A DNA stretch of 64,000 nucleotides from Mariprofundus aestuarium (lineage in GTDB: Bacteria > Pseudomonadota > Zetaproteobacteria > Mariprofundales > Mariprofundaceae): the NCBI RefSeq assembly GCF_002795805.1, contig NZ_CP018799.1, positions 985,001-1,049,000 on the forward strand, read 5' to 3'. Under the pieces are notes generated by a model. It searched no databases. It was not told where the DNA came from and saw only the letters and a list, made by a program, of their open reading frames with translations. The translations under genes and the position numbers were made by a program. Shown here piece by piece: positions 1-64,000 of the stretch (its first letter is position 1; every line of letters begins with the position of its first letter).

Positions 1-1292
1 AGTGCACACTCAATCAGTGCCCAGGGCATGTCTTCAGCTTTGGCGTTGTGAAGCACTGCCAGTGCCTGGTTGCGGGTCTGCTCGTCACACGACTCAAACC
101 AGCCCACCGTGGTGTCGTTATCATGGGTGCCGGTATAAACCACGCTGTTCTTTCTATGGTTTTTAGGCAGGTAGGGGTTGTTGTCATCGCCGCCGAATGC
201 AAACTGCAGGATCTTCATGCCCGGCAGGCCGTATTTCCGGCGTAGGGCGGTGACTTCATCGGTGATGATTCCAAGGTCCTCTGCAATCAGTGGCAGTCTC
301 CCAAGCTTCTCCTGCAGCGTCTGCAACATTGCATCGCCCGGTGCCGGACGCCACTCTCCGATAATGCCATCTTCACTCTCGCCGGGAATGACCCAGAAGG
401 CCTCCAGCGCTCGAAAATGGTCGATACGCAGCATGTGCATGCGCTCCAGCTGCTGACGCACGCGTTCAGTCCACCAGCTGAAACCCTCTTCCTGCATGCA
501 ATCCCAGTGGTAGAGCGGGTTACCCCAACGCTGTCCAGTTTCGGAGAAGTAGTCCGGCGGCACGCCGGCAACCTCAACACAGAGTCCCTTTTCGTTGATT
601 GTGAAATATTCACGGTGAGACCAGACATCGGCAGAGTCGTGGGCAACATAGATCGGCAGGTCGCCGAAAAGCTGGACGCCCTGTGATTCAGCATAATCCT
701 TTAGACCGTGCCACTGGCAGTCGAACAGGTACTGCTCAAATATGGCCTGCTCAACCAGTTCCCGATATTCATTTCTGGCAGACTTTATGCCTTCGGGGTG
801 ACGGTCGCGCAAATCTTCTGGCCACTGCCACCATGCACGATCCTGAAGTGCTTCTTTCAGTGCAGAGAATAGGGCGAAGTCATTCAACCAGTACTCATGT
901 GCACTGCAAAAGGCGTCGATGCTACCGGCCAGCTCTGCGTCGGTTTTAACCTGCTTCCAGAAACGCCGCGCTGCTTTTTTCCGCATGGCTGCATGCAGTT
1001 CTGCACTGTCACACTGCTTCAGGGATTCTTTATCAAGCCAGCCGCGGCTTATGCACTCGCGCAGGTCGATAAAGTCCGGGTTGCCTGCAAACGAAGAGAG
1101 CGACTCATAGGGGGAGCCGTGACCATGGGTGGGGCCCAGTGGCAGAAACTGCCAGACTGAAAAACCTGCTTTACCAATTCTGTCGATAAAAACTTTAGCT
1201 TCAGAGCCTAGTACCCCCTTGTGAAAGGGGCCGGGCAGGGAGGAGATGTGTAGCAGGACCGCTGATCTTCGGCGATCAATCCATGAATTCAT
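1..1292 (-). CDS. malQ: 4-alpha-glucanotransferase (amylomaltase), C-terminus outside window
   Basis: Transfers 4-alpha-glucan segments between maltodextrins (GH77), in the cytoplasm. The open frame runs off the left edge; 430 residues are visible. The catalytic signatures are present: RIDHFRALEAFW with the likely nucleophile Asp291, AEDLG with the likely acid/base Glu338, and GTHDNDT with Asp391. These lie close to the positions known in Thermus amylomaltase (293, 340, 395), so the protein is of the short bacterial type. The ATG at 1292 overlaps the stop of the upstream GH57 gene as ATGA, and an in-frame stop lies just upstream, so the start is fixed and translational coupling is likely. It probably works with GH57, GlgC, Pgm and GlgB in glycogen turnover. 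Only the C-terminal tail is missing, beyond the window. Confidence 0.93.
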   Translation of the reverse strand, partial: MNSWIDRRRSAVLLHISSLPGPFHKGVLGSEAKVFIDRIGKAGFSVWQFLPLGPTHGHGSPYESLSSFAGNPDFIDLRECISRGWLDKESLKQCDSAELHAAMRKKAARRFWKQVKTDAELAGSIDAFCSAHEYWLNDFALFSALKEALQDRAWWQWPEDLRDRHPEGIKSARNEYRELVEQAIFEQYLFDCQWHGLKDYAESQGVQLFGDLPIYVAHDSADVWSHREYFTINEKGLCVEVAGVPPDYFSETGQRWGNPLYHWDCMQEEGFSWWTERVRQQLERMHMLRIDHFRALEAFWVIPGESEDGIIGEWRPAPGDAMLQTLQEKLGRLPLIAEDLGIITDEVTALRRKYGLPGMKILQFAFGGDDNNPYLPKNHRKNSVVYTGTHDNDTTVGWFESCDEQTRNQALAVLHNAKAEDMPWALIECA

Positions 1293-2986
1293 GAATCAGC
1301 CCCACCTCTGCGCATCGTGCCGCCGCCTTCAGCATCGCCGCCACCAGTGGAGATGGTCTCCTGCAGAGATGGTGGAACAGGCGAGCCAAGAAGCTGATGC
1401 AGTTTTCTCAGGTGACGACGGTAGAGTTGGTCGAAATCGCGAACGACAGCCCCAGGGTTGTAGTCACCGAACCACCAGCACCAGTCCGATCCTTCACAGA
1501 TGCGTAGCTGTTCATTCGCCTCTTCCTGCTGTGCGGGGGTGAGCTCACCGATATGGATATCGTAGGCCTTCTTAGCCTCGATCAGAAGCTCCCAGCCGCG
1601 TGTTTTGGCATGGTCACCAATCCATGTGGAGAGATTGCCGTAGACCCATGAGCCGGGAACCAGATGATCCAGCTTCTCTGTGGCTTTAGATTGGCCCAGG
1701 TACTCGCTGAAGGTGGTCAGTTCGTACTCATCGTGTTCTATGATGGACTGGTAGAGGTTGGTGAGGAATGGGAGGGCATTTTCATGGTAGTGTTCCCATG
1801 CATTTTCGCCATCCATGATGATAGAGACAACCGGGGCATCCATGCCTTTGGTGCGGTGACGGATAAGCGCTAGTTCATGCATGAAATTGTTGATCGCATC
1901 TTGCATATTCCAGCGTGAATATTCGAAGCCCAGTAGGTCGGAAAGGTGGTCATCACGGAAGAAGCAGGTGATCTCCTCTTCTCCTTCACCAACAAGCCAA
2001 GGGTGGTAGAGGTCACGGTTGCCCTGCTGTTCGCGCAGGTTGTACTTCAATGAGTGGTGCAGTACTGCTTCACCGGTTGCACACCACTGAAAACCAGATC
2101 CGCCAAGCAGCTTCAGGGTCTCTTCCGAAACAGCGCCCTCTGCAGGCCAGCAGCCTGACGGTGTATGCCCAAACAGCTTTTCATGGCTTTGGCGGGCAAG
2201 GTCTATGTGATCAAGAGCCCGTTCACGGCCTCCCGGATAGGGCTCATTGGGAATCAGTGCATCCTGAACAGTCTCCCGTGCTGTATTGAAATCAAGCATC
2301 AGGGGGATGATAGGGTGGGCATATGGTGTAGTTGTCAGTTCAATTTTCCCTGCCTCTACCAGCCTGCGGTGGGTGGCAGGGATATCTGAGAGGAGTGTGG
2401 TGATCAGGGTCAGCAGGTCGCGACGATCCTGATAGGAGAAGTCGCGGGCCTTTTCAATCAGGCGACGGGCCACAAAATTGCGGCTTCGAACCGTTTCGCC
2501 CAGCCATGCCAGATGATACCAGGTGACTAGGTCGGAGAAGAAACTATCGCCAAGGTAATTCAGGCCTTCGTGGCCCTTTGCATGCTCCGCCAGATTCCAG
2601 AGCCTTGAGTAGGCCGGATAGCGATGCATATTGCGTTCATGGTTGAGACGAAAACAGGCCTCAAGCAGGTATTCTCGCTCACTCTTGCTGTATTCACCCG
2701 ATTTATGGGCAAGGGCAGCAAGCAGAGGGTCATTAAGGGTTTTGGTGTCGCCGTTGAGAAATTCGCGCAGGTGGGCTGCATAATCCTCAATCTGGGCAGT
2801 CAGTGACGGCACATAATTGATGACGGCCTTGGCTCTTGGTAACTGGGAGAGAATCTCAGCCATGTCGGTGTAGTCTTTCATGGCGTGCAGGTAAACCCAT
2901 GGCAGATGATAGTTGCCTGTATCAGCCTCGCAATAAAACGGCTGGTGCATATGCCAGTAAAAAATGACCGATAACGGTTTACTCAT
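1289..2986 (-). CDS. Glycoside hydrolase family 57 protein (alpha-amylase / glucanotransferase type)
   Basis: A 565-residue GH57 enzyme, a retaining family acting on alpha-glucans. Family motif 1 is WHMHQPFY near residue 11. The likely nucleophile is Glu306 in ATGEAVL, and the likely acid Asp392 lies in MDGENAWEHY. The N-terminal (beta/alpha)7 catalytic region is followed by a helical C-terminal part and a short Gly-rich, low-complexity tail. No signal peptide is visible, so it is probably cytoplasmic. It sits between glgC and malQ on the same strand and shares ATGA with malQ, which points to a role in maltodextrin or glycogen processing. Whether it hydrolyses, transfers or branches cannot be read from the sequence; amylase-like hydrolase or 4-alpha-glucanotransferase is most likely. 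Confidence 0.85.
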   Translation of the reverse strand: MSKPLSVIFYWHMHQPFYCEADTGNYHLPWVYLHAMKDYTDMAEILSQLPRAKAVINYVPSLTAQIEDYAAHLREFLNGDTKTLNDPLLAALAHKSGEYSKSEREYLLEACFRLNHERNMHRYPAYSRLWNLAEHAKGHEGLNYLGDSFFSDLVTWYHLAWLGETVRSRNFVARRLIEKARDFSYQDRRDLLTLITTLLSDIPATHRRLVEAGKIELTTTPYAHPIIPLMLDFNTARETVQDALIPNEPYPGGRERALDHIDLARQSHEKLFGHTPSGCWPAEGAVSEETLKLLGGSGFQWCATGEAVLHHSLKYNLREQQGNRDLYHPWLVGEGEEEITCFFRDDHLSDLLGFEYSRWNMQDAINNFMHELALIRHRTKGMDAPVVSIIMDGENAWEHYHENALPFLTNLYQSIIEHDEYELTTFSEYLGQSKATEKLDHLVPGSWVYGNLSTWIGDHAKTRGWELLIEAKKAYDIHIGELTPAQQEEANEQLRICEGSDWCWWFGDYNPGAVVRDFDQLYRRHLRKLHQLLGSPVPPSLQETISTGGGDAEGGGTMRRGGADS

Positions 2987-3008
2987 GGAGTGCCTCCTGG
3001 ATGTGGTG

Positions 3009-3034
3009 GCAGCCTCTGGTGCATTTCAGGCTGC
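3009..3034. other. Inverted repeat in the glgC-GH57 gap
   Basis: A perfect 7-bp stem, GCAGCCT/AGGCTGC, with a 12-nt loop lies just upstream of the GH57 start (2986) on the minus strand. It could fold in the mRNA leader of the GH57-malQ pair. There is no T-run, so it is not a typical terminator; function unknown. Confidence 0.4.
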
Positions 3035-3099
3035 CAATGCAGATCGGTCGCCCTGTTGTACATTGGGATCGATCCATTGCCATACGTCCATGTATAGCA

Positions 3100-3131
3100 A
3101 ATTCAGGGCCGACTTATGTCAGCCCTGAATT
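3100..3131 (-). terminator. Hairpin downstream of glgC
   Basis: A perfect 10-bp stem (AATTCAGGGC/GCCCTGAATT) around a 12-nt loop, 27 bp beyond the glgC stop. The trailing minus-strand bases are only weakly T-rich. It may be a partial terminator or an mRNA-stabilising hairpin separating glgC expression from GH57-malQ. Confidence 0.5.
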
Positions 3132-3157
3132 GTTCTGATACTTGAAGGTGGGGAATG

Positions 3158-4423
3158 CTACAGCTGATGGAGCCCTTGGCCTAGCATATCCGGTGTAACA
3201 AGGACCACGCCACCGGCGGATACTTCGAAGCGCTCGGCATCTTTTGCGCTGTCGAAACCGATCTCCATGCCTTCGGGGATAACGGTTCCCTTATCAATAA
3301 TGCATTTTCTGATTTTGCAGTTACGGCGGATTTCAACATCCGGCAAAATCACTGAATCTTCAACCTCAGAGTATGAGTGGACACGCACATTGGAGAAAAG
3401 CACCGATCGACGTACTGCTGAACCGGTAATCAGGCACCCTCCGGAGACCAGTGAGTCAACGGCATAACCACGGCGAGAGTCCTCATCGAAGAAGAATTTT
3501 GCCGGAGGTAGCTGTTCCTGCTGTGTCCAGATGGGCCACTCTTTATCATACATGTCCAGCTCAGGTTGTACGGTTACCAGGTCCATGTTGGCTTCCCAGT
3601 ACGCATCCAACGTACCTACATCACGCCAGTACTGAGGTGCACCGGTGTTGGCATTCATGAAGCGAAAGGCGAACACATTGGCATTCTCAATGGCAGTCGG
3701 GATGATGTCTTTGCCGAAATCGTGGCTGGAGTTGGAAAGCTGCGCATCATCAAGCAGTCGCTGGCGCAGGAAGTCGGCTGAGAACACATAGATGCCCATT
3801 GATGCCAGTGCCTTGTCTGGCGCACCTGCCATGGGTTTTGGATTCGCCGGCTTTTCGGCAAATTCAGTAACGCGGTGCTCGCCATCGACATCCATGACAC
3901 CGAACTCGCTAGCCTCTTTCAACGGAACTGGAATACAGCCAACGGTAATATCGGCACCGGTCGCGGCATGGGCAGCAATCATTTTACCGTAATCCATCTT
4001 GTAGATGTGGTCGCCTGCGAGAATCAGGACATATTCCGGGTCATAGTGGCGGATAATGTCCAGGTTCTGGTAGATCGCATCGGCAGTGCCCTCATACCAG
4101 CCTTCTCCGGTACGCTGCTGGGCAGAGAGAACTTCCATGAATTCACCGAACTGACCTGAGAGGAATGACCAGCCACGCTGCAGGTGACGCTGCAGGGAAT
4201 GGGATTTGTACTGTGTCAGTACCGAGATGCGGCGGATGCCGGAGTTGATGCAGTTCGACATTGGAAAGTCGATAATGCGGAATTTCCCCCCGAATGGCAC
4301 AGCAGGTTTCGTTCGCCACTGTGTCAGGTCTTTCAATCTTGACCCCTTGCCGCCAGCCAGCACCAGTGCAACTGTATTGGCTGTGAGCTTACTGATGTTG
4401 CGTTCTACCTGAGTCGAACCCAT
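3158..4423 (-). CDS. glgC: Glucose-1-phosphate adenylyltransferase (ADP-glucose pyrophosphorylase)
   Basis: Makes ADP-glucose from glucose-1-phosphate and ATP, the committed step of bacterial glycogen synthesis. The N-terminal nucleotidyltransferase domain carries [15 protein letters not shown] and [15 protein letters not shown]; central motifs are [10 protein letters not shown] and EFAEKPA. The C-terminal part is a left-handed beta-helix with hexapeptide-like repeats ([20 protein letters not shown] region). The start is taken at ATG 4423 because GGGGGGAGGAA precedes it; an open frame continues upstream to 4618 but has no such site and adds unlikely sequence. The resulting 421 residues match the family length. 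It diverges from pgm, with glgB beyond; no glycogen synthase gene lies in the window. Confidence 0.95.
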
Positions 4424-4455
4424 GAGTTCCTCCCCCCGATCGGTTAATGGCCTAA

Positions 4456-4464
4456 AGTATAACA
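4456..4464 (-). promoter_or_regulatory. Candidate extended -10 promoter for glgC
   Basis: Minus strand TGTTATACT is an extended -10 (TGn plus TATACT, five of six to consensus) about 30 bp upstream of the glgC start. The -35 region is weak. It lies in the 127-bp divergent region shared with pgm. Confidence 0.5.
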
Positions 4465-4490
4465 TGAGTTTGTGCTTCTTGCATGCATAG

Positions 4491-6182
<1,692 letters not shown>

Positions 6183-6227
6183 TCCGATCATTAAACCGAG
6201 CGATCTAAACCGGAGTAGAGGACACTT

Positions 6228-8417
6228 ATGAAGAAGCCGATTCTGTCACCTGAAGCATGGGCCATTGTAGAGGCGCGCAGTCACGATCCGTTTGCCTGGC
6301 TGGGCCGCCATTACCATTCCGAAGGGGGAATTGTCGTGCGCGCCAATAAACCTCAGGCTGAGAAGATGTGGCTATTGCCCAAGGGTGATGGTGCGGTTGC
6401 CATGCTACGCATTGAGGGGACTGACATCTTCGAGTACCACTGGGAGGAAGGGGATTTCGATTCCGCCTACAAACTGCGCATAGAGAACAAAGAGGGGCAC
6501 ACCTGGGAGGAAGAGGATGTTTACCGCTTCTCGCCAATTCTGGGTGAGATGGATCTGCACCTGATCGGTGAAGGCAACCACTTCGAGAAATACAAGATTA
6601 TGGGTGCGCATGTGCGTGAACATGAAGGGGTATGGGGTGTCGGATTTTCGGTCTGGGCGCCATCGGCTGGTCGCGTCAGTGTGGTGGGTAACTTTAATCA
6701 CTGGGATGGTCGCGAGCACCAGATGCGGGTGCTCGGCTCTTCAGGCGTCTGGGAGATATTTATTCCAGGACTTCGCGAAGGCGAGGTCTATAAGTTCGAA
6801 ATTCGTGCCCAGAATGGCGATGTTTTCGAGAAGGCCGATCCTTATGCGCAGCAGATGGAGCTGCGCCCTAATACGGCCAGCGTAGTTCACTATCCCAAGG
6901 CCTATCACTGGGGTGATGATGAGTGGGTGAAGAAGAGGGCGGTGACACAGGCTGCCGATAAGCCGATGAATATTTATGAGGTGCATCCGGGTTCATGGCG
7001 CAGGGCTGATGGCGAATACCTCAACTATCGCGATATGGCGCACCAGCTGGTGGAGTACTGCCAGTGGATGGGTTACACCCATATCGAACTGATGCCTATT
7101 ACCGAACACCCGTTTGATGGCTCCTGGGGCTATCAGACTGTCGGTTATTTCGCACCGACCAGCCGTTTCGGCACACCTGATGATTTCCGTTATATGGTCG
7201 ACTACTGCCATAAAAATGGTCTGGGCGTATTCCTTGACTGGGTTCCTGCCCACTTCCCTAAAGATGCATTCGGACTGGCCCGTTTCGATGGTACGCCACT
7301 CTACGAACACGCGGATCCACGATTGGGTGAGCACAAGGACTGGGGCACCTATATCTTCAATTTCGGCCGCAATGAGGTGCGAAATTTTCTCATCGCCTCA
7401 GCACTGTTCTGGTTGGATGAATTTCATATTGATGGCCTGCGCGTTGATGCCGTGGCCTCAATGCTCTATCTCGACTACTCACGCGAAGAGGGTGAGTGGA
7501 TGCCCAATAAATACGGTGGCCGTGAGAACCTTGAGGCGGTTGAGTTCCTCAAGCAGTTCAACCATCTAGTGCATGAGCGCTTCCCCGGTGCGGTTACCAT
7601 GGCTGAGGAGTCAACCTCCTGGCCGATGGTAAGCCGCCCTACTTATCTGGGTGGTCTCGGCTTTACGATGAAGTGGAATATGGGCTGGATGAACGACACG
7701 CTCTCCTATTACGAGGCCGATCCGGTGTATCGATCCTACGATCATCATGCGCTGACCTTCTCAATGGTCTACGCGTTTACCGAGAACTTTATCCTGCCGT
7801 TCTCGCACGATGAGGTCGTGCACGGCAAGGGCTCAATGCCACAGAAAATGCCGGGTGATGACTGGCAGAAGTTTGCCAACCTGCGTCTGCTCTCTGGTTA
7901 CATGTACACCCACCCGGGCAAGAAGCTGCAGTTTATGGGGCTGGAGTTCGGCCAGTGGCCGGAGTGGAATTTCGACAGCTCACTGTCGTGGGATCAGGCC
8001 AATTTCATGCCACACCGTGGCCTGCAGTTGATGCAGCGCGACATGAACCATCTCTACAAGGATGTGCCTGCACTGCATGAGGTCGATTTTGATGGCGGAG
8101 GCTTCCAGTGGGTTGACTGCAACGATGCCGAGAACTCCACACTCAGCTATATCCGGCGCGACAAGAATGGAGGTATTGTAGTGGTTATCCTCAACCTTAC
8201 TCCGGTTCCGCGTTACGGTTATCGCCTAGGCGTACCTAAACCGGGTCACTACAGTGAAATCCTGAATACCGACTCTGAACTTTATGGTGGCGGTAATATC
8301 GGCAATGCCGGAGGCGTGATGGCTGACGATCAAAGCTGGATGCACCAGCCGCACTCCATCACGGTGACGCTGCCGCCGCTCTCGTGTGTGATCCTCAGGC
8401 CAGACGACGAAGCCTAA
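6228..8417 (+). CDS. glgB: 1,4-alpha-glucan branching enzyme
   Basis: Introduces alpha-1,6 branches into glycogen (GH13 subfamily 9). It carries an N-terminal carbohydrate-binding region, a CBM48 domain (around residues 115-215, [19 protein letters not shown]), then the GH13 barrel. Catalytic residues are the nucleophile Asp407 in [10 protein letters not shown], Glu460 in MAEEST, and the transition-state Asp in [12 protein letters not shown]; a C-terminal all-beta domain follows. Asp and Glu are 53 residues apart, as in the Escherichia coli enzyme. The 729 residues match the full-length bacterial form with both N-domains. AGTAGAGGA precedes the ATG. Confidence 0.96.
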
Positions 8418-8425
8418 ACCACGCC

Positions 8426-9343
8426 TTACGGATGTTGGAGGGAACCAGCGATAAAGTTGCGGAACAGCTTCTCCGTTTCTGCAGGGGTTTTGACCATGTC
8501 GCTTACCAGGGAGAAGAGGGCATATAAGCGGTAATTAAACAGGCAATGTTTTGCCACCATTGCCAGGGTGTGGATGCCTTCACCGCTGATATCATCTGTC
8601 TGACCTCTGGCAAGTTTGATGCCCAGTTCATGGTGGTGGGAGCCCACACTTGTCGCGGTTGTAATGAGATCACCGAGTCCTGCCAGCCGCAGTGGCGTGG
8701 CCGCTCTGCCGCCCATGTGCGCCATGATTGAACTCAACTCCTCCATGGCGGTAACAGCCAGAAATCCGCGCACATTATCACCGAGGCCCAATGCATCCGA
8801 AGCGCCGAATGCGATGGCATAGACGTTTTTCAGGATCACCGACCAGGAGATGCCGATGATGTCGTCACTCTTGCGAATACCAAGAGCAGAACCCCGGTAG
8901 AGTGCTTGTACCTCATCAAAAACCGCAATGTCAGAACATCCAAGTTCGGCAAAGCCGTAGCGGCCGGCACGGATCTCCTCAGAGATCATAGGGCCATAAA
9001 GCAGGCAGTAGCGCTGGCCTGCATGGAATACCTGTTCGTATATCAGGGCAGGGGGGCGCCCAAGATCATCCAGACCTTTGGAGATACTGAGACATATCGT
9101 ATGCTGTTGAAGGTGTGGGGAGAGTCTCTCCAGCATCTCACCAAGCGGCTGGGAAGGGATGCAGAAGAGAATAAAATCGGCGGATGCAGCCAGCAGTTCG
9201 AGATCAACAGGAGGTAGCCCCTCTATCTGTCGAGAGTCATAAATGGAGAGGTGGTGTCTATCACGCAGTAGAAACTTCATGGCATGACCCATCTCGCCAT
9301 AACCTACGATTAAAACATGTGACGCTTTTTGCTTCTTTTCCAT
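8426..9343 (-). CDS. GpsA-like NAD(P)-dependent glycerol-3-phosphate dehydrogenase (divergent)
   Basis: Family role: reduces dihydroxyacetone phosphate to sn-glycerol-3-phosphate for phospholipid synthesis. Visible are the Rossmann motif GYGEMG near residue 14, CIPSQPL (equivalent of the VPS segment), the catalytic-region SKGLDD, GPMISEEI (usual form GPSFA.E), KNVYAIAFG with the conserved Lys, and GLGDLITTATS. At 305 residues it is shorter than typical GpsA (about 330), mainly in the first domain, and several motif positions differ, so it may be a diverged paralogue. It diverges from a PlsC-type acyltransferase, which fits lipid metabolism. It is convergent with glgB, 8 bp between stops. Confidence 0.75.
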   Translation of the reverse strand: MEKKQKASHVLIVGYGEMGHAMKFLLRDRHHLSIYDSRQIEGLPPVDLELLAASADFILFCIPSQPLGEMLERLSPHLQQHTICLSISKGLDDLGRPPALIYEQVFHAGQRYCLLYGPMISEEIRAGRYGFAELGCSDIAVFDEVQALYRGSALGIRKSDDIIGISWSVILKNVYAIAFGASDALGLGDNVRGFLAVTAMEELSSIMAHMGGRAATPLRLAGLGDLITTATSVGSHHHELGIKLARGQTDDISGEGIHTLAMVAKHCLFNYRLYALFSLVSDMVKTPAETEKLFRNFIAGSLQHP

Positions 9344-9497
9344 CTCTGGCCCTCTATGCCGCTTCTATCCACGCTAGGCGTATCGTGTATATTTTGCCGA
9401 TGATGTGCTTGATCCCATATAAATACTCAGCCGTTACTACTATAGATAGCAGAGTCCGAATTGGCAAAACGGCTGCTTGTGAAACGGGGAGCTTCCA

Positions 9498-10118
9498 GTG
9501 ACTGCAGAAGCACGCGGGCCAAATGCATTTCTGCGCGGCTTGAATCGACTTTTCTGCCGTGGTTGGCACAGGCTTCCCAAGATTGAGTGCGAGCTTCCTG
9601 ACGGGCCGGTGATACTGGTTGGTAACCACATCTGCGGCCTTGATCCGCTGCTGATTCAGGCATCGGTGAATCGTCCTCTCTCGTTCCTGATGGCACGCGA
9701 ATACTACCTGAAGATGTCATGGCTGCGCTGGGGCTTTGATATGGTGGGTGCAATTGCCGTTTCGCCGGGTGGAGCCAATCGCTACGCGCTCAGGGAAGCG
9801 GTTGAGGTGGTCAAGCAGGGCCATGCGCTCTGTATCTTCCCTGAGGGGGCGGCCAATCCACCGATCCCGCTGCACAGGATTCTACCGGGGGCAGCACTGA
9901 TTGCTCGGGCAAGCGGTGCTGCCATCATTCCATTCAGGGTCTCGGGCGTCTGGCCCTTTGACCACGTGAGTCTGTGGCCCTCGTTTTACCGCCGCAGTCG
10001 GGCCAGAGTAGTGATCGGCACCCCTTTTTATCTTCCCAAAGAGCTGCCGGGAAAAGAGGGATCACGCAGTGATACGGCCCTGATCAGGCACGCCATTAAA
10101 AGTCTGAATCGAGTATAG
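9498..10118 (+). CDS. Lysophospholipid acyltransferase, PlsC/LPLAT family
   Basis: Predicted 1-acyl-glycerol-3-phosphate acyltransferase-type enzyme at the inner membrane. The HX4D catalytic motif is NHICGLD (residues about 40-46), and the substrate-binding motif is FPEGAAN (usual form FPEGTRS). It is 206 residues long, short but within the family range. The start codon is GTG, with GGGGAG seven bases upstream. It is divergent from the GpsA-like gene, which would make the glycerol-3-phosphate precursor. The exact acyl acceptor cannot be deduced; a PlsC paralogue role in lipid remodelling is possible. Confidence 0.82.
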   Translation: MTAEARGPNAFLRGLNRLFCRGWHRLPKIECELPDGPVILVGNHICGLDPLLIQASVNRPLSFLMAREYYLKMSWLRWGFDMVGAIAVSPGGANRYALREAVEVVKQGHALCIFPEGAANPPIPLHRILPGAALIARASGAAIIPFRVSGVWPFDHVSLWPSFYRRSRARVVIGTPFYLPKELPGKEGSRSDTALIRHAIKSLNRV

Positions 10119-10154
10119 AAAGGCCTGATGTTTAGGTGGGGGCCCCTAAAGAGA

Positions 10155-11246
10155 TCAGTTGCGTCCCATGCGGATAACGAAGTCTTCCGGATATACTGCA
10201 TTTAACACCGCTTCGTCATAATCGACAAGGTCATCCTCTACCAGCTGTTGAAGATGCTGGTCAAAGGCCTGGCTTCCATAAAGCGAATGACCCTCTTCCA
10301 TGGCGCGTGGAATTTCGCTCCAGCGATCCGGATCCAGAATGAAATGCTTGATGACTGAATATTTAATCATGATTTCCAGCACCACGATGCGCCCTTTGCC
10401 ATTTTTCATTGGCAATAGCTTTTGCACAATGATGGCGCGCAGGTTTTCAGCAAGGCGTTCGCGGATGCCTATCTGCTCATCACTGCCGAAGGAGGCCATG
10501 ATGCGTTGCATGGTGCCGATAGCGGTCGTGGCGTGCACGGTAGCCATGACCAGATGGCCGGTTTCGCTTGCTTCCAGTGCCAGCTGCACCTCATCTCGGC
10601 CACGGGCCTCTCCGGCAACGATAATATTCGGCGTTTCACGCATCGCATCGATTAAACCCTGTGGGTAGCTCTCCACATCCATGCCGATTTCGCGCTGGGT
10701 GACCGTGCCCATGTGGCTGGTGCTGTAGCGGAACTCGATCGGATCCTCGAGTGTGACCGCATGCACAGGCCTGTTATGGATGATGTGGTTGAGCATGGCG
10801 GCAAGTGTTGTGCTTTTACCCGAGCCTGCAGCACCGGCCATCAGGATCAGGCCACTTCGATAGTTGGTAATCTCCTGTATGATAGGAGGGATGCGCAACG
10901 CATCGAAGCTGGGAATCTCTTGCGGGATCAGCCTTGCGACAATACCAAAATTGTTGTTGGTACGCAGCACATGCACCCGGAAATTAGAGGTGCTTTTCAG
11001 GCTGTAGTGGAAGTCCAGGTGTTGAAGTTGATCAATATCTGGCCGTTTGGGATGATCACGGATCAGGTGCTTGATCATGGCGGTAGCCTCATCAAGGCTG
11101 ATTCTAGGGAACTTTTCGACAGGTATGGTGACAATCTCGCCGGCAATGCGCAGGCGTACACGGTCACCGGTGCGTACAATCAGGTCTGAGGCACCGTTTT
11201 TGTTGGCAATGTGCAAAAGTTCGTCGATCAGTTGTTTGCTCTCCAT
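10155..11246 (-). CDS. PilT/PilU-family secretion ATPase, third paralogue
   Basis: A hexameric AAA-type retraction ATPase of the type IV pilus system, acting at the cytoplasmic base of the machine. An N-terminal PAS-like domain precedes the RecA-like core: Walker A GAAGSGKSTTLAAM, Asp box VTLEDPIEF, Walker-B region NIIVAGEARGRDE, and His box TGHLVMATVHA. It is more divergent than its two neighbours (GEARGRDE instead of GELRDLE or GEIRDRE), and the C-terminal AIRNLIRE segment of PilT is replaced by YSVIKHFILDPDRW. Its ATG shares one base with the stop of the preceding gene (TGATG), so translation is probably coupled. It could drive a specialised retraction step; function not resolvable. Confidence 0.85.
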   Translation of the reverse strand: MESKQLIDELLHIANKNGASDLIVRTGDRVRLRIAGEIVTIPVEKFPRISLDEATAMIKHLIRDHPKRPDIDQLQHLDFHYSLKSTSNFRVHVLRTNNNFGIVARLIPQEIPSFDALRIPPIIQEITNYRSGLILMAGAAGSGKSTTLAAMLNHIIHNRPVHAVTLEDPIEFRYSTSHMGTVTQREIGMDVESYPQGLIDAMRETPNIIVAGEARGRDEVQLALEASETGHLVMATVHATTAIGTMQRIMASFGSDEQIGIRERLAENLRAIIVQKLLPMKNGKGRIVVLEIMIKYSVIKHFILDPDRWSEIPRAMEEGHSLYGSQAFDQHLQQLVEDDLVDYDEAVLNAVYPEDFVIRMGRN

Positions 11247-12400
11247 CAGATGCGGAACTCCTCTGAATTCATGTTGCCGGAGAGTTGTTCCAGGTCACCA
11301 GCACTGTCACCCTGATCCTCCAGAGTTACCATTTTAATCTGCAGGCGCAGGTTGTTGACCGAGTCGGCCTGGCGCAGCGCTTCATCCTCGCTGATAAGAC
11401 CCGCTGCCCAGAGCTGCAGCAGATGCTGATCGAAGGTCTGCATGCCGTAATTTTTACCGTTTGCCATCACCTCCTTGATCTCTGCAACACCCCATTTGCC
11501 AATCAGATCGGCAATACGGGGGGTGTTGATCAGAATCTCAATGGCTGCAACGCGCCTCTCATCAGGTGTTTTTGCCAGCCGCTGGGAGAGGATCGACTTC
11601 AGATTCAGAGCCAGGTTGAGGCAGACCTGAGGGTGCATCTCTTCCGGGAAGAAGTTGATAATGCGCTCCAGTGCCTGATTGGAGTTGTTGGCATGCAGTG
11701 TTGCCATGCATAGGTGGCCGGTTTCGGCAAATTCGAGTGCCAGCTCCATTGTCTCGCGATCACGAATCTCACCAATCATAATAACATCGGGTGCCTGCCT
11801 GAGCGTGTTTTTCAGGGCTGTCTGATACTCAAGCGTATCGGTGCCCACCTCACGCTGGGTGATGACACACTTCTTGTGCTCATGCACAAACTCGATCGGA
11901 TCCTCGATGGAGATGATGTGTCCCGCCTGATTACTGTTGCGCCAGTCGATCATGGCAGCCAGTGAGGTGGACTTTCCACAACCGGTTGCTCCCACCATCA
12001 GCACCAGCCCACGTGGAGAGATGCTGATATCCTTGAAGATTTCCGGAAGGCCCAGCTGATCGATGGTTGGAACCTCTGTTTTCACCTTGCGGATCACCAT
12101 GCCAACTTGGCTGCGCTGTCGGAAGACATTGACGCGGAAACGACCGATATCGGGAAAGGCGAGTGCTAGGTTCATCTCAAATTCAGCGGCGAAGGCCGCA
12201 CGCTGGCGTTCGCTCATGGCCGAGTTGGCCAGTTTTGCGCACTGCAGTGCTGTCAGCGGTTCCCGGTTCATCGGGTGAACGGCACCGTTGATACGCAAGG
12301 AGGGGGGCATACCTGCAGTGATGTAGAGGTCAGACGCTTCACGTTTTTCCATCACCATCAGTAGCTGCTTGATCGATAGCTGTTCTTCAGGTCTGTTCAT
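11246..12400 (-). CDS. pilU: PilU-like twitching motility ATPase
   Basis: Accessory retraction ATPase that acts with PilT. 384 residues: N-terminal PAS-like domain, Walker A GATGCGKSTSLAAM, Asp box ISIEDPIEFVH, Walker-B region DVIMIGEIRDRETMEL, His box TGHLCMATLHANN. The C-terminal TPRIADLIGKWGVAEIKE segment resembles PilU more than PilT. It ends in an acidic, Gln/Asn-rich tail. GGAGA precedes the ATG. It sits 77 bp downstream of pilT and overlaps the third paralogue by one base, forming a three-gene retraction-ATPase operon. Confidence 0.88.
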   Translation of the reverse strand: MNRPEEQLSIKQLLMVMEKREASDLYITAGMPPSLRINGAVHPMNREPLTALQCAKLANSAMSERQRAAFAAEFEMNLALAFPDIGRFRVNVFRQRSQVGMVIRKVKTEVPTIDQLGLPEIFKDISISPRGLVLMVGATGCGKSTSLAAMIDWRNSNQAGHIISIEDPIEFVHEHKKCVITQREVGTDTLEYQTALKNTLRQAPDVIMIGEIRDRETMELALEFAETGHLCMATLHANNSNQALERIINFFPEEMHPQVCLNLALNLKSILSQRLAKTPDERRVAAIEILINTPRIADLIGKWGVAEIKEVMANGKNYGMQTFDQHLLQLWAAGLISEDEALRQADSVNNLRLQIKMVTLEDQGDSAGDLEQLSGNMNSEEFRI

Positions 12401-12477
12401 GAGTCGTCTCCATTATGAAAATGCATGGGCAGTTCTGGGAATCCAGGGCGTTAATAATATGCTGTGAATATCAGCCT

Positions 12478-13530
12478 CTATACGGCACCGCCGCCGAATA
12501 GCTTTTTGTTGGCCGCTTTTTCAAGTGCGGCCTGCTGTGTGATCTTTCTTGAGTTCACCAACGCTTGCAAGTTGCTGTCCAGTGTCTGCATACCTTCGCG
12601 CAGTGATGTCTGCATCACCGATACCATCTGGGGGATCTTGTTTTCGCGTATCAGGTTACGGATGGCGGGCGTACCGATCATGATTTCATGGGCTGCGACG
12701 CGACTGTTGCCGTCGGCCGTTTTAATCAGTGTCTGTGAGATAACGGCGCGAATGGACTCGGAAAGCATGGCACGCACCATCTCCTTTTCCGCGGCAGGAA
12801 ACACATCGATGACACGGTCGATCGTTTTAGGGGCGGATGAGGTGTGCAGGGTACCGAATACCATGTGACCGGTTTCAGCAGCGGTCAGGGCAAGTCGAAT
12901 GGTCTCCAGATCACGCAACTCACCAACTAGGACCACATCAGGATCCTCACGCAGTGCGCTGCGCAGGGCGTTTTCAAACGAGTGGGTGTGTGGCCCCAGT
13001 TCGCGCTGTGAAATCAGGCAGTTTTTGGATTTGTGCACAAACTCGATCGGGTCTTCAATAGTCAGGATATGGCCACGTTCCATCTCATTGCGATGGTTGA
13101 TCATGGCAGCAAGGGTTGTTGATTTGCCCGAGCCTGTTGGCCCGGTGACCAGGCAGATGCCACGCGGGGTCATGGAGATATCCTTGAAAATATCTGGGCA
13201 CTTCAGGTTTTCCAGAGTCAGCACTTCGCTCGGAATCACGCGGAACACTGCAGCCATACCACGCCGCTGTTCAAACACGTTAACACGGAAACGGGCTATT
13301 TCTCCCAGTGCAAAAGAGAAGTCGAGTTCCAGGTGCTCTTCGAACGCCTTACGCTGGTGATCGCTCATGATGTCATAAACCATGGACTGAACTTCACGTC
13401 GATCGACGGCGGGCATCTTGATGCGTGTCATGTCTCCGTTGATGCGGATCATCGGCGGCTCACCCGATGAGAGATGCAAATCCGAAGCCTTGTTTTTTAC
13501 AGTAAAAGCAAGCAGTTCCGATACTTCCAT
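12478..13530 (-). CDS. pilT: Type IV pilus retraction ATPase PilT
   Basis: Powers pilus retraction for twitching motility. 350 residues with the PilT arrangement: Walker A GPTGSGKSTTLAAM, Asp box LTIEDPIEFVH, Walker-B region DVVLVGELRDLETIRL, His box TGHMVFGTLHT, and the signature AIRNLIRENKIPQM needed for retraction in characterised PilT proteins. GGAGGG precedes the ATG. It is the first gene of the three-ATPase operon and has a good sigma-70-like promoter upstream. The pilin, PilB and PilC genes are not in this window. Confidence 0.92.
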   Translation of the reverse strand: MEVSELLAFTVKNKASDLHLSSGEPPMIRINGDMTRIKMPAVDRREVQSMVYDIMSDHQRKAFEEHLELDFSFALGEIARFRVNVFEQRRGMAAVFRVIPSEVLTLENLKCPDIFKDISMTPRGICLVTGPTGSGKSTTLAAMINHRNEMERGHILTIEDPIEFVHKSKNCLISQRELGPHTHSFENALRSALREDPDVVLVGELRDLETIRLALTAAETGHMVFGTLHTSSAPKTIDRVIDVFPAAEKEMVRAMLSESIRAVISQTLIKTADGNSRVAAHEIMIGTPAIRNLIRENKIPQMVSVMQTSLREGMQTLDSNLQALVNSRKITQQAALEKAANKKLFGGGAV

Positions 13531-13575
13531 GGTCCCTCCATTTTATTTTTTCGACCAGCTTGAAACACATAGCAG

Positions 13576-13604
13576 AGCATAAGAGTGTTGCTGTGGAGTC
13601 GCAA
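13576..13604 (-). promoter_or_regulatory. Sigma-70-like promoter for pilT operon
   Basis: Minus strand TTGCGA (13604-13599), a 17-bp spacer and TATGCT (13581-13576), about 45 bp upstream of the pilT start. Match to consensus is four of six at each hexamer. Confidence 0.5.
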
Positions 13605-13689
13605 GTTTCGGCGGTTTGGTGGTGACGGTTTTCAGTTGCAGCAGGATAAGATGGTTTTGTTGCTGTCATTGCCTCTTCGAAAGAACAAC

Positions 13690-14757
13690 CTATTCCTCTT
13701 CAGTATCAGAAAACTGCAGTGCGATTTCGCGGAACTGCTCTTGCTGTTTAAGGAAGACATCAACAATGGCAGGGTCAAAATGGTTGCCGCTGCCTTCGTT
13801 TATGATGCTGACGGCCTGTTGATGAGGGAAGCCCTCTTTATAAACACGTTTACTGATCAGTGCATCGTATACGTCTGCCAGTGCCATCAGCCTGCCTGGA
13901 AGCGGGATGCTCCTCCCTTTTGTGCCGTTCGGATAGCCACTGCCATCCCACCTCTCGTGGTGCGCCTCAATGATATCATGGGCGATATTTAGCATGGGAG
14001 CATGCCCAAGCTTAGTCTCGATGCTTTTAATGGCGGCGGTGCCGAAGAGGACATGCTTCTTCATCTCCTCAAACTCTCCAGTAGTGAGCTTTGCCGGCTT
14101 GAACAGGATTTCATCGCGCACACCGACCTTGCCGATATCGTGAAGGGGGGCAGTTTTGAAAAGCAGGTCTATGGTCAGGTCATCAAGTTCCTGTTCAAAA
14201 TCGGGATGCTCTTTCAATGCCTCGGCGAGGGCACGTATATAGTGCTGGGTGCGGTTGATATGGCCACCGGTTTCAGGGTCACGTTGCTCGGCCAGTGCCC
14301 CCATGCTTTCGATCAGGGCATTCTGCGTCAGGATAACCTCGCGGGTACGTTCGATAACCACCTCTTCAAGGTGATCGCGGTAGCGTTTAAGCTCCAGATG
14401 GTTATGGATGCGTGACTTAACCAGCGCTGGTTTGATCGGTTTGCGGATGTAATCCACGGCGCCGATCTCCAGCCCCATTGTTTCGTTAATATCCTCATTC
14501 AGTGAGGTTACGAAGATCACCGGAATATAACGGCTCCGTTTCTCCTGCTTCAGCCTTCTGCAAACCTCATAACCATCCATAAGCGGCATCTGGATATCGA
14601 GAAGGATAAGGTCCGGTACTGGCTCTTTGATTGCAAGTTCAAGTGCCTTGCTGCCACTGGTGGCGGCAATCAGGGCATACTCATCCTTGAGCGTCTCGAT
14701 AAGCAGGTGGATGTTCTCCACCATATCATCGACAACCAGAATTTTCTGCTTCTCCAC
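13690..14757 (-). CDS. Response regulator with HD-GYP domain (RpfG type, c-di-GMP phosphodiesterase)
   Basis: N-terminal receiver domain (residues about 5-120; LVVDDMVENI, phosphoacceptor in LILLDIQMPLMDG, Lys in IRKPIKP), a linker helix, and a C-terminal HD-GYP domain with HDIGKVGVRDEIL, HHERWDGSGYP and MALADVYDAL. The metal-binding and GYP residues are intact, so c-di-GMP hydrolysis is likely. Two GTG codons could start it, at 14763 and 14757. The perfect AAGGAGGTG site sits only one base from the first but seven from the second, so 14757 is used. The first GTG would overlap the kinase stop. It is probably phosphorylated by the upstream hybrid kinase. Confidence 0.9.
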   Translation of the reverse strand: MEKQKILVVDDMVENIHLLIETLKDEYALIAATSGSKALELAIKEPVPDLILLDIQMPLMDGYEVCRRLKQEKRSRYIPVIFVTSLNEDINETMGLEIGAVDYIRKPIKPALVKSRIHNHLELKRYRDHLEEVVIERTREVILTQNALIESMGALAEQRDPETGGHINRTQHYIRALAEALKEHPDFEQELDDLTIDLLFKTAPLHDIGKVGVRDEILFKPAKLTTGEFEEMKKHVLFGTAAIKSIETKLGHAPMLNIAHDIIEAHHERWDGSGYPNGTKGRSIPLPGRLMALADVYDALISKRVYKEGFPHQQAVSIINEGSGNHFDPAIVDVFLKQQEQFREIALQFSDTEEE

Positions 14758-14759
14758 GG

Positions 14760-17700
14760 TCACACCTCCTTCTCCAGTGGTAGACCAAAGTGCTCGCGGA
14801 TCATCTGTAGGGAGGCTCTTGCGTTATCCGTATCGAATGCATCCATGGCGTTCTCAAGCTGTTCGAATAGAACTTTCGTATCACTTTTATAGACTAAAGG
14901 CCGCAATAGCTCAAGTTTGGCTGCTGCCACACCAAGGTCACTTTCCAAGGCAACCTCCAGTTCTCTGATCAGTTGTGCCAGCTCCACCATGCTGATTTCA
15001 CTGCTCTCTATGTGCAGGTCATCTTGCCCCGTCTCTGTTGAAGCAGTGATGCTTGCCAGCGCCCGGGTGAGTTGCTGCTCGAATGGTTCGATTAACCTCT
15101 CCAATGCACTCCCTTTGCCCCTGGTGGCGGCCTTTTCAATCTCTCCTGTGATCCCGGCCAGTTCATTGCCCCCGAGGTTGGATGCCACCCCTTTGATGGA
15201 GTGAGCAAGTCTGGCGGCTTCAGCGAAATCTTTATGGCCAACGGCATGACGCATGCGGGAAGCTGCATTCCTGTTGCTGTTGCTGAATGTGTTCAGCAGT
15301 TTCCTGTAAAGCTTGCTGTTTCCACCCAGCCGTTCAACTGCAGTGCCAACATCAAACCCATCTATGGGTGGAAGCAGGGTCTCTGGCCGGCTGTTATCCT
15401 GGATTTCAGGAGCCTGTGTATCCATGGTGGTATCTTCTGCCTGCAGCCACTGAACCAATGTTCTGGCCAGCTCCTGAGGGTCGAGCGGCTTGGTGATGTG
15501 GTCATTCATGCCGGCTTGAATACTTTTATCGCGGTCGCCAACCAGCGCATGTGCGGTCATCGCAATAATAGGGGTCTCAGCCAAGTGGTGGTATGATGAA
15601 TCTTCTGCAAGTTTGCGAATCCGGCGTGTGGCCTCCAGCCCATCCATGCGTGGCATCTGAATGTCCATGAGCACGAGTGCATATGGATGGATGCGGAGTT
15701 TTTCTACTGCTTCGATTCCGTCATTGGCGATATCAACGGTGCAATCCAGCTGCTCAAGCATCTCGGTAGCCACCTGCTGATTGATCTCATTGTCCTCAAC
15801 CAAAAGAAGGCTGGAGCCACTGAGGAGGCGCAATTTCTTCTTGGGTAACTCTTTCAGCGACTCATGGGCAGTGACATGGCGCCTGTAGCCATACAGATCC
15901 ATGATCGCATCAAAGAGCGTGGAGGGGTTGAAGGGCTTGGAGATGATGTTGCAGTTGTTGATCTCCTTTACTTTGTCGTATGTCTCTTCACCACTGTAGG
16001 GCAGTGCCAGAAGCACCACTGGGACGTCCCTGTAGGCCTCCAGTCGGCGGATTTCACGGCAGGTCTCCAGACCGTTGATGCCGGGCATCTCCATGTCGAT
16101 AAAGATCAGCCCATAGGGCTCCTGCTCAGCCTCACCGGCCAGTTTGATCCCCTGTTTGCCGGAGGAGGCAAGCCTCGGTTTGAAGGTGAAGGATGTCAGG
16201 GTCTCTTTAAGCATGCTCCTGGCCGCCTTGTTGTCATCAATGGCCAGTACCCTCATGCCTTTCAGGTTGTCCTGGGGGACGGGTTTGCTATGGCTGCCGT
16301 TGTGGGTGCTGCCGAATGTGGCGCTAAAGTGGAAGGTGGTGCCTTTGCCGACACTACTCTCCACCTCAATCTCCCCACCCATGAGGTTGATCAGGCGGCG
16401 ACAGATCGTCAGGCCTAGTCCTGTGCCACCAAGGTTGCGTGAGATGTCGCCGTGCGCCTGGTCGAACGGTTCAAACAGGGCCTGCATGCCATCCTCTGGA
16501 ATACCTATGCCCGAATCGCTGACAGAAAAATCTAGTGTGATCGTCTCACCATCTTCAGCTGCCTTATCGACAGTGACGATCACTTCACCCTTGTCGGTAA
16601 ACTTCAGCGCGTTGCCGATCAGGTTGAGAAGAATCTCCTCCAGCCGAACCGCATCGCCGACCAGCCTGATCGGCACCTCAGATTTGACATGAAATACCAG
16701 CTCCAGCTTCTTCTCTGCCGCCTTGATGCTGGTGATATTGGCGACACTGTTGAGCACCTCGTCGATATCGAAGGTTTCACTGGAGAGCTCAAGTTTGCCG
16801 GCTTCGATCTTCGAGAAGTCGAGGATGTCGTTGATCAGGTGCAGCAGGGATTTTCCTGCCGCCTGAACCTTCTTCAGGTAATCCTCCTGTTTGGTCGTCA
16901 AGTCGGTCTTCAGTGCCAGATGGCTCAGTCCGATAATGGCATTCATCGGCGTGCGAATCTCATGGCTCATGCGGGCCAGGAATTCGCTTTTGGCGGTATT
17001 GGCGCGCTCCGCCTCCTGCTGGGCTGCAATCAGGCCGGTTTCAGCTCTCTTGCGAGTCTCAATCTCATCGTTCAGTTCATCGCGTGAGGCCATCGTCTCT
17101 TTCAGCCTGTTGGTCATGGCATCGAAGGTGCGGGAGAGCTGGCCTATCTCATCCTTTGCATCGGTGGCGACCGAGGTATCAAAATTTCCTTTTGCCACCT
17201 CATTCATCCCCTCCTGAAGGGACTGAATGGGGGAGGCGATGGAGCGTGCCATGGTCCAGGCGATCAAAATCACGATCAATGCTGCAATGGAGCCGATCAG
17301 CAAGATAAGCTTCCTGATATGCTCGATTGGAGCAAATGCTTCCTCACGGTCAATCTTGGCTACCACACCCCAATTGCTATTGGGTAGTGGACGCCATGCT
17401 GCAATCACCTCTCTGTTGCGATAATCGATTGAGAGGCCGGAGCCGCTTTTTCCTTGAAGCGCCTTCTGTATCGGTAACGCAAGGTTTGATCCGACTGGAA
17501 CATACCGTTTCATGGCTGCGTCCGGATCGTGGCGAAGTGGATTCAGGAAGAGGATGTCGTCCCCATCCTTTCTGGCGATCAGCGTCTCTCCGCTGACGCC
17601 CAGACCCGCAGCATTCTGGATGAGGTTGAACAGGGTCGACATATCCACTTCAAAAAGAATATTGCCGACTCTCTCCCCGGCATGATTGCGAATCGGCGCA

Positions 17701-18215
17701 TAGATAAGTCTGCCGAATGGTCTGTTGCCACCGGGATATTGAAATGTGGGGCTTATCGAGACCCTTTCCAGTTCGGGTGTGAATTTTCCGTCAAAGTAGT
17801 CTGGAACAGTAGCGCCGAGCGTTTCGAGGTTGTGATGTTCCTTGTTGGCGATAAATTGAATCCTTTCTGCTCTGTCGAGCAGCATCACATCATGAAAGCC
17901 GTATGCCCGGGTTAAGCTCTCCAACTGCCTGGAAAGCTCTTTCAAGTCTACATGCTCACAGTTTTGCTCACTGCAGTCGTGTTCCAGAAACTGGCGTACG
18001 GATGTGTTTAGCATGGCCACATGGACATTACCCATTCGTTCTGAGATGAACCGTTCGATGTTGAAGATTTTAAGGTCAGCAATGGTCTCAAGGTCAGAGA
18101 TGATGGATGTCATCATCGCTTCCCGTGTGTTGCTGTAACTCAAGTTGGCGATAAAGGTCATCGGGATGATGGCGATGAACAGAAATACAATGGCCAGCCG
18201 CCACTTCAGTTTCAT
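14760..18215 (-). CDS. Hybrid sensor histidine kinase (Cache, HAMP, HisKA, HATPase, two REC, HPt)
   Basis: A 1151-residue membrane kinase. TM1 is near residues 7-25, followed by a periplasmic region of about 260 residues with the look of a double-Cache sensor, TM2 near 285-310, and HAMP. HisKA has the phosphoacceptor His418 in [13 protein letters not shown]; HATPase has [16 protein letters not shown] and GTGLGLTI. The two receivers have Asp707 (FIDMEMPG) and Asp851 ([11 protein letters not shown]), and the HPt domain has His1005 in [14 protein letters not shown]. This is a full unorthodox phosphorelay like BarA. It overlaps by ATGA both the upstream membrane protein and the downstream HD-GYP regulator's reading region, so the three are co-translated. 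The ligand is unknown. Confidence 0.92.
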
Positions 18216-18850
18216 CTAGCCCTGCTCTTTCTTGTACTGCCGAGAAGAAGCAGTCCCACTCCCAGCATGGCAAACAGGATGGCGGTATGCACTGCCATGG
18301 CGCTACTGATCCCCTCAATATGGTAGTAAAGGGCCGGTTTATCGACGAGGTAACCGAGAAGTGCGGTGAAGCTGAAGCCGCTCTCAATACAACCTGTCAC
18401 CAGCAGGTGGGTGGCTTTCATCGGGTTCATCAGGGTAACGACACCGCTTAATGAGATGATGATAAATGCCCCCATCGTTCCGATGGAGGGCATGCCCGGA
18501 ATTACTGTTTTGACCGCATGGGAAACGTCCTCAATAAACCAGCCCTCTATGCCGGTATGAATTCCCGTCAGGCTTGAGGCCAGCAGGCTTCCCATCAGCA
18601 GCAGGATGCCCATGGTCACAGCAGGCATAAATATACCGGATTGAATCGAATGGGTTTCAGTAGCTTTGACGATACCGAGCAGCACCAGGCCGCTGAGAAG
18701 AAATGAGAGAGCCGTGGTGAACTTCATGCTAACCCAGTGAGGCAGGATGCTTTTAAGCAGCGGTATGTCATAGAGCCAGCCTAGCATGACGATGATGCCG
18801 GCCAGACATACCAGCATCGCGATTGCGCGAACCAGAAGGAATCTATTCAT
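18212..18850 (-). CDS. Multi-pass membrane protein, possible sensory partner of the kinase
   Basis: A 212-residue protein with about six hydrophobic segments, beginning [20 protein letters not shown]. No enzymatic motif is visible and the family is not recognised. The start is set at ATG 18850, where the hydrophobic reading begins; the frame extends to 18958 but that part looks non-coding. The ribosome site is weak. The stop overlaps the kinase start as ATGA, so it is translated with it. It resembles in layout the stand-alone membrane sensor modules fused to other signalling proteins, but this is inference. Confidence 0.6.
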
Positions 18851-18990
18851 GAATATATTATAGCAGCTAAAAGCAGGATTGGTTTTAGGAAAATTCTTAG
18901 AAAAGATCGGGGTTTGATAGGTAAGATGGGGCGAATGTTTTGAGTGGAGGGGTGACAACTGACTGTGAAGGTGGTTGTAGTGGCAAGATA

Positions 18991-19049
18991 GAAACGATGA
19001 ATCGTTTCTCCCTATCGCGCAATTTCAAAGATTGTTAATCTTTGAAATT
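18991..19049. other. Two adjacent inverted repeats next to tRNA-Leu
   Basis: The first has a 9-bp stem (AGAAACGAT/ATCGTTTCT) with a 2-nt gap, at 18991-19010. The second is a perfect 13-bp stem (AATTTCAAAGATT/AATCTTTGAAATT) around GTT, at 19021-19049. They lie 7 bp downstream of the tRNA on its strand and upstream of the membrane-protein/kinase operon. They probably act in tRNA 3' processing or termination, but no T-run follows. Confidence 0.5.
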
Positions 19050-19055
19050 GCTTGC

Positions 19056-19142
19056 TGGTACCTGAGGCCGGAGTCGAACCGGCACGCCCGTGAGGGCACG
19101 GGATTTTGAATCCCGGGTGTCTACCAATTCCACCACTCAGGC
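19056..19142 (-). tRNA. tRNA-Leu(CAA)
   Basis: An 87-nt gene. The acceptor GCCTGAG pairs with CTCAGGT, with discriminator A and an encoded CCA. The anticodon stem is CGGGA/TCCCG with loop TTCAAAA, giving anticodon CAA (decodes UUG). A long class-II variable arm (TGCCCTCACGGGCG region) and a T-arm with GGTTCGACTCC are present. All arms fold by eye. Confidence 0.95.
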
Positions 19143-19289
19143 ATTGCAATTGATCTATCGGAGACGGCGCGAAGCATTGTCATCCGGCATGCAGGTGTCA
19201 AGCCGCAGAGGAGCGGGTTGCCAACAGCTTGCAATCCTATTTAAACCCGCAAGGATAATGCGGTTAGGGATGGAGCGTGGGGGATACGC

Positions 19290-20528
19290 ATGGGCAAAGC
19301 AGAACATTTTGATATTGTTATTGTCGGCGGCGGTGCCGTTGGGGCGACGCTAGCCCTTGAACTGGAGCATCTGGCCTACTCTGTAGCAGTAATTGAGCAC
19401 GCTGAACCCTCATTTTCATCCAGCAACCCGGAACGCGTTATAGCCCTGAATTACGGCTCCCGTTGCCACCTTGAGCGCCTTGGCCTCTGGCAGGGTGTTG
19501 AAGAGGGCGGCGTTGGCAATATTCGCCATATCATTGTCACAGAACCGGGTAACCGCGGTCGTGTTGATATCGATGCCAGCGATGGCCGTAACGACATGCC
19601 GGCTATGGAAGAGCTTGGTTATGTGGTCGAGATGGGACTGTTGCTGAAACCGCTGTACGAAAAGCTGCGCGCCTCTTCGGTCACACTCTTTTCACCCGCA
19701 TCGCTCTCAGAGTTTACACAGCACAGTGAGCGTGTGGAGATAACCCTTTCAACAGGTGAAGGTGAACACCAATTAACTGCTGCACTGATGGTTGCGGCAG
19801 ATGGTACCCACAGCCAGATTCGACGCATGGCTGGCATTGGTTTGTTCGGCTGGGATTACAACCGTTTTGGCCTTGTGGCATCGGTAAGTTGCGAGAAAGG
19901 GCACCGCGATTTTGCGCACGAGTGTTTCCGCAATTCCGGTCCTCTGGCACTCCTGCCACTGGCCGATGGTCGTTTCTCGATCGTCTGGGCTATGGCACCT
20001 GCCGAGGCAACCCAGCTTCTCGCCATGAGTGATGAGGCTTTTATCTCTACGCTGCAAAGGGCAGTCGGAGAAAATACGATGGCCGAGATCGGCGCTATTA
20101 CCGCTGTTTCCAAGCGAGCCAGCTATCCGCTTGAGCTCTCCATCGCCAAACAGTTTACGGCACCACGTATTGCACTGGTCGGTAATGCCGCCCATACGAT
20201 CCATCCGGTGGCAGGGCAGGGGATGAACCTCGGATTCCGGGATGTTCAGGATATGGTAACCATGCTGGATGGTGAGCTTGCCCACAGCGATCCTGGCCAG
20301 CCGATTATTCTGCAGGGTTATGCCGAGAAACGCCGCGCTGATGTGATGGCTGTTGCCGGCTTTACCGAGTCGATGACACACACCTTTGGCAGCACAATTC
20401 CGGGCGCGAAACTGCTGCGCGGCCTGGCACTGGAGAAGATGGCCTTTACACCGTCGCTGCAGGGGCTGCTGCTCAGGCAGGCATCCGGTATCGGCCAGAT
20501 GCAGGCAGTTACAGGAGAACTATTATGA
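19290..20528 (+). CDS. UbiH/UbiF/VisC-family FAD-dependent monooxygenase
   Basis: A class A flavoprotein hydroxylase of the type that adds hydroxyl groups to the ubiquinone ring. 412 residues: FAD-binding Rossmann motif VIVGGGAVGATLALELE near residue 10, the RVIALNYGS segment (family form R..al...s), a DG motif in VAADGTHSQIRR, and the second FAD motif GNAAHTIHPVAGQGMNLGFRD. GTGGGGGAT precedes the ATG. It overlaps the next gene by ATGA, and the product is a close relative of it. Which ring carbon it hydroxylates cannot be told from sequence. Confidence 0.88.
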   Translation: MGKAEHFDIVIVGGGAVGATLALELEHLAYSVAVIEHAEPSFSSSNPERVIALNYGSRCHLERLGLWQGVEEGGVGNIRHIIVTEPGNRGRVDIDASDGRNDMPAMEELGYVVEMGLLLKPLYEKLRASSVTLFSPASLSEFTQHSERVEITLSTGEGEHQLTAALMVAADGTHSQIRRMAGIGLFGWDYNRFGLVASVSCEKGHRDFAHECFRNSGPLALLPLADGRFSIVWAMAPAEATQLLAMSDEAFISTLQRAVGENTMAEIGAITAVSKRASYPLELSIAKQFTAPRIALVGNAAHTIHPVAGQGMNLGFRDVQDMVTMLDGELAHSDPGQPIILQGYAEKRRADVMAVAGFTESMTHTFGSTIPGAKLLRGLALEKMAFTPSLQGLLLRQASGIGQMQAVTGELL

Positions 20529-21733
20529 CCTCACATGCCGATCATGCGGATCTGATTATTGTTGGTGGCGGTATGGTGGGGCTTGCCCTTGCCTGCGCAC
20601 TGCGCCATTCAGGCCTGCATATTGTGGTGATTGAACGCGGCGAGCCGCCGGTGCGCAAATCACTGGATCGCGACTGCCGTGTCTCTGCCATTGTAATGGG
20701 TAATGTGAAAATCCTGCAGGGGCTCGGCGTCTGGAAATATCTGCAGGAGGATGCCGGCCCCATGCGCAGCATGCGTATCTGGGACAACCAGGAGCAGGGT
20801 GGCATCCGCTTTGATGGCAGCGAGATTGGTGAGGATGTGCTGGGTTGCCTGATTGAGAACTCGGCCACCCAGAAGGCGATGCATAAAGCGATGCTGGAGA
20901 GCGACAATATCGAGTTCTGTTCGCCTGCCGAGATTGTCGAGGTGCAGTGGCTTGAGGAGCATGTACTTGTCAAACTAGCTGATGGGCGTGTGCTGACCAC
21001 GCCGCTGATTGTCGGTGCTGATGGCGGGCGTTCATGGATTCGCGAACAGGCTGGGATTGGTGTCTGGCAGCGCGATTACAAACAGAAGGGGATTGTTGCA
21101 ACTGTGCGTCCTGAGCGCGACCACAATGGTGTCGCTTTCCAGCGTTTCCTGCCGACCGGTCCCTTGGCGATGCTGCCGATGACGGAAGGGCTATGCTCCA
21201 TTGTCTGGAGTGCCGAGAGCAGTGAAGCGGATCGTCTGATGACGATGGATGGGGATGCATTCCTCGATGCGCTGAACCTTACATTCGGCCCTGTATTGGG
21301 GCGTATAACCGAGGCAGGTGAGCGGACGGCGTTCCCTCTGATTGCACGACTTGCCAAACATTTTGTGCGCGATCGCGTGGCACTGATCGGCGATGCGGCG
21401 CACTGCATTCATCCACTTGCGGGGCTTGGTGTGAATCTGGGGCTGCGCGATGCGATGGTGCTGGCTCAGGAGATATCCGATGCAAGACGCTTTGATGAAG
21501 ACTGGGGTAAGATGGATGTGCTGGAGCGCTATATGAAGCTTCGTATGCCGGATGTGCTCTCGGTGATGGGTTCCATGGAGGGGCTGCACCAGATCTTTAC
21601 CGGCACGATTCCGGGGCTGAAAGAGGTTAGAGGGCTCGGCATGCGGTTGATGGGAAACTCCGGTGCGATCAAGCAGCTGCTGATGCGCAACTCCACGGGC
21701 CTGTCGCTGCCTGTTCCCAAACAGATCAGCTAA
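20525..21733 (+). CDS. UbiH/UbiF/VisC-family FAD-dependent monooxygenase, second copy
   Basis: A 402-residue paralogue of the preceding gene with the same motifs: VGGGMVGLALACALR, RDCRVSAI, VGADGGRSWIREQAG and IGDAAHCIHPLAGLGVNLGLRD. Start at ATG 20525, overlapping the previous stop by four bases. The tandem pair suggests two successive ring hydroxylations in quinone synthesis. A TSUP permease follows after 14 bp and may share the transcript. Confidence 0.88.
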   Translation: MTSHADHADLIIVGGGMVGLALACALRHSGLHIVVIERGEPPVRKSLDRDCRVSAIVMGNVKILQGLGVWKYLQEDAGPMRSMRIWDNQEQGGIRFDGSEIGEDVLGCLIENSATQKAMHKAMLESDNIEFCSPAEIVEVQWLEEHVLVKLADGRVLTTPLIVGADGGRSWIREQAGIGVWQRDYKQKGIVATVRPERDHNGVAFQRFLPTGPLAMLPMTEGLCSIVWSAESSEADRLMTMDGDAFLDALNLTFGPVLGRITEAGERTAFPLIARLAKHFVRDRVALIGDAAHCIHPLAGLGVNLGLRDAMVLAQEISDARRFDEDWGKMDVLERYMKLRMPDVLSVMGSMEGLHQIFTGTIPGLKEVRGLGMRLMGNSGAIKQLLMRNSTGLSLPVPKQIS

Positions 21734-21747
21734 TTCCTTAAAACCAC

Positions 21748-22479
21748 ATGGATGACCTGCAAGCATGGCAATATATTGCCACGGCACTGATTTTTGTCTG
21801 GACCGGCTTTGTACGTTCAGGACTTGGATTTGGTGGTGCCGCGCTTGGCTTGCCGCTGCTGTTACTGGTTGTTGATGATGCGTTGATCTGGCTGCCGCTG
21901 ATCGGAATACATCTGCTTTTCTTCTCATCCATCACGGTCAGTTCCCGCATTCATGCGGTCAACTGGCCATACCTGAAAAAGGCACTCGGCATCATGATCA
22001 TACCCATGCTGATCGGCGTGTTTGGGTTGCTGACCCTTCCTCCTGAGTGGGTCGTAGTTTTTGTCTATCTTACCACGCTCTTTTATGCCTTCTGCTACCT
22101 GTTTAAATTCCAGATCAGAGGTGGCAACCCCTGGGTGGATAACACGCTGCTGATCAGCGGCGCCTATGCCGCAGGTGTTTCACTGATTGGCGCTCCATTG
22201 ATTGTTGCGGTATTCGCACGGCACGTGACCATAGAACAGCTGCGCAATACTCTCTTCGTCCTCTGGTTTATACTGGTGGTGATCAAACTCTCGGTGCTGC
22301 TTTGGGCAGGCATCGACTTCTGGTGGTTCCATCACCTCTGGCTGCTGCCCTGCGCCGCCCTTGGCCATATCGTTGGCCTCAAGCTGCACGAACGCCTGAT
22401 GGCAGGCGATTCAGCCACCTTCAAACAGATCATTGGCGGCGCTTTAGTCCTGATCTGTATCGTTGGACTTCTTCGGTAG
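21748..22479 (+). CDS. TSUP (TauE/SafE) family membrane permease
   Basis: A 243-residue polytopic membrane protein with about eight hydrophobic segments. The N-terminal repeat begins FVRSGLGFGGAALGLPLLLL and a second half begins SGAYAAGVSLIGAPLIVAVF, the internal-duplication pattern of the sulfite/sulfonate exporter family (PF01925). Such proteins move small sulfur or carboxylate anions; the substrate here is unknown, although an SQR-like gene elsewhere in the window makes a sulfur compound conceivable. It is 14 bp after the second UbiH-like gene. Confidence 0.85.
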   Translation: MDDLQAWQYIATALIFVWTGFVRSGLGFGGAALGLPLLLLVVDDALIWLPLIGIHLLFFSSITVSSRIHAVNWPYLKKALGIMIIPMLIGVFGLLTLPPEWVVVFVYLTTLFYAFCYLFKFQIRGGNPWVDNTLLISGAYAAGVSLIGAPLIVAVFARHVTIEQLRNTLFVLWFILVVIKLSVLLWAGIDFWWFHHLWLLPCAALGHIVGLKLHERLMAGDSATFKQIIGGALVLICIVGLLR

Positions 22480-22612
22480 ATATGGGAGTGTAATATTCTT
22501 CGTGCGTTCAAAGAAAGGTTAATGGCCTACCAATAAGAATGGATAGTCGTGTAAAGATGGACCTTACCCCTTGAGATATTGCTGTGATTAAATAATGAAG
22601 GTAGGAACCTTA

Positions 22613-22891
22613 ATGCGTAGTGCGATGGCGAAACATATTCTGGTAAAAACAAAGGATGAGGCCGAGCAGCTGAAACAGCGGCTCGCCAGAGGTGAAGATT
22701 TCGGCAAACTGGCGAGAAAGCATTCAACCTGCCCCTCTAAAAAGAGGGATGGCGATCTCGGTGAGATCTATCCCGGCCAGCTGGTAAAGCCGATTGAGGA
22801 TGTTGTTTTCAAGAAACCGCTGCTGAAGGTGCACGGGCCGATCAAGTCAAAATTCGGTTACCATCTTGTGGTTGTCTATTTCAGGAGCTAG
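22613..22891 (+). CDS. ppiC: Parvulin-type peptidyl-prolyl cis-trans isomerase
   Basis: A 92-residue single-domain parvulin, cytoplasmic like Escherichia coli PpiC. Family landmarks are AKHILVKTKDEAEQL, the substrate-pocket segment GEDFGKLARKHSTCPS, GDLGEIYPGQLV, and the terminal FGYHLVVVYF. ATG 22613 is chosen because AGGTAGGA lies nine bases upstream. An earlier in-frame ATG at 22595 exists, but that ribosome site falls inside its reading. A third ATG (22625, MAKHIL) is also possible. Confidence 0.92.
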   Translation: MRSAMAKHILVKTKDEAEQLKQRLARGEDFGKLARKHSTCPSKKRDGDLGEIYPGQLVKPIEDVVFKKPLLKVHGPIKSKFGYHLVVVYFRS

Positions 22892-22892
22892 G

Positions 22893-22964
22893 CCTCTCTG
22901 TGAGAGGTGGCCCTCCGGTATGAACCGGAAGGCCGTCCCCATGCTGTACCACTACAGCCTTTTC
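22893..22964 (+). terminator. Triple-hairpin region after ppiC
   Basis: Three consecutive stems fill the gap between convergent genes: CCTCTC/GAGAGG (22893-22907); an 11-bp stem with one mismatch around ATGA (22909-22934); and GCTGTA/TACAGC (22943-22958) followed by CTTTTC. The last is a plausible weak rho-independent terminator for ppiC. A further GAGAGG at 22965-22970 could pair alternatively with the first CCTCTC. Confidence 0.5.
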
Positions 22965-22981
22965 GAGAGGAGATCAGAAGA

Positions 22982-23545
22982 TCAATAGAAGTGGTACTGC
23001 AGCGATAGGGTGTACATGCTAGCGCTGACACCCTTGTAGTTGGCGGAGCTTGCTCCTTTAGGTTTGCTGTTCAGGTGTGACCATTCGCCGGAGATGCCGA
23101 GGTTGTCCATGGCGCTGTAGGAGAACCCCAGGCCGTAACCAAGGCCACTGCGTATTTTGCTCGAGGAGAGTCCTGCAACAGGGGAGTGGGTGGCGCGGAT
23201 GGTGCCCACACCAATCAGCGCGTAACCGGTGAAATCTTCAGCAATTTTGATCTGCGGCTTCAGGAATGCTGCAGCAAAGTAGTCAATCTTGTTACCCGCA
23301 ATGATAGCCAACTCCTCCTTGGTACTGCCGCTGGTTCCGATGCGAATTTCACCACCAAGAAACTCCGAGAAATTATCTCCAACCTGCAGATAGGTTCCGA
23401 TGGTGCTGGCTTTTTTCGAGATACCGTCGTTGAGGATGAATGAGCCGACGCCGACGCCGACGTAAGGGTCGCTTGCGTGTGCGACAGATGCCATTGAGGT
23501 GATGGCAGCCAAGGCAGCGATAAAGGATGTTACGGTTTTTTTCAT
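22982..23545 (-). CDS. Small outer-membrane beta-barrel protein
   Basis: A 187-residue precursor with a clear signal peptide (MKKTVTSFIAALAAITSMASVAHA) and alternating hydrophobic strands separated by turns. It ends in the aromatic YHFY typical of barrel assembly signals. It resembles the eight-stranded OmpA/opacity-like superfamily (outer membrane protein beta-barrel domain). ATG 23545 is used since GGAG lies six bases upstream; ATG 23557 is part of that site. It is encoded just after the two-component system on the same strand. The function is unknown. Confidence 0.75.
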   Translation of the reverse strand: MKKTVTSFIAALAAITSMASVAHASDPYVGVGVGSFILNDGISKKASTIGTYLQVGDNFSEFLGGEIRIGTSGSTKEELAIIAGNKIDYFAAAFLKPQIKIAEDFTGYALIGVGTIRATHSPVAGLSSSKIRSGLGYGLGFSYSAMDNLGISGEWSHLNSKPKGASSANYKGVSASMYTLSLQYHFY

Positions 23546-23634
23546 TGAGTGCTCCATATTAGATTGATGCCGGTCGGAACGGCGGACGCGATGACGCTAT
23601 GGCGTCAAGCTGAAATGAAACTGAAAGGGGAGGC

Positions 23635-24948
23635 TTACTGTTTTGTGGGTTTCTGGTTGCTTTGAAGCGGCAGTGACAGCTCAACGCGCAGACCGCCAAG
23701 CGTTTCGGATCTACCAGCACTGATTCGGCCACCATAGGTGGTGACGATATCGTTGACGATCGCCAGTCCCAGACCGTGTCCAGGCCTCGATTCATCGCTG
23801 CGCATACCACGCTGCAGCAGCTCCTGCCATGCACCCTCAGCCATTCCGGGTCCATCATCCTCGACGATGAGTTCAAGCTCATGATTCATCCGCAGTGTGC
23901 TGCGGATCTGCTGCCTGGACCATTTACAGGCGTTGTCGAGCAGGTTGCCGATTAGCTCCAGCATATCCTCGCGGTCGGCCGGAAGATGCAGGTTGGACTG
24001 TATTTCTAGTTCGATTTGGAGCTTTTCACCATGCACTTTTTTCAGCATGGCGGCCATATCCCTGAGATCCTGCTCTGGCTCCGGCCAGAAGCCACCGGGA
24101 GCTGAACCGGCCAGCCGTGCACGTGAGAGTTCACGCTCGATCAGTGATTCGATCTTTCCCGCTTGCTCGCCAATCACATCGTTCGCGGAGCCGCTCTCCA
24201 GCGTGCGCCTGATAACCGCAAGCGGTGTCTTCAGGGCATGTGCGAGGTTGCCTGTGGCTGAGCGGGAGCGGGCCAGGCGCTCCTGCATCACCAGCAGCAG
24301 GCGGTTTACCTCCTGCACCAGGGGATTGATCTCACTCGGCAGGTCGAGCTGCAGTTGCTGGCTCTCACCCTGTTCAAGTTGCTGCAACGCCTGCCGCACC
24401 TGGCCGAGCGGTCGCATTGCCCGCCTGATTACCCAGACCTGCAGCCCGAGCAGCGCCAGCAGGGTAAGAAACAGCAGCAACAGCAATCGCTTCTGGTATA
24501 TCCGGGCCTGATGGTAGAGTTCCGACATATCTTCGGCGATGGTTAGGCTTATGGTATTTTCGTTGATGCTGTATTCACGCTTTAGCAGCAGCAGGTGTTG
24601 TCCGTCTGGGCCGGTGATATCGCGGTGAATGCCTGTGTCTAGGTTCTGCAGACTCTGGTCCCATAGTGAGCGTGAACGGATCAACTGATCACCTGCGCGA
24701 ATCTGGAAGTAGTGGCCCGATAGGGGGCGCTCATAGATGGCATCGATCTTGGCAGGGTCGAGCAGCAGCTGATCACCCTGCAGGCGAGTCGCAGCCAATA
24801 CGCTCTCCATATCGTGCTCCATACGGGAGAGGACTGTGTTTTCGCTCAGCGATTCACTTTCAATACCGAAGATGAATGCCAGCAGCAGGAAGAAGAGGGC
24901 CAGACTTGCAGCAAGGCTGAGACTCAGGCGCTGGCTCAGTGATCGCAT
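23635..24948 (-). CDS. Two-component sensor histidine kinase (PhoQ/QseC type)
   Basis: 437 residues: TM1 (LSLAASLALFFLLLAFIFGI), a periplasmic region to about 150, TM2 (LLLLLFLTLLALLGLQVWVI), HAMP, a HisKA motif in NLAHALKTPLAVIRR (phosphoacceptor His), NLLDNACKW, DDGPGMAEG and GHGLGLAIVNDI. It overlaps the response regulator by 13 bp, so the two are a pair. It lies in the same run as PepSY, the haem proteins and b561, which suggests it regulates them. Confidence 0.92.
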   Translation of the reverse strand: MRSLSQRLSLSLAASLALFFLLLAFIFGIESESLSENTVLSRMEHDMESVLAATRLQGDQLLLDPAKIDAIYERPLSGHYFQIRAGDQLIRSRSLWDQSLQNLDTGIHRDITGPDGQHLLLLKREYSINENTISLTIAEDMSELYHQARIYQKRLLLLLFLTLLALLGLQVWVIRRAMRPLGQVRQALQQLEQGESQQLQLDLPSEINPLVQEVNRLLLVMQERLARSRSATGNLAHALKTPLAVIRRTLESGSANDVIGEQAGKIESLIERELSRARLAGSAPGGFWPEPEQDLRDMAAMLKKVHGEKLQIELEIQSNLHLPADREDMLELIGNLLDNACKWSRQQIRSTLRMNHELELIVEDDGPGMAEGAWQELLQRGMRSDESRPGHGLGLAIVNDIVTTYGGRISAGRSETLGGLRVELSLPLQSNQKPTKQ

Positions 24949-25622
24949 ACGCCATCCGGATTGAAGACATACCCCTGTCCACGCCTGGTCAGAATGGCGC
25001 TTTTGCCGAGGCGTTTGCGCAGGCGGCTGATATAGACCTCGATGACATTCGACTCCTTCTCATCATTGTAGTCGTAGACATGTTCAACAAGTTGGCTGGC
25101 GCTGAGGATTTTTCCCGGTTGCAGCATCATGTATTTGAGTAGCCGGAACTCGACACCGGAGAGCTCGATGGTTTTCTCTTGCCCTGCGCAGTGGATGGAG
25201 ACGCGCTGCCTCTCCTCATCAAGCCTGAGCGGGCCTACCTGCAGTTCGCCGCCTGCATGGCCGTGTGCTCTGCGAACCAGCGCCTGCAGGCGCACCAGCA
25301 GCTCCTCGGAGTGAAACGGCTTGGTGAGGTAGTCGTCGGCCCCGGCACGGAACCCGTCCACCTTCTCATGCCAGGCACCGCGCGCAGTCAGTATAAGTAC
25401 CGGAATAGTGATGCCCGAAGAGCGCCACTGCTGCAGCACCTGCATACCACCGAGGCCGGGTAATCCCAGATCCAGGACGATCACATCATAAGGCTCGCTA
25501 CTGCCGAGAAAGGCGGCCTCGGTACCATCTTCGGCAAGGTCAACTGCATAGCCGTGGCTGCGCAGGAAATCGGCCACGGTGGCGGAGAGTGCTGTGTCAT
25601 CTTCAACCAGTAGCAACCGCAT
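24936..25622 (-). CDS. OmpR/PhoP-family response regulator
   Basis: A 228-residue DNA-binding regulator. The receiver (MRLLLVEDDTALSATV, Asp in VIVLDLGLPGLGG, Lys in TKPFHSEELLVR) is joined to a winged-helix Trans_Reg_C domain (LRLDEERQRV; RLLKYMMLQPGKILS; VIEVYISRLRKRLG; TRRGQGYVF). Its ATG shares one base with the PepSY stop (TGATG). It is partner to the overlapping kinase and likely controls the haem-protein operon. Confidence 0.93.
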   Translation of the reverse strand: MRLLLVEDDTALSATVADFLRSHGYAVDLAEDGTEAAFLGSSEPYDVIVLDLGLPGLGGMQVLQQWRSSGITIPVLILTARGAWHEKVDGFRAGADDYLTKPFHSEELLVRLQALVRRAHGHAGGELQVGPLRLDEERQRVSIHCAGQEKTIELSGVEFRLLKYMMLQPGKILSASQLVEHVYDYNDEKESNVIEVYISRLRKRLGKSAILTRRGQGYVFNPDGVCDH

Positions 25623-25927
25623 CAGTCATCTACCTCACTTTCTAGCACGCTGCCGGTGCGGGCATCCACCTTGATTTTGCGCACGCCACTATCCTCGCCG
25701 AGGATTTTTATCTCATAAACAATCAGGCCGTTATCCTCCTCTTCCAGTTCAAGGTCGAGAATCTTGCCGGGGTAGGGGGTGGCGATGATTTCTGCGATGC
25801 GGCTGAGCGGCAATACCTGATGCTCATGCATCAGTCTGTGTGCCCGCTCATGATCCTCCTCATCCCCCCATGCCACTGGAGAGATAGCCGTCAGCGATAG
25901 CAGGAGGAGAACGATTAGCAGGCGCAT
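25622..25927 (-). CDS. PepSY-domain periplasmic protein
   Basis: A 101-residue protein with a signal peptide (MRLLIVLLLLSLTAISPVAWG) and one PepSY domain: a charged His-rich start, then LPLSRIAEII, KILDLELEEED, YEIKILGEDSGVRKIKVDARTG. The final part is the family's beta-strand signature. ATG 25927 is preferred to the adjacent TTG. Such genes are often next to two-component systems and to b-type cytochromes, and may sense or inhibit. It abuts the diheme cytochrome gene. Confidence 0.82.
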   Translation of the reverse strand: MRLLIVLLLLSLTAISPVAWGDEEDHERAHRLMHEHQVLPLSRIAEIIATPYPGKILDLELEEEDNGLIVYEIKILGEDSGVRKIKVDARTGSVLESEVDD

Positions 25928-25930
25928 CAA

Positions 25931-26506
25931 TCAGTCGTCCCAGCGGCCGAAGCCGGGGATAACCACGCTGTGCTCATTGAACGAGCCCTGTGCCGCCTGT
26001 GTGTGGCAGCTCTGGCAGTTGGAGAAGGAGCGTACCTTTGGGTTGTCCCTGACAAGGCGGTTCGGAAGCTCATGGTGTTCGCGGGTGAAAAAACGGGTTT
26101 CGGTAATGCGCAGCGGCGCAGCATCCTCCGGGATTGAGCGCAGGATGCTGTAGCTGAAACGCTGGTTCATGCGGTCTGCAGCATTGTCGCTCAGGTAGGC
26201 GAGAACCTCCTTGCCGGTGGGGGCATCAAGTGCCGCATTGTCGCCAAAGTGATCCTCAAGGCTGCCCATGATTTTCACCCATGAGCGCACTGGCAGGAAG
26301 CCTGGCTGATAGGCAAAGTGGCATGCGCCGCACTCGCTCTCGTAGGCTTTGTTCATCACTGTTGCCACGGATTTGGTTCTCTCACCATAACTCCGATCTT
26401 TGTCACCCCACCAGTCATCGTCGCCAACGGCAACAAAAGAGACCGAAAGGCCTATGCATAGTGCCATGATAGCACCGCCTGTCGCAATTTTTTTATTCAT
26501 ATACAT
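25931..26506 (-). CDS. Diheme cytochrome c (DHC type)
   Basis: A periplasmic electron carrier of 191 residues: signal peptide near residues 1-30, a first haem site CGACH (residues about 56-60), a second CQSCH in FSNCQSCHTQAAQG (about 166-170), and a MNQRFSYS segment between. This layout matches the diheme cytochrome c that reduces SHP in the characterised SHP/DHC/b561 clusters. GAGGAG precedes the ATG. It probably passes electrons from the neighbouring b561 to the SHP protein. Confidence 0.87.
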   Translation of the reverse strand: MYMNKKIATGGAIMALCIGLSVSFVAVGDDDWWGDKDRSYGERTKSVATVMNKAYESECGACHFAYQPGFLPVRSWVKIMGSLEDHFGDNAALDAPTGKEVLAYLSDNAADRMNQRFSYSILRSIPEDAAPLRITETRFFTREHHELPNRLVRDNPKVRSFSNCQSCHTQAAQGSFNEHSVVIPGFGRWDD

Positions 26507-26514
26507 CTCCTCAA

Positions 26515-26910
26515 TTAATAATTTTGAATAAACAGCAGAAGGTCGCCCTTCTCCTGCGCTGTGCAGGCGCGGCCGTAGGTCCAGTTGCAGTTGCGGTTAA
26601 ACCACTTCTCGATTTTCTCAGCATCGGTCAGGCGGTCGGGGTTAACGCGAACCGCCAGTGGCTCGATCAGTTTTCCGGTTTTAATGTGTTTGCCGGTTTG
26701 GGTCAGGTCCGGGCTGTGGCATGAGGCACAACTAACCTGTTGCTCTAAGTTCGCCTGTAGATGCTGCTGTTGCCACCGTATCCGGCCAGCTGCTGCATCG
26801 AACGGGCCGGCGCCTTCACTCCGGTAACCGTTTAACAGATCCTCAACAACATCAGCAGCCATGGCTGGTTGCCCTATCAATAGCAAAAAAATGATTCCGA
26901 TTCGTTTCAT
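26515..26910 (-). CDS. SHP-type monohaem cytochrome c (DUF1924)
   Basis: A 131-residue protein with a signal peptide (MKRIGIIFLLLIGQPAMA), one haem site CASCH (about residues 60-64, VSCASCHSPDLTQTGKH), and a second Cys pair in RNCNWTYGRACTAQEKGD, a region where SHP proteins carry a disulfide and an Asn near the iron. SHP proteins bind oxygen and other small ligands; their physiological role is unsettled. It overlaps b561 by four bases (ATGA). Confidence 0.85.
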   Translation of the reverse strand: MKRIGIIFLLLIGQPAMAADVVEDLLNGYRSEGAGPFDAAAGRIRWQQQHLQANLEQQVSCASCHSPDLTQTGKHIKTGKLIEPLAVRVNPDRLTDAEKIEKWFNRNCNWTYGRACTAQEKGDLLLFIQNY

Positions 26911-27485
26911 TTCTCTCTCTCCTTTCTTGATTTGCGGCCGGTAATCATGGCCAGAGGTAAATTCTGTTTATGTAAAAGGCTTTCAATCAGTACGCCGCCT
27001 ACATGCAGCAGCACAAGCAATACGATGCTGTCGGCGAGCAGGCTGTGAATCTTTGTCATCCATATCTCGCGCTGAAAATCGATTGCGCCTGCCCAGCCGG
27101 CCATAGGTCCGTGACCTGTCTGCAGTGCATAAACCGCTACGCCGCTCAGGCTCAGAAGCAGAAGCAGAAGGAGGAGTGCGACAATCATGAAGCTGCCGGC
27201 GGGGGTGTGCCCCGGATAGCTGTTTTTGCGCAGCTGCCAGAGGCTTTTGAGGTGGGAAAGAAGCAGGCGGGAGGCAAGCGGGAAATCACGGAACAGGGAG
27301 TAGCGCGTGCCGGCAAAGCCCCAGATGATGCGGAAGAAAACCAGGCCGAGAACAGTGCTGCCGCAGAGCAGGTGCAGATAGAGATAGTCATCCTCGAACC
27401 ACCATGCCACTGCAAAGCAGAGCATGAGCAGCGCATGGAAGATACGCACCAGTGGATCCCAGATAATTTGGTTGTTTCTCATCAT
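26907..27485 (-). CDS. Cytochrome b561-family membrane protein
   Basis: A di-haem quinol-oxidising b-type cytochrome (Ni,Fe-hydrogenase cytochrome b/b561 family) of 192 residues with four membrane helices. The expected His ligands lie in VRIFHALLML, LHLLCGS, and the last helix region KIHSLLADSIVLLVLLHVGG. It begins MMRNNQIIWDPLVRIFH, the common N-terminus, so ATG 27485 is used. An upstream GTG at 27566 would add 27 atypical residues. It likely feeds electrons from the quinone pool to DHC and SHP. Confidence 0.87.
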   Translation of the reverse strand: MMRNNQIIWDPLVRIFHALLMLCFAVAWWFEDDYLYLHLLCGSTVLGLVFFRIIWGFAGTRYSLFRDFPLASRLLLSHLKSLWQLRKNSYPGHTPAGSFMIVALLLLLLLLSLSGVAVYALQTGHGPMAGWAGAIDFQREIWMTKIHSLLADSIVLLVLLHVGGVLIESLLHKQNLPLAMITGRKSRKEREK

Positions 27486-27611
27486 GGCCGCAACTTTAGT
27501 GCGGTTATCTGAACTCAAGCTGAAAGCTTCAGGCGTTGCGGTAAAGCGGGGGCTCTTCAGTCGCACAGGCCTATTGTGTAAATGTGCTTTTGGTGGTGTC
27601 AGTTTAGCTTT

Positions 27612-28019
27612 CTATCTATCGTAAACCTTTTTCATGGCTGTTTCGCGAAGCTGTCTGGAAAAATCAGGGTATCTGGCAGACACTTCATCAATCACTTCGC
27701 TTGGAAACAGAATCGCCTCTACATCACTCACCGCAATCACATCGGCAACCGGCGGGCTGATCTTCGACATCGAAACCTCACCGGCGGTGTCACCGGCCTT
27801 CTGCCGATCCACCTCGGTGCCATTGGATACGATTTTCGCCTCACCCAAAGTCAGCAGGAATAGCGACCTGTTTTTGCCATTCTCTTCAATCAGTTTTTCA
27901 CCTGCACTAAATGTTTCAATTCTGCTGTGATCGGCCAGTTGAGCCAGACCTTCTGAGGGAAGGAGGGCAAAGAGCGGATTACCTTTCATCTTTGTTATCG
28001 TGTTTGCCGCATCGCCCAT
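27612..28019 (-). CDS. Stand-alone cyclic-nucleotide-binding-like domain protein
   Basis: A 135-residue protein that is little more than one cNMP-binding beta-barrel (FSAGEKLIEENGKNRSLFLLTLGEAKI; AGEVSMSKISPPVADVIA). It has no DNA-binding or kinase domain. In the phosphate-binding cassette the usual PRxA is PPVA here, so the Arg that contacts the cyclic phosphate is absent and nucleotide binding is doubtful. It is divergent from mutL and downstream of nothing obvious. Role unknown; a regulatory or scaffold role is possible. Confidence 0.72.
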   Translation of the reverse strand: MGDAANTITKMKGNPLFALLPSEGLAQLADHSRIETFSAGEKLIEENGKNRSLFLLTLGEAKIVSNGTEVDRQKAGDTAGEVSMSKISPPVADVIAVSDVEAILFPSEVIDEVSARYPDFSRQLRETAMKKVYDR

Positions 28020-28181
28020 GTCAGACCTCCGGTTTGGAATTGCTACACTCTAGGAGCGGAAGGAATATGTGCACCCTTTGATTGTGAGGGTGGATTGTTG
28101 CGCTTAAAGCTTGCAGATTTACGCCACTTTTCTTGCAAGGAGCTTCATCATCGCTGTTTCTCTTCACCAGACTGCGCTTCT

Positions 28182-29993
28182 ATGACCACTGAACATCTGA
28201 TTCATATCTTATCGCCTCAGGTCGCCAACCAGATTGCTGCCGGTGAAGTGGTGGAACGCCCGGCCTCTGCGGTCAAGGAGCTGGTGGAGAATTCGCTTGA
28301 TGCGGGTGCGACCAAGGTTGTGGTGCGCATTACAGCCGCAGGCAAGAAGTCCATTGTCATTGAAGATGATGGTTGCGGTATGTCAGCAGCCGATGCCGAG
28401 CTTGCACTGCAGCGTCATGCCACCAGCAAGATCGAAACATCAGAGGACCTGCATCTGATTGCCAGCCACGGTTTCCGCGGCGAGGCACTGCCTTCAATCG
28501 CATCGGTCTCCCGTTTTCGCATGCAGACAGCCCTGGCAGGAAGCAGTGAAGGGGTGGAGGTGCGCGTGGATGGTGGTGCCACCACCGAGGTGCGTCCGGC
28601 TGCACCGAGAATGGGTACCCGTATCGAGGTGCTCGACCTCTTTCTCAATACACCTGCACGTCTGAACTTTATGCGTACAGATAAAACCGAAGATGCCGCC
28701 ATCATCGAGGTTTTTCGTGCTCTGGCGCTGGCCAATCCATCCGTGGCGATGCTGCTGGAGCTCGATGGTCGCAAGCGGTTTGATTTCACACCACAGGATG
28801 AACGATCACGTGTGATGGCGATTCTGGGTAGTGATTTTTCCGATAATAGTATCGAGATGGCCATAGAGCATGAGGGGATGCAGATCTCAGGTCATCTGGG
28901 GTTGCCGACCTTCCATCACCGTGACTCTACGCGCATGCTCTTCATGGTGAACGGTCGTGTGATTCGCGACAAACAGCTGCTTGCCGCAGTTCGGGCGGGC
29001 TACCGCGATGTGATGTTCCATGACCGCTATCCTGTGGCGGTCATCAGGATCGAGATCGATCCTGCTGATGTCGATGTCAACGTTCATCCGGCCAAACGCG
29101 AGGTGCGTTTCAGGTCTCCGCAGGCCGTACGGGCGGGTGTGATATCCTGTATTCGGGCGGCGATTGAGAAGATGGGGCAGGCTGTCTCTTCAACTACGAC
29201 GGACCAGGCGATGCGCTCGATGCATTACGGAGGGTCGGCATCACCTTCGATGGGGCGTGGTGGCATGCCGCGTTTTTCATCCGGTGATTTCAGAGCGCCA
29301 TCGACCGGTTCCAACCCTATGCCGAAAGATATGCAGCGTATTCTCTTCTCTGCAGCGGCTGTTTCCGAGCCGGGAGCTGAGTACGGGGCAGGGCAGCTGA
29401 ATCTCGGTCATCCGCTAGCCCAGATTCACCGCTGCTACATTCTGGCGCAGACCGAAGCCGGTGTGATTCTCGTCGATCAACATGCGGCACACGAGCGCAT
29501 GACCTACGAAAAGCTGAAAACACAACTGGCAGGTAAAAAGGTCTCCAGCCAGAAACTTCTGACCCCCGAACCGCTGAATTTGAGTGGCAAGGTGGCGGCA
29601 TGGCTGCATGATCACGTTGAAGAGCTGGAGCCCTTCGGGGTGGAGCTTGAGATCAGTGGTGAGGAGTCTTTCCTGATTCTTGCTGTTCCTGCGATGCTGG
29701 TACGGGAAGCTGCAAGTGAACTGGTGGCTGAACTTGTGCAGAGTATCATGTTGATGGGGAGCGATGCGGAAGGGGATGGTCGCGGGCTGGGGCGGATTCT
29801 TGAGCGCTGGCTCGGTAACCGCGCCTGCAAGGGCTCGATCAAGTCCGGCCGGCTGCTTTCACATCAGGAGCAGGAGGCACTGCTGCGCGAGATGGAGCAG
29901 ACCCCCAACATTGCCCAGTGCAACCACGGTCGTCCGACCTATGTATCCTTGTCGCTGAACGATCTCGACCGCCTCTTTGGCAGGAAAGAGTGA
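28182..29993 (+). CDS. mutL: DNA mismatch repair endonuclease MutL
   Basis: 603 residues. The N-terminal GHL ATPase has IAAGEVVERPASAVKELVENSLDAGA, DDGCGM and SHGFRGEALPSIASV; a middle transducer domain is followed by a Ser/Gly-rich linker around residues 340-400. The C-terminal endonuclease domain has DQHAAHERMTYE from Asp432, matching DQHA(x)2E(x)4E, plus ACKGSIKSG and QCNHGRPT. It is therefore the nicking type found where MutH is absent. ATG 28182 is used; the frame is open to a TTG at 28095, but MTTEHLIHIL begins the family-like reading. It is followed by a CPA2 antiporter. Confidence 0.95.
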   Translation: MTTEHLIHILSPQVANQIAAGEVVERPASAVKELVENSLDAGATKVVVRITAAGKKSIVIEDDGCGMSAADAELALQRHATSKIETSEDLHLIASHGFRGEALPSIASVSRFRMQTALAGSSEGVEVRVDGGATTEVRPAAPRMGTRIEVLDLFLNTPARLNFMRTDKTEDAAIIEVFRALALANPSVAMLLELDGRKRFDFTPQDERSRVMAILGSDFSDNSIEMAIEHEGMQISGHLGLPTFHHRDSTRMLFMVNGRVIRDKQLLAAVRAGYRDVMFHDRYPVAVIRIEIDPADVDVNVHPAKREVRFRSPQAVRAGVISCIRAAIEKMGQAVSSTTTDQAMRSMHYGGSASPSMGRGGMPRFSSGDFRAPSTGSNPMPKDMQRILFSAAAVSEPGAEYGAGQLNLGHPLAQIHRCYILAQTEAGVILVDQHAAHERMTYEKLKTQLAGKKVSSQKLLTPEPLNLSGKVAAWLHDHVEELEPFGVELEISGEESFLILAVPAMLVREAASELVAELVQSIMLMGSDAEGDGRGLGRILERWLGNRACKGSIKSGRLLSHQEQEALLREMEQTPNIAQCNHGRPTYVSLSLNDLDRLFGRKE

Positions 29994-30003
29994 TGAGTAT
30001 TAA

Positions 30004-31179
30004 ATGCACTTAGATCCGGTGATTCTGGTGATCACCATTGTGCTGTTTTTCTCTATGCTGATGGCTTATGCCGCCATGCGCATGAAGCTGCCGATTGTCG
30101 TCGCCTATATCCTTACCGGTATTGTGATTGGCCCTTCCGGGTTCGCCATTATCGAGGATCACGATCTGGTGACCCGCATTGGAGAAATCGGTGTGATCAT
30201 GCTGCTTTTCTTTGTCGGCATGGAGGTATCCATTCCGCGCCTTATGGCTGGCTGGAAAATAGCCTTTGTCGGCACCAATGTTCAGATCGTGATCAGTGTG
30301 GTCGCTTGCGTTGCTCTTTCCCTGTTGGTTGATATGAGCTGGCAACAGGGCGTGCTTTACGGCTTTATTATCAGTCTTTCCAGTACTGCTGTGGTGCTGA
30401 GGATGTTGCAGGACTCGGGAGAGTTGGAGCTGCCGATGGGGCAGAATGCGCTTGGTGTACTGCTGGTTCAGGATATGGCCATTATTCCGATGATGGTTAT
30501 TCTCAGTATGCTCGGTGACAGCGATAAAGTCGCGTTTTCCCATATCGCCATACAGGTGGCCGGTGGGGTTGCGATCCTGCTGTTTGTCTATTGGTTGATG
30601 CGCAGCAAGCGGTTTCATATCCCTAAGGCTCTGCTGGGCAGTTACGAACACCGGATGATGCTTGGTCTCCTGCTCTGCCTGGGTTCGGCATCACTGACCG
30701 GCTGGCTGGGTCTCTCTCCGGCTCTGGGGGCATTCCTTGCCGGTGTGCTGCTGGCATCATCGGATCAGTCGCAATGGGTGCATGAGCATATCGGCCCTGT
30801 GCAGGTGATATTCATGGCGATGTTCTTCCTTTCTGTCGGCATGCTTGTGGAGATCGACTACCTGCTGGCCAATATTGAAATGGTATTCGGATTGACTTTG
30901 CTGGTATTCCTCTTTAACTCGGGCAGTAACGTGTTTGTCATGCGTGCACTCGGGGAGCCATGGGAGTCATCGTTGATCACTGCCGGCTTGCTTTCCCAGA
31001 TCGGTGAATTCTCCTTTCTGCTTGCGGCCGTTGGTCTGCATGTAGCCCTGATTGATGAGAATATGCACACCATGACGGTTCTGGTTATAGCGCTGACACT
31101 GATGCTGAGTCCACTTTGGCACGCTCTGATCAAGAGATTTTCCCGGATGCAAGGTATTTATACAAAGGATCGCTTATGA
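30004..31179 (+). CDS. Monovalent cation:proton antiporter, CPA2 (KefB-type) membrane domain
   Basis: A 391-residue polytopic protein with 11-13 hydrophobic segments. Typical CPA2 features are MRMKLPIVVAYILTGIVIGP, GEIGVIMLLFFVGMEVS, the QDMAIIPMMVIL helix with its conserved Asp, and SPALGAFLAGVLLASS. It lacks the RCK/TrkA-N domains of KefB/KefC. It overlaps miaA by four bases (ATGA). Ion specificity (Na or K for H) cannot be read. Confidence 0.88.
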   Translation: MHLDPVILVITIVLFFSMLMAYAAMRMKLPIVVAYILTGIVIGPSGFAIIEDHDLVTRIGEIGVIMLLFFVGMEVSIPRLMAGWKIAFVGTNVQIVISVVACVALSLLVDMSWQQGVLYGFIISLSSTAVVLRMLQDSGELELPMGQNALGVLLVQDMAIIPMMVILSMLGDSDKVAFSHIAIQVAGGVAILLFVYWLMRSKRFHIPKALLGSYEHRMMLGLLLCLGSASLTGWLGLSPALGAFLAGVLLASSDQSQWVHEHIGPVQVIFMAMFFLSVGMLVEIDYLLANIEMVFGLTLLVFLFNSGSNVFVMRALGEPWESSLITAGLLSQIGEFSFLLAAVGLHVALIDENMHTMTVLVIALTLMLSPLWHALIKRFSRMQGIYTKDRL

Positions 31180-32096
31180 CTCACGCACTTAAGGCAGTAG
31201 CCCTGATGGGGGCAACCGGCACCGGTAAATCGGCGTTGGCGATGCGGCTGGCTGCCCAGTCGCAAACCGCAATTATCTGTTGTGACTCAATGCAGCTCTA
31301 TCGAGGGTTGGATATCGGCACGGCGAAGCCGACCGAGGCTGAGCGGAAAGAGGTTGCGCATTATCTTGTAGATTGTTGCGAGATGCCTGACCTCTATTCG
31401 GCTGCGCGCTGGGCCCAGGAAGCGCGGCTTGTGATCAAATCGGAGAATGAGCAGGGGCGGACTCCGTTGATTGTCGGTGGTACCGGCCTTTATCTCAAAG
31501 CACTTTTACAAGGCTTCGCAGATATTCCGGACGAGAAGGAAGCGGTGCGTAAAAAGTTCGAAATGCTTCAGTGGGTGGAGGGGACAGAGGGGCTGTTCAG
31601 CTACCTTCAGGAGCATGATGCGGTGATGGCTGCGCGGCTGGAAGCGAACGATAGCCAACGCATCATGCGCGCACTCTGCGTGCTGGAGAGTACAGGACGT
31701 TCACTCGCCGACTGGCAGGCTGAGGCTTCCAGCCAGGTGGTGACAATTGATTGCCCGGTCTTTGTAATCGATGTTGAGCGCGAGCTTTTGCGTGAGCGGC
31801 TTGCCGCACGTTGCCAGGCCATGATGGAGGCGGGTTGGCTGGATGAGGTGCGCTGGCTTGCAGCGTTAAGTCTGCCTGATACTCATCCGGCGATGCGGGC
31901 GGTCGGCTACCGGCAGCTTCTCGATCACCTGAAGGGTGATCTGAGTTTAGAAAAAGCGGTTAGTGACACTGTTACGGCTACGCGTCGCTACGCCAAACGG
32001 CAGGTGACCTGGTTCAACCATCAGACACCGGACGCTGTGCATGGCAGCGCTGAAGATTTGAAAGATAACATGATGGAGATACTGCGAAACCGATGA
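31176..32096 (+). CDS. miaA: tRNA dimethylallyltransferase
   Basis: Isopentenylates A37 of tRNAs reading UNN codons, including the tRNA-Leu in this window. 306 residues: P-loop GATGTGKSALAMRLA, CDSMQLYRGLDIGTAKP, VGGTGLYLKALLQG, and RYAKRQVTWF with the conserved aromatic pair near the C-terminus. ATG 31176 is used (AAAGGAT upstream). It overlaps the antiporter by four bases and hflX by four. The usual hfq gene between miaA and hflX is missing. Confidence 0.95.
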   Translation: MTHALKAVALMGATGTGKSALAMRLAAQSQTAIICCDSMQLYRGLDIGTAKPTEAERKEVAHYLVDCCEMPDLYSAARWAQEARLVIKSENEQGRTPLIVGGTGLYLKALLQGFADIPDEKEAVRKKFEMLQWVEGTEGLFSYLQEHDAVMAARLEANDSQRIMRALCVLESTGRSLADWQAEASSQVVTIDCPVFVIDVERELLRERLAARCQAMMEAGWLDEVRWLAALSLPDTHPAMRAVGYRQLLDHLKGDLSLEKAVSDTVTATRRYAKRQVTWFNHQTPDAVHGSAEDLKDNMMEILRNR

Positions 32097-33397
32097 GTGG
32101 CGAATTGAACGATACACAACAGGCGCCGGATATTGCTATCAGTGTGCACCCTGAACTCTCCAGCCGGCGTATCAGTGATTATGCGTGGAAAGCGCGCGCT
32201 GAAGAGTTCGACAGGCTTGTTGAGACCAGCAGTTGCAACTTGGTAGAATCGCTTCGCTTCACAGTGCGCAGGGCACTGTCTGGCACCCTGCTTGGCTCAG
32301 GGCAGGTTGAGGATATTCGCCAGCAGATTGAAATTCAGGAGGCTGTGGTGGTGTTTGTGGATCATCCGCTTACACCTGTACAGCAGCGTAACTTGGAGAA
32401 GGCATGGGATGCCAAGGTGGTGGATCGTACCGGCCTGATTCTTGAGATTTTCGCATCGCGTGCCCGCACCCGTGAGGGTGTCTTACAGGTGGAGCTGGCC
32501 AGCCTCAACTATCAGCTTGGCCGGCTGGTGCGCAGCTGGACCCACCTGGAGCGTCAGCGTGGTGGCTTCGGTTTTATGGGTGGACCGGGTGAACGCCAGC
32601 TTGAACTCGATCGCCGTATGATTATGGGCAAGGTTAAATCCCTGGAGAAGGATCTGGAGAAGGTGCGCCAGATGCGCGCAACCCAGAGGGCCGGGCGCAA
32701 AAAGAAGGATATTCCGACCGTGGCGCTGGTGGGTTACACCAATGCCGGCAAATCGACACTTTTCAATCATCTGACTGCATCGGGCGTCTATGTTGCTGAC
32801 CAGCTCTTTGCCACACTCGATCCTACCATGAGGCTGCTGGAGCTTCCCGGTGGCCTGCGGTTGATGCTCTCCGACACAGTGGGTTTTGTGCAGGAGTTGC
32901 CGCATGAACTGGTCGATGCTTTTCGGGCTACACTTGAGGAGGTGATTGAGGCTGATCTGGTGCTGCATGTGCGCGATGCTGCTGACCCGATGCTGGCTGA
33001 ACAGGGCAAGGTTGTGGAGCAGACGCTGGAGCAGATGGGGTTGGTGGGTGATCTGGCTCCGCCGGTGGTTGAGGTGATGAATAAGAAGGATCTGGCTCCG
33101 GGGCTGGAGAGCTATCGCGCCGAAATGGTATCGGGTAGCCGCATTGCACTCTCTGCCGTCACAGGTGATGGGGTGGGGGATCTGATTGCGTTGCTGACCG
33201 ACTGGCTGCAGCAGGATATGCACGAACTGCACCTGAAACTGGATGTTTCAGACGGGCGTTCGCTGGCTTTCTGTTACCAGAAAGGTTCGGTGCTATCTAA
33301 AACAGTGGATGAGTCTGTCGTGGATGTTGTGGTGCGCATGAATCCAGCCGATGCGGGTCGCTTCATGTTCTATGAGGGGATGCACCAGCTACAGTAG
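32093..33397 (+). CDS. hflX: Ribosome-associated GTPase HflX
   Basis: A 434-residue OBG-HflX family GTPase that splits or rescues stalled ribosomes. The N-terminal HflX domain includes RTREGVLQVELASLNYQ and GFMGGPGERQLELDRR. The G domain has G1 GYTNAGKST, G3 DTVGF in LSDTVGFVQELPHELV, and NKKD. It is intact and of usual length. A terminator-like hairpin lies about 100 bp downstream, before glyA. It overlaps miaA by four bases. Confidence 0.94.
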   Translation: MSGELNDTQQAPDIAISVHPELSSRRISDYAWKARAEEFDRLVETSSCNLVESLRFTVRRALSGTLLGSGQVEDIRQQIEIQEAVVVFVDHPLTPVQQRNLEKAWDAKVVDRTGLILEIFASRARTREGVLQVELASLNYQLGRLVRSWTHLERQRGGFGFMGGPGERQLELDRRMIMGKVKSLEKDLEKVRQMRATQRAGRKKKDIPTVALVGYTNAGKSTLFNHLTASGVYVADQLFATLDPTMRLLELPGGLRLMLSDTVGFVQELPHELVDAFRATLEEVIEADLVLHVRDAADPMLAEQGKVVEQTLEQMGLVGDLAPPVVEVMNKKDLAPGLESYRAEMVSGSRIALSAVTGDGVGDLIALLTDWLQQDMHELHLKLDVSDGRSLAFCYQKGSVLSKTVDESVVDVVVRMNPADAGRFMFYEGMHQLQ

Positions 33398-33431
33398 CGA
33401 GACCGGATTGGGGTTTTCGTGGAAATCGAAG

Positions 33432-33460
33432 GTGACGCGGCAGTTTCGATTCGACATAAT
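33432..33460 (+). promoter_or_regulatory. Candidate promoter for glyA
   Basis: GTGACG (33432-33437), a 17-bp spacer and CATAAT (33455-33460, five of six to consensus). The predicted start is near 33467, about 30 nt before a hairpin, so the transcript would cross that hairpin before glyA. Confidence 0.5.
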
Positions 33461-33498
33461 ACGCGCCCCGAATTCCTCATTGCTCGGGAGTAGAGGGA

Positions 33499-33525
33499 AA
33501 AGGCGTGTGATAACATCGCCTTTTT
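33499..33525 (+). terminator. Terminator or attenuator hairpin before glyA
   Basis: A 7-bp stem AAAGGCG/CGCCTTT with an 11-nt loop, followed by a T-run, ending 20 bp before the glyA start. It may simply end hflX transcription, or act on the leader of glyA because the candidate promoter is upstream of it. Confidence 0.6.
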
Positions 33526-33544
33526 GTCATTTTTAGGAGTTTTC

Positions 33545-34804
33545 ATGTCCGATCGCAGTCAGTTTTTTAATGCGCCACTCGCCGATAAGGTAGTCAAAGA
33601 TGCCATCGCAGCCGAGTTGGGTCGCCAGCAGCACACACTGGAGCTTATCGCCAGTGAGAATATCGTCTCGCGTGCAGTGATGGAGGCGCAGGGTTCTGTG
33701 ATGACCAACAAGTATGCTGAAGGTTATCCGGGTCGCCGCTACTACGGCGGCTGCGAGCATGTTGATGTGGTTGAATCACTGGCACAGCAGCGCGCTTGCG
33801 AACTTTTTGGCGTCAAATACGCCAATGTACAGCCGCATTCCGGATCTCAAGCCAATATGGCCGTCTTTATGGGGCTGCTGAATACCGGTGACACCATCAT
33901 GGGTATGGACCTTTCACACGGTGGCCACCTGACTCACGGCTCTCCTGTGAACTTCTCAGGGCGCCTCTATGGGGTTGTGGCCTACGGAGTTCGCAAGGAC
34001 AATGAACTGATCGATTACGATGTCATGCAGAAGATGGCAGAAGTGCATCGTCCAAAGATGATTATCGGTGGAGCATCGGCATATGAGCGCGGTATTGATT
34101 TTGCACGTATGCGCGAAATTGCTGACTCTATTGGTGCCATCCTGATGGTGGATATGGCGCACTATGCAGGCCTGATTGCAGCTGGCGTCTACCCGAGTCC
34201 GGTAGGGCATGCCCACGTGATTACCACAACAACCCACAAAACCCTGCGCGGACCGCGTGGCGGCATGATTCTGACCGATGACGAAGAGATCTATAAGAAG
34301 ATCAACTCGCGTATCTTCCCTGGCATCCAGGGTGGCCCGCTGATGCATGTTATCGCAGCCAAGGCGGTTGCCTTCGGTGAAGCACTTGGTGAACAGTTCA
34401 AGGCTGACCAGAAGCAGGTGATCGCCAATGCACGTGCTCTGGCCAAGACTCTGACTGAGGGTGGTCTACGCATTGTTTCCGGCGGTACCGACTGCCATAT
34501 GTTCCGGGTTGATGTTCGCCCACAGGGCATTACCGGCAAGCAGGCTGAAGAGGCGCTGGAAGCAGCCGGCATCACCACCAACAAAAACACCATCCCGTTT
34601 GACCCTGCGTCCCCGTTTGTTACCTCCGGTATTCGTATTGGTGCTTCCGTGATTACCGCACGCGGTATGGAAGAGGCTGATGCATGTCTGGTTGGTGAGA
34701 TGATTCTGAAGGTGCTGAATGCTCCGGAGGATGCTGCTGTTCATGCAGCAGTATTTAAGGATGTACGCAAACTGACTGACCGTTTTCCGATTTACGAAAG
34801 TTAA
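33545..34804 (+). CDS. glyA: Serine hydroxymethyltransferase
   Basis: A PLP enzyme converting serine and tetrahydrofolate to glycine and methylene-THF. 419 residues with [37 protein letters not shown], the PLP-lysine segment [16 protein letters not shown], and [18 protein letters not shown] 33545 is used: AGGAG ends five bases upstream, and the earlier ATG at 33524 includes that site. It is followed 32 bp later by nrdR. Confidence 0.97.
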
Positions 34805-34836
34805 GATCGTTAAACGTTAGCCTGTAGCTGATCTGA

Positions 34837-35295
34837 ATGTTTTGCCCCTATTGTGCAAACGATGACACGCGCGTGGTCGATTCACGTGTAGTGGAGGATG
34901 GTGCTGCTGTGCGCCGTCGTCGTGAGTGTGAAGCATGCGGCAAGCGTTTCTCTACCTATGAACGTGCTGAGCTCAAGCTGCCGCTGGTAGTGAAGAAGGA
35001 CGGTACGCGGCAGACATTCAGTATAGGTAAAATTCACTCGGGTATGCAGAAGGCACTGGAGAAGCGTCCGGTCTCGGCAGAGGCGCTGGAGAAGGGTGTT
35101 AATGCGGTGCTTCGCTCTGTGCAGGAGCAGGGTGAACCGGAGATTGCTGCAGCTAGTGTGGGTGATTTTGTGATGGAGCAGTTGCGCAGGCTTGATGGTG
35201 TGGCCTATGTGCGCTTTGCCTCTGTATATAGAGAGTTTAAAGATGTGGATGATTTTCTGGCAGCGGTAAAAACCGTAGTTGGAAAGAAGGAGTAG
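34837..35295 (+). CDS. nrdR: Transcriptional repressor NrdR
   Basis: Controls ribonucleotide reductase genes. 152 residues with the zinc ribbon (CPYC...CEACGKRF) at the N-terminus, the RRRREC segment, and an ATP-cone from about residue 46 ([18 protein letters not shown]). It starts ATG 34837 and ends three bases before leuB. The glyA-nrdR order is common in proteobacteria. Ribonucleotide reductase genes are not in the window. Confidence 0.96.
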
Positions 35296-35297
35296 AT

Positions 35298-36380
35298 ATG
35301 TCTGTTAAGATTGCAGTGTTGCCCGGTGACGGCATCGGAAAAGAGATTGTCGATGAGGCGCTGAAAGTGCTTGAGGTGCTTAATCGTGATTTCGCGCTTG
35401 ATGCGACCTGGGAAGAGGGTGATATCGGCGGCGTCGGTTACGATGTGGCGGGCGATCCCTATCCGGAAGCAACGCAGAAGCTGGTTAAGGCATGCGACGC
35501 CGTTCTGCTTGGTGCTGTGGGTGGCCCGAAATGGGAGCCTCTGGACAAGCCGCTGCGTCCTGAGGCCGGTCTATTGCGTATCCGCGAAGATCTCGGTCTG
35601 TTTGCCAACTATCGGCCGGCCAAGGTGCACGATCAGTTGCTCAATGCCTCAACTCTGAAGCCTGAGGTTATCAGCGGTGTTGATATTCTGGTGGTTCGCG
35701 AACTGGTTTCCGGCATCTACTTCGGTCAGCCACGCGGCATTGAAGAGCTTCCAAACGGTGAGAAACGTGGTTTTAACACGCTTGAATATAAGACTTCCGA
35801 GATTCAGCGTATTGCCCGCAAGGCATTTGAAGCGGCTCGTCTGCGCTCCAACAAGGTCTGCTCGATCGATAAGGCCAATGTGCTTGAATCCACCGAATAC
35901 TGGCGCGAAGTGGTGACTGAGCTTCATGCTGCCGAGTACGCTGATGTCGAACTTTCGCACATGTATGTCGATAATGCGGCGATGCAGCTGATTCGCAACC
36001 CCAAGCAGTTTGATGTGATTGTAACCACCAATATGTTTGGCGATATTCTCTCTGATGAGGCATCCATGCTGACCGGTTCCATCGGTATGTTGCCGTCAGC
36101 CTCCATTGGTGTGGATTATGCCATGTATGAGCCGATCCACGGCTCTGCTCCTGATATTGCAGGCCAGAACAAGGCGAATCCGCTGGCGACCATCCTTTCC
36201 GCTGCAATGATGCTGCGCTTCTCACTCGATCGTGCCGACCTGGCTGAAAAGGTAGAGCAGGCAGTGGAAAATGCACTCAATGCAGGAATTCGCACCATCG
36301 ATCTTGCTGAAGGCGGTGATTTTGTATCCTGCTCCGGCATGGGTGATGCGATTTGTAAAGAGCTGGAGGCGCTGGCGTGA
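35298..36380 (+). CDS. leuB: 3-isopropylmalate dehydrogenase
   Basis: Leucine synthesis, oxidative decarboxylation of 3-isopropylmalate. 360 residues: [14 protein letters not shown] at the start, [30 protein letters not shown] with the active-site Lys, [23 protein letters not shown] and [20 protein letters not shown] precedes the ATG. It overlaps asd by four bases (GTGA). No other leu gene is present here. Confidence 0.96.
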
Positions 36381-37417
36381 GTGCAGAACCATTTATGCTG
36401 AAAAAAGAAGAGGGTTATGTCGTAGCGGTAGTCGGGGCAACCGGTGCGGTTGGCCAGACCATGCTGGAGATCCTGGCTGAGCGTAACTTCCCGATTGATG
36501 AACTCTATCCTGTGGCATCCAGCCGTAGTGCCGGCTCAACTGTTGAGTTTAAGGGCAAAGAGTATGTTGTGCAGGACCTTGAAACCTTTGATCCCACAGG
36601 TGTTGATATTGCACTTTTCTCTGCAGGGGGATCCACCTCCAAAGAGCATGCACCACGTTTTGCAGCAGCAGGCTGTTATGTGATCGACAACTCCAGCGCC
36701 TGGCGCATGGATGAGGAGATCTGCCTCGTTGTTCCCGAGGTGAATCCGCATGCACTTGAAATGGCGCGCGAGAACAAAATTATCGCCAACCCGAATTGCT
36801 CGACCATCCAGATGGTGGTGGCACTCAAGCCACTGCATGATGCCGTACCGATTGAACGTGTGGTTGTTTCCACCTATCAGGCTGTAAGCGGTGCAGGTGG
36901 CAAGGCGATGGATGAGCTGGCCAAGCAGTCAGCACAGCTGATGAACGGCCAGAGTGTTGATGTAAAGGTGTTGCCTGCCCGTATCGCTTTTAATGTGATT
37001 CCGCATATCGATGTCTTCATGGAAGACGGATATACCAAGGAAGAGCGCAAGATGATAGATGAAACGCGCAAGATCATGGAGTGTGAGATCAAGGTCACAG
37101 CTACGACGGTTCGTGTGCCGGTATTCTACGGTCACTCTGAATCGGTGAATATTACATTTAGCGGGCCGATGAATGCTGATACAGCACGTGGACTGCTCGC
37201 TGATGCAGAGGGGATCTGCGTTGTCGATGATCCGACAACTGAAGATTATCCGATGCCGAGTGAGGCAGCTGGTACGGATCCGGTTTGGGTCGGTCGAATT
37301 CGCAATGATGATTCCTGTGCGAATTCTTTGCATTTGTGGGTTGTTGCCGATAACGTACGTAAAGGTGCGGCTCTAAATGCTGTGCAGATAGCGGAAATTC
37401 TGATTCCTCACTCTTAG
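36377..37417 (+). CDS. asd: Aspartate-semialdehyde dehydrogenase
   Basis: Makes aspartate semialdehyde for lysine, threonine, methionine and diaminopimelate. 346 residues with [33 protein letters not shown], the catalytic Cys in [11 protein letters not shown], and the [13 protein letters not shown] segment. The GTG start overlaps the leuB stop. It is followed after 36 bp by the FimV-like gene, an arrangement also seen in pseudomonads. Confidence 0.96.
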
Positions 37418-37453
37418 GAGAGAAGCTCCTGCAGTGGTGATGGAGGGAGCAAA

Positions 37454-40333
37454 ATGAATCGAGCAAGGCATGTTTTTCGACTGGTCTGGGTGGCTGTGGC
37501 GCTGCTGCTGGCGGGTGGCGCATATGCTGCATCTCTTGAAAGGATCGAGGTTAACTCCCGCCTGGGAGAGATCTTCTATGCAGAAATCCCCCTCAATCTG
37601 GAGGCCGATGAACTGGTTTCCAAGGTTTATGTCGAAATTGCATCAGCCTCCGATTACAAGATTTTCGAGGTTTATCGCGACTCGGTTCTGCAGGGTATTC
37701 GCGCCAGTGTGGCCAGCGATGATCGAGGCACCCGTGTTGAACTCACTTCATCCAGCGAGATCAAATCACCGTTTTTTAACTTGATTGTAAAAGTGCGTCA
37801 TGGCCGTGTGGCTCACTTCAAGAAGTATCCTGTCTTCCTCGAGCTACCAAAAGCTGTCATCCATGCAGCAGAGATGTCGAAATCCTCAACAGCTCAACAA
37901 GCATCTCCGCAGGATGTTGCATCAACAGGCCAGGCTGTGGCGGCTGAAGATCAGCCTGCCTCCCGTGTTGAATATTTTGACGGTTGGGCCAGAACCAGCC
38001 GTTACGGGCCGATTGTGCGTGGCGATATGCTCTCGACAGTCGTTAATCGACTTAGCATCGACAAACGATATACGCTTTCCCAGGTGGCGGTCGCGCTTTT
38101 TGAGAAGAACAGGTCTAAGTTCAATAAAGACAATATTAACCTGATGTTGAAGGGCAGCTATCTTGATGTGCCGACTGCAGCTGAGGTCGAACGCCTCTCT
38201 GCCAGCGAGGCCTATAAGGTTTTTGAAAAGCATAATCAGCAGTGGAAAGCGTTGAAGCAGAAGCCAAGGTATGCCGCTGAGGCCGAGGCACAGCGTACCC
38301 GTTACTCAAAACGCGTTCATATCGGCAAGACGGCAGGTGGCGTTGCCTCTGCACCTGCAGTAGCAGTTGATGCTGCAACGGGCCAGGCTAAAAGTGAGGC
38401 TGCGACTGTCAGTGCCCAGGATGGAGCGGAGAGTGGAACCCTCACCGAAGAGGCGGTTGTTGCAGTAGATCATGCAGCTGTTCAACAGGCGGCTGCTGGA
38501 AAAGAGAGTGCCTTGCTGACAGAGCTTCAGGAGAACAATGAAATTCTGAAGCAGAAGCTTGAGCAGAGCGAAAAGAGAGTCGAACTGCTGAGCCAGAGTG
38601 TGGATGAGGGGGTTGCTGCAGCATCCAATGCCAAGGTTGCAAGGTTGGAGCTTCTGGTAGCCCGCATGCAGAAAGATCTGGAGAGTGCGAGAGCACAGGC
38701 AGCGCCTTCACAGGCAGGTGCTATGGACTGGATCGTCTGGGTTCTGGTCGGGCTGGTCATTATTCTGTTAATCGTTGTTGTGCTATTGATGCGCAGGGAA
38801 CCTGCCCATCCGGCTGAATCACAGGTTGCCCCGGGTGTCGCGGAAAATCCTGCTGCACTGGCGCAGGAAGCGGCGCCAGTCATGGATGTAGCTATGCAGG
38901 AGAGCGGTGAGGGAAAAACCGATGAGGCTGTTGAAACTTTCAACCTCTCTGAGGGTCTTTCCGATACAGATACTGCGGAGATGGTGCCTTTTGACTCATC
39001 TGCAATGGAGAGTGAATCGAATATTGACTACCTCTCCGAGGTTGATGTTTACATCCGTTATGGCATGGAAGAAGAGGCTATGCAGCAGCTGGAGATGGCA
39101 TTGGCTGCCCATCCGGACAATGTAGAAGCCCATATTCGTAAGGCTAAGCTGCTGCATGGTAAGGGCGATAGCGCAGGCTTTGATATGGCGAATTCTGCTG
39201 CTCTGGCTCTGCTCAGCGGTGCTGCGCTAGAGAAGTTCAATGCTGCAGTGAGTGAATGTTCTGAAACAGGTAAGAGTGCTGCTGTTGATGAAGTGGCTGA
39301 AGTTGATCTGGAAGAGAATAATGATGTGGCGCCTTCTGCAGCAGCAGAAGAAGCAGAAGAAGAAGAAGGGCCCATGCTGGATTATGATCTTTCAGGGATA
39401 GATGAATTGGAAGAAGAGCTCTCTGAGACAGATGACGCTGTTACAGAAGAGAACCTGCATGCCTCCAGTATGGATGACCTCTCCGAAGTGGACTGGTTGC
39501 GCGGCGCCTCGTTTGAGGATGAGATTGTAGCTGCTGATGAGGATGAAGCTGTCATACTGAACGTGGACGATGAGGAAGCAGCTACAATCGAATCAATTCT
39601 GGATGAATTTGAAGACGAAGGCTCAAATGAGATCTCTCTGGAGGGGGAATCGATTGATACAGAGCATACCGCCGAGCAGTTGCCGGAATCTGATGGCACG
39701 ATAGATCTTGCAGAGGTCGGTGGGACGCAGGAGCTGGACAACCTCTTCAATGCTTTCAGCGAGGAGACTGAGGCAGCACCGGAAGAGCTTCTCGTGGAAG
39801 AACCTGTGGCCCCTTCAGATCAAGATGCGCTGGATTTGGAAACGGAACTTACTGCAACTCAGCATCTTGATAACCTCCTTGGTGAATTCGATGATGAAGA
39901 TGATTTTCTGTTCGAGGTTGAAAAAGAAGCTGTATCCTCGTTTGAAGGAGACAGTGACCTTGACTCACCGGGGCAAGTACCTACGGATGAAGATATATTC
40001 GGGTCCACGCAGCATCTTGGCTCTCTGATGAGTGAATTTGCCGGAAACGAAGAGAATGGCGATCTGCTGGAGTTCGATGATGAGAGCGTGTTCGCGGATG
40101 CCTCTCTTTCAGAAGGGTCGACAGTAGAGGAAGTCGCCGGAGGTCATGATGCCACTCAGGAGTTTGATGAACTGCTTGGTAAATTGTCCGCCGAAAGTGG
40201 CTTGGAAGAGGGCAACGGAGAGGCAGAGGTGAGTCGTGAGGATGAAAATAGTCTTAGTGCGACTCAGGAACTGGATGATCTGCTGATCGACTTTGCTGAT
40301 GACGATGATGAGGAGAAGGATAAGAACGCCTGA
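37454..40333 (+). CDS. FimV/HubP-like polar membrane protein
   Basis: Family members organise cell poles, type IV pili and chemoreceptors. 959 residues: signal peptide (1-24), periplasmic FimV N-terminal domain (RIEVNSRLGEIFYAEIPLNL), a LysM-like segment near 180-240, a coiled coil near 360-415, one membrane helix (residues about 424-446, DWIVWVLVGLVIILLIVVVL), then a highly acidic cytoplasmic part. In it, DVYIRYGMEEEAMQQLEMAL is the TPR-like helical pair, and five repeats of the form TQxLxxLxxxF lie at 758, 802, 852, 901 and 937. GGAGGGAGC precedes the ATG. Confidence 0.87.
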   Translation: MNRARHVFRLVWVAVALLLAGGAYAASLERIEVNSRLGEIFYAEIPLNLEADELVSKVYVEIASASDYKIFEVYRDSVLQGIRASVASDDRGTRVELTSSSEIKSPFFNLIVKVRHGRVAHFKKYPVFLELPKAVIHAAEMSKSSTAQQASPQDVASTGQAVAAEDQPASRVEYFDGWARTSRYGPIVRGDMLSTVVNRLSIDKRYTLSQVAVALFEKNRSKFNKDNINLMLKGSYLDVPTAAEVERLSASEAYKVFEKHNQQWKALKQKPRYAAEAEAQRTRYSKRVHIGKTAGGVASAPAVAVDAATGQAKSEAATVSAQDGAESGTLTEEAVVAVDHAAVQQAAAGKESALLTELQENNEILKQKLEQSEKRVELLSQSVDEGVAAASNAKVARLELLVARMQKDLESARAQAAPSQAGAMDWIVWVLVGLVIILLIVVVLLMRREPAHPAESQVAPGVAENPAALAQEAAPVMDVAMQESGEGKTDEAVETFNLSEGLSDTDTAEMVPFDSSAMESESNIDYLSEVDVYIRYGMEEEAMQQLEMALAAHPDNVEAHIRKAKLLHGKGDSAGFDMANSAALALLSGAALEKFNAAVSECSETGKSAAVDEVAEVDLEENNDVAPSAAAEEAEEEEGPMLDYDLSGIDELEEELSETDDAVTEENLHASSMDDLSEVDWLRGASFEDEIVAADEDEAVILNVDDEEAATIESILDEFEDEGSNEISLEGESIDTEHTAEQLPESDGTIDLAEVGGTQELDNLFNAFSEETEAAPEELLVEEPVAPSDQDALDLETELTATQHLDNLLGEFDDEDDFLFEVEKEAVSSFEGDSDLDSPGQVPTDEDIFGSTQHLGSLMSEFAGNEENGDLLEFDDESVFADASLSEGSTVEEVAGGHDATQEFDELLGKLSAESGLEEGNGEAEVSREDENSLSATQELDDLLIDFADDDDEEKDKNA

Positions 40334-40353
40334 AGCTGTTGCAGGTCCGTCCA

Positions 40354-41064
40354 ATGCCAGCGAATAGAGGTTTGTTCTACACGATCCATCCGGTTTCAAG
40401 GTTTCTGCTTGGCCTGGCACTATTAAGTTTGGCAACAGTGGTTTCAGTCATTGGTTATGGTGTGCTGCTGGTGCTGCTCTCAGCCCTGTTCCTGCGATTT
40501 ATAGATGCTGACTGGAGCAGGGTAATTCGAACGCTAAGCCTGTTGCGCTGGTTTGTGATTCCCATTCTGATTCTACATGCATGTTTTTCGCCTGGGCGAT
40601 TTGTTTTCCCCGGACTGCCGCTGCCTTTGACATGGGAGGGCGTCACGCAGGGGATATACCTTTCCGTCCATCTTGCTGCCATGTTCTTTGCTGCGACTGC
40701 TCTGTTCCTCTGTCTGAATCGACGTGAGTGGTTTAAGGCCATATTAAGCCTGCCGGTCATCAACAGAGAGCTGGCAGTTTATGTGGTGATGATTGCACCA
40801 CTGCGAGGCAGTGTTGGTTGTATGTTGCAGCTGTTACGGCAGAAGTGGCAGTTGCGAAAAGGTTGGGTTGAATTCCCTTTGATTCTTGTTTCCGCATTTC
40901 GTTCCACGCTGGTGCTGGCTGCAGAGCACTCCCGCCAAATCTGGCTGCGCTGGCCTGTTCATCCATTGCTGGATGACCCGTTGCCGGTCAGTTCAAGCCT
41001 GATTGTGAACCTGTTGTGTGCGATTATTGGCGGATTTGGAGTAGTGATGGCATGGCAGATTTAA
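40354..41064 (+). CDS. EcfT/CbiQ-like membrane protein (orphan)
   Basis: A 236-residue protein with five or more membrane segments: an N-terminal helix pair (FLLGLALLSLATVVSVIGYG), LTWEGVTQGIYLSVHLAAMFF like the EcfT core, and a C-terminal region EFPLILVSAFRSTLVLAAEHSRQIWLRW similar in position to the EcfT coupling helix, though ARG motifs are not clear. The preferred start is ATG 40354; a TTG at 40339 is also open. No ECF ATPase or substrate-binding gene is near. It lies between fimV and truA and overlaps truA by 13 bp. Confidence 0.55.
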   Translation: MPANRGLFYTIHPVSRFLLGLALLSLATVVSVIGYGVLLVLLSALFLRFIDADWSRVIRTLSLLRWFVIPILILHACFSPGRFVFPGLPLPLTWEGVTQGIYLSVHLAAMFFAATALFLCLNRREWFKAILSLPVINRELAVYVVMIAPLRGSVGCMLQLLRQKWQLRKGWVEFPLILVSAFRSTLVLAAEHSRQIWLRWPVHPLLDDPLPVSSSLIVNLLCAIIGGFGVVMAWQI

Positions 41065-41852
41065 ACGTGGAGAAACAGCGCATCGCAATGGCGGTGGAGT
41101 TTGATGGCAGCGCATTTCACGGTTGGCAGAAGCAGGATAATGCGGCCTCTGTGCAGGCTGAACTGCAGGCTGCACTGGCAGCTATTGAAGGAGATTCGGT
41201 TGTTACGGTTGCTGCGGGTCGCACTGACAGCGGCGTCCATGCAGAGGCGATACTGGTGCATGGGGATGTCTCAGCAGCGCGCTGGCAACGCTCGCATCTG
41301 GCGTACCTGCATGGGCTCAACAGCAAGCTTCCGGATACGGTCAGGGTTATTGGCGTGAAAGCTGTTAAGCCAGATTTCCATGCGCGCTTCGACTGCAGGG
41401 AGCGCGCTTATCGTTATCAGATTTGGAATCGTAATACGCTATCCGCTATTCACCGCTGGCGGCACTGGTGGATGCCCAGAGAACTGGATGTGCAAGTGAT
41501 GCAGGAGGCTGCATCATACTGTCTTGGTACGCATGATTTCAGTTCCCTGCGTGCATCAGGTTGCCAGGCCGCGCATGCAACCCGAACGATCAACAGACTG
41601 GAGATTAGAAAAACCGGTGATGCCATCGAGATCGAAGTGGCGGCTGATGCCTTTCTCTATCACATGGTTCGCAACCTGGTGGGAAACCTTGTCGAAGTAG
41701 GGGTGGGGAAGCAGAGCCCCGATGGGTTCAGGGAGCTGCTGGCTATGTGTGATCGCAGCAAAGGTGCCGCAACTGCGCCTGCCCACGGTCTCTACTTTAT
41801 TGATGCGGTTTATGACGGCTTCAGCTCCCGTGAACTGATTGGTCGCAGCTGA
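41052..41852 (+). CDS. truA: tRNA pseudouridine(38-40) synthase
   Basis: Modifies positions 38-40 of tRNA. 266 residues: AVEFDGSAFHGWQKQ, the active Asp in AAGRTDSGVHAEA, LPDTVRVIGVKAV, and FLYHMVRNLVGNLVEVG. ATG 41052 is used; it overlaps the preceding stop by 13 bp. It is convergent with the hybrid kinase, two bases between stops. Confidence 0.95.
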   Translation: MADLNVEKQRIAMAVEFDGSAFHGWQKQDNAASVQAELQAALAAIEGDSVVTVAAGRTDSGVHAEAILVHGDVSAARWQRSHLAYLHGLNSKLPDTVRVIGVKAVKPDFHARFDCRERAYRYQIWNRNTLSAIHRWRHWWMPRELDVQVMQEAASYCLGTHDFSSLRASGCQAAHATRTINRLEIRKTGDAIEIEVAADAFLYHMVRNLVGNLVEVGVGKQSPDGFRELLAMCDRSKGAATAPAHGLYFIDAVYDGFSSRELIGRS

Positions 41853-41854
41853 AC

Positions 41855-44023
41855 TCAGTCCGAGCTTAACAGTGATGCCTGGGCGATGGCTTCACTAATA
41901 CCATCTTTGAGTTTAAGTAACGTGACGGGTTTGTTGATGAGTGTAACACCATAGTTGCCGACCCTTTGCAGCTGCTCATCCTCACCATATGCTGTGACCA
42001 TCAGAATAGGGATGGTCGAATGCGTTTTTCTGATCGCCTCGACCAGCTCCAGTCCATCCTTTCCGGGCATGCGATAATCAGTAACGACCAAGTCGAACTG
42101 ATGCTGTTTATCCTCAAACAGGGTGAGTGCGGCATCTGCGGATTCTGCAGGCGTTGTCGTATGGCCTATGCGGGAGAGGATGGCCTGATGAATTTGCAGA
42201 ATATCAGGCATGTCATCGACAACAAGAATGTGCTGTGAAGGTATCTCTGCTGATAGGCTGGCAGTGCTACTGCTGCCAGGCTCTATCTCAGTAAGCGGAG
42301 CAGGGGTTTTAATCGCTTCAGATATATATGGCGGAATGCAGACACGGACCGTTGTTTTTTGTTCTCCGGCTGGCGATGAAACATCAATACTGCCGTGGTG
42401 CAGCTTGACGATGCGTTGAATCATGGTCAGGCCAAGGCCCGTGCCTCCCTCGTCTGCCCTGGAGGTCCAGAACGGCTTGAATACCATCGCTATATTCTCG
42501 TCACTGATGCCCGCTCCATTATCAGTGACGGTAATGCAAAATGCCTCCTTGCCTGTTGTGTCCTGGCCGCTGACCTCCACCTCGATAAGACCTGAGTCGA
42601 CGATAGCCTGCATCGAGTTGTTGATCAGGTTGAGGAGAATCTGTTCGATCTCAACAACAGAGATGGCAACGTCGGGCAGTGGCTCCCTGATATTGCTGAT
42701 TAAACGTACCTTGTGCGGAAGCTGCAGACGGGCAAGGGCGATAATATTCCCCAGCGGCAGAGAAAGTTCTTCGCCTTTCGTGCAACCTCGGGATTGGTCG
42801 TGGTTCCTGTTGCTTCTGCTCAGCTTCAACAGGTGGGTAATCAGGTCAGAGCCGCGCTCTCCAGCTGCAATAATGGTTTCGATCTGCTGTTTTTCAGCCT
42901 CATCATCACTGTTCATTTGCAGCACTTCGGCATTGCCTATCATATTGGTCAGCACGTTCCTGAAGTCGTGAACAATGCCTGCGACAAGCGTGGACATATA
43001 CCCGTGCCGGTGCACCACCTCCAGCTGTTCCTGCAGGGTTTCTCGCTCGGTGATATCGAGGAGAAAACAGACACCGATCCAGCGGTCGCGCCAGCGCATG
43101 CGGATAGCCTTAACCATCAGTTTGAGTATCCGGCCAGATCCGTCCCTGCCCCTGATATATGTGGAGAGCGGTAGCTGGGGTTCCTTGTGCCCCTGTTCGC
43201 GGAAAGCTGAAGAACAGAATTTATGCATCTCTTCACTATCCTCTGGAAGTACCAGAAGATCTGTGGATTGGCCGATAATGTCACTTTGGGTTTTATTAAA
43301 TAGCTTATAAACGGCTGCATTGGCATAGAGGAGGCGGATGCCAAACTTGCTGTTCAGTTCATAGGTGAAGACAGGCAGTGGTCCCTTGTCGATCAGCTGG
43401 AAAGAACTCTGTTCGGCCACGTTTTTATCGTCGATTGCCTTTTCAACCTTTTTAACGATCAGGTAGGCGAACAGAGGTACAGCAAAGAGGGTGAATATCT
43501 GCCAGCTGAACAGGGTATAATCGATCGCAAGTTGCAACGTGTAATGTCCATAGGCGGTTGTGCATAGCATGCCGACCAAGCATGAAACCTGAGCATAAAT
43601 AAGCAGGGGGTTGCCGAAGCGAAGACCATTGCCGATAATGATTGGTAAGAGCATGAAATAGACGCCGCTTGAGTGACCGCCATCGATCAGCATACCGAAT
43701 GAAACGATCATCACATCAAGAATTGGGTAGGCCAGGCTGCCAACGATGGTGAAGGGGCGGTGGCGAAGCCTTATCAGTGCTATCGAATTCAACATGAAAT
43801 AGAGAGCGGCGAAAGAGAGTGCCTCTAGCTTGTAGTATTCGAAGTACTCCCCGTGAAGGATTATATATGTAAGGCTGGCTATGGTTAGCAGGATGCGCGA
43901 CTTGGTCTGCTGAAGCTGCAGTTCGGCAAGGGGTTTGCTGTCCGTATACGCTTCGTTCTGAATCCATGTTGCGAATCTTTTGAAGTTTTGCACGAGCCCT
44001 CCACCCATAGTTGTTGCTTGCAT
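41855..44023 (-). CDS. Hybrid histidine kinase with multi-pass membrane N-terminus and receiver
   Basis: 722 residues. The first 190 contain about six hydrophobic helices (sensor of unknown ligand). Then a PAS domain (VFTYELNSKFGIRLLYANAAV) near 205-330, HisKA with His352 in GIVHDFRNVLTNMIGNAE, HATPase (NLINNSMQAI, DNGAGIS, GTGLGLTMI), and a receiver with Asp649 (VVTDYRMPGKDG). The HDFRN form of the H-box is like NtrB and soluble hybrid kinases. No response regulator gene is adjacent, so it is probably an orphan kinase. Confidence 0.9.
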   Translation of the reverse strand: MQATTMGGGLVQNFKRFATWIQNEAYTDSKPLAELQLQQTKSRILLTIASLTYIILHGEYFEYYKLEALSFAALYFMLNSIALIRLRHRPFTIVGSLAYPILDVMIVSFGMLIDGGHSSGVYFMLLPIIIGNGLRFGNPLLIYAQVSCLVGMLCTTAYGHYTLQLAIDYTLFSWQIFTLFAVPLFAYLIVKKVEKAIDDKNVAEQSSFQLIDKGPLPVFTYELNSKFGIRLLYANAAVYKLFNKTQSDIIGQSTDLLVLPEDSEEMHKFCSSAFREQGHKEPQLPLSTYIRGRDGSGRILKLMVKAIRMRWRDRWIGVCFLLDITERETLQEQLEVVHRHGYMSTLVAGIVHDFRNVLTNMIGNAEVLQMNSDDEAEKQQIETIIAAGERGSDLITHLLKLSRSNRNHDQSRGCTKGEELSLPLGNIIALARLQLPHKVRLISNIREPLPDVAISVVEIEQILLNLINNSMQAIVDSGLIEVEVSGQDTTGKEAFCITVTDNGAGISDENIAMVFKPFWTSRADEGGTGLGLTMIQRIVKLHHGSIDVSSPAGEQKTTVRVCIPPYISEAIKTPAPLTEIEPGSSSTASLSAEIPSQHILVVDDMPDILQIHQAILSRIGHTTTPAESADAALTLFEDKQHQFDLVVTDYRMPGKDGLELVEAIRKTHSTIPILMVTAYGEDEQLQRVGNYGVTLINKPVTLLKLKDGISEAIAQASLLSSD

Positions 44024-44196
44024 CAGGGAGCCGCCTCATCTGCTTCCTGACTAACGAGTGTAGTTTAATTCCATGCTGCTGCAAGGTGCCTGGGGAAAGC
44101 TGAAAATATTTCGGCGTACTTTTTCAATCATACTTGATATGGTTCGCGAACCGATCAGGCTGACTCTAACGGGATCGGCTGTTTCAGGAGTGATGA

Positions 44197-44970
44197 GTGT
44201 TATATGTAGCAGTGCGGGCCGCCAGACGGGCAGGGGATTTGATTGCCAGAGCATTTGATGAGCGTGATGACATCAAAGTGCATCAGAAAACCGATCGGGA
44301 TTATGTTACCGACGTGGACCAGCGTGCGGAGGCACTGATTCTCAGGGAGATTACCCAGCACTATCCCGATCACGGCATCGTTGCTGAAGAGTCTGCTAAA
44401 CGAGTGAATCCCGATGCATCCATACAGTGGTATATTGATCCACTCGATGGTACGACCAACTTTATTCACGGCTATCCGCATTTTGCCGTCTCTATTTCTG
44501 CATGGAAAGATGGCAAGCCACTGCTGGCAGTGGTTCATGACCCCATTCGCGATGAAACGTTCGAAGCCAAAAACGGTGGCGGTGCATTTGTAAATCGTCG
44601 GCGGTTGCGTGTGAACAGTGAAAAGAGGTTGAGCCATGCCCTGTTTGCTTCAGGTATGCCCTCCTATCAGCGGGAGCATATCGATCTGTTCCAAAGGCGC
44701 ATGGATCTCTGTATGCGCTCGATGGACGGGTATCGCCGCGGTGGTTCCGCTGCGCTTGATCTTGCCTATGTGGCAGCAGGACGCCTTGATGTTTACTGGG
44801 AGGCGGGTCTGAGGCCCTGGGATATTGCAGCGGGTTACCTTCTGGTTCAGGAGGCCGGTGGTATGGCGACAGATATCAATGGCGCAACCATCGATCTTGA
44901 GAAGGGTGATATTCTCGCCTCCAATTCACATCTGCATGGAGATGTTTGCAAGCTGCTCAAGTCGGCTTAA
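44197..44970 (+). CDS. suhB: Inositol-1-monophosphatase family protein
   Basis: 257 residues. Motifs of the Mg-dependent phosphatase fold: VAEESAKRVN (metal-binding Glu), WYIDPLDGTTNFIHGYPHFAVSI (motif A), and LRPWDIAAGYLLVQEAGG (motif B). The start is GTG 44197, with AGGAG ending six bases upstream. SuhB in enterobacteria also acts in rRNA antitermination; here only the enzyme fold is visible. It is convergent with lptG, stops overlapping by four bases. Confidence 0.92.
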   Translation: MLYVAVRAARRAGDLIARAFDERDDIKVHQKTDRDYVTDVDQRAEALILREITQHYPDHGIVAEESAKRVNPDASIQWYIDPLDGTTNFIHGYPHFAVSISAWKDGKPLLAVVHDPIRDETFEAKNGGGAFVNRRRLRVNSEKRLSHALFASGMPSYQREHIDLFQRRMDLCMRSMDGYRRGGSAALDLAYVAAGRLDVYWEAGLRPWDIAAGYLLVQEAGGMATDINGATIDLEKGDILASNSHLHGDVCKLLKSA

Positions 44971-46025
44971 TGGCCTTCCCGTTTAAGTAGCAGGAACATA
45001 CCCAACCCTCCGAAAACAAGGGTGGGTAACCATGCAGCATAGGCCGGAGGAATCCGTTCGCTACCGGCCAGCAGGTTTCCTGCATTGCCAATCACATAAA
45101 ACAGTAGCCCAAGTGAAATAGCAGAAACGATGCCCCAAGACATCTTACTGTTACGGCTGCCGGTGTGCAGGCAGAGGGCGGTTGCAAGAATGACCATCAG
45201 CAGGCACGCCAGCGGAGCAGCGAACTTTCTGTGCAGAGCATAGGTGTAAGAGCCGGTGGTTAGTCCGGCATGCTCAAGGTCTGAAATGTAGTGGTAGAGC
45301 TCGGAGACGTGCATGTGGCGGGGTTTAGGGAGTTCAGCGGTTTCCGGTCCGATCGCCGAATTAAGGGTCATCTTCTCCAGCTTCTCGTGAAGCATGCCGT
45401 GTTCGGAAGAGGGCTTGGTAATGTGGACGTCAGACATCTGCCACTGCTGGTTTGAATAGTTGGCGCTGGCGGCATCGATGCGTTTTAGCCAGCCTCCCTG
45501 ACTGTCAGTTTCCAGAATAATAATAGCAAATTTACTCTCTTTTAATGGCGTCAGCCGGAAAAAACGCTGCCCGTCCTTTAGCCACTGGACGCCTTGGCTA
45601 GCACTCTTTTTCTGCTGGATGTGTACATTTTCAATGACATCCAGACGTTTGTTGGTAACTGGAGTGATCCACTCGCCAATAAGGAAACTTAGTGCTGAGG
45701 CAAGAAAGGCGACTGCAAGCAGTGGCATCAGCAGTTTGTTGATACCGAGACCTGCTGCCCTGATGGCAACCATCTCATGGTTGCGGGAGAGTTCGATCAG
45801 GTAAATGCTGGCTCCGATGAGTACGATGATCGGCATAAACTCACTGATCATAAATGGAATCTTCAGCAGCAGGTATTCGACCATCAGCCCACCATCCAGA
45901 CCGTGGCCGAGATAACGGGCTTTATCGAAGCTCTCAATAATCACATATATGGACAGCAGGGCTGCCAGAGTGACCAGGGCGCGGCTCATGCAGCCGGAAA
46001 AAATCCATCTGAATATGACAGGCAT
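44967..46025 (-). CDS. lptG: LptF/LptG-family permease of the LPS export ABC transporter
   Basis: 352 residues: three N-terminal membrane helices, a periplasmic beta-jellyroll domain (about 110-260; GQRFFRLTPLKESKFAIIILE), and three C-terminal helices (HRKFAAPLACLLMVILATALCL). The R-N-HEMVAIRAAG element of LptG is present (LSRNHEMVAIRAAGLGI). LptF, its usual neighbour, is not here. It probably forms the lipopolysaccharide-extracting inner-membrane complex with LptB. Confidence 0.88.
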   Translation of the reverse strand: MPVIFRWIFSGCMSRALVTLAALLSIYVIIESFDKARYLGHGLDGGLMVEYLLLKIPFMISEFMPIIVLIGASIYLIELSRNHEMVAIRAAGLGINKLLMPLLAVAFLASALSFLIGEWITPVTNKRLDVIENVHIQQKKSASQGVQWLKDGQRFFRLTPLKESKFAIIILETDSQGGWLKRIDAASANYSNQQWQMSDVHITKPSSEHGMLHEKLEKMTLNSAIGPETAELPKPRHMHVSELYHYISDLEHAGLTTGSYTYALHRKFAAPLACLLMVILATALCLHTGSRNSKMSWGIVSAISLGLLFYVIGNAGNLLAGSERIPPAYAAWLPTLVFGGLGMFLLLKREGH

Positions 46026-46248
46026 GGGGAAAGACTAAGCAGCTGTTACGGTCAGGGGAAGAAATCAATGCGTGTTCATGAAGCCCATTAGGTTCATCGG
46101 TAGTAATTGCAGGCTTTTCTCTTTTCAGGTGAGAACTAAGATTGGTAAATCCTGTTGTCACGACTCGATGAATAACAACCCTTGGTTTTGAACATTTTTT
46201 ACTTTCCTGTTTAAATACAGGTGCAAGGTTCTGTGTTTGCGGGGAAAC

Positions 46249-46257
46249 TGTTACACT
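46249..46257 (+). promoter_or_regulatory. Extended -10 promoter upstream of pyrE
   Basis: TGTTACACT is an extended -10 (TGn plus TACACT) about 65 bp before the pyrE start; the -35 match is poor. The gap 46026-46321 (296 bp) holds nothing else recognisable apart from a ten-codon leader reading frame. Confidence 0.4.
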
Positions 46258-46288
46258 CGCGCAAATTTTTACAGGCGGTAGCTTTTTT

Positions 46289-46321
46289 ATGGCGACTGAG
46301 CTGACATATAAGGATACATAA
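46289..46321 (+). CDS. Possible ten-codon leader peptide before pyrE
   Basis: ATG with ten codons, then TAA directly abutting the pyrE ATG (46322). The peptide is MATELTYKDT. The upstream ribosome site is weak, and no attenuator hairpin follows. Real leaders control pyrE in enterobacteria, but this arrangement could be chance. Confidence 0.2.
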   Translation: MATELTYKDT

Positions 46322-46903
46322 ATGAACGAGAACGAGATTCTGGCAATGTATGAAGATGCGGGTGCACTGTTAAATGGGCACTTTATCCTCTCAAGTGGCA
46401 GGCACTCTGCCCGCTACCTGCAGTCGGCACTGGTGCTGATGAATATCGATAATGCTACAGCTCTGGCTGGTGAACTGATCACCAAGGTGGATGCGGATGA
46501 GATCGATATGGTGGTTGCGCCTGCGATTGGCGGTTTGGTGATTGGCCAGGAGGTTGCACGCCTGCTGCGCAAGCCGTTTATCTTCACCGAGCGCAAAGAG
46601 GGTGAAATGCAGATGCGCCGTGGATTCTCGATTCCGGAGGGTGCAAAGCTGCTGGTTGTTGAAGATGTGATTACCACTGGTGGTTCGGTGCGCGAATGCA
46701 TGGCTGTTGTGCGCGAACATGGTGGTGAGCCGGTGAAGGTGCTGGCCGTCGTAGACCGTGCGCCGGATGCCGAGGGTCGCTTTGATGTGCCTTTTGCAAC
46801 AGCGATCAGCCTGAGTGTTGAAACCTATGCTGCAGATGACTGTCCGATGTGCAGCGAAGGTCTGCTGCCACCGGTTAAACCGGGAAGCAGGGGTGCAGCC
46901 TGA
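46322..46903 (+). CDS. pyrE: Orotate phosphoribosyltransferase
   Basis: Makes orotidine monophosphate from orotate and PRPP. 193 residues: GHFILSSGRHSARYLQSA at the N-terminus, TERKEGEMQMRRGF (catalytic loop), and the PRPP motif VVEDVITTGGSVRE. It ends with a short Cys-containing C-terminal segment. AAGGA precedes the ATG. It is the first of a long plus-strand run with rnj and ftsK. Confidence 0.94.
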   Translation: MNENEILAMYEDAGALLNGHFILSSGRHSARYLQSALVLMNIDNATALAGELITKVDADEIDMVVAPAIGGLVIGQEVARLLRKPFIFTERKEGEMQMRRGFSIPEGAKLLVVEDVITTGGSVRECMAVVREHGGEPVKVLAVVDRAPDAEGRFDVPFATAISLSVETYAADDCPMCSEGLLPPVKPGSRGAA

Positions 46904-46998
46904 AACAGGCAGTCCCGATAAAGGCGCTTGTGATCAAGGGCACGGCAGTTTGGCCGTTGCCTGTTACGTTTGTCCCTCGGTCAATATAAGGAGTTTAA

Positions 46999-48657
46999 AT
47001 GAGTAAACCTGTGCTGCGATGTTTCCCGTTTGGTGGAGTCGGTGAGTTTGGCAAAAACATGATGGTATATGCCATCGATGATGATGCCGTGATTGTCGAT
47101 TGCGGCATGGGTTTTCCTGATGCAGGTCAGCATGGTGTTGATGTCGTGGTGCCGGATATATCATCCCTGCATGAACTTGGGTTGAATATCCACGCTCTGC
47201 TTATCACCCATGGCCATGAGGATCATATTGGCGGCCTTCCGCACCTGTTGCCGCGCCTTGGCCTGCCTGTTTATGCTACAGAGGTGACGCTGGCACTGAT
47301 CAAGGCAAAGCTCTCCGAGCGCGGCTACAAAGGTGATCTTCGCAAGCTTCCGGATGACGGGAGGATGGTGAAGGTCGGACCATTCAAGGTTGAGGGTGTA
47401 CCGGTAACTCACTCGATTATGGATGCGGTCTCCATCGCGATTCACACCTCACTCGGCATTATTGTCCATACCGGCGATTTCAAGATTGACCCGGCACCGA
47501 TCGATGGTCGTACCACTGCCATCCATCGATTCTCTCAGCTGGGTGATAAGGGTGTGTTGCTTCTGGCATCTGACTCTACCAATGCGACGCGCTCCGGTAG
47601 CGGCCCATCCGAGCGTGTTGTGGGGCCCGCACTGAAGCAGGCCGTTTCCCAGTGCAGTGGCAAGGTGATAGTCACAACATTTGCCTCCAACATGTTCCGT
47701 ATCCAGCAGATTGTTGATGCGGCTGTGGCCAATGGCCGCAGGGTGGCCGTTGCTGGGCGCAGCCTGGAACGGCATATGGATATCACCAGTACGCTTAAGC
47801 GCCTGACTATTCCGGCTGGCACCCTGATTGACATCAAACAGTCTTCAAATATCCCTGATGATAAGCTCCTGATTATTGCGACAGGCTCGCAGGGTGAATC
47901 GAGGGCGGCACTGGCCCGCCTAGCGCAGAACAGGTTTACAGGGCTCAAGCTTGGCCATGGTGACCTGGTCATCTTTTCATCAAGCAATATTCCAGGTAAC
48001 GAACGCATTATCGCCGGCCTCTACAATCATATCTACCGCTGCGGTGCCCGGATCCTGCACTCAGGTCAGGCCTCCCTGCACGTTTCCGGCCATGCACAGG
48101 CGCATGAGTTGAAGATGATGATACAGTTAACCAGACCCAGTTATTTTTACCCTGTGCACGGCGAATACCGAAACCTGATTGAACACCGCGACCTGGCAGT
48201 ATCGACCGGCGTTGCCTTTGACCATACGGTGATTGCCGAGAATGGCCAGAGCGTCATTGTCGATGAGGAAGGGGTAAAGCAGGGTCCTGATTTCCATGCT
48301 GGTGCTGTCTTTGTCGATGGTGATGCCCGTGACGAGATTGACGGAATTGTGCTGCGGGACAGACGGGTTTTGGCGGATGATGGCATGATCTCTGCCTTCG
48401 TGCTGCTCAGCAAACACGAAGGAAAACTGCTGGGCGAACCGGAACTGGTTGCCCGCGGTGTGCTGCATGAGGATGTCAGCGACGAGGTTCTGGCTGCAGC
48501 TGGCAAGGCGCTGCGCCAGTTTCTTGAATCAATGGATAAAGAGTGGCTTGCAGATATGGATGCCGCTAAAGAAGAGGTGCGAATCTTCCTGCGTCGCTGG
48601 TGTAAGAAACATATCGGACGTAGGCCGATGGTGCTGCCTATCGTGCTGGCATTGTAA
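46999..48657 (+). CDS. rnj: Ribonuclease J
   Basis: A metallo-beta-lactamase/beta-CASP exo- and endoribonuclease. 552 residues: THGHEDHIGG with His71, His73, Asp75 and His76, THSIMDAVSIAI, HTGDFKID, the beta-CASP insert (FASNMFRIQQIVDAA, ATGSQGESRAALAR), and SGHAQAHELKMM with PVHGEYRNL. It acts in mRNA decay. It is common in Gram-positive bacteria and present in several proteobacterial lineages but absent from Escherichia coli. TAAGGAG precedes the ATG. Confidence 0.95.
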   Translation: MSKPVLRCFPFGGVGEFGKNMMVYAIDDDAVIVDCGMGFPDAGQHGVDVVVPDISSLHELGLNIHALLITHGHEDHIGGLPHLLPRLGLPVYATEVTLALIKAKLSERGYKGDLRKLPDDGRMVKVGPFKVEGVPVTHSIMDAVSIAIHTSLGIIVHTGDFKIDPAPIDGRTTAIHRFSQLGDKGVLLLASDSTNATRSGSGPSERVVGPALKQAVSQCSGKVIVTTFASNMFRIQQIVDAAVANGRRVAVAGRSLERHMDITSTLKRLTIPAGTLIDIKQSSNIPDDKLLIIATGSQGESRAALARLAQNRFTGLKLGHGDLVIFSSSNIPGNERIIAGLYNHIYRCGARILHSGQASLHVSGHAQAHELKMMIQLTRPSYFYPVHGEYRNLIEHRDLAVSTGVAFDHTVIAENGQSVIVDEEGVKQGPDFHAGAVFVDGDARDEIDGIVLRDRRVLADDGMISAFVLLSKHEGKLLGEPELVARGVLHEDVSDEVLAAAGKALRQFLESMDKEWLADMDAAKEEVRIFLRRWCKKHIGRRPMVLPIVLAL

Positions 48658-48666
48658 GGAGCCCTG

Positions 48667-50868
48667 ATGGATGTTCGTCTGTTAGTTCGCGAATCGCTGG
48701 CCTTACTGATTGCCGGTGTTGTCATTGTTTTGCTGCTGGCGATGTACAGCTTCTCACCGCTGGATCCGTCACTCAATCGTGAAACAGGCGAGGCAGTGCG
48801 GAACCTGACCGGCATGGCTGGTTCCTATACCTCCGATTTTATCTATCAGCTGTTTGGTTATGCAGGCTGGATCTGGGTTGCCCTGCTGGTGATGTTAACA
48901 ATTCGTATCGGTTGGGGGCGTCGTCCTTACATGGGGGGGTGGACCGCCCTGTTCTGGCTGCCGGTTATTCTGACGCTGGCGGCACTGATGCATGCCCATA
49001 TTCCATCCGGTTCAGCTGTCGATCTGCTTGATCTTCCGGCTGGTCCTGGTGGTGCGCTTGGTTCAATGCTGGATGCGACACTGCGTGAACCCTTACGCGC
49101 TCTTGGCCGCGATGTGCTGCTGCTTGCCCTGCTACTTTCAAGCCTTGTTGCGGCAACCCACTGGTCACTGGTGAAGCTGTTGCAGAGATGTTATCAAGGT
49201 TTAGTCGGCGTTATCGCCTATCTGACCAGTATCACTCAGGCTGTGTTTTCAAAGGCCTATGAGCGCAAGGATCGCATGGATGCGCGCGAGGTTCGCAAGG
49301 AGATTCGCAAGGCCCGCCCTGAACGCATTGCCAAATCAGAACCCGCTGTAACCAAGCAGCCAAAGGTGAAGGTGTCTCGCCAGGCCAAGCAACAGCAACA
49401 GGCTGAGCTCTCCTTCTTCGAAACTGCAGCATCCGGTTTCAAGCTTCCCTCTTTAAACCTGTTTGGTCGTGGAGAGGGACGGCAGAAGTCCCACAATCCG
49501 GAGGCACTGCAGGCGATAGCCCGTATGCTGGAGAAGAAGCTTCTCGATTACAGGGTGGAGGGGCAGGTAATAGCTGTGCACCCGGGCCCTGTGGTAACGC
49601 AGTTTGAACTGGAGCCGTCACCGGGCACCAAGGTGAATCGTATCGTTGCACTGCAGGATGACTTGGCCCGCTCGATGGCTGCGATCAGTGTGCGTGTGGC
49701 CGGAAATATTCCGGGTAAGAATGTGATCGGCATCGAGCTTCCGAATGAGGAGCGTGAGACAGTCGTTCTGCATCAGGTCCTCTCCAGTACGGAGTTCGCC
49801 AACCGTAAACTTATTTTACCGATTGCTCTCGGCGTCGATATTTCTGGCCAGCCGGTAGTAACTGATCTTGCCCGCATGCCACATCTGCTGGTGGCCGGTA
49901 CTACCGGTTCTGGTAAGTCGGTGGCGATCAATGCCATGATCTGTTCTCTGCTGATGGTGAAGACACCACTGGACCTGCGAATGATTCTTGTCGATCCGAA
50001 GATGCTGGAACTCTCTGTTTACGATGATATTCCACATCTTCTGGTGCCAGTGGTGACCAATCCACATAAGGCGGCCAAGGCACTGGCATGGGCGGTTTAC
50101 GAGATGGAGCGCCGTTACCAGTTGATGAGTGATGCCAAGGTGCGCAATATCGATGGCTACAACAAGGCCGCAGAAAAAGATGAGGGAGCCGAGCGTCTCC
50201 CTTATATCGTGATTGTGATTGATGAGCTGGCTGACCTGATGATGGTGGCGGGTAAAGAGGTGGAGCAGTCGATCTGTCGTATCGCACAGAAGGCGAGGGC
50301 GGCGGGGCTGCATCTGGTGCTGGCAACCCAGCGTCCGAGTGTCGATGTCATTACCGGACTGATCAAGGCTAACCTGCCGAGCCGTCTCTCCTTCCAGGTT
50401 TCATCGAAGATTGATTCGAGAACCATTCTTGACCAGATGGGTGCTGAACAGCTTCTCGGAAATGGCGACAGCTTGTTCCTGAGCGGCGGTCGTGACCTTA
50501 AACGTGTGCACGGCGCATTTGTCTCTGATGCAGAAGTGATTGATCTGGTCGAACATCTGAAGGCGCAGGGTGAGCCCGATTATCGGGAAGAAGTCTTCGA
50601 GGTTCCTACTGCAGCCGATGGAGACAGCGCTGGCGGTATGGGTGGCGATGATCATGATGAAAAATATGATGAGGCGGCGGCACTGGTGATCGAGAAGGGG
50701 CAGTGCTCTGTCTCGATGGTGCAGCGCTACCTGCGCATCGGTTATAACCGCGCCAGCCGTCTGGTTGAGCATATGGAGCGGGAGGGTCTGGTTTCACCGC
50801 CCGGTTCAGGGGGTATGCGCAAGGTGTTGGCCCGCTCAAGCTCTGATGGTGGCGGTGTCATAGAGTGA
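48667..50868 (+). CDS. ftsK: DNA translocase FtsK
   Basis: Couples chromosome segregation to division. 733 residues: N-terminal membrane region with about four helices, a short linker (residues 190-270) rich in Lys/Gln, the alpha/beta motor (Walker A GTTGSGKSVAIN at 411; Walker B IVIDELADLMM; HLVLATQRPSVDVITG), and the C-terminal gamma winged-helix (DEAAALVIEKGQCSVSMVQRYLRIGYNRASRLVEHME region). The linker is short compared with Escherichia coli. AAGGAGCC precedes the ATG. It overlaps lolA by four bases. Confidence 0.96.
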   Translation: MDVRLLVRESLALLIAGVVIVLLLAMYSFSPLDPSLNRETGEAVRNLTGMAGSYTSDFIYQLFGYAGWIWVALLVMLTIRIGWGRRPYMGGWTALFWLPVILTLAALMHAHIPSGSAVDLLDLPAGPGGALGSMLDATLREPLRALGRDVLLLALLLSSLVAATHWSLVKLLQRCYQGLVGVIAYLTSITQAVFSKAYERKDRMDAREVRKEIRKARPERIAKSEPAVTKQPKVKVSRQAKQQQQAELSFFETAASGFKLPSLNLFGRGEGRQKSHNPEALQAIARMLEKKLLDYRVEGQVIAVHPGPVVTQFELEPSPGTKVNRIVALQDDLARSMAAISVRVAGNIPGKNVIGIELPNEERETVVLHQVLSSTEFANRKLILPIALGVDISGQPVVTDLARMPHLLVAGTTGSGKSVAINAMICSLLMVKTPLDLRMILVDPKMLELSVYDDIPHLLVPVVTNPHKAAKALAWAVYEMERRYQLMSDAKVRNIDGYNKAAEKDEGAERLPYIVIVIDELADLMMVAGKEVEQSICRIAQKARAAGLHLVLATQRPSVDVITGLIKANLPSRLSFQVSSKIDSRTILDQMGAEQLLGNGDSLFLSGGRDLKRVHGAFVSDAEVIDLVEHLKAQGEPDYREEVFEVPTAADGDSAGGMGGDDHDEKYDEAAALVIEKGQCSVSMVQRYLRIGYNRASRLVEHMEREGLVSPPGSGGMRKVLARSSSDGGGVIE

Positions 50869-51551
50869 AGCAGTTAACCCCCTCATCGTTGGTGATTTTC
50901 TCTTTTGCCCTGTTTATGTTTATCTCACCGTTGCACGCCGCCGAGTTGAAACCGGTTGAGCAGACTAATGGGCATGAGCAGTCGTCGGACGACTTTTTTA
51001 CCAGCAGCATCAACCGCCTTTCCGGGCTACCGGGTTTTCAGTGCCAGTTCGACCAGTTGATGGTTTTCAGTGATGGCGGTAGCCAGCACTTCTCCGGTGA
51101 GGTGGCTGTGCTCAAGCCCAAGCGCTTTCGCTGGTCCTATCACCAGCCTTATGAGCAGCTCTATGTCGGAGATGGTTCGGTCATCTGGCACTATGAGCCA
51201 GACCTGCTGCAGGCTGAACGCCTGAATGACCTTGATCAGGTCGATCCCGCCGTGATGAAGCTTCTGGATGGACGTGTGTCGGTGAAGGATGTGGAAATTT
51301 TAAATCAGAAGCAGGATAGCGAACTTGAAACCAGTCACTATCAGGTGCGCATTGGCGACTCTGCGGCAGTCTGGCTGGGGTTCAATAAACTGGGTGACCT
51401 GATCGCTATTGAGCGCAAGGATATGCTCGGTAACAGTAACCGGATGCAGTTGTCTGAGTGCTCTTACATTGCACCTTCGGTAAATCTATTTAGTTTTGCA
51501 CCGCCAGAGGGTGTGGATTTGTTAGATCTGCGCACAGCAAACAGTGAATAA
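50865..51551 (+). CDS. lolA: Outer-membrane lipoprotein carrier protein LolA
   Basis: Periplasmic chaperone that carries lipoproteins to the outer membrane. 228 residues: signal peptide (cleavage after LHAA region), FQCQFDQLMVF, SGEVAVLKPKRFRWSYHQPYEQLYVGDGSVIWHYEPDL (family core, positions about 74-112), and the C-terminal NRMQLSECSY region. GTG start overlaps ftsK. The ftsK-lolA-rarA order is widespread in proteobacteria. Confidence 0.93.
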   Translation: MKQLTPSSLVIFSFALFMFISPLHAAELKPVEQTNGHEQSSDDFFTSSINRLSGLPGFQCQFDQLMVFSDGGSQHFSGEVAVLKPKRFRWSYHQPYEQLYVGDGSVIWHYEPDLLQAERLNDLDQVDPAVMKLLDGRVSVKDVEILNQKQDSELETSHYQVRIGDSAAVWLGFNKLGDLIAIERKDMLGNSNRMQLSECSYIAPSVNLFSFAPPEGVDLLDLRTANSE

Positions 51552-51560
51552 GGATTCCCA

Positions 51561-52664
51561 ATGAAAAAAGTAATATGTTTGATCGCCGGAGTAACGTTTG
51601 GCAGCACTTGCGCCCAGGCTGGCGGTTTCATCCAGAGCAGCCATTCTGCTGCCGCAGCAGGTGTGGCCGATGCTTTTGCTGCCACGGCAAGCGATGCGTC
51701 CGCCGTTATCTATAACCCTGCAGGCATAGCCTGGTTGCCGGGCATATCGATAACCGGTGGTATTAATCTTTATTACAGAGATTCATCAGTGAAGATTCCG
51801 GGTGGTATCGCCCCGAATGAAGGGACTGAGCCCACCAGTGGCCATATCTTTGCAACCTGGGCGCCGCTGGATAGCCGCTGGGGCGCAGGTTTCGGATTTG
51901 CCCCTCTCTACTCAATCAACAACGACTGGAGCAGTACTGCTTTTGCTGGTGCTACTAAGCTTACGGTGGATCATGCCAGCTTTGATGGTGTCTATGCTGT
52001 CAGCAGCAGCCTTGCTATTGCTGCGGGCCTTGACTGGTATCTCACCCGTGCCGATTTTTCTCAGGTTCCCAACAGCTTTAAAAAGAACAACTTTGCCACC
52101 TTCGGTGGTCACGCGTCACTAATGTGGAAACCGGCACCGGCTTGGAGTCTTGGTTTAACCTATCGATCCGGTGCCAAGGTCAAGTTGTCCGGTTCTGCCA
52201 ATCAGGAGCTTGCCATTAAGCTGCCCGATGAACTGACAGTTGCTGTTGCCCGTGATTTTGCCGATGTCTGGCGTTTTGAAACGGATGTGAAGTGGACCCG
52301 CTGGTCAACACTGAAGGATATGAATGTTACCGGTGCCACACCTCAGTCAAATCCTCTGAATCTTCGCGATACCATCACAGCGATGGCTGGCCTGACATGG
52401 ACATGGCGCCCGGATAGCCAGTTCCGTTTTGGATATGCCTATGATCAAGGTGCAAACAAGAGTGCCGGCTATAACCCGATTATTGCAGATCAGGACGGTC
52501 ACCGCATCACGCTTGGTATGGGCGGAGAGATGGCGGATATGCATATGGACCTAGCTTACAACTATACCTATTACACCAAGAAAACTGCGACTGGACTCAA
52601 TGCAGGAACCTATCGTGATCGCAAGCAGGCGTTTGTTTTTTCCGTAAGTAAAACCTTCGATTAA
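51561..52664 (+). CDS. FadL/TodX-family outer membrane protein
   Basis: A 14-stranded barrel that lets hydrophobic compounds through the outer membrane. 367 residues: signal peptide (MKKVICLIAGVTFGSTCAQA), the N-terminal plug with GGFIQSSHSAAAAGVADAFAA and IYNPAGIAWLPG (the NPAG motif typical of the family), then alternating strands and a terminal Phe-containing strand (FVFSVSKTFD). It is shorter than Escherichia coli FadL (about 420 mature). It sits between lolA and rarA. The substrate is unknown. Confidence 0.85.
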   Translation: MKKVICLIAGVTFGSTCAQAGGFIQSSHSAAAAGVADAFAATASDASAVIYNPAGIAWLPGISITGGINLYYRDSSVKIPGGIAPNEGTEPTSGHIFATWAPLDSRWGAGFGFAPLYSINNDWSSTAFAGATKLTVDHASFDGVYAVSSSLAIAAGLDWYLTRADFSQVPNSFKKNNFATFGGHASLMWKPAPAWSLGLTYRSGAKVKLSGSANQELAIKLPDELTVAVARDFADVWRFETDVKWTRWSTLKDMNVTGATPQSNPLNLRDTITAMAGLTWTWRPDSQFRFGYAYDQGANKSAGYNPIIADQDGHRITLGMGGEMADMHMDLAYNYTYYTKKTATGLNAGTYRDRKQAFVFSVSKTFD

Positions 52665-52675
52665 GATACAAACGG

Positions 52676-53995
52676 GTGGCAGAACAGGTTTCATTTCTTC
52701 AACCCGAGGCCATGGCCAGCGGTAATGAGGTGGCCATACCGCTGGCACACCGCATGCGGCCGAAATCGCTGGACGAGGTGGCAGGGCAACATGAACTGAC
52801 CCGCCCTGATTCATGGTTTGCAGCGATGATGGCCGAGGGTAGATGCATCTCCTGCATCTTCTGGGGGCCGCCGGGGGTGGGTAAAACCACGCTGGCAACG
52901 ATGATGGCCGATGCTGCAGGCCTTCCCTTCACACAACTATCTGCCGTTTCAGCAGGTAAGGCCGAGGTGCAGCAGGTTGTGCGGCAGGCCAAAGAGCAGG
53001 GCCAAACATGGCTGCTCTTTCTTGATGAGATACACCGTTTTAACAAGGCGCAGCAGGATGTTCTGCTTCCCTATATTGAGGACGGCACACTGGTGCTGGT
53101 CGGTGCCACCACCGAGAACCCGTCGTTTACGCTGAATAACGCACTGCTTTCACGTTGCCGGATGATTGTGCTTAATGCACTGGAACCGGCTGATATTGAA
53201 TCGATCCTGTTGCGTGCTGTGACATTCCTGCAGCAGGAGAGCCCCGCGTTTACTGTTGATTCCGATGCAGTGAGTTGGCTGGCATCAGGAAGCGATGGCG
53301 ATGCCCGTTATGCGATCAATGCTCTCAATGCACTGTTTGAGTCGGACCGATCTAAAAGCTGGAGCAAGCAGGCGGTGAAGGCGCAGAGCCTCAGACGTGC
53401 TGCCCGATATGATCGTGATGGCGATGCCCATTACGATCTGATCTCTGCGCTGCATAAGTGTATACGCGATTCCGATGCCGATGCTTCCGTCTACTGGCTG
53501 GCGCGAATGCTGGAGGCGGGAGAGCAGCCGCTTTACATCGCCCGCAGGCTGATCCGCATGGCTACCGAGGATATCGGCCTGGCCGACCCCAAAGCACTGA
53601 ATGTGACGCTCGATGCGCATCGCATGTATGAGATCCTGGGTTCACCAGAGGGCGAACAGGGGCTTTTTGAGGCAGCAATCTACCTGGCACTAGCCCCAAA
53701 GAGCAATGCGGCTTATATGGCCGAGAAGGGTGCGAGAAAGCTGGCAAAAGAGACGCAGCAGACGGATGTGCCGATACACCTGAAAAATGCCCCGACAAAG
53801 CTGATGAAGGAGCTTGGTCATGGTGTCGGTTACCAGTATGCACATAATGCAGTGGACGGGGTGGTAAATCAGCAGCATCTTCCCGATGGTGTGAACGCCG
53901 AGTTATATCAGCCTGTGGATCGCGGGTTTGAGCGTACGCTCAGAGAGCGCATGATTTGGCTGACTGAGAGAAAGGGCAGGGGAGATAAACCGTGA
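52676..53995 (+). CDS. rarA: Replication-associated recombination protein A (MgsA/RarA)
   Basis: AAA+ ATPase at stalled forks. 439 residues: HRMRPKSLDEVAGQ, Walker A GPPGVGKTTLATM, Walker B FLDEIHRFNKAQQD, sensor GATTENPSFTLNNALLSRC, and the C-terminal tetramerisation region (ALAPKSNAAYMAEKGAR, FERTLRERMIWL). GTG 52676 is used; ATG 52712 would shorten it by 12. It overlaps crcB by four bases (GTGA). Confidence 0.94.
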   Translation: MAEQVSFLQPEAMASGNEVAIPLAHRMRPKSLDEVAGQHELTRPDSWFAAMMAEGRCISCIFWGPPGVGKTTLATMMADAAGLPFTQLSAVSAGKAEVQQVVRQAKEQGQTWLLFLDEIHRFNKAQQDVLLPYIEDGTLVLVGATTENPSFTLNNALLSRCRMIVLNALEPADIESILLRAVTFLQQESPAFTVDSDAVSWLASGSDGDARYAINALNALFESDRSKSWSKQAVKAQSLRRAARYDRDGDAHYDLISALHKCIRDSDADASVYWLARMLEAGEQPLYIARRLIRMATEDIGLADPKALNVTLDAHRMYEILGSPEGEQGLFEAAIYLALAPKSNAAYMAEKGARKLAKETQQTDVPIHLKNAPTKLMKELGHGVGYQYAHNAVDGVVNQQHLPDGVNAELYQPVDRGFERTLRERMIWLTERKGRGDKP

Positions 53996-54369
53996 CGGGG
54001 CAGTTGATCGCAGTGGCAATCGGAGGAGCAAGCGGTGCAGTGATGCGCTGGTTGATGGCGTCCGGTATCCAGAGGCTGGCTGGCGGTCCGTTTCCCTGGG
54101 GCACCTTTGCGGTCAATGCGATTGGTAGTTTCCTGCTTGGTTTCCTCTTTGTCTGGCTGATTGAGCGCTCCACGGTCAGTGAACTTGTGCGCCTGGCACT
54201 CACCGTTGGTTTTCTTGGTGCCTTCACCACTTTCTCCACCTATTCGCTGGAGTCGATTCGCCTTTTGCAGGAGGGAGCCTTGGCGCTCGCTTTCGGCAAT
54301 GTGGTGGGTCAGGTGGTTGTCTGCCTCACTCTGACATGGCTGGGGATCCAGCTCGCCCGCGCGCTCTAG
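53992..54369 (+). CDS. crcB: Fluoride ion exporter CrcB/Fluc
   Basis: A 125-residue channel with four membrane helices that expels fluoride as a dual-topology dimer. Signature parts: GGASGAVMRWL, WGTFAVNAIGSFLLGF with the conserved Asn, and the break FLGAFTTFSTYSLE, which supplies Phe and polar side chains to the pore. GTG start overlaps rarA. No fluoride riboswitch is possible upstream, as the gene is inside the operon. Confidence 0.93.
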   Translation: MTGQLIAVAIGGASGAVMRWLMASGIQRLAGGPFPWGTFAVNAIGSFLLGFLFVWLIERSTVSELVRLALTVGFLGAFTTFSTYSLESIRLLQEGALALAFGNVVGQVVVCLTLTWLGIQLARAL

Positions 54370-54434
54370 GTAGCTGCGAAAGCTTTTAAGAAAATAGCTG
54401 GCCGAACAGCTTAATCATTAAACTGTTTTCTTTT

Positions 54435-55298
54435 CTATGGATGCGAAAGATCGATGATTTTGCGGATATCGTAATCCTTTGAACCACCGGCCTGTTTGAC
54501 CAGGTCGGCCATGATATCGTCCAATGTTGGGCGCTGGGTTTTATACAGAAGGCCTACCGGCTCCTTCTCCTTCTCTTTGAACTTGTAGACTAGTCGCATC
54601 GCCTTGCGAAGGTCAGTCACATCATGGCCTTCCGGAACTTCCTTGATGATGGACTTGAAATAGTCAGCGGTGTCCATCTTGTTGAAGCTGGGGCACTGGC
54701 TGAGGATATGGATATAGGCCATGCCCCTGTGTTCCAGCCCGCCCTTGATCAGTTCAGCGCACATCTTTGCATCGCCGGCAAAGGCCTGTCCCACGTAGGT
54801 GGCGCCGTAGGTGAGCATGTAGAGCAGTGGCCACATCGGTGCCTCAATGCCGCCATAGGGGGTGGTGTAGGCTTTCATCTCCCGCCTGGATGTGGGCGAA
54901 GCCTGTCCCTTGGTTAGCCCGTAGATGTGATTGTCCATCAGCACATAGGTGAGGTTAACGTTGGTGCGCCCCAGATGTGGCATGTGTCCGCCACCGATGG
55001 AGAAGCCATCACCATCGCCACCGGTAACCAGCACCTTCAGGTCAGGCCTAGCCAGTTGCAGGCCTGTGGCCACAGGGCCTGCGCGCCCGTGCAGGGTGTG
55101 CATTTTAAAGGCTTTGAGGAAGTAGGGCATGCGCGAGCTGCAGCCTATGCCTGAGATGTTTACGAGATTGGCGGGGTCTATCTGCAACTCGGCCAGTGCG
55201 CGGTAGACTGCGGCGAGTGCACCGTAGTTGCCACAGCCTGCGCACCAGACCGGATGTATGCCCGACTGATACTCTTTGGCTTTCATGAGTTCACTCAT
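54435..55298 (-). CDS. korB: 2-oxoacid:ferredoxin oxidoreductase, beta subunit
   Basis: The thiamine-diphosphate subunit of a CoA-dependent 2-oxoacid (likely 2-oxoglutarate) oxidoreductase. 287 residues: VWCAGCGNYGALAAV (first Cys cluster and TPP region), GIGCSSRMPYF, TGLQLARPDLKVLVTGGDGDGFSIGG (TPP-Mg motif), and the NVNLTYVLMDNHIYGLTKGQASPT segment. It overlaps korA by ATGA. It can run as carboxylation in reductive pathways or as oxidation in the Krebs cycle; direction not shown. Confidence 0.92.
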   Translation of the reverse strand: MSELMKAKEYQSGIHPVWCAGCGNYGALAAVYRALAELQIDPANLVNISGIGCSSRMPYFLKAFKMHTLHGRAGPVATGLQLARPDLKVLVTGGDGDGFSIGGGHMPHLGRTNVNLTYVLMDNHIYGLTKGQASPTSRREMKAYTTPYGGIEAPMWPLLYMLTYGATYVGQAFAGDAKMCAELIKGGLEHRGMAYIHILSQCPSFNKMDTADYFKSIIKEVPEGHDVTDLRKAMRLVYKFKEKEKEPVGLLYKTQRPTLDDIMADLVKQAGGSKDYDIRKIIDLSHP

Positions 55299-57010
55299 AA
55301 CTGTTCCCTGACTGCGGCCTCAATGTTGGCCGGTGTGAAGGGCATGCCTCCGCAAATGGTGTGTGAAAAGGGATTGAGAGAGGTTTCCGCACGGATAAGG
55401 TGAGCCAGCTGCCCCTGATGGTTGACCTCAACGACGAGGATCGTGTTGCACCTCTCTGCGAAGCTCTCGAACTGATCCACCTGCATCGGCCAGAGAAGTT
55501 TGGGGTAAAAGCCTTTTACGCTGATGCCTTCACCCCTGAGGCGGGCGATGGCTTCGCGCACCACGCCGATCGTGCTGCCCCATGCGATAATGCCGATATC
55601 GGCTTCTATTTTGACATCGCCATCAATTTCAACCGGGTGATAGTGATCAGGCAGCGATTTAAGCTTATCAAAACGTTTGTTGGACATCATCTCATGATTA
55701 TCCTGCGTAAAGGCAGGTCTGCCGTCTGCTTTATGCTCCAGCCCCGTAGCGATGTGGAGGGCACATGGGGTGCCGGGATCAGCCATCGGCGAGATAAAGT
55801 CTGCAGTCATCTCATAGCGCTGGTATTCACCCTCGCCACCCCAGCGTTTGCGCTGAACTACCTCTATGAGATCGGGATCGGGGGTAGGGATGGTCTGGCT
55901 GGAGAAGGCCAGTGAAGACTCGGATAACAGGATAACCGGGGATTGATAGTTCTCTGCAATATTCATCGCATCGACTGTCATGCTGATACAGTCAGCTACG
56001 TTTTCCACAGAGAGCACAATGCGGACGGCATCGCCGTGGCTACCGTAGATGGCGGCAAATAGATCTGATTGCTCATGTTTGGTGGGCAGCCCGGTAGATG
56101 GTCCACCGCGCTGAACGTCCACAACAACGGTCGGTGTTTCGCTCATAAAGGCAAACCCCAGCATTTCGCTCATCAGGGAGATGCCTGGGCCGCTGGTGGC
56201 AGTCATGGCCTTTTTGCCGGCGAATGATGCACCTATTACTTGCGAGATAGAGGCGATTTCATCCTCGGCCTGAATCAATGAGCCGCCCGTTTTGGGCAGG
56301 TGCATGGCCAGGTACTTGGCTATTTCGCTGGCCGGGGTGATGGGGTATGCTGAAAAGAAATCCAGGCCGCCAATCAGTGCGCCAAGGCCAATGGCCTCAT
56401 TGCCGGAGATCATAATAACATCTTTTGACTCCGTACCTTTGGATAGCTGCAGCTTGTCGATCTTTTCCATGCCTGTCGCAAGCTCTGCACCCTTATCAAA
56501 CGCTGCGAGATTGGAACGCAGTACCTTTTCCCCCTTGCTTCTGAACTTATCGCTCAGCACATCCTTTAAGGTCTTGGCGGGTATATTGAACAGTTCAGAG
56601 ATGGCACCGAGTGCCACCATGTTCTTGGCCTTTTTAAAGCCCAGACCTTTTGAGGCTGTTGTCATCGGGATAGGGAAGGCAAGTACGCCATCGGGAATAT
56701 CAGGGCTGAAGCTATCATCATAAACAAGGACGGTGCCGGGCACCAGGTGGCTTCTATTGAGGCCATAAGCCTCGCTGTTCAGCGCACAGAATATATCGAA
56801 GCTGTCACCCTGATTGTGCAGGGCTTTCATGCCGGCACGAACCTGATACATGGCATAACCACCACGCACCTCGGCAGGGAAGGTTTTGAATGTATATACC
56901 TCCAGACCAGAGCGGGCGCAGGCGGCAGCAATAAGATCGCCGCAGGAGATGATGCCTTCACCACCGTCGCCAGCAATCCGGAATATCATATCATGAGCGT
57001 GATCTGTCAC
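55295..57010 (-). CDS. korA: 2-oxoacid:ferredoxin oxidoreductase, fused gamma-alpha subunit
   Basis: 571 residues. The N-terminal gamma domain (GDGGEGIISCGDLIAAACARSG; FPAEVRGGYAMYQVR) is joined at about residue 195 to the alpha pyrimidine-binding domain (SGNEAIGLGALIGGLDFFSAYPITPASEI; FAGKKAMTATSGPGISLMSE). This is the KorA type seen in Mycobacterium and Hydrogenobacter. The ferredoxin partner is not in the window. It is the first gene, with KorB next. Confidence 0.92.
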   Translation of the reverse strand: MTDHAHDMIFRIAGDGGEGIISCGDLIAAACARSGLEVYTFKTFPAEVRGGYAMYQVRAGMKALHNQGDSFDIFCALNSEAYGLNRSHLVPGTVLVYDDSFSPDIPDGVLAFPIPMTTASKGLGFKKAKNMVALGAISELFNIPAKTLKDVLSDKFRSKGEKVLRSNLAAFDKGAELATGMEKIDKLQLSKGTESKDVIMISGNEAIGLGALIGGLDFFSAYPITPASEIAKYLAMHLPKTGGSLIQAEDEIASISQVIGASFAGKKAMTATSGPGISLMSEMLGFAFMSETPTVVVDVQRGGPSTGLPTKHEQSDLFAAIYGSHGDAVRIVLSVENVADCISMTVDAMNIAENYQSPVILLSESSLAFSSQTIPTPDPDLIEVVQRKRWGGEGEYQRYEMTADFISPMADPGTPCALHIATGLEHKADGRPAFTQDNHEMMSNKRFDKLKSLPDHYHPVEIDGDVKIEADIGIIAWGSTIGVVREAIARLRGEGISVKGFYPKLLWPMQVDQFESFAERCNTILVVEVNHQGQLAHLIRAETSLNPFSHTICGGMPFTPANIEAAVREQL

Positions 57011-57395
57011 GGTTCTGATCTCCTCTTAAGCTGCATATATCTATCATAGAGTATGCAACTTGAATAGGCTACTTCAGCAAGAGGATTAGATCTGTTTTCT
57101 CCATGAGAAGCAGCAAAGTCCTTTTCGTTTTCCAGCGATTCAGCCATCGGTCTATAATATTGTGACAGTGATGTGACTATTCATAAATAGCTCACAATGG
57201 CCTCCTGACTGCGGTCTGTTTTTCATATAGATCAGCTGTTTTGTAGACATACTGAATCAGTACCACTGCACTTTCTGAATTGCCTGATATAATAGTAGGA
57301 TTATGTGATGCTTGACATATAACCATATTATAATATCTTAACGCCATAATTTGAATTCGATCTCTAATGACGTTTAGGAAACAGGAGGAGAAAAC
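57011..57395. promoter_or_regulatory. 385-bp AT-rich divergent region between korA and the SQR-like gene
   Basis: Gene-free. It holds the korA promoter region on one strand and the SQR-like promoter on the other. On the plus strand TTGACA (57312-57317) with a 16-bp spacer and TATCTT (57334-57339) is the best candidate. TATAAT-like runs also occur at 57285-57291 and 57329. No clear operator palindrome, ORF or RNA was found. Confidence 0.45.
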
Positions 57396-58853
57396 ATGTC
57401 GCGAATCGTGATTTTAGGTGCAGGCATATCTGGCCATACTGCCGCCAGGTATCTTGATAAATGGATAGGCAAGAAACATGAAATTATCGTGGTTTCTCCT
57501 AATGCCAAATGGAACTGGATTCCATCCAATATCTGGGTAGGCGTGGGTCAGATGACTGAAGAGGATGTGACCTTCGATCTGGCTGAGGTCTATAAAAAGA
57601 CCAATGTCGATTTCCGTCAGGCTAAAGCGATTTCTATCAATCCAGAGGGCAGTGCCGATAGTGAGAAACCATTTATCACAGTTGAGTACACCCTTGAGAG
57701 CAGAGCCGGTGAGCAGGAAAATATTGAATATGATTACATGATCAATGCCACCGGTCCTAAACTGAACTTTGGCGCTACCGAAGGATTAGGCCCGGATCAT
57801 GGCCATACTGTATCGGTCTGTACTGCTGGCCATGCACTCGAGGCCAATGAGAAGCTGCAGGCGACCATCGATAGAATGAAAGCAGGCGAGCACTGCACTG
57901 TAGTGATCGGAACCGGTCACGGCATGTGCACCTGTCAGGGTGCTGCCTTTGAGTATATCTATAATGTTGATCATGTTCTGCGTGAAGCGGGCGTGCGTGA
58001 TATGGCCCGTATTGTCTGGATCAGTAATGAGTATGAGCTGGGCGACTTCGGCATGGGCGGCGTACATATCAAACGTGGCGGTTACGTCACCAACGGTAAG
58101 ACCTTCGCTGAATCACTGATGGTTGAGCGTGGCATCGAGTGGATTACCCGTGCACATGTGAAGAAGGTTGAAGCGGGCCTGATTCATTACGAGACGCTCG
58201 ATGGTGAATTTCATGAGCAGGAGTTTGATTTCTCCATGCTGATTCCACCGTTTGCCGGTGTTGGTCTGAAGGCCTTTGACAAAGCCGGTGAAGATATTAC
58301 AGCCAATATCTTTGCACCTAATGGCTTCCTGAAAGTTGATGCCGACTACACACCGCGCCCATTTGCGGAGTGGAGTGCCAAGGATTGGCCAAGGAACTAC
58401 CAGAACCCAACCTACAAAAACATGTTTGCAGTCGGTATCGCCTTTGCACCACCGCATCCGATCAGCAAACCGATGCAGAGTCCTAATGGCACAGCCATCA
58501 ACCCGACACCACCACGGACCGGCATGCCTTCAGCAACCATGGCTAAAGCTGTGGCTCAGAGCATCCGCGATATGGTTAATGGCGCTAAAGAGCCAACCCA
58601 TTCTGCGTCAATGGCAGAGATGGGTGCGGCATGTGTCGCCTCTACCGGTTCGCATGTGTTTAAAGGAACAGCTGCAACAATGACTGTGTTCCCGGTTGTA
58701 CCGGACTTTGAGAAGTATCCGGATACCGGTCGTGATATTGAGCTTACTACCGGTGAGATCGGTTTGGCAGGTCACTGGATGAAGTATATTCTACATCACA
58801 CCTTCATCTACCAGGCTAAACTGAAACCGGGCTGGTCAGTGCTACCGGATTAA
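57396..58853 (+). CDS. Sulfide:quinone oxidoreductase-like flavoprotein
   Basis: A 485-residue FAD protein of the SQR/FCSD superfamily. FAD motif VILGAGISGHTAARYLDK at the start; FMN-contact region NWIPSNIWVG; ATGPKLNFGA; the second dinucleotide motif region GTGHGMCTCQG. Cys142 (SVCTAGHA), Cys178/Cys180 (GMCTCQG) and Cys413 (MGAACVAST) are arranged like the three redox Cys of SQRs. The C-terminus (LAGHWMKYILHHTFIYQAKL) is amphipathic, suiting membrane attachment. SQRs reduce quinone with sulfide; other thiol or sulfur donors are possible. GGAGGAG precedes the ATG. Confidence 0.82.
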   Translation: MSRIVILGAGISGHTAARYLDKWIGKKHEIIVVSPNAKWNWIPSNIWVGVGQMTEEDVTFDLAEVYKKTNVDFRQAKAISINPEGSADSEKPFITVEYTLESRAGEQENIEYDYMINATGPKLNFGATEGLGPDHGHTVSVCTAGHALEANEKLQATIDRMKAGEHCTVVIGTGHGMCTCQGAAFEYIYNVDHVLREAGVRDMARIVWISNEYELGDFGMGGVHIKRGGYVTNGKTFAESLMVERGIEWITRAHVKKVEAGLIHYETLDGEFHEQEFDFSMLIPPFAGVGLKAFDKAGEDITANIFAPNGFLKVDADYTPRPFAEWSAKDWPRNYQNPTYKNMFAVGIAFAPPHPISKPMQSPNGTAINPTPPRTGMPSATMAKAVAQSIRDMVNGAKEPTHSASMAEMGAACVASTGSHVFKGTAATMTVFPVVPDFEKYPDTGRDIELTTGEIGLAGHWMKYILHHTFIYQAKLKPGWSVLPD

Positions 58854-58888
58854 TAGAATAGATATTTATAATTATTGAGGAGCATGAC

Positions 58889-59053
58889 ATGGCAAATAAA
58901 GTAACCAATAAGGAGCCTTATCAGCAGGCTTATTATCCACCAGCCCCGACCGGGTTTACCAAAAGTATGCGGACATCAGTCATCTGGCAGTTTTTCCGCT
59001 TTATCGTCATCAATCTGAAGATGCTTAAATTGATGTCGAAATCGCACCATTAA
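58889..59053 (+). CDS. 54-residue protein following the SQR-like gene
   Basis: Begins MANKVTNKEPYQQAYYPPAP and ends SKSHH. The N-terminal third is polar and Pro/Tyr-rich. The rest (TSVIWQFFRFIVINLKMLKL) is an amphipathic or membrane-associating helix with Lys residues after it. GAGGAG lies seven bases upstream of the ATG, and a strong terminator follows the stop, so it is expressed with the SQR-like gene from 36 bp before it. I do not recognise a family. A small partner anchoring or stabilising the flavoprotein on the membrane is a guess. Confidence 0.7.
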   Translation: MANKVTNKEPYQQAYYPPAPTGFTKSMRTSVIWQFFRFIVINLKMLKLMSKSHH

Positions 59054-59082
59054 TACCCAAGGGTATTAACCGCTGAAACACC

Positions 59083-59120
59083 AAAGCCCTCTGCGCAAGC
59101 AGGGGGCTTTTTCTTTTTTT
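59083..59120 (+). terminator. Rho-independent terminator of the SQR-like operon
   Basis: A 12-bp stem (59083-59094 with 59099-59110) capped by GCAA, with one G-U pair, followed by TTC and a T7 run. It is the best terminator in the window. A smaller palindrome, TAATACCC/GGGTATTA (59051-59068), overlaps the stop codon before it. Confidence 0.9.
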
Positions 59121-59265
59121 TAAATAATAGCTTAACTTCCTTCGGGTGATGAGCTGGGTAAGTATCTAGGGTGTTTAATATGAATGGCTGCTTCCAGCCA
59201 AGCCCACTCATTCAGCATTTCCTTTTTTGAACTAGAATAGAACTATAAGTGAAAAGGAGGCAGCA

Positions 59266-59691
59266 ATGAATGAGTTGGCACCTAACAAGATATCCTGCCT
59301 TTGCGGGGTAGTAACCCTCACTACCAAACCAATCAAACAACAGTTTACAGCATGTCATTGTGGCATGTGTAGGCGATGGGGTGGCGGCCCTTTGTTGGCA
59401 GTTGATTGTGGAACAGAAGTTCAGTTTGATGGGGATGAATTTGTAGCGATATATAACTCGTCTGAATGGGCAGAACGTGGGTTTTGCAAGAAGTGTGGAA
59501 CACACTTGTTTTATCGTTTAAAGGAGTCTCGAGAGTATCAAATTCCTGTTGGACTATTTGAGGAAGTGGTTACCCTGAAGTTTGGACTTCAAGTGTTTAT
59601 CGATAGAAAACCCGATTATTACACCTTTGCCGATATAACCCAGAAGATGAGTGAGGAAGAGATATACGAGATGTATAAACCTAAGAGTTAG
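59266..59691 (+). CDS. GFA/CENP-V-family zinc protein
   Basis: A 141-residue protein of the glutathione-dependent formaldehyde-activating fold. Zinc Cys in CLCG (near 11-14) and CHCGMCRRW (near 32-40), and CKKCGTHLFY around 77-86. The base composition is more AT-rich than its neighbours and codon choice differs, with AGG and CGA more frequent, which suggests recent transfer. AAAAGGAGG precedes the ATG. Its stop overlaps the stop of a permease relic on the other strand. The substrate is unknown. Confidence 0.82.
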   Translation: MNELAPNKISCLCGVVTLTTKPIKQQFTACHCGMCRRWGGGPLLAVDCGTEVQFDGDEFVAIYNSSEWAERGFCKKCGTHLFYRLKESREYQIPVGLFEEVVTLKFGLQVFIDRKPDYYTFADITQKMSEEEIYEMYKPKS

Positions 59692-59815
59692 CGACCCAGT
59701 CGTTCGCTCAGTGTCCGCTCCTTTCCGCAATCGGGCGGCGATAGTGAATCCTGATACTGTGCATAGATAGACAGTACGCCGACATGCAGGGTCAGTGAGC
59801 AGAGAGCGAATCAGT
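59688..59815 (-). pseudogene. Decayed C-terminal fragment of an ABC-2 permease
   Basis: On the minus strand, three reading pieces match the end of the intact permease at 62045-62821: LIRSLLTD against LIRPLLTE, LHVGVLSIYA against LHVGVLAIYA, and VSGFTIAARL against VAGFTLAARL, in two frames, so frameshifts have occurred. The DNA run AGTGAATCCTG and CGCCGACATGCAG are common to both. The fragment ends TCGCTAA as the intact gene ends TTCGCTAA, with the stop at 59690-59688. It is the tail of a former paralogue; nothing of the upstream part is left before nhaA. Confidence 0.75.
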
Positions 59816-59878
59816 AACGGGAGTTGCTGAGTTGTTTGAACTCGGCCGGTCAGAGGCTTTCTTTATGTTTTCAGCGGA

Positions 59879-61042
59879 TTACTTCAGAGACTTTTTGAGC
59901 CAGATGTAGCCGCAGATGGCTGAGAGGCTGGAAGCTAAAATGATACCCAGGCGCTCATCGAAGAGGAGATTGTTACCACTACTCTCAAAAGCGAGGGAGC
60001 CGATAAAGAGGCTCATCGTGAAACCGATACCGCAGAGCAGTGATACACCGTAAATAAGTGACCAGTCGACGTTCTTTGGCAGCTTGGCTAGTCCCATTTT
60101 TACTGCCAGCCAGGCAAAGGTGAATACGCCAAGCTGTTTGCCGATAAACAGGCCTAGTGCGATGCCAATGGTTACTGGATGTAACATCTCATCAATGCCC
60201 ATGGCACTTACATTCAGTCCCGAGTTGGCAAAGGCAAAGATGGGAAGGATGACAAAGGCGACCAGGCCGTGCAGGTCATGCTCCAGCTCTTTAAGCGGCG
60301 AACGCCCACTCTCCGGTTCCCTGGCAAGAGGAATAAACATTGCCAGAAATACACCGGCAAGCGTGGCATGTACGCCCGATTTCAGTACAGCTACCCACAT
60401 CACCAGTCCAAAAAAGATGTATGGCGTCAGCCTGTAAACATTTCCCCTGTTCAGCAGGGCAAGCGCAGTCATGCAGACAGCGGCGGTGATCAGACTGATT
60501 GCGGAGATATTGCTGGTATAGAAGATAGCGATAATGACGATCGCACCGATATCATCAAAGATCGCCAGCGATACCAAAAAGGTTTTTAGTGCCAGCGGTA
60601 CGCGATCACCCAGCAGGGTCAGTACGGCAAGTGCAAAAGCAATATCGGTCGCTGTAGGGATTGCCCAGCCCTGCAGGGCAACCGGATCATGGCCATTCAC
60701 CAGAATATAGATCAGAGCCGGTAGAGCCATGCCGCCAATTGCAGCAAAGGCAGGCAGAGCAATAGCGCGTGCGCTGCCCAGCTCACCTTCAAGTATTTCC
60801 CGCTTCAACTCCAGGCCAACAATGAAAAAGAACAGGGCCATCAACCCATCGTTGATCCATAGCAAAAGTGGCTTGGCAATCTGAAGCGCGCCGATACGTA
60901 CCTCTACGGGTGTATCAAGCAGCAGGTCGTAGTAGTGCGAAAGCGGAGAGTTTGCCAGCAGCATGGCAAGCAGGGCCGCGGCAATCAACAGGATGCCGCT
61001 GGCTGATTCGAGCCTTAAAAATGTTTTGATTGCTGCAACCAT
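59879..61042 (-). CDS. nhaA: Na+/H+ antiporter NhaA
   Basis: A 387-residue transporter with 12 expected helices. The family core FDDIGAIVIIAIFYTS contains the two adjacent Asp residues used for Na+/H+ exchange; other landmarks are PTATDIAFALAVLTLLGDRVP and FFFIVGLELKREILEGEL. Standard length. It faces the GFA gene across the permease relic. Confidence 0.95.
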   Translation of the reverse strand: MVAAIKTFLRLESASGILLIAAALLAMLLANSPLSHYYDLLLDTPVEVRIGALQIAKPLLLWINDGLMALFFFIVGLELKREILEGELGSARAIALPAFAAIGGMALPALIYILVNGHDPVALQGWAIPTATDIAFALAVLTLLGDRVPLALKTFLVSLAIFDDIGAIVIIAIFYTSNISAISLITAAVCMTALALLNRGNVYRLTPYIFFGLVMWVAVLKSGVHATLAGVFLAMFIPLAREPESGRSPLKELEHDLHGLVAFVILPIFAFANSGLNVSAMGIDEMLHPVTIGIALGLFIGKQLGVFTFAWLAVKMGLAKLPKNVDWSLIYGVSLLCGIGFTMSLFIGSLAFESSGNNLLFDERLGIILASSLSAICGYIWLKKSLK

Positions 61043-61138
61043 TGAGCCTCCAGAGCTATGAGGTTTTCATGTTATCTTATGTGAGATTAAAGGTGAACTA
61101 AATGACCAGTGCAGAAGGGGGTGCTTAAGAAGTAAAGC

Positions 61139-61489
61139 TCAAGACTCAGAGGAGGGATTGAGCGGCTCGGGTTGGCCGCGCATTTTACGAAATGCATTGA
61201 TCAGATAGATTTTAATATAATTAAGCATCACACCAGCCATTATGCCATAACTGATCGCAGCCATGCTGCTTAATGCACCCTGGCTGAGGGTGATGATTTC
61301 GATTGCCGATACTGCTAATTCGCCCATGCTGACGGCCGCAAACGCGATAACTTGAGGTGCGAGGAAGAGGGTCGCCGCCGCTATCGCCAGACGTTTAAGA
61401 AATATTGTTTCAAGCTTCATAAACAGAATAAACAGAGCAAGAATAGTTGCTGTAGAAAGGTGTACACCTGCGATTAGATTGATATCCAT
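61139..61489 (-). CDS. Small membrane protein of unknown function
   Basis: A 116-residue protein with about three membrane helices (GVHLSTATILALFILFMKL, AATLFLAPQVIAFAAVSMGEL, SYGIMAGVMLNYIKIYL) and a polar, Pro-containing tail. GGAGAG lies five bases upstream of the ATG. No family is recognised. It is 96 bp upstream of nhaA on the same strand and might share a transcript with it. Confidence 0.6.
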   Translation of the reverse strand: MDINLIAGVHLSTATILALFILFMKLETIFLKRLAIAAATLFLAPQVIAFAAVSMGELAVSAIEIITLSQGALSSMAAISYGIMAGVMLNYIKIYLINAFRKMRGQPEPLNPSSES

Positions 61490-61688
61490 TTTCTCTCCAG
61501 GGCCCGACGAGGCGGTGCATATTATAAGGTGACGATTTCTGCCTCCTGAATCATTAATATTCTATGAAGCTGGAGTAGCCATGGGAAAGGGTGAATAACT
61601 TGGCATCAGTACTGATCGGAGGCGATTAAACAGTTACGATACAGAAGGTACTGGTTTTCTTGGCGAGATGACCAATCTGGATATGAGA

Positions 61689-61721
61689 CAAAAAAAAGTC
61701 CCGGCACGGTCGGCCGGGACT
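61689..61721 (-). terminator. Rho-independent terminator after the 35-residue gene
   Basis: On the minus strand a perfect 9-bp stem AGTCCCGGC/GCCGGGACT with a 7-nt loop is followed by a T8 run. It lies 22 bp past the small gene's stop. Confidence 0.9.
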
Positions 61722-61743
61722 TACACTGATTCCACTCCGGGGG

Positions 61744-61851
61744 TTATAGAACGCCGCCCAGATATAGAAAGAACACTACCACTATGCCGCCCGTAATGCC
61801 TGTCAGCATCAATGCTTCCATGGTTCCGTTTACCTGCTCTGAATCGCTCAT
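61744..61851 (-). CDS. 35-residue single-helix membrane peptide
   Basis: Reads MSDSEQVNGTMEALMLTGIT and continues GGIVVVFFLYLGGVL to the stop. A polar N-terminus (about 12 residues) is followed by one strong membrane helix with GG near both ends. ACAGGAG precedes the ATG by six bases and a T8 terminator lies 22 bp past the stop, so it is very probably a monocistronic expressed gene. The layout is like the small subunits of respiratory or transport complexes (CcoQ- or CydX-like), but no homology is claimed. Too short for ordinary gene callers. Confidence 0.65.
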   Translation of the reverse strand: MSDSEQVNGTMEALMLTGITGGIVVVFFLYLGGVL

Positions 61852-62044
61852 GTTGAACTCCTGTTGTCGCCACCTGGGCGAACAAGCTTTCTAAAGTAGA
61901 ATAACCGAGAAAAATAATCAACTATTTTCATTGTGGTTAAGGTTTGTAAATATTTGAAAAATAAATATTTTTTCCACAGTTTGCCAGCCAGTGGCTCCTT
62001 CAGACGCGCCTCTGTTCTTACTATTGATGAACGATTCTAGATGC

Positions 62045-62821
62045 TTAGCGAAGCAGGCGGTGAGCGGCCAGGCGCGCGGCCAGAGTGAATCCTGCTACCG
62101 CATAAATAGCGAGCACGCCGACATGCAGCCACGGCATAGTTAACGGCATCTCTGTGAGTAGGGGCCGAATCAGTGCCACCGCATGGGTCAGCGGCAGAAT
62201 CTGCGCCACCATCTGGACGAAGGCTGGCAGGGTGTCGATCGGGTAGAAAACACCGCAGAAGAGGAACATCGGTGTCACTGCCAGGGTGAAATAGTAGAGG
62301 AAGAAGTCGTAGCTGGGGGAGATCGCGCAGATCGCCAGAGCGGGACCCGCAAAGGCGAGACCTACCAGGAAGATCACAGGTAGAGCCAGAAGTGCCGTTT
62401 CCCACTGCTGGATGCCGCCTAGCAGGCCTGCAACCAGGAAGATTGCCGTGCCGCTGATCAGGCTCTTGGTAGCTGCCCACACCTGTTCACCTGCAATGAT
62501 CTCGGCAATGCGTACAGGGGTGGCTAGCATGGACTCCCAAGTGCCCTGTTGGTTCATGCGAGTAAATGCCGAATATAAGGACTCAAAGGTGGCTGTGTTC
62601 ATCGCGCTGGAGCAAAGGATGCCGCTGGCGAGATACGCCATGTAGGGGATGCCTCCCATGGCACCAATATAAGATCCGAGGCCATAGCCGAGGCCCAGAA
62701 GGTAGAGAAATGGATCACCAAAGTTGCCGAGCATGGAGGCGCCGGCAAGCTGCTTCCAGACGAGAAAGTTTCGCCGCCAGACGGCCAGCACACGGGTGAG
62801 ATTAAGGTGAAAGGGGCTCAT
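62045..62821 (-). CDS. ABC-2 type exporter, permease subunit
   Basis: A 258-residue protein with six expected membrane helices: AYLASGILCSSAMNTATFES, GTAIFLVAGLLGGIQQWE, and LYYFTLAVTPMFLFCGVFYPIDTLPAF with the ABC-2 signature near 185-210. It resembles NodJ-type permeases. It overlaps its ATPase gene by four bases. The last part has a decayed duplicate at 59688-59815. Substrate unknown. Confidence 0.87.
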   Translation of the reverse strand: MSPFHLNLTRVLAVWRRNFLVWKQLAGASMLGNFGDPFLYLLGLGYGLGSYIGAMGGIPYMAYLASGILCSSAMNTATFESLYSAFTRMNQQGTWESMLATPVRIAEIIAGEQVWAATKSLISGTAIFLVAGLLGGIQQWETALLALPVIFLVGLAFAGPALAICAISPSYDFFLYYFTLAVTPMFLFCGVFYPIDTLPAFVQMVAQILPLTHAVALIRPLLTEMPLTMPWLHVGVLAIYAVAGFTLAARLAAHRLLR

Positions 62822-63735
62822 GCCTCTTCCCTCATATCACGCCCGGTAAGTTTCAGAAAAACATCTTCGAGTGAGGCGGGACGATGGATGAAGGTGAGTT
62901 CGGCTCGCTCGCTACAGCGTGCTACCAGTGGGCGTGCATCAATGCCGTAGCAGAACCATGTGTCGCCGACATGATCACGGCGGATATCCAGCCCTTCACA
63001 AAGCTCAATCGCATCCAGCTCATTGTGCAGCCCCCGGATTGCCACCACCTCAGGTTCAACATGCTCGACAATCAGGTCGCGCGGTGTGCCACGCGTCAGG
63101 ATCGAGCCGCGATCCAGTACCATCAGTTCATCACACAGCTCTGCGGCCTCCTCCATGTAGTGGGTGGTTAGAATCAGGGTTTTGCCATGTTTTTTCAGTG
63201 AACGTAGCCGTTGCCAGATCAGGTGGCGCGCCTGTGGATCAAGGCCCGTGGTCGGTTCGTCCAGCACAATAAGATCAGGGTTATTGATCAGGGCGCGTGC
63301 GATCATCAAGCGCCTGCGCATGCCACCGGAGAGGGCGGATACCTGATCGTCTCCACGGGAGGTGAGGGCGGCGAATTCGAGTAGATCCTCGATGCGGGGC
63401 TCGGCATCTTTAGCGCTAATGCCAAAGTAGCCGGCATAGACCTTCAGGTTCAGTCGCACGGAGAAATCCGGGTCAAGGTTATCCTGCTGCGGGACGACAC
63501 CTACGCGGCTGTGAATGGATGCATCGGAGACATCTCTACCAAACAGTCTGTAACTACCAGCAGTGACCGGGGAGAGGCCAAGCAGCATGCGCATGAGCGT
63601 TGTTTTGCCTGCGCCATTCGGGCCAAGAATGCCAAAGCAGATACCCGGTCGAATATCAAAATCGACACCACAGACCACCTCCCGGTCGGCGAATATTTTG
63701 TACACACCTTTTGCACTGACTACAGTTCCACTCAT
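62818..63735 (-). CDS. ABC transporter, ATP-binding subunit (NodI/DrrA type)
   Basis: A 305-residue ATPase: Walker A GPNGAGKTTLMRML, Q-loop VVPQQDN, signature LSGGMRRRLMIARALI, Walker B LIVLDEPTTGLDP, His loop TTHYMEEA. The C-terminal 70 residues are a regulatory extension. It is the first gene of the pair with the permease. The start lies 98 bp from a divergent ArsR-family gene that may control it. Confidence 0.93.
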   Translation of the reverse strand: MSGTVVSAKGVYKIFADREVVCGVDFDIRPGICFGILGPNGAGKTTLMRMLLGLSPVTAGSYRLFGRDVSDASIHSRVGVVPQQDNLDPDFSVRLNLKVYAGYFGISAKDAEPRIEDLLEFAALTSRGDDQVSALSGGMRRRLMIARALINNPDLIVLDEPTTGLDPQARHLIWQRLRSLKKHGKTLILTTHYMEEAAELCDELMVLDRGSILTRGTPRDLIVEHVEPEVVAIRGLHNELDAIELCEGLDIRRDHVGDTWFCYGIDARPLVARCSERAELTFIHRPASLEDVFLKLTGRDMREEA

Positions 63736-63833
63736 TGCCCTAATCTCTCACAACCGGCGGCAACTTCAATGTGTGGGAAACAGATGCATATTACATGTTG
63801 CTAATATAATCAGAATCGAATATATTACGCCGC

Positions 63834-64000
63834 ATGAGTGAACTACCGCAAATCCCAGAAGATAGAATTAAAGCTGCCAGTCAGGGTTTAAGAGCCATTG
63901 CGCACGAATTGCGCCTCTCCGTGCTCTGCCTGCTGCTTGAGCGCCCGATGTGTGTACATGAATTGATTGAGGCAACCGGAGCCGCGCAGTCCAACCTGTC
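63834..64000 (+). CDS. ArsR-family transcriptional regulator, N-terminal part
   Basis: About 55 codons are visible before the window ends. MSELPQIPEDRIKAASQGLR is followed by AIAHELRLSVLCLLLERPMC and VHELIEATGAAQSNLS, the start of a winged helix-turn-helix of ArsR/SmtB form. Metal- or sulfide-sensing Cys cannot be judged, apart from two Cys in the visible part. AT-rich imperfect repeats lie in the 98-bp gap to the ABC ATPase gene. Confidence 0.75.
   Translation, partial: MSELPQIPEDRIKAASQGLRAIAHELRLSVLCLLLERPMCVHELIEATGAAQSNL

Follow-up and report, generated by a model that had tools for sequence, protein, structure and literature searches.

What is the 54-codon open reading frame that follows a gene for an SQR-like flavoprotein in this DNA, and what might its product do for the enzyme encoded beside it? 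The frame occupies positions 58889-59053 on the plus strand of the window, by which is meant the whole 64,000-nucleotide stretch analyzed here, part of a 2.54-Mb single-contig genome. It opens with ATG, and a Shine-Dalgarno sequence, GAGGAG, lies 6 nt ahead of the start at 58877-58882 on the same strand. The flavoprotein gene (57396-58853, plus strand) encodes a 485-residue SQR-family protein, probably of type IV (SqrD), with a Pyr_redox_2 domain, and its stop is separated from the small gene by 35 nt. Hairpin inspection of the window reveals no terminator between the two genes, and an intrinsic terminator with a 12-bp stem, a GCAA loop and a T-rich tail (59083-59110, plus strand) closes the two-gene unit. 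A sequence 5' of the SQR gene, TTGACA-16-TATCTT at 57312-57339 on the plus strand, is a possible sigma-70-type promoter, proposed from its consensus match only. The unit is preceded directly by divergent, minus-strand genes for the alpha and beta subunits of a 2-oxoacid:acceptor oxidoreductase of the OAFO family (54435-57010), and a 141-residue protein of the GFA family (glutathione-dependent formaldehyde-activating type) is encoded on the same strand 3' of the terminator (59266-59691).

The small protein, MANKVTNKEPYQQAYYPPAPTGFTKSMRTSVIWQFFRFIVINLKMLKLMSKSHH, consists of a Pro/Tyr-rich head at residues 7-21, PYQQAYYPPAPT, and a C-terminal half (residues about 22-51) that is predicted to form a kinked, basic, amphipathic helix. 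Its net charge is +7, its amphipathic moment is 0.44, and its hydrophobic core spans ~19 residues; the 19-residue Kyte-Doolittle mean is 1.33 for the window protein, 1.22 in Thiocapsa, 1.49 in Marivivens and 2.06 in Sulfurovum. The start codon, the upstream GAGGAG, the length, the capped terminator, the Pro/Tyr head and the amphipathic helix were all listed in a preliminary description of the locus and are confirmed here. That description also recognized no family for the 54-mer, and searches agree: no family is found in Pfam, NCBIfam or PHROGs at E<=1, and no relative is present among PDB sequences, where the best match (E 1.1) is due to chance.

So short a frame could be a chance or non-coding one, and shortness is the sole point in favor of that explanation, which is extremely improbable. 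Pairwise dN/dS among seven Mariprofundus-type sequences ranges between 0.06 and 0.23, and the codon-position entropies over 85 homologues are 0.61, 0.45 and 1.38 bits, placing the variation at the third position. The homologues are spread over several phyla, agree in where they begin and end and in their length (median 53 aa), and carry a ribosome binding site-like motif within 20 nt 5' of the start in 71 of 79 homologous loci. The small frame is a real protein-coding gene under purifying selection, and the codon-level constraint that had been named as a check on relatives is present. The suggestion that gene callers would miss it is not borne out: three plasmid records with annotation were examined, and PGAP calls the counterpart in each; there it is labeled 'hypothetical protein', so the small gene is unnamed rather than always missed.

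The neighbor had been described as SQR-like, and it is an SQR-family member, closest to type I by profile and structure comparison. Its profile match is to 3hyv (E 4e-42), and its model adopts the SQR fold, aligning with the SQRs of A. ferrooxidans (Z 39.2, rmsd 2.0, 393 residues aligned) and A. aeolicus (Z 37.3, rmsd 2.2, 397 aligned), and with the human type II (Z 31) and A. ambivalens type V (Z 30) enzymes. Its three redox cysteines, Cys142, Cys180 and Cys413, align with Cys124/156/347 of A. aeolicus SQR, and C142, C178, C180 and C413 are invariant in a 75-row alignment. An Ala precedes the third cysteine (A412 in the window; 79/79 loci), a feature described as the type IV exception (PMC9666304). 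SQR types I and IV make up one clade (PMC4584964), and type IV is reported from Thiococcus pfennigii (PMC3368242), whose genome holds a window-type SQR gene (L127). The Ala, the type I/IV kinship and the T. pfennigii occurrence make it likely, judged by published descriptions of the class, that the flavoprotein is a type IV SQR (SqrD). In a tree, window-type SQRs form a clade separate from the ~430-aa type I-like paralogues (support 0.97). The resemblance to type IV, represented by CT0117 of Chlorobaculum tepidum and Alvin_2145 of Allochromatium vinosum, lies in the three SQR cysteines, the Ala before the third and the occurrence in Chromatiaceae and Campylobacterota; CT0117 and Alvin_2145 are likened by description only, and the closest solved structures are of type I. 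A type VI SqrF identity, with the small protein equal to Alvin_1196, was considered and dropped. Type VI SqrF has a short chain whose third cysteine is at position 332 and which finishes with a single short helix around 366-369 (TrSqrF numbering, PMC9666304), and the chain length (485 aa) and cysteine position (C413) of the window enzyme exclude it. The literature presents SQRs as enzymes of one subunit (PMC10892978), and a small partner gene for type IV was not found in the SQR papers searched.

The small gene is strictly coupled to the SQR gene. Among 100 relatives searched, the source genome included, 17 carry the small gene; the same 17 carry the orthologous SQR gene, and in those genomes the two adjoin. 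When 80 loci were located in species genomes by the flavoprotein query alone, the small gene lay directly downstream on the same strand in 79, at a distance of 16-202 nt (median 31), and at the 80th the contig ends ~170 nt past the flavoprotein gene. These loci span Zetaproteobacteria, Gallionellaceae, Rhodocyclus, Thiobacillus, Thiothrix, Polynucleobacter and many Chromatiaceae, with Mariprofundus strains the closest named relatives. Both genes occur in 24 of 398 genomes of a phylum sample, none of which has a strong match to one alone (24/24 coupled), in 30 of 100 Gallionellaceae genomes (30/30) and in 19 of 57 genomes of a Chromatiales family sample (19/19); further loci carry the small gene in 30 of 30 cases. 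All of these counts refer to genomes rather than independent events, and the samples overlap slightly. The coupling anticipated in the preliminary description is thus borne out, with relatives of the 54-mer sitting beside SQR genes. The ~430-aa SQR paralogues in the same genomes lack the small gene. Weak small-protein matches in five genomes (G014, G042, G354, G416 and G470) were rejected as chance, being partial or broken and lying in genomes with no close SQR homologue, and searches of viral contigs returned no relatives of the SQR enzyme.

Gene neighborhoods outside the pair vary almost genus by genus, and comparison of the loci identified no third gene conserved beside it; with such varied surroundings, it is the pair itself that is kept. 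A terminator stands between the two genes in none of the 79 loci and just 3' of the small gene in 25 of them, compared with 1 of 79 in shuffled sequence. SQR and small-protein distances correlate (r=0.69, null maximum 0.22), as any two linked genes of shared descent would be expected to do. Several individual loci have features of their own. Immediately 5' of the pair, some contain a persulfide dioxygenase-like MBL-fold gene or cydAB-like quinol oxidase genes (L072, L088, L091, L094; L056, L058, L078, L086), assignments made by reading the sequences rather than by family search. Two Gallionellaceae loci (G406 C12, 40399-41478; G443 C1, 1126726-1127526) have a type I-like SQR gene directly 3' of the small gene, an arrangement that places two SQR types in tandem. 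In G056 (C21, 4532-6191), the SQR orthologue is disrupted, with both a frame change and an in-frame TGA, and the small gene downstream is intact.

Orthologues of the small gene are found in Zeta-, Beta-, Gamma- and Alphaproteobacteria and in Campylobacterota. A Sulfurovum mangrovi plasmid (Campylobacterota) and a Marivivens plasmid (Alphaproteobacteria) encode SQRs 66% and 63% identical to that of the window, each followed by a small protein of 52-53 aa that retains the core PT.F..F(L/M)R....(W/F)Q..RF..(I/L)N.K. The S. mangrovi plasmid also carries a pyruvate flavodoxin oxidoreductase subunit gene ~2.6 kb 5' of its SQR gene. In G608, from the Chromatiales sample, the SQR is only 42% identical to that of the window and has Met in place of the Ala before the third cysteine; the 38-aa frame downstream contains the helix core alone, MNYTLTHTVKRLNGNVFWQFWRFIILSFKFMKLTRQGT. 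This marks the helix as the essential part and the head, which differs in Sulfurovum and Marivivens and is missing from G608, as more recent or clade-specific. One apparent natural fusion in a Chromatiales genome, in which an SQR truncated near residue 241 runs in frame into the C-terminal 29 residues of a small protein (L204; G590 C8, minus strand, 1343-2227), was rejected as a functional fusion. Since an intact near-copy of the SQR exists elsewhere in the same genome (L205, G590 C1, where the CTC motif reads ATC), the truncated gene looks like the deletion product of a degenerate duplicate.

The C-terminus of the enzyme offers a possible role for such a helix. Two C-terminal amphipathic helices are present in most SQRs (PMC9666304); in type I-like SQRs the first has the pattern WVH.AK..FEKYF..K and the second lies around EP.YEK..L.M.G. 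The window-type SQR has one C-terminal helix with the invariant end ...GW..(L/M)PD, and in all 79 loci its chain stops 25 residues after that helix begins, compared with 39 or more residues in type I-like SQRs. Window-type SQRs are thus without the second C-terminal amphipathic helix of their type I-like relatives. Searched on its own, the 97-residue C-terminal part of the enzyme matches no PDB sequence. A tyrosine of the second type I-like helix, at +55 from the third cysteine, corresponds to Tyr411 of A. ferrooxidans SQR, which lies close to where the quinone channel opens (PMC9666304). As PMC9666304 cites Lencina 2020, removal of one or two helices from C. maquilingensis SQR leaves the enzyme soluble and inactive, so a helix of this kind does have work to do. 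Type VI SqrF without its C-terminal helix retains activity and membrane binding (PMC9666304), so C-terminal helices need not be decisive.

Conservation in the small protein follows a helical period (p 0.006 for residues 27-50; 0.002 for residues 30-50), and the directions of the conserved and hydrophobic sides differ by 114-139 degrees, though taken by itself the hydrophobic moment falls short of significance. On one side of the helix W33, Q34, R37, F38 and K44 form an invariant face; the face opposite is hydrophobic and variable. N42 is also invariant, and the head, PYQQAYYPP.PT, is nearly so in most members. What it shares with the second helix of type I SQR (A. ferrooxidans) is a basic, amphipathic character and a place, presumed for the small protein, on the membrane side of the enzyme; type I carries this helix in cis, whereas here the SQR stops short and a helix comes from a gene of its own. 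No claim is made that the two are homologous in sequence.

The SQR and small frames are in register in several genomes, which made it possible to build single-chain models from aligned natural DNA with the stop read through. With L051 as the first sequence, the enzyme folds well and the small protein forms helices at 22-29 and 31-51, at a confidence (pLDDT 55-62) too low for placement. A second model, headed by L111 and built with a 28-residue linker and additional small-protein rows, gives pLDDT 70-76 for the small-protein helix and 78-90 for the last enzyme helix, and is not decisive. Some chain alignments of this model with A. ferrooxidans, A. aeolicus and human SQR reach the end of the small protein, overlaying model residues 563-566 on SQR chain residues 415-427 or 444-446. 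The same overlay arises with unrelated flavoproteins, the CoA-disulfide reductases, and the linker biases placement; the overlay is therefore only weakly consistent with a second helix supplied by the small protein.

The preliminary description regarded the peptide as an anchor, stabilizer or quinone-site partner for the flavoprotein, and no better reading is available, with binding and function inferred. The absence of the second C-terminal helix from the SQR clade concerned allows it to be made more precise. There is good reason to regard the small protein as a dedicated partner or subunit of this SQR, and it is somewhat favored, with less assurance, that the role of this partner, which would dock on the enzyme, is exercised at its membrane side. 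A tentative mechanism can be outlined. The SQR and the small subunit would be made from one two-gene transcript, and the basic helix would most likely sit in the surface of the membrane, next to the only C-terminal helix of the SQR, its variable hydrophobic face toward the lipid and its invariant face toward the enzyme. There it would replace the second amphipathic helix that type I SQRs hold in cis; it would contribute to anchoring this monotopic enzyme and help define the entrance of the quinone channel. This in-trans substitution, with its effect on quinone reduction, is conceivable rather than probable. The broader proposal that type IV SQRs are split two-subunit enzymes, whose universal micro-subunit supplies in trans both the second helix in the membrane and a portion of the quinone gate, is slightly more speculative still. 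An anchor role does not account for the Pro/Tyr head, which is altered or missing in the most divergent homologues. Anchors encoded downstream have been proposed before, for a different SQR type: Alvin_1196/Alvin_1197, encoded directly downstream of A. vinosum sqrF, are suggested to attach SqrF to the membrane (PMC10892978). Those genes adjoin a type VI enzyme, not the 485-aa clade, and are likened to the 54-mer by gene position only.

Other roles for a strictly coupled small protein can be weighed against this one. It might be a simple membrane tether that adds a basic membrane-binding surface or a single crossing and makes no contact with the quinone site. The charge, moment and hydrophobic core noted above suit a tether, and the Sulfurovum hydrophobicity mean approaches that of a transmembrane helix; the value for the window protein is only 1.33, and a tether alone requires neither the invariant W33, Q34, R37, F38, N42 and K44 nor the nearly invariant PYQQAYYPP head, which makes this unlikely. 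An assembly or stability factor, aiding folding, FAD insertion or oligomer formation and perhaps leaving afterwards, is less likely again. The one-to-one operon partnership would also suit a dedicated chaperone, and translation after the enzyme fits a subunit equally; the protein is very short, has no predicted folded domain, and concentrates its conservation on a membrane-type helix face. The least probable of the three is an adaptor to a sulfur acceptor, persulfide dioxygenase or quinol oxidase, with the Pro/Tyr head as docking motif. Near-invariance of the head in most members and the persulfide dioxygenase-like or cydAB genes upstream in some loci speak for it, but the pair has no conserved third neighbor, and the SQR persists where the head is changed or lost.

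SQRs connect sulfide oxidation with the quinone pool in phototrophs, sulfur oxidizers and iron oxidizers, and have been treated as one-protein enzymes. A co-inherited micro-protein suggests that a widespread SQR clade may have a hidden subunit, and what is new here is probably an unrecognized subunit of a known enzyme class. Such a subunit would affect the expression, purification, modeling and annotation of the enzyme, and the W-Q-x-x-R-F helix family is a candidate addition to annotation libraries. If the split-enzyme reading is true, experiments on the flavoprotein by itself, whether heterologous or biochemical, have been done with an enzyme that lacks a part. The pair also provides a testable case of how monotopic membrane enzymes may gain or split off their anchoring helices.
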